Of a stretch of 5,610 nt of DNA, positions 1-5,610 are shown one piece after another. This DNA is from Thiomonas sp. (GTDB lineage Bacteria; Pseudomonadota; Gammaproteobacteria; Burkholderiales; Burkholderiaceae_C): the NCBI GenBank assembly GCA_028706735.1, contig JAQTVS010000206.1:1-5610 (forward strand), written 5' to 3'. Each line of letters starts with the position of its first letter. The first letter of the stretch is position 1. The notes beneath the pieces are model-generated. The model was not told the origin of the DNA. It worked only from the letters and a program-made list of their open reading frames with translations, and ran no database searches. A program made the position numbers and the translations under genes.

Positions 1-662
1 TGCTGCGCGGCATCGAGCCTGGTGAAGTTGCCGGCTTGCCGCATGCGCTCGGCCAGGGTGGCGGTGGCTTGAGCGGCGTCTTCCACGTCGCGGTCGTAGG
101 CGGCGGTTTGCTGCGCGGCGACTGCCAGCACCCAGGCCGTGCGCGCCTGTGCCGCGGTACGCAGCACATCGCGGGCGAGGGCGAGGCGGATCTGCTCCTG
201 CTGTGCGGCGTCGATGCGCGAGCGCCTGGGAAGGGTGAGCAGGTCGAGCAGGCCGAAGCTCAACGCGCGGGTGATTTCCACCCCGCCTCCCTGAAGCAGA
301 CGCTCGAAACCGAACACCGGGTTGGACAGCCGGGCGAACCCGGTGGAGGCGGCGGAATCGGCCTGAGCCTGCGCGATCAGCGCCTGCAGCGCGGGGCTGC
401 CGAGCAGGGCGATGCGCACGGCATCATCGCCGCCGAGCGGTCTGGCCAGCAGCGCGTCGATCTGCGCTTGCGCGTCCTGGCGCTGGGCGGCATTGCGTTG
501 CAGTTGCAGCGGCGCCCCGGTGTGGGGCTGGGTGATGGCGCTCACGGCCTGGAGTGACTGCCGGGTTTGCAGCGGCGCACACGCCGCCAGCAGCACCGCT
601 GCGGCCAAGGGGGCGAGCCGCAGCGTCCGCAGGCGCACCTGCGGTCTGGATTTGTTCCACAT
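1..662 (-). CDS. TolC-family outer-membrane efflux lipoprotein, N-terminal part (runs off the left edge)
   Basis: The visible part is 220 codons with no stop, about half of a normal TolC-family protein. It begins MWNKSRPQVRLRTLRLAP and carries a lipoprotein signal: a basic start, a hydrophobic stretch (about residues 16-27) and a lipobox L25-A26-A27 before Cys28. What follows is typical of the outer-membrane factor of tripartite efflux pumps: an 'AVRIALLGSPALQALIAQAQ' type helix near residues 81-100, a 'GFARLSNPVFGFER' turn, 'ITRALSFGLLDLLTLPRR', then a long Ala/Gln-rich helix. The ATG at 662-660 is chosen because GAGGTG lies 7 bases upstream and the lipobox falls at the expected distance. 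Such proteins form the channel through the outer membrane and work with an inner-membrane pump and a periplasmic adaptor. The preceding Cys/His/Met-rich exported protein suggests metal, perhaps copper, as substrate; that is inference. Family assignment is firm, substrate is not. Confidence 0.85.
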   Translation of the reverse strand, partial: MWNKSRPQVRLRTLRLAPLAAAVLLAACAPLQTRQSLQAVSAITQPHTGAPLQLQRNAAQRQDAQAQIDALLARPLGGDDAVRIALLGSPALQALIAQAQADSAASTGFARLSNPVFGFERLLQGGGVEITRALSFGLLDLLTLPRRSRIDAAQQEQIRLALARDVLRTAAQARTAWVLAVAAQQTAAYDRDVEDAAQATATLAERMRQAGNFTRLDAAQ

Positions 663-757
663 GAAAAGACACCTCATTCAAGCCACGACAGCGCGTGGCG
701 ACACGATGCGCAGCGCAAGTCTTGCGACCCGCGTTGCAACCGGGAATCAAATGCGGG
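663..757 (-). other. 95-bp spacer between the two metal-related genes, with stem-loop potential
   Basis: The spacer between the small exported protein gene and the TolC-family gene contains a perfect 7-bp inverted repeat (726-732 GACCCGC with 753-759 GCGGGTC, 20-base loop) that overlaps the stop codon of the upstream gene. It also holds a tight hairpin CGCAAG-T-CTTGCG around 714-726. Neither is followed by a T-run on the minus strand, so I do not call a terminator. They may instead be an mRNA-processing or partial attenuation structure that lowers tolC expression relative to the first gene. The Shine-Dalgarno of the TolC gene (GAGGTG on the minus strand) lies at about 670-675. Confidence 0.35.
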
Positions 758-1132
758 TCAGACTCGGGGTGGGCGTTGCAGGGTGCGCGGATCGGCGCTG
801 TGCCAGGCGGTATTGGCCGCTGGCGGGCAGGCGTGCTGTGCGGCGTCGGCCAGCAGCAGGGTGAGCGGCGAGGGCTGGCCCACGGCGAGGTGGCAGATCA
901 CGCAGTGCTGGTGATCGTGGGAACCGCAATCGGCGCCTGAGGCAGTGTGACAGGGCTCTGCCGCCGTCATGTCCATGGCCGTCATGTCGCCCTGGCCGTG
1001 CAGGGGCGCCTGCGCGGACTGCGGCGCAGCGCTGGCGACACAGTCGCCCGCCGCCATGCTGACTTGCGCCCAGCCGCGCAGGGGCAGCAGGACGAGCAGC
1101 AGAATCAGGAGGGGACGAAAGGCCTTGGACAT
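758..1132 (-). CDS. Small exported Cys/His/Met-rich protein (DUF2946 / CzcI-like), putative metal-related
   Basis: This 124-residue protein has a clear signal peptide (K3 and R6, then a Leu-rich core of residues 8-18, likely cleaved after W-A near residue 22), so it should act in the periplasm. The mature part is crowded with possible metal ligands: Cys31, Met50/53/55, Cys61-His62, Cys69, then H-D-H-Q-H-C-V-I-C-H at residues 72-81, and it ends in an Arg-Pro-Pro tail. The pairing of signal peptide, a central His/Cys cluster and a terminal RPP-like tail is what I know from DUF2946 proteins and the CzcI-like proteins that precede metal-efflux operons. Its role in them is not settled; sensing or buffering of copper or a related metal in the periplasm is inference. 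The segment C77-V-I-C80-H81 formally fits a c-type haem motif, but the surrounding His residues favour metal binding. The next in-frame Met (26) would remove the signal peptide, so the ATG at 1132 is kept although no clear Shine-Dalgarno precedes it. Confidence 0.75.
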   Translation of the reverse strand: MSKAFRPLLILLLVLLPLRGWAQVSMAAGDCVASAAPQSAQAPLHGQGDMTAMDMTAAEPCHTASGADCGSHDHQHCVICHLAVGQPSPLTLLLADAAQHACPPAANTAWHSADPRTLQRPPRV

Positions 1133-1139
1133 TGACGCA

Positions 1140-1169
1140 AGTCTAATCGTGACATAAGAATTCAGTGAA
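1140..1169 (-). promoter_or_regulatory. Candidate weak Sigma70 promoter for the small exported metal-related gene
   Basis: On the minus strand TTCACT (1169-1164, 4 of 6 to TTGACA) is separated by 18 bases from TAGACT (1145-1140, 4 of 6 to TATAAT). Transcription would start within about one base of the ATG at 1132, giving a leaderless mRNA, which would explain why no ribosome binding site is visible. Both hexamers are weak, as expected for an activated promoter; this is a prediction from spacing only. Confidence 0.3.
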
Positions 1170-1170
1170 A

Positions 1171-1184
1171 TGATTGCGCAATCA
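1171..1184. promoter_or_regulatory. Perfect 14-bp palindrome, candidate operator
   Basis: TGATTGCGCAATCA reads identically on both strands. It lies 39 bp upstream of the minus-strand gene start and ends one base before the candidate -35 element, the place where an activator that touches RNA polymerase would bind. I do not recognise it as the known box of CusR, CueR/MerR or Zur. It could be the site of a metal-responsive regulator encoded outside the window, or it could have no function. Confidence 0.35.
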
Positions 1185-1253
1185 GCCCTCAGTCGGCGTG
1201 TGGAAATGTCGGATCAAGGCCGGATGACTCGCCTTCTGAAAGAAACTCTACGA

Positions 1254-1281
1254 GGAACTTTTCGCGTTTAGCACTCTCTAT
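1254..1281 (+). promoter_or_regulatory. Candidate SigmaE (RpoE, ECF-type) promoter of rpoH
   Basis: GGAACTT (1254-1260) is an exact match to the -35 element of SigmaE promoters. After GAACTT and a 16-base spacer comes TCTAT (1277-1281), a partial match to the -10 element TCTGA. In E. coli, promoter P3 of rpoH is SigmaE-dependent and, as I recall, has the same -35 core and spacing. Transcription would start near 1287-1289, inside the right arm of the CIRCE element, giving a leader of about 35 bases. A weaker alternative is a Sigma70-like pair TTAGCA (1268-1273) / TAATAT (1292-1297, with an upstream TG) that also overlaps CIRCE. Confidence 0.55.
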
Positions 1282-1294
1282 CCGTGAGTGCTAA
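1268..1294 (+). promoter_or_regulatory. CIRCE operator (HrcA binding site) upstream of rpoH
   Basis: The sequence is TTAGCACTC, nine bases, then GAGTGCTAA, an exact match to the CIRCE consensus with the canonical 9-bp spacer. CIRCE is the binding site of the repressor HrcA, which normally controls groESL or dnaK and is kept active by GroEL. Here it ends 29 bp before the rpoH start codon and overlaps both the predicted -10 element and the predicted transcription start, so HrcA binding should block rpoH transcription. No hrcA gene is visible in the window. Confidence 0.95.
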
Positions 1295-1308
1295 TATCGC
1301 CATGACAC

Positions 1309-1313
1309 AGGAG
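1309..1313 (+). promoter_or_regulatory. Ribosome binding site of rpoH
   Basis: AGGAG lies 10 bases upstream of the ATG at 1324. It is the only purine-rich Shine-Dalgarno match near the start and supports this ATG. Confidence 0.75.
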
Positions 1314-1323
1314 ATTTCCATCC

Positions 1324-2232
1324 ATGACCCATACTCAGTCAGCCGCACTTGTTTTGCGCCCGGCCCAGGTTGATGGCGCGTTTCCCCTTACTCTGCCCAG
1401 TCTGGGCAATATCGACGCCTACATCAGCGCGGTCAATCGCCTGCCGATGCTCAGCGCCGAGGAGGAGGCGCGGCTGGCGCGCTCTTGGCGCGAGCAGGGC
1501 GACAAAGACGCCGCCGGAAAGCTGGTGCTCTCGCACTTGCGGCTGGTCGTGTCCACGGCGCGGCAGTACCTGGGTTACGGACTGCCCCATGCCGATCTCA
1601 TTCAAGAGGGCAATATCGGCCTGATGAAGGCGGTCAAGCGCTTCGACCCGGCGCACGGCGTGCGGCTGGTGAGCTACGCACTGCACTGGATCAAGGCCGA
1701 AATTCACGAATACATTCTGCGCAACTGGCGGTTGGTGAAAGTGGCCACCACCAAGTCGCAGCGCAAGCTGTTTTTCAACCTGCGTTCAATGAAAACCGCC
1801 AACGCCGGCATGAATGATGCGCAGATCGACGACATGGCGCAAGCGCTCAGCGTCAAGCGCGAAGACGTGATCGAGATGGAAAGCCGCATGGGCGGCGCCG
1901 ATATCGCCCTCGACCCCACCACGGAAGATGGCGAAGAAAGCTACGCGCCGATAGCCTACCTGGCCGACAGCACGCAGGAGCCGGTGGCCGTGCTCGAAGC
2001 GCGCAGCCACGACCGCCTGCAGATCGAGGGTCTGGAGGGGGCGCTGGAACAGCTCGACGCGCGCAGCCGCGCCATCGTCGAGCAGCGCTGGCTGCAGGTG
2101 GCAGACGACGGCAGCGGCGGCAAGACCCTGCACGAACTCGCCGCCGAATACGGGGTGTCTGCCGAGCGCATCCGCCAGATCGAGGTGGCGGCAATGAAGA
2201 AGATGCGCAAATCGTTGGCTGAATTTGCCTGA
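1324..2232 (+). CDS. rpoH: RNA polymerase sigma factor RpoH (Sigma32, heat shock)
   Basis: This 302-residue protein is the alternative sigma factor that directs RNA polymerase to heat-shock promoters (chaperones, proteases). Region 1.2/2.1 spans about residues 27-83. Region 2.2 is at 89-109 (LIQEGNIGLMKAVKRFDP), and region 2.3-2.4 at 113-143 contains the nearly invariant VRLVSYALHWIKAEIHEYIL stretch. The RpoH box Q146-R-K-L-F-F-N-L-R154, which is diagnostic for Sigma32 rather than the housekeeping or stationary-phase sigma, follows directly. Region 4.2, the helix-turn-helix that reads the -35 element, is at about 268-295 (ELAAEYGVSAERIRQIE). It is slightly longer than the 284-residue E. coli protein, mostly through an N-terminal extension. 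The gene is monocistronic: preceded by its own CIRCE/SigmaE-type control region and closed by a strong terminator 17 bp after the stop. All key regions are intact. Identification is essentially certain. Confidence 0.98.
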   Translation: MTHTQSAALVLRPAQVDGAFPLTLPSLGNIDAYISAVNRLPMLSAEEEARLARSWREQGDKDAAGKLVLSHLRLVVSTARQYLGYGLPHADLIQEGNIGLMKAVKRFDPAHGVRLVSYALHWIKAEIHEYILRNWRLVKVATTKSQRKLFFNLRSMKTANAGMNDAQIDDMAQALSVKREDVIEMESRMGGADIALDPTTEDGEESYAPIAYLADSTQEPVAVLEARSHDRLQIEGLEGALEQLDARSRAIVEQRWLQVADDGSGGKTLHELAAEYGVSAERIRQIEVAAMKKMRKSLAEFA

Positions 2233-2248
2233 TTCAGCGGCAGCCCAG

Positions 2249-2285
2249 CATCAAAAAAGCCCGTCATCGACGGGCTTTTTTGATG
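2249..2285. terminator. Symmetric Rho-independent terminator between rpoH and the psiF-like gene
   Basis: Two perfectly complementary 17-base arms (2249-2265 and 2269-2285) enclose a 3-base ATC loop. The GC-rich core GCCCGTC/GACGGGC is flanked by six A on the left and six T on the right. It therefore works as a stem followed by a U-run in both directions, ending rpoH from the left and the convergent 69-residue secreted protein gene from the right. Confidence 0.93.
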
Positions 2286-2334
2286 GATGACGGCGTGCGA
2301 GGCGGCGCGCGCCCTCCACCCAGAGGCACAGGCT

Positions 2335-2544
2335 TCAGCCGCCGTGCATGCACTGATCGACAAAGGCTTTCTCCTTCTCGCCAGCCAGACCCTGGGCCTT
2401 GGCTTCCTTTTCGCACTGGGCTTGGGACGGCGTGGGGTGGGCTGCGGGCTCAGCGGCATAGACGCTTGTGATGCCGGCCGCAAAGATCAAAGCGGCGGTC
2501 AGGTTTTGGGCGGTGTGCGAAAACTGGGTCGAAGTTGATTTCAT
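2335..2544 (-). CDS. Small secreted PsiF-repeat protein
   Basis: This 69-residue protein has a signal peptide (K2, hydrophobic core about residues 14-28, probable cleavage after V-Y-A at residue 30). The mature part of about 39 residues ends with one PsiF-type repeat: Cys44-E-K-E-A-K-A-Q-G-L-A-G-E-K-E-K-A-F-V-D-Q-Cys65. The two Cys with a Gly-Leu-x-Gly core and a Phe before the last Cys fit that family. The name comes from an E. coli gene induced by phosphate starvation; the molecular function is unknown. E. coli PsiF is larger, to my knowledge with two repeats, so this is a one-repeat version. The two Cys could form a disulphide in the periplasm. The ATG at 2544 has GGAG 6 bases upstream. 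The gene stands alone, converging on rpoH. Family assignment is good; phosphate control is not shown, since no clear PhoB box is seen. Confidence 0.85.
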   Translation of the reverse strand: MKSTSTQFSHTAQNLTAALIFAAGITSVYAAEPAAHPTPSQAQCEKEAKAQGLAGEKEKAFVDQCMHGG

Positions 2545-2550
2545 AGGAAG

Positions 2551-2554
2551 CTCC
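2551..2554 (-). promoter_or_regulatory. Ribosome binding site of the psiF-like gene
   Basis: GGAG on the minus strand with a 6-base spacer to the ATG at 2544. A small hairpin CGGGC/GCCCG (2569-2573 with 2580-2584, 6-base loop) sits 14 bases further upstream in the leader, too far to mask this site directly. Confidence 0.75.
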
Positions 2555-2588
2555 TTGATTCAGTGACACGGGCTGGAGTGCCCGCGCC

Positions 2589-2618
2589 GCCACTGTTTGC
2601 AAGCGGTGTGCCACTGTT
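2589..2618. repeat. Direct repeat GCCACTGTT, two copies 21 bp apart
   Basis: GCCACTGTT occurs at 2589-2597 and again at 2610-2618. A 21-bp period is two turns of the DNA helix, so both copies face the same side. They lie just downstream of the predicted start of transcription of the psiF-like gene, where a repressor could act. They do not match the PhoB consensus well. The motif GTTTGCA also occurs twice nearby (2595-2601 and 2641-2647). Possible operator; chance is not excluded. Confidence 0.3.
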
Positions 2619-2627
2619 AAAGAGTTA

Positions 2628-2655
2628 ATTAAAATCAATGGTTTGCAGGTGTCAC
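2628..2655 (-). promoter_or_regulatory. Candidate Sigma70 promoter of the psiF-like gene
   Basis: On the minus strand GTGACA (2655-2650, 5 of 6 to TTGACA), a 16-base spacer, and TTTAAT (2633-2628, 5 of 6 to TATAAT). It sits in the most A/T-rich patch of the window. The transcript would start near 2621, giving a leader of about 75 bases. Confidence 0.55.
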
Positions 2656-2724
2656 TTGCGGAATTTTCCGGCCCGAGTGACGGTGTTCGTGGCAAACTGG
2701 CGCAGAAATGTCCCGAGGTGGCGA

Positions 2725-2750
2725 CGCATGGCGCCGGGTTCCGCCATGTG
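2725..2750. repeat. Stem-loop potential (7-bp perfect stem, extendable to 9)
   Basis: CATGGCG (2727-2733) pairs with CGCCATG (2742-2748) around an 8-base loop. A G-U pair and a C-G pair extend the stem to 2725-2750. No T-run follows immediately on either strand (the nearest, on the plus strand, begins about 15 bases later), so it is not called a terminator. Confidence 0.35.
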
Positions 2751-2802
2751 CTTGATGGAAGCGTTGTTTTTTGTCGCCAGTCTGAGACAGGTAGCCGCGC
2801 GA

Positions 2803-2820
2803 ACGCTGCGGCCGCAGCGT
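2803..2820. repeat. Perfect 18-bp palindrome in non-coding DNA
   Basis: ACGCTGCGG directly followed by its reverse complement CCGCAGCGT, with no spacer and a NotI recognition sequence at the centre. As RNA it would need to open the centre to form a loop, so a protein-binding dyad is more natural than a hairpin. It lies about 150 bp upstream of the psiF-like gene promoter and about 155 bp past the tgpA stop. Function unknown. Confidence 0.4.
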
Positions 2821-2950
2821 ATTTCAGGGCAGTGCAAACCTTCCATGTCGCAACAGTTGGCTCCCGTCGTCCATGAACGACAGCGACTGTGGGGCCAGCC
2901 GGATCACTGATGGGTTTTCTTGGGGCCGTGCTCTGCGGAAGCGGCAGCAA

Positions 2951-2975
2951 TTGCGCGACAGCGCCCCGCGCGCAA
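2951..2975 (-). terminator. Weak stem-loop just after the tgpA stop codon
   Basis: TTGCGCG (2951-2957) and CGCGCAA (2969-2975) form a 7-bp stem with an 11-base loop, beginning one base past the tgpA stop. There is no U-run after it on the minus strand, so it would at best protect the 3' end or act with Rho. Confidence 0.25.
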
Positions 2976-2976
2976 A

Positions 2977-5052
2977 TCAGCGCCAGCCGCGCACGGCCTG
3001 CCGCAGTGCGGCCCAGTCAGCGCGTCTGCGGCGCGCATCTCGCTCGGGGGCGTAGCGCCAGCGTTCGAGTTGCAGCAAAAGGATGATGGCGGACTTGGCG
3101 GATTGGGGCGAGAGCGTGCTGGCGTCCGGGCGGGCGGTGTGGATGCGGCCCGCCAGGGCGCGCGGCGGGGTGGAGTCGGCGCTGTCGATGCCGGCCTGCT
3201 CCAACTTTTGGCGCAGCAGGGCGTAGGTCTGCGTCCAGGGGTCGCGCTTGCGGCGCTCCAGAGCCAATAAGGCGCCGAGGATGGCGGTGGCCGCCAGCAG
3301 GGCGGCAATGGCCAGGGCGGCGAGGGTGGCCATGTCGGGCTGCTGCAGGCCGAGTTTGCGCAGCAGGTCTTGCTGGCTGTTGCTGCCGTAGTTCAGCACC
3401 CATTGGTTCCAGGTGTTGTTCAGCGCGTCCCAGCGGTTGCGCAGTTGCAGCAGCAGGGCGGCGTCGCGCGGGCCGAGCGCGGCCATGCCCAGCAGCGGTT
3501 CGCGCGATGCCAGGGTGGCGCCGCTGCGGTCGACGCGTGCGGGATCGACTGCGGACGTGGGGTCTGCGCGCACCCAGCCGCGCCCGGTCAGCCAGTACTC
3601 GGCCCAGGCGTGGGCGTCGCTCTGGCGCACCACCCAGGTGTTGTCCACCGGGTTGAAGCGCCCGCCCTGATAGCCGGTGACGATGCGCGCGGGAATGCCC
3701 GCAGCCCGCATCACGACAACGAAGGCCTGTGCATAGTGTTCGCAGAAACCGGCGCGGCGGTCGAACAGAAATTCGTCGATCCCGTCGCGCCTGCCGTAGG
3801 CGCCGGGGTTGAGGGTGTAGCGGAAGGGCTGCTTGCGAAACATCTGCAGCAAGGCTTGGGCAATGAAGCTGCCGTTCTGCCCGGCGGCTCTGGCCTGCGC
3901 GGCGAGCTGCTTGCCCAGCGCCACGCTGCGCGGGTCGAACCCGGCGGGCAGGGCTTCGTCGGCGCGCAGGGCGGGGGTGAACTGCGCGGGGCCGTAGCGG
4001 AACTGGGGCGAGGATTCGACGGTGTAGCGCGCGAGATGGTCGAGCGGCCGCCCGGTGACGAGTTGCAGGTCGGGCAACCACTGCACCATGTATCCCTCGA
4101 TCTTGGGCGCGGCAACCGGGGCGTCGAGGGCGAAGACGAAGGTCTGCTGCGTGGGCTGCAGGGTGACGGTGTAGCGCACGGGCTGGCCGCTCAAGTGCAG
4201 ATCGGCGGGCGGGGTGAGGGTGGCGCGGTCGCGCTGGTGTGGATCGGGCAGCCACACGCCGTTGTCGAACACGCTCAGCACGGGGCCGCGCCAGTAGAGC
4301 AGCCGGTCGGGCGGGCGCGGGCCGTCGAACACCACGCGGAAGGCCACTGAATCGTCGCGCGCGAGTTCGGCAATCTGCCCTGGCGACATGCTGGCCGAGA
4401 GCCCGGTGATGGCCTGTGCGCTGCTTTGCGGCAGCGCCCACAGCGGCGCGCTGATGCGTGGGAACACCACGAACAGCGCAATCATCGCCGGGGCGCCCAG
4501 CGCCATCATTTTCAGCGCGGTCAACAGCGACTGCCGCAGCGGCGGGTGTCCGGCGGGCAGGTTGGCGTTGACCAGCGCGGCCAGCATGCCCCAGGTCGCC
4601 AGCACCATGACGAGCGCGGTGCCCAGCGACTGCGAGAACAGGAAGTTGGCGGCAATGGTGAAAAAACCGAGAAAGAACAGCACATGCGCATCGCGCCGGG
4701 AGCGCATCTCCAGGGTTTTGAGGCCGAGCAGCACGCACAGCAGGGCGACACCGGCGTCGCGTCCGAGCACGGTATGGAACTCCCACAAGGTGAGTGCGGC
4801 GGAGGCGGACAGGATGAGCGCCAGCACCCAGCGGCCGGGCAGAGGCGCGCCGCGCCAGGCCAGCACTGCGCGCCAGGCCAGCAACGCCAGCACCAGGGCG
4901 CTGGTCCACAACGGCAGGTGGAGGAACAGTGGCAGCATGAGCAGCAACGACACCGCGAGCAGAAACAGGGTGTCGCGCGCGTCGCGCGGCAGGGCGCCGA
5001 TGCCGTGGGACCAGCGGGCGAACAGCGCGCCGGGTGCGGAAGCCGCACTCAT
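2977..5052 (-). CDS. tgpA: TgpA-like membrane transglutaminase (DUF3488 - transglutaminase core - DUF4129)
   Basis: The protein has 691 residues. The N-terminal half-domain (DUF3488) has several membrane helices between about residues 26 and 197. A periplasmic part follows, with the transglutaminase core at about 405-500: Cys437 in R-A-G-F-C-E-H-Y, His481 in S-D-A-H-A-W-A-E-Y-W, and Asp497 in R-A-D-P-T. The spacing Cys-44-His-16-Asp equals that of the catalytic triad I recall for Pseudomonas aeruginosa TgpA, so the enzyme should be active. A last membrane helix (about 575-598) leads to a cytoplasmic tail resembling DUF4129 (about 605-690). Longer in-frame starts up to 5265 exist, but they lie inside the DUF58 gene and encode Arg-rich sequence unlike the family. 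The ATG at 5052 overlaps the DUF58 stop as ATGA, pointing to translational coupling. P. aeruginosa tgpA is reported to be essential; its physiological substrate is not known, though an envelope role is assumed. Confidence 0.93.
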   Translation of the reverse strand: MSAASAPGALFARWSHGIGALPRDARDTLFLLAVSLLLMLPLFLHLPLWTSALVLALLAWRAVLAWRGAPLPGRWVLALILSASAALTLWEFHTVLGRDAGVALLCVLLGLKTLEMRSRRDAHVLFFLGFFTIAANFLFSQSLGTALVMVLATWGMLAALVNANLPAGHPPLRQSLLTALKMMALGAPAMIALFVVFPRISAPLWALPQSSAQAITGLSASMSPGQIAELARDDSVAFRVVFDGPRPPDRLLYWRGPVLSVFDNGVWLPDPHQRDRATLTPPADLHLSGQPVRYTVTLQPTQQTFVFALDAPVAAPKIEGYMVQWLPDLQLVTGRPLDHLARYTVESSPQFRYGPAQFTPALRADEALPAGFDPRSVALGKQLAAQARAAGQNGSFIAQALLQMFRKQPFRYTLNPGAYGRRDGIDEFLFDRRAGFCEHYAQAFVVVMRAAGIPARIVTGYQGGRFNPVDNTWVVRQSDAHAWAEYWLTGRGWVRADPTSAVDPARVDRSGATLASREPLLGMAALGPRDAALLLQLRNRWDALNNTWNQWVLNYGSNSQQDLLRKLGLQQPDMATLAALAIAALLAATAILGALLALERRKRDPWTQTYALLRQKLEQAGIDSADSTPPRALAGRIHTARPDASTLSPQSAKSAIILLLQLERWRYAPERDARRRRADWAALRQAVRGWR
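4851..4883 (-). repeat. In-frame 18-bp tandem repeat inside tgpA
   Basis: A 15-base sequence, CGCGCCAGGCCAGCA, occurs at 4851-4865 and again at 4869-4883, with a period of 18 bp (six codons). In the protein it gives two L-A-W-R units at residues 58-67, at the edge of the second or third membrane helix. It looks like a small slippage duplication that preserved the frame. Confidence 0.6.
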
Positions 5053-5610
5053 GCCCTGCCCGCCCGCAAGGGGCCGGGATGCAGCGCCAGCAAGCGCAGA
5101 CACTGCATGCGGTGCGCCGCGCCGGTGGCAGGCGCGATGTTTTGCGTGCCGAGCTTCAGGCCATAGGGCAGACCGGCGTGATCGGCGGCCAGCACCCAGG
5201 CGCACAGGCGGGAAAGCCGCGCCTCGGTGTCGAGCGCAGCGGGCAGGGCGGAAAAATCGAGCCACAACTCGGCCTGCGCCTGCGGCTGGGCGGTGTCGCG
5301 GCTGACGAGTTCGTCACTGCGCGCGAACTTTTTCCACAGCACATGGCGGGACGAGTCGCCGCTGCGATAGGGGCGCACGCCTTCGGTTTCGCTGCCGCCG
5401 CGCGCCAGCGCGGGGCCGCTGCCGGGTGCGGGCTGGGCAGGGGGCAGCGGCGGGGAGGGTTGTTCCACTGCGGGCAGCACGAGCAGGTCGCCCTGCGGTC
5501 TCCAGCGGCTCCAGGCGGTCCAGACGCCCAGCGGGTAGTTGCTCTCCACCGTGAGCAGAGGCCAGGACAGTAGGCCGCGCTGGATGGGAGTCCAGCTCAG
5601 GGTGAGCAGG
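5049..5610 (-). CDS. DUF58-domain protein, C-terminal part (runs off the right edge)
   Basis: The last 186 residues are visible. The DUF58 signature is clear: an R-G-x-L...S-x-Y-P-L-G-V-W-T-A-W segment (visible residues 11-33) matching the family's 'S-x-x-P-F-G-L' motif, a Pro-rich linker (50-68), then E76-G-V-R-P-Y-R-S-G-D85 and R-H-V-L-W-K-K-F-A-R (88-97), the family's 'E...R.Y..GD..R.I.WK..AR' motif. DUF58 proteins are VWA-related and are almost always encoded next to a MoxR-type AAA+ ATPase and a TgpA-like transglutaminase; the function is unclear, with chaperone-like or envelope roles proposed. The start, any N-terminal membrane helices and the expected moxR gene lie beyond the window. 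A GTG at 5549 is in frame, but homologous sequence continues upstream of it, so it is not the true start. Its stop overlaps the tgpA start by 4 bp. Confidence 0.9.
   Translation of the reverse strand, partial: LLTLSWTPIQRGLLSWPLLTVESNYPLGVWTAWSRWRPQGDLLVLPAVEQPSPPLPPAQPAPGSGPALARGGSETEGVRPYRSGDSSRHVLWKKFARSDELVSRDTAQPQAQAELWLDFSALPAALDTEARLSRLCAWVLAADHAGLPYGLKLGTQNIAPATGAAHRMQCLRLLALHPGPLRAGRA

Follow-up and report, generated by a model that had tools for sequence, protein, structure and literature searches.

A predicted HrcA operator at rpoH that shares bases with a sigma70-type -10 element and overlaps a SigmaE-type promoter

The window, by which we mean the whole 5,610-nucleotide stretch of Thiomonas sp. 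DNA analysed here, probably carries at positions 1254-1297 a control region of rpoH in which a CIRCE element, the predicted operator of the repressor HrcA, shares bases with a sigma70-type -10 element and overlaps a SigmaE-type promoter. Because the operator is shared with one promoter and overlaps the other, bound HrcA is predicted to block both. Such arrangements of CIRCE and promoter recur before rpoH in more than 200 related bacterial genomes.

All elements of the region lie on the forward strand. The CIRCE (1268-1294) is perfect, reading TTAGCACTC-N9-GAGTGCTAA with 0 mismatches, with its left arm at 1268-1276, its spacer at 1277-1285 and its right arm at 1286-1294; even with 3 mismatches allowed the window contains no second match, and 200 shuffles gave 0. 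An exact match to the SigmaE-type -35 element GGAACTT is found at 1254-1260 and, after a spacing of 16 bases (1261-1276), TCTAT (1277-1281), a SigmaE-type -10 element that departs from consensus at its fifth base, opens the 9-bp CIRCE spacer. A preliminary description of this DNA had placed a perfect CIRCE, GGAACTT and, within the spacer, TCTAT 16 bases further on before rpoH, and its letters and coordinates are confirmed. The end of the right arm supplies TGC-TAA to a sequence, TGC-TAATAT (1289-1297), that resembles an extended -10 of the sigma70 type. SigmaE promoters start some 5-7 bases past the -10, which would put the predicted SigmaE start, counted from TCTAT, at 1286-1288 and the CIRCE at about -19 to +8; the corresponding distance of about 7 bases for sigma70, counted from TAATAT, predicts a start at 1303-1305. 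A likely ribosome-binding site, AGGAG (1309-1313), precedes rpoH itself (1324-2232), which begins 29 bases after the CIRCE and encodes the heat-shock sigma factor Sigma32 (302 residues; TIGR02392, 399.8 bits against a cut-off of 323.1; Pfam Sigma70 regions 1.2, 2 and 4 matched).

Candidate promoter elements at the predicted rpoH operator

Conservation was assessed in two sets of rpoH loci. Set 1 comprises 110 loci, 30 of them from 40 genomes (38 with an rpoH match, of which 8 are not represented among the 30 loci) and 80 that are the best of 589 confirmed loci, for which reason the set over-represents near relatives. Set 2 was taken from 100 genomes across the order, 98 of which have an rpoH match, at 99 places; one of these is the window itself, and the other 98 loci consist of 91 new ones and 7 also present in set 1. 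Pooled, the two sets hold 201 rpoH loci, 189 with a CIRCE, or 188 once one duplicate is dropped, and since many of the loci come from close relatives these counts are not counts of independent events.

The third base past the CIRCE is T in 187 of the 188 loci (13 of 13 in the window's genus) and the base preceding it is A in 170, the right arm and trailing bases together reading TGC-TAANAT at rpoH CIRCEs. Judged against the familiar consensus, this is likely a sigma70-type extended -10. In the window TAATAT matches TATAAT at 4 of 6 positions and was not called by a consensus promoter scan; the only -35-like word is TTAGCA, within the left arm of the CIRCE at a distance of 18 bases, and an extended -10 makes a TTGACA-like -35 optional. 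The same T follows the CIRCE at 2 of 29 groESL loci (30 were compared, and in one the start was not located) and at 0 of 10 groESL loci of the genus. Extended HrcA contacts were considered as the cause of the invariant T and rejected, since conservation is lacking at the corresponding left-hand positions (-2 and -3), which makes an extended HrcA site unlikely, and since groESL CIRCEs are poor in this T. A Sigma32 promoter, through which rpoH would regulate itself, was likewise rejected, with a Sigma32-type box within 120 bases at 2 of 188 rpoH CIRCEs versus 23 of 29 near groESL CIRCEs.

Within the genus, all 13 genomes have a perfect CIRCE before rpoH, GGAACT(T/A) starting 14 bases before it (GGAACTT in 10, GGAACTA in 3) and a spacer that opens TCT. 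Upstream positions -45 to -16 are all below 75% conservation, and positions 4-9 of the spacer are variable. An A is usual at the fifth base of the SigmaE -10 consensus; the genus boxes read TCTAC (8), TCTAT (3), TCTTA (1) and TCTCA (1), with A at that place in 2 of 13 and T in the window, and the strict pattern GGAACTT-N15..17-TCTRA has no match in the window. The GGAAC/TCT pair, being present in 13 of 13 genomes, is thus conserved throughout the genus, although its -10 is weak. As for the SigmaE-type promoter of the preliminary description, its exact GGAACTT and the TC at N16 stand, TCTAT is off consensus in lacking the fifth-base A, and a comparison of the regions upstream of rpoH finds the pair, degenerate -10 included, kept throughout the genus. 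A genome-wide search of the window's own genome for GGAACTT-N15..17-TCNNA gave no enrichment (4 matches versus 10 for the reversed pattern), and so yielded no SigmaE consensus for this genome.

Across Burkholderiales, the boxes occupy a small number of fixed registers. With offsets given relative to the CIRCE start and counted from the base preceding GAAC, this word peaks among the 188 CIRCE-bearing loci at -31 (14 loci), -28 (5), -17 (19), -16 (34), -14 (17) and -12 (36), and to a lesser extent behind the CIRCE, at +34 (7) and +70 (7), against a background between -60 and -21 that averages 1.3 per offset and a maximum of 8 for the control word CAAG. The registers were selected after the data had been seen, and the controls were the per-offset background, the reversed word and motif, shuffles and a spacing histogram. 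In register -12 the T and C of the -10 are each found at N16 in 34 of 36 loci and the A in 35 of 36, compared with 40, 37 and 31 of 152 other loci at the same places. The corresponding counts of T, C and A are 11, 11 and 10 of 11 in register -31 and 5 of 5 each in register -28, and a looser box in registers +32 to +34 (11 loci) has 8 of 11 each. In the window's register, -14, T and C are present in 17 of 17 loci and A in 5 of 17, about as often as elsewhere (42/171). At -16 and -17 the CIRCE itself contributes the TC, as the end of its left arm, which leaves the A as the one informative base; an A completes TCnnA in 31 of 34 loci at -16 and in 16 of 19 at -17, versus 18 of 135 elsewhere. Setting these two registers apart, TCnnA follows at N16 in 55 of 87 cases and at N17 in 4, and each of the remaining spacings between 8 and 27 accounts for 0-2. 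The strict form GGAACnn-N16-TCnnA is found near the CIRCE in 50 of 108 set-1 loci, where shuffles gave 0.23 on average and the reversed motif gave 1. These counts support a reading in which GGAAC and TCnnA behave as a two-part promoter, its N16 spacing tied to the CIRCE.

Among the 44 order-sample families with an rpoH CIRCE, register -16 occurs in 22 and -17 in 14; in the register of most families the TC of the -10 is the end of the left arm. In a tree of RpoH from the 110 set-1 loci the registers group by clade, with 25 label changes compared with 64.1 in shuffles (one label is wrong, L041, a duplicate of L017, being marked as lacking a CIRCE). Register -14 is confined to the window's genus and -28 to Cupriavidus, each needing one change; -12 needs 11, and boxes behind the CIRCE need 5. 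Several clades set the SigmaE-type box before or behind the CIRCE rather than across it, as in Rubrivivax/Roseateles-type loci (L037, L057, L074, L087, L105 and kin), where 32-34 bases separate it from the upstream CIRCE start, and a SigmaE promoter so placed may escape HrcA. In 55 of the 188 CIRCE-bearing loci none of the recognised registers is occupied by GAAC, some of these loci carrying GGAAACTT-like boxes. GGAACTT and CIRCE are therefore not the inseparable unit that had been envisaged, as relatives keep the operator without GAAC and several clades shift the box.

The most serious rival to the two-promoter reading is that the CIRCE governs the sigma70-type promoter alone and that GGAACTT/TCTAT is not a working promoter in this genome. 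We consider this unlikely, though it would readily account for the 55 loci without a GAAC box, for the missing A and absent genome-wide enrichment of the SigmaE motif in the window's genome, and for TAANAT, its last T above all, being the best conserved element outside the arms. It fits poorly with GGAACT(T/A) being kept in 13 of 13 genus genomes beside upstream positions that all fall below 75%, with the invariant TCT of the genus spacer, and with the N16 boxes of other clades, which move in lockstep. It also fits poorly with E. coli K-12, where a box of the same form, TGAACTT-N16-TCTGA, lies 121 bases before rpoH; this we take to be promoter P3, read by SigmaE.

A second rival keeps the two-part box and assigns it not to RpoE but to a different ECF sigma factor that recognises a GGAAC -35. 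An AAC-type -35 is common to many ECF sigma factors, and the RpoE model matches six more regions of the window's own genome below cut-off, one of which is a piece of rpoE at a contig end. This genome also has rpoE itself above cut-off (245.8 bits versus 236.15), followed by a putative rseA/rseB-like pair, and the box at E. coli rpoH, presumably a SigmaE promoter, has TCnnA at N16 too, so that we regard a different sigma factor as improbable, and clearly more so than the first rival. The rpoE gene of the window's genome is split across two contig ends (L114 and L115) whose sequences overlap.

The predicted operator and its repressor

HrcA/CIRCE operators are known at groESL and at hrcA-grpE-dnaKJ. 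At rpoH, a CIRCE is found in 108 of the 110 set-1 loci, with perfect arms in 91 of the 108; the exceptions are L081, which has 9 upstream bases only, and L102, which has no CIRCE within 400 bases. In set 2, where up to 4 mismatches were allowed, 88 of 98 loci have one, two of them at 4 mismatches. The presence of hrcA, above cut-off in 90 of the 100 order-sample genomes, agrees with that of the rpoH CIRCE at all 98 scored loci, the two being kept together in 88 of 88 cases and lost together in 10 of 10. The ten genomes without an intact hrcA, among them one (G107) with a broken 29-bit match, are spread over six families, and in two of these (f4 and f35) sister genomes retain both hrcA and the CIRCE. 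Two further genomes (G053 and G068) have hrcA but gave no rpoH match above the search threshold, and hence fall outside the 98 scored loci; in G053 a search allowing up to 2 mismatches found no CIRCE either. The one clear exception, outside the order sample, is Allofranklinella (L102), whose genome has hrcA and an rpoH without a CIRCE within 400 bases. The Allofranklinella rpoH retains GGAACTT.

At one of the hrcA-less loci (L206) the best CIRCE has decayed to 5 mismatches, with GGAACTT-N16-TCATA and TGA-TAAAAT intact; a locus of the same genus (L220) has hrcA and a perfect CIRCE. The pattern used to look for SigmaE-type boxes matched at none of the other nine hrcA-less rpoH loci, so that outside L206 box and operator were lost together. 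The co-loss with hrcA supports the prediction that the CIRCE at rpoH acts as an HrcA operator. That it is instead a relic, or only a transcribed stem-loop, is highly improbable and the weakest of the three rivals: L102 has hrcA without a CIRCE, but the arms are perfect in most set-1 loci, the co-loss with hrcA is exact, and both predicted starts lie inside or behind the CIRCE, so that transcripts beginning there would lack part of the stem-loop.

The window's own genome encodes hrcA (C171; 303.3 bits versus a cut-off of 197.2; Pfam HrcA and HrcA_DNA-bdg) and has 2 CIRCEs at up to 3 mismatches, one at rpoH and the other at groESL. As at rpoH, the groESL CIRCE (L002, 1501-1527) stands at a promoter and the same repressor is expected to bind it; unlike the rpoH CIRCE, it lies directly behind a Sigma32-type promoter, CTTGAAA-N13-CCCTAT, and has no trailing NAT. 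The groESL CIRCEs of the genus (L002, L137-L146) likewise stand directly behind a promoter of Sigma32 type; their spacers begin GTTG in 10 of 10 loci, and the CIRCE is followed by CA or CG.

Wider distribution and a putative regulatory circuit

A class-wide query, GAACN{7,12}YTRGCACTCN9GAGTGCTANNNT, which is free of rpoH coding letters, recovers the composite element in 136 of 370 genomes, all but three of which (133) belong to other orders, and the reversed pattern has 0 matches; the arrangement is thus no peculiarity of this genome. The matches fall at 137 places, of which 130 were examined, three of these from the window's own order. The examined places lie at rpoH in 128 cases, 126 with rpoH correctly directed within 600 bases and two (L360 and L371) in which the RpoH alignment starts inside the element; behind the composite sites of L354 (G190) and L389 (G400) no rpoH was found. 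L389 is the second composite site of its genome, the other being at rpoH. Where GAAC and CIRCE stand 11 or 12 bases apart, as they do at 117 out-of-order rpoH loci, A occupies spacer position 3 in 109, and at the other spacer positions no base exceeds 80 of 117. The final T of the element is demanded by the query and so is no evidence; the base preceding it, which the query leaves free, is A in 94 of 123 cases.

E. coli P3 has the same two boxes and the same N16 spacing as the CIRCE-bearing relatives. Unlike them, it has no CIRCE, the best 27-mer in the 451 K-12 bases examined having 7 mismatches, and a control search for hrcA in E. coli was without match. One scenario for the whole distribution, to which we give even chances as a joint proposition, is that a shared-letter rpoH switch is ancestral in the Gammaproteobacteria (in the sense of GTDB, which includes the former Betaproteobacteria). 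In this ancestral switch the left arm would have ended in two bases that double as the TC of the SigmaE -10, and the right arm in three that double as the TAA of the sigma70 -10, and by virtue of these shared letters neither polymerase could bypass the repressor. E. coli P3 would then be a remnant left after the loss of HrcA, and in clades such as the window's genus, Comamonadaceae, Burkholderia and Rubrivivax the SigmaE promoter would later have shifted in fixed steps, altering whether HrcA can gate it.

In Bacillus subtilis, GroEL stabilises HrcA when free. If the same holds here, GroEL-stabilised HrcA would cover both -10 regions and hold rpoH down. Occupation of GroEL by unfolded protein would release HrcA and bring back basal sigma70 transcription of rpoH, to which SigmaE would contribute when envelope stress occurs in addition. 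Sigma32 would then drive groESL, whose own CIRCE sits behind a Sigma32-type promoter and, with a CIRCE at both rpoH and groESL, the feedback from GroEL would act on each of the two genes. Free chaperone is thus predicted to shut off the supply of Sigma32 and envelope damage to switch it on. The preliminary description had HrcA and SigmaE meeting at one promoter, an idea supported as far as the co-loss and the N16 spacing go, and in need of amendment in that conservation is strongest at a second promoter's -10, the sigma70-type one.

In the textbook account of Sigma32 control in E. coli, chaperones act on the finished protein. If the module works as read here, many Proteobacteria would sense the state of their chaperones at the rpoH promoter, through HrcA, and would combine envelope and cytoplasmic stress on about 45 bp. 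It would also give E. coli P3 a simple origin and explain the near-absence of drift around the rpoH CIRCE, whose bases would be serving three proteins. Clades that differ in the register between promoter and operator offer natural test cases for the gating of SigmaE by HrcA.

Parts of this picture are known already. A CIRCE upstream of rpoH was reported in the deltaproteobacterium Geobacter sulfurreducens in 2004, with the same operator sequence and repressor family (PMC545781); the accessible portion of that report, which refers to Permina and Gelfand 2003 for beta-, gamma- and epsilon-proteobacteria, gives the site alone, in contrast to the SigmaE box, arm-made -10, spacing and co-loss analysed here. 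Two Neisseria genomes are listed without HrcA (PMC3135505), the rpoH of Cupriavidus metallidurans is given several starts and counted among genes that have secondary ones (PMC7563307), which is in keeping with two promoters, and the Cupriavidus rpoH upstream region drives lacZ (PMC13192273). The combined element was not found in the portions consulted of PMC1978210, PMC3989490 and PMC10696704, nor is it named in the open-access literature searched. With CIRCE at rpoH known from Geobacter and SigmaE at rpoH from E. coli, it is the shared-letter architecture of which no description was found in that literature.

Other features of the window

The promoter scan called TTGACG-N18-AAGAAT at 1132-1161, a sigma70-like sequence at the start of the divergent gene that may be a second, upstream promoter of rpoH. 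The letters around it are partly common to four relatives (L007, L008, L009 and L014), TTGACG itself being found in L014 alone, and the other correctly oriented loci of the genus do not show it; three loci (L010, L011 and L013) stand in the wrong orientation in the upstream alignment. A perfect 14-bp palindrome, TGATTGCGCAATCA, lies at 1171-1184 between rpoH and the divergent gene and is absent from L014.

The other reading frames noted are on the reverse strand. The divergent unit adjoining rpoH consists of a 124-residue protein without a Pfam match (758-1132) and an outer membrane efflux protein (3-677; PF02321, 29.4 bits). Convergent with rpoH is a 69-residue frame (2335-2544) with a signal-peptide-like start and the C-terminus KAFVDQCMHGG, an ending also encoded beside rpoH in L010 and L011. 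Between the ends of rpoH and this frame, at about 2250-2285, is a stem-loop flanked by runs of A and T, likely a two-way terminator, which the promoter scan of the window did not list. Beyond it are a TgpA-type transglutaminase (2980-5052; PF11992, 260.2 bits, and PF01841, 87 bits) and a DUF58-like frame (5052-5549) that scores just below the Pfam cut-off (22.1 versus 23.4).
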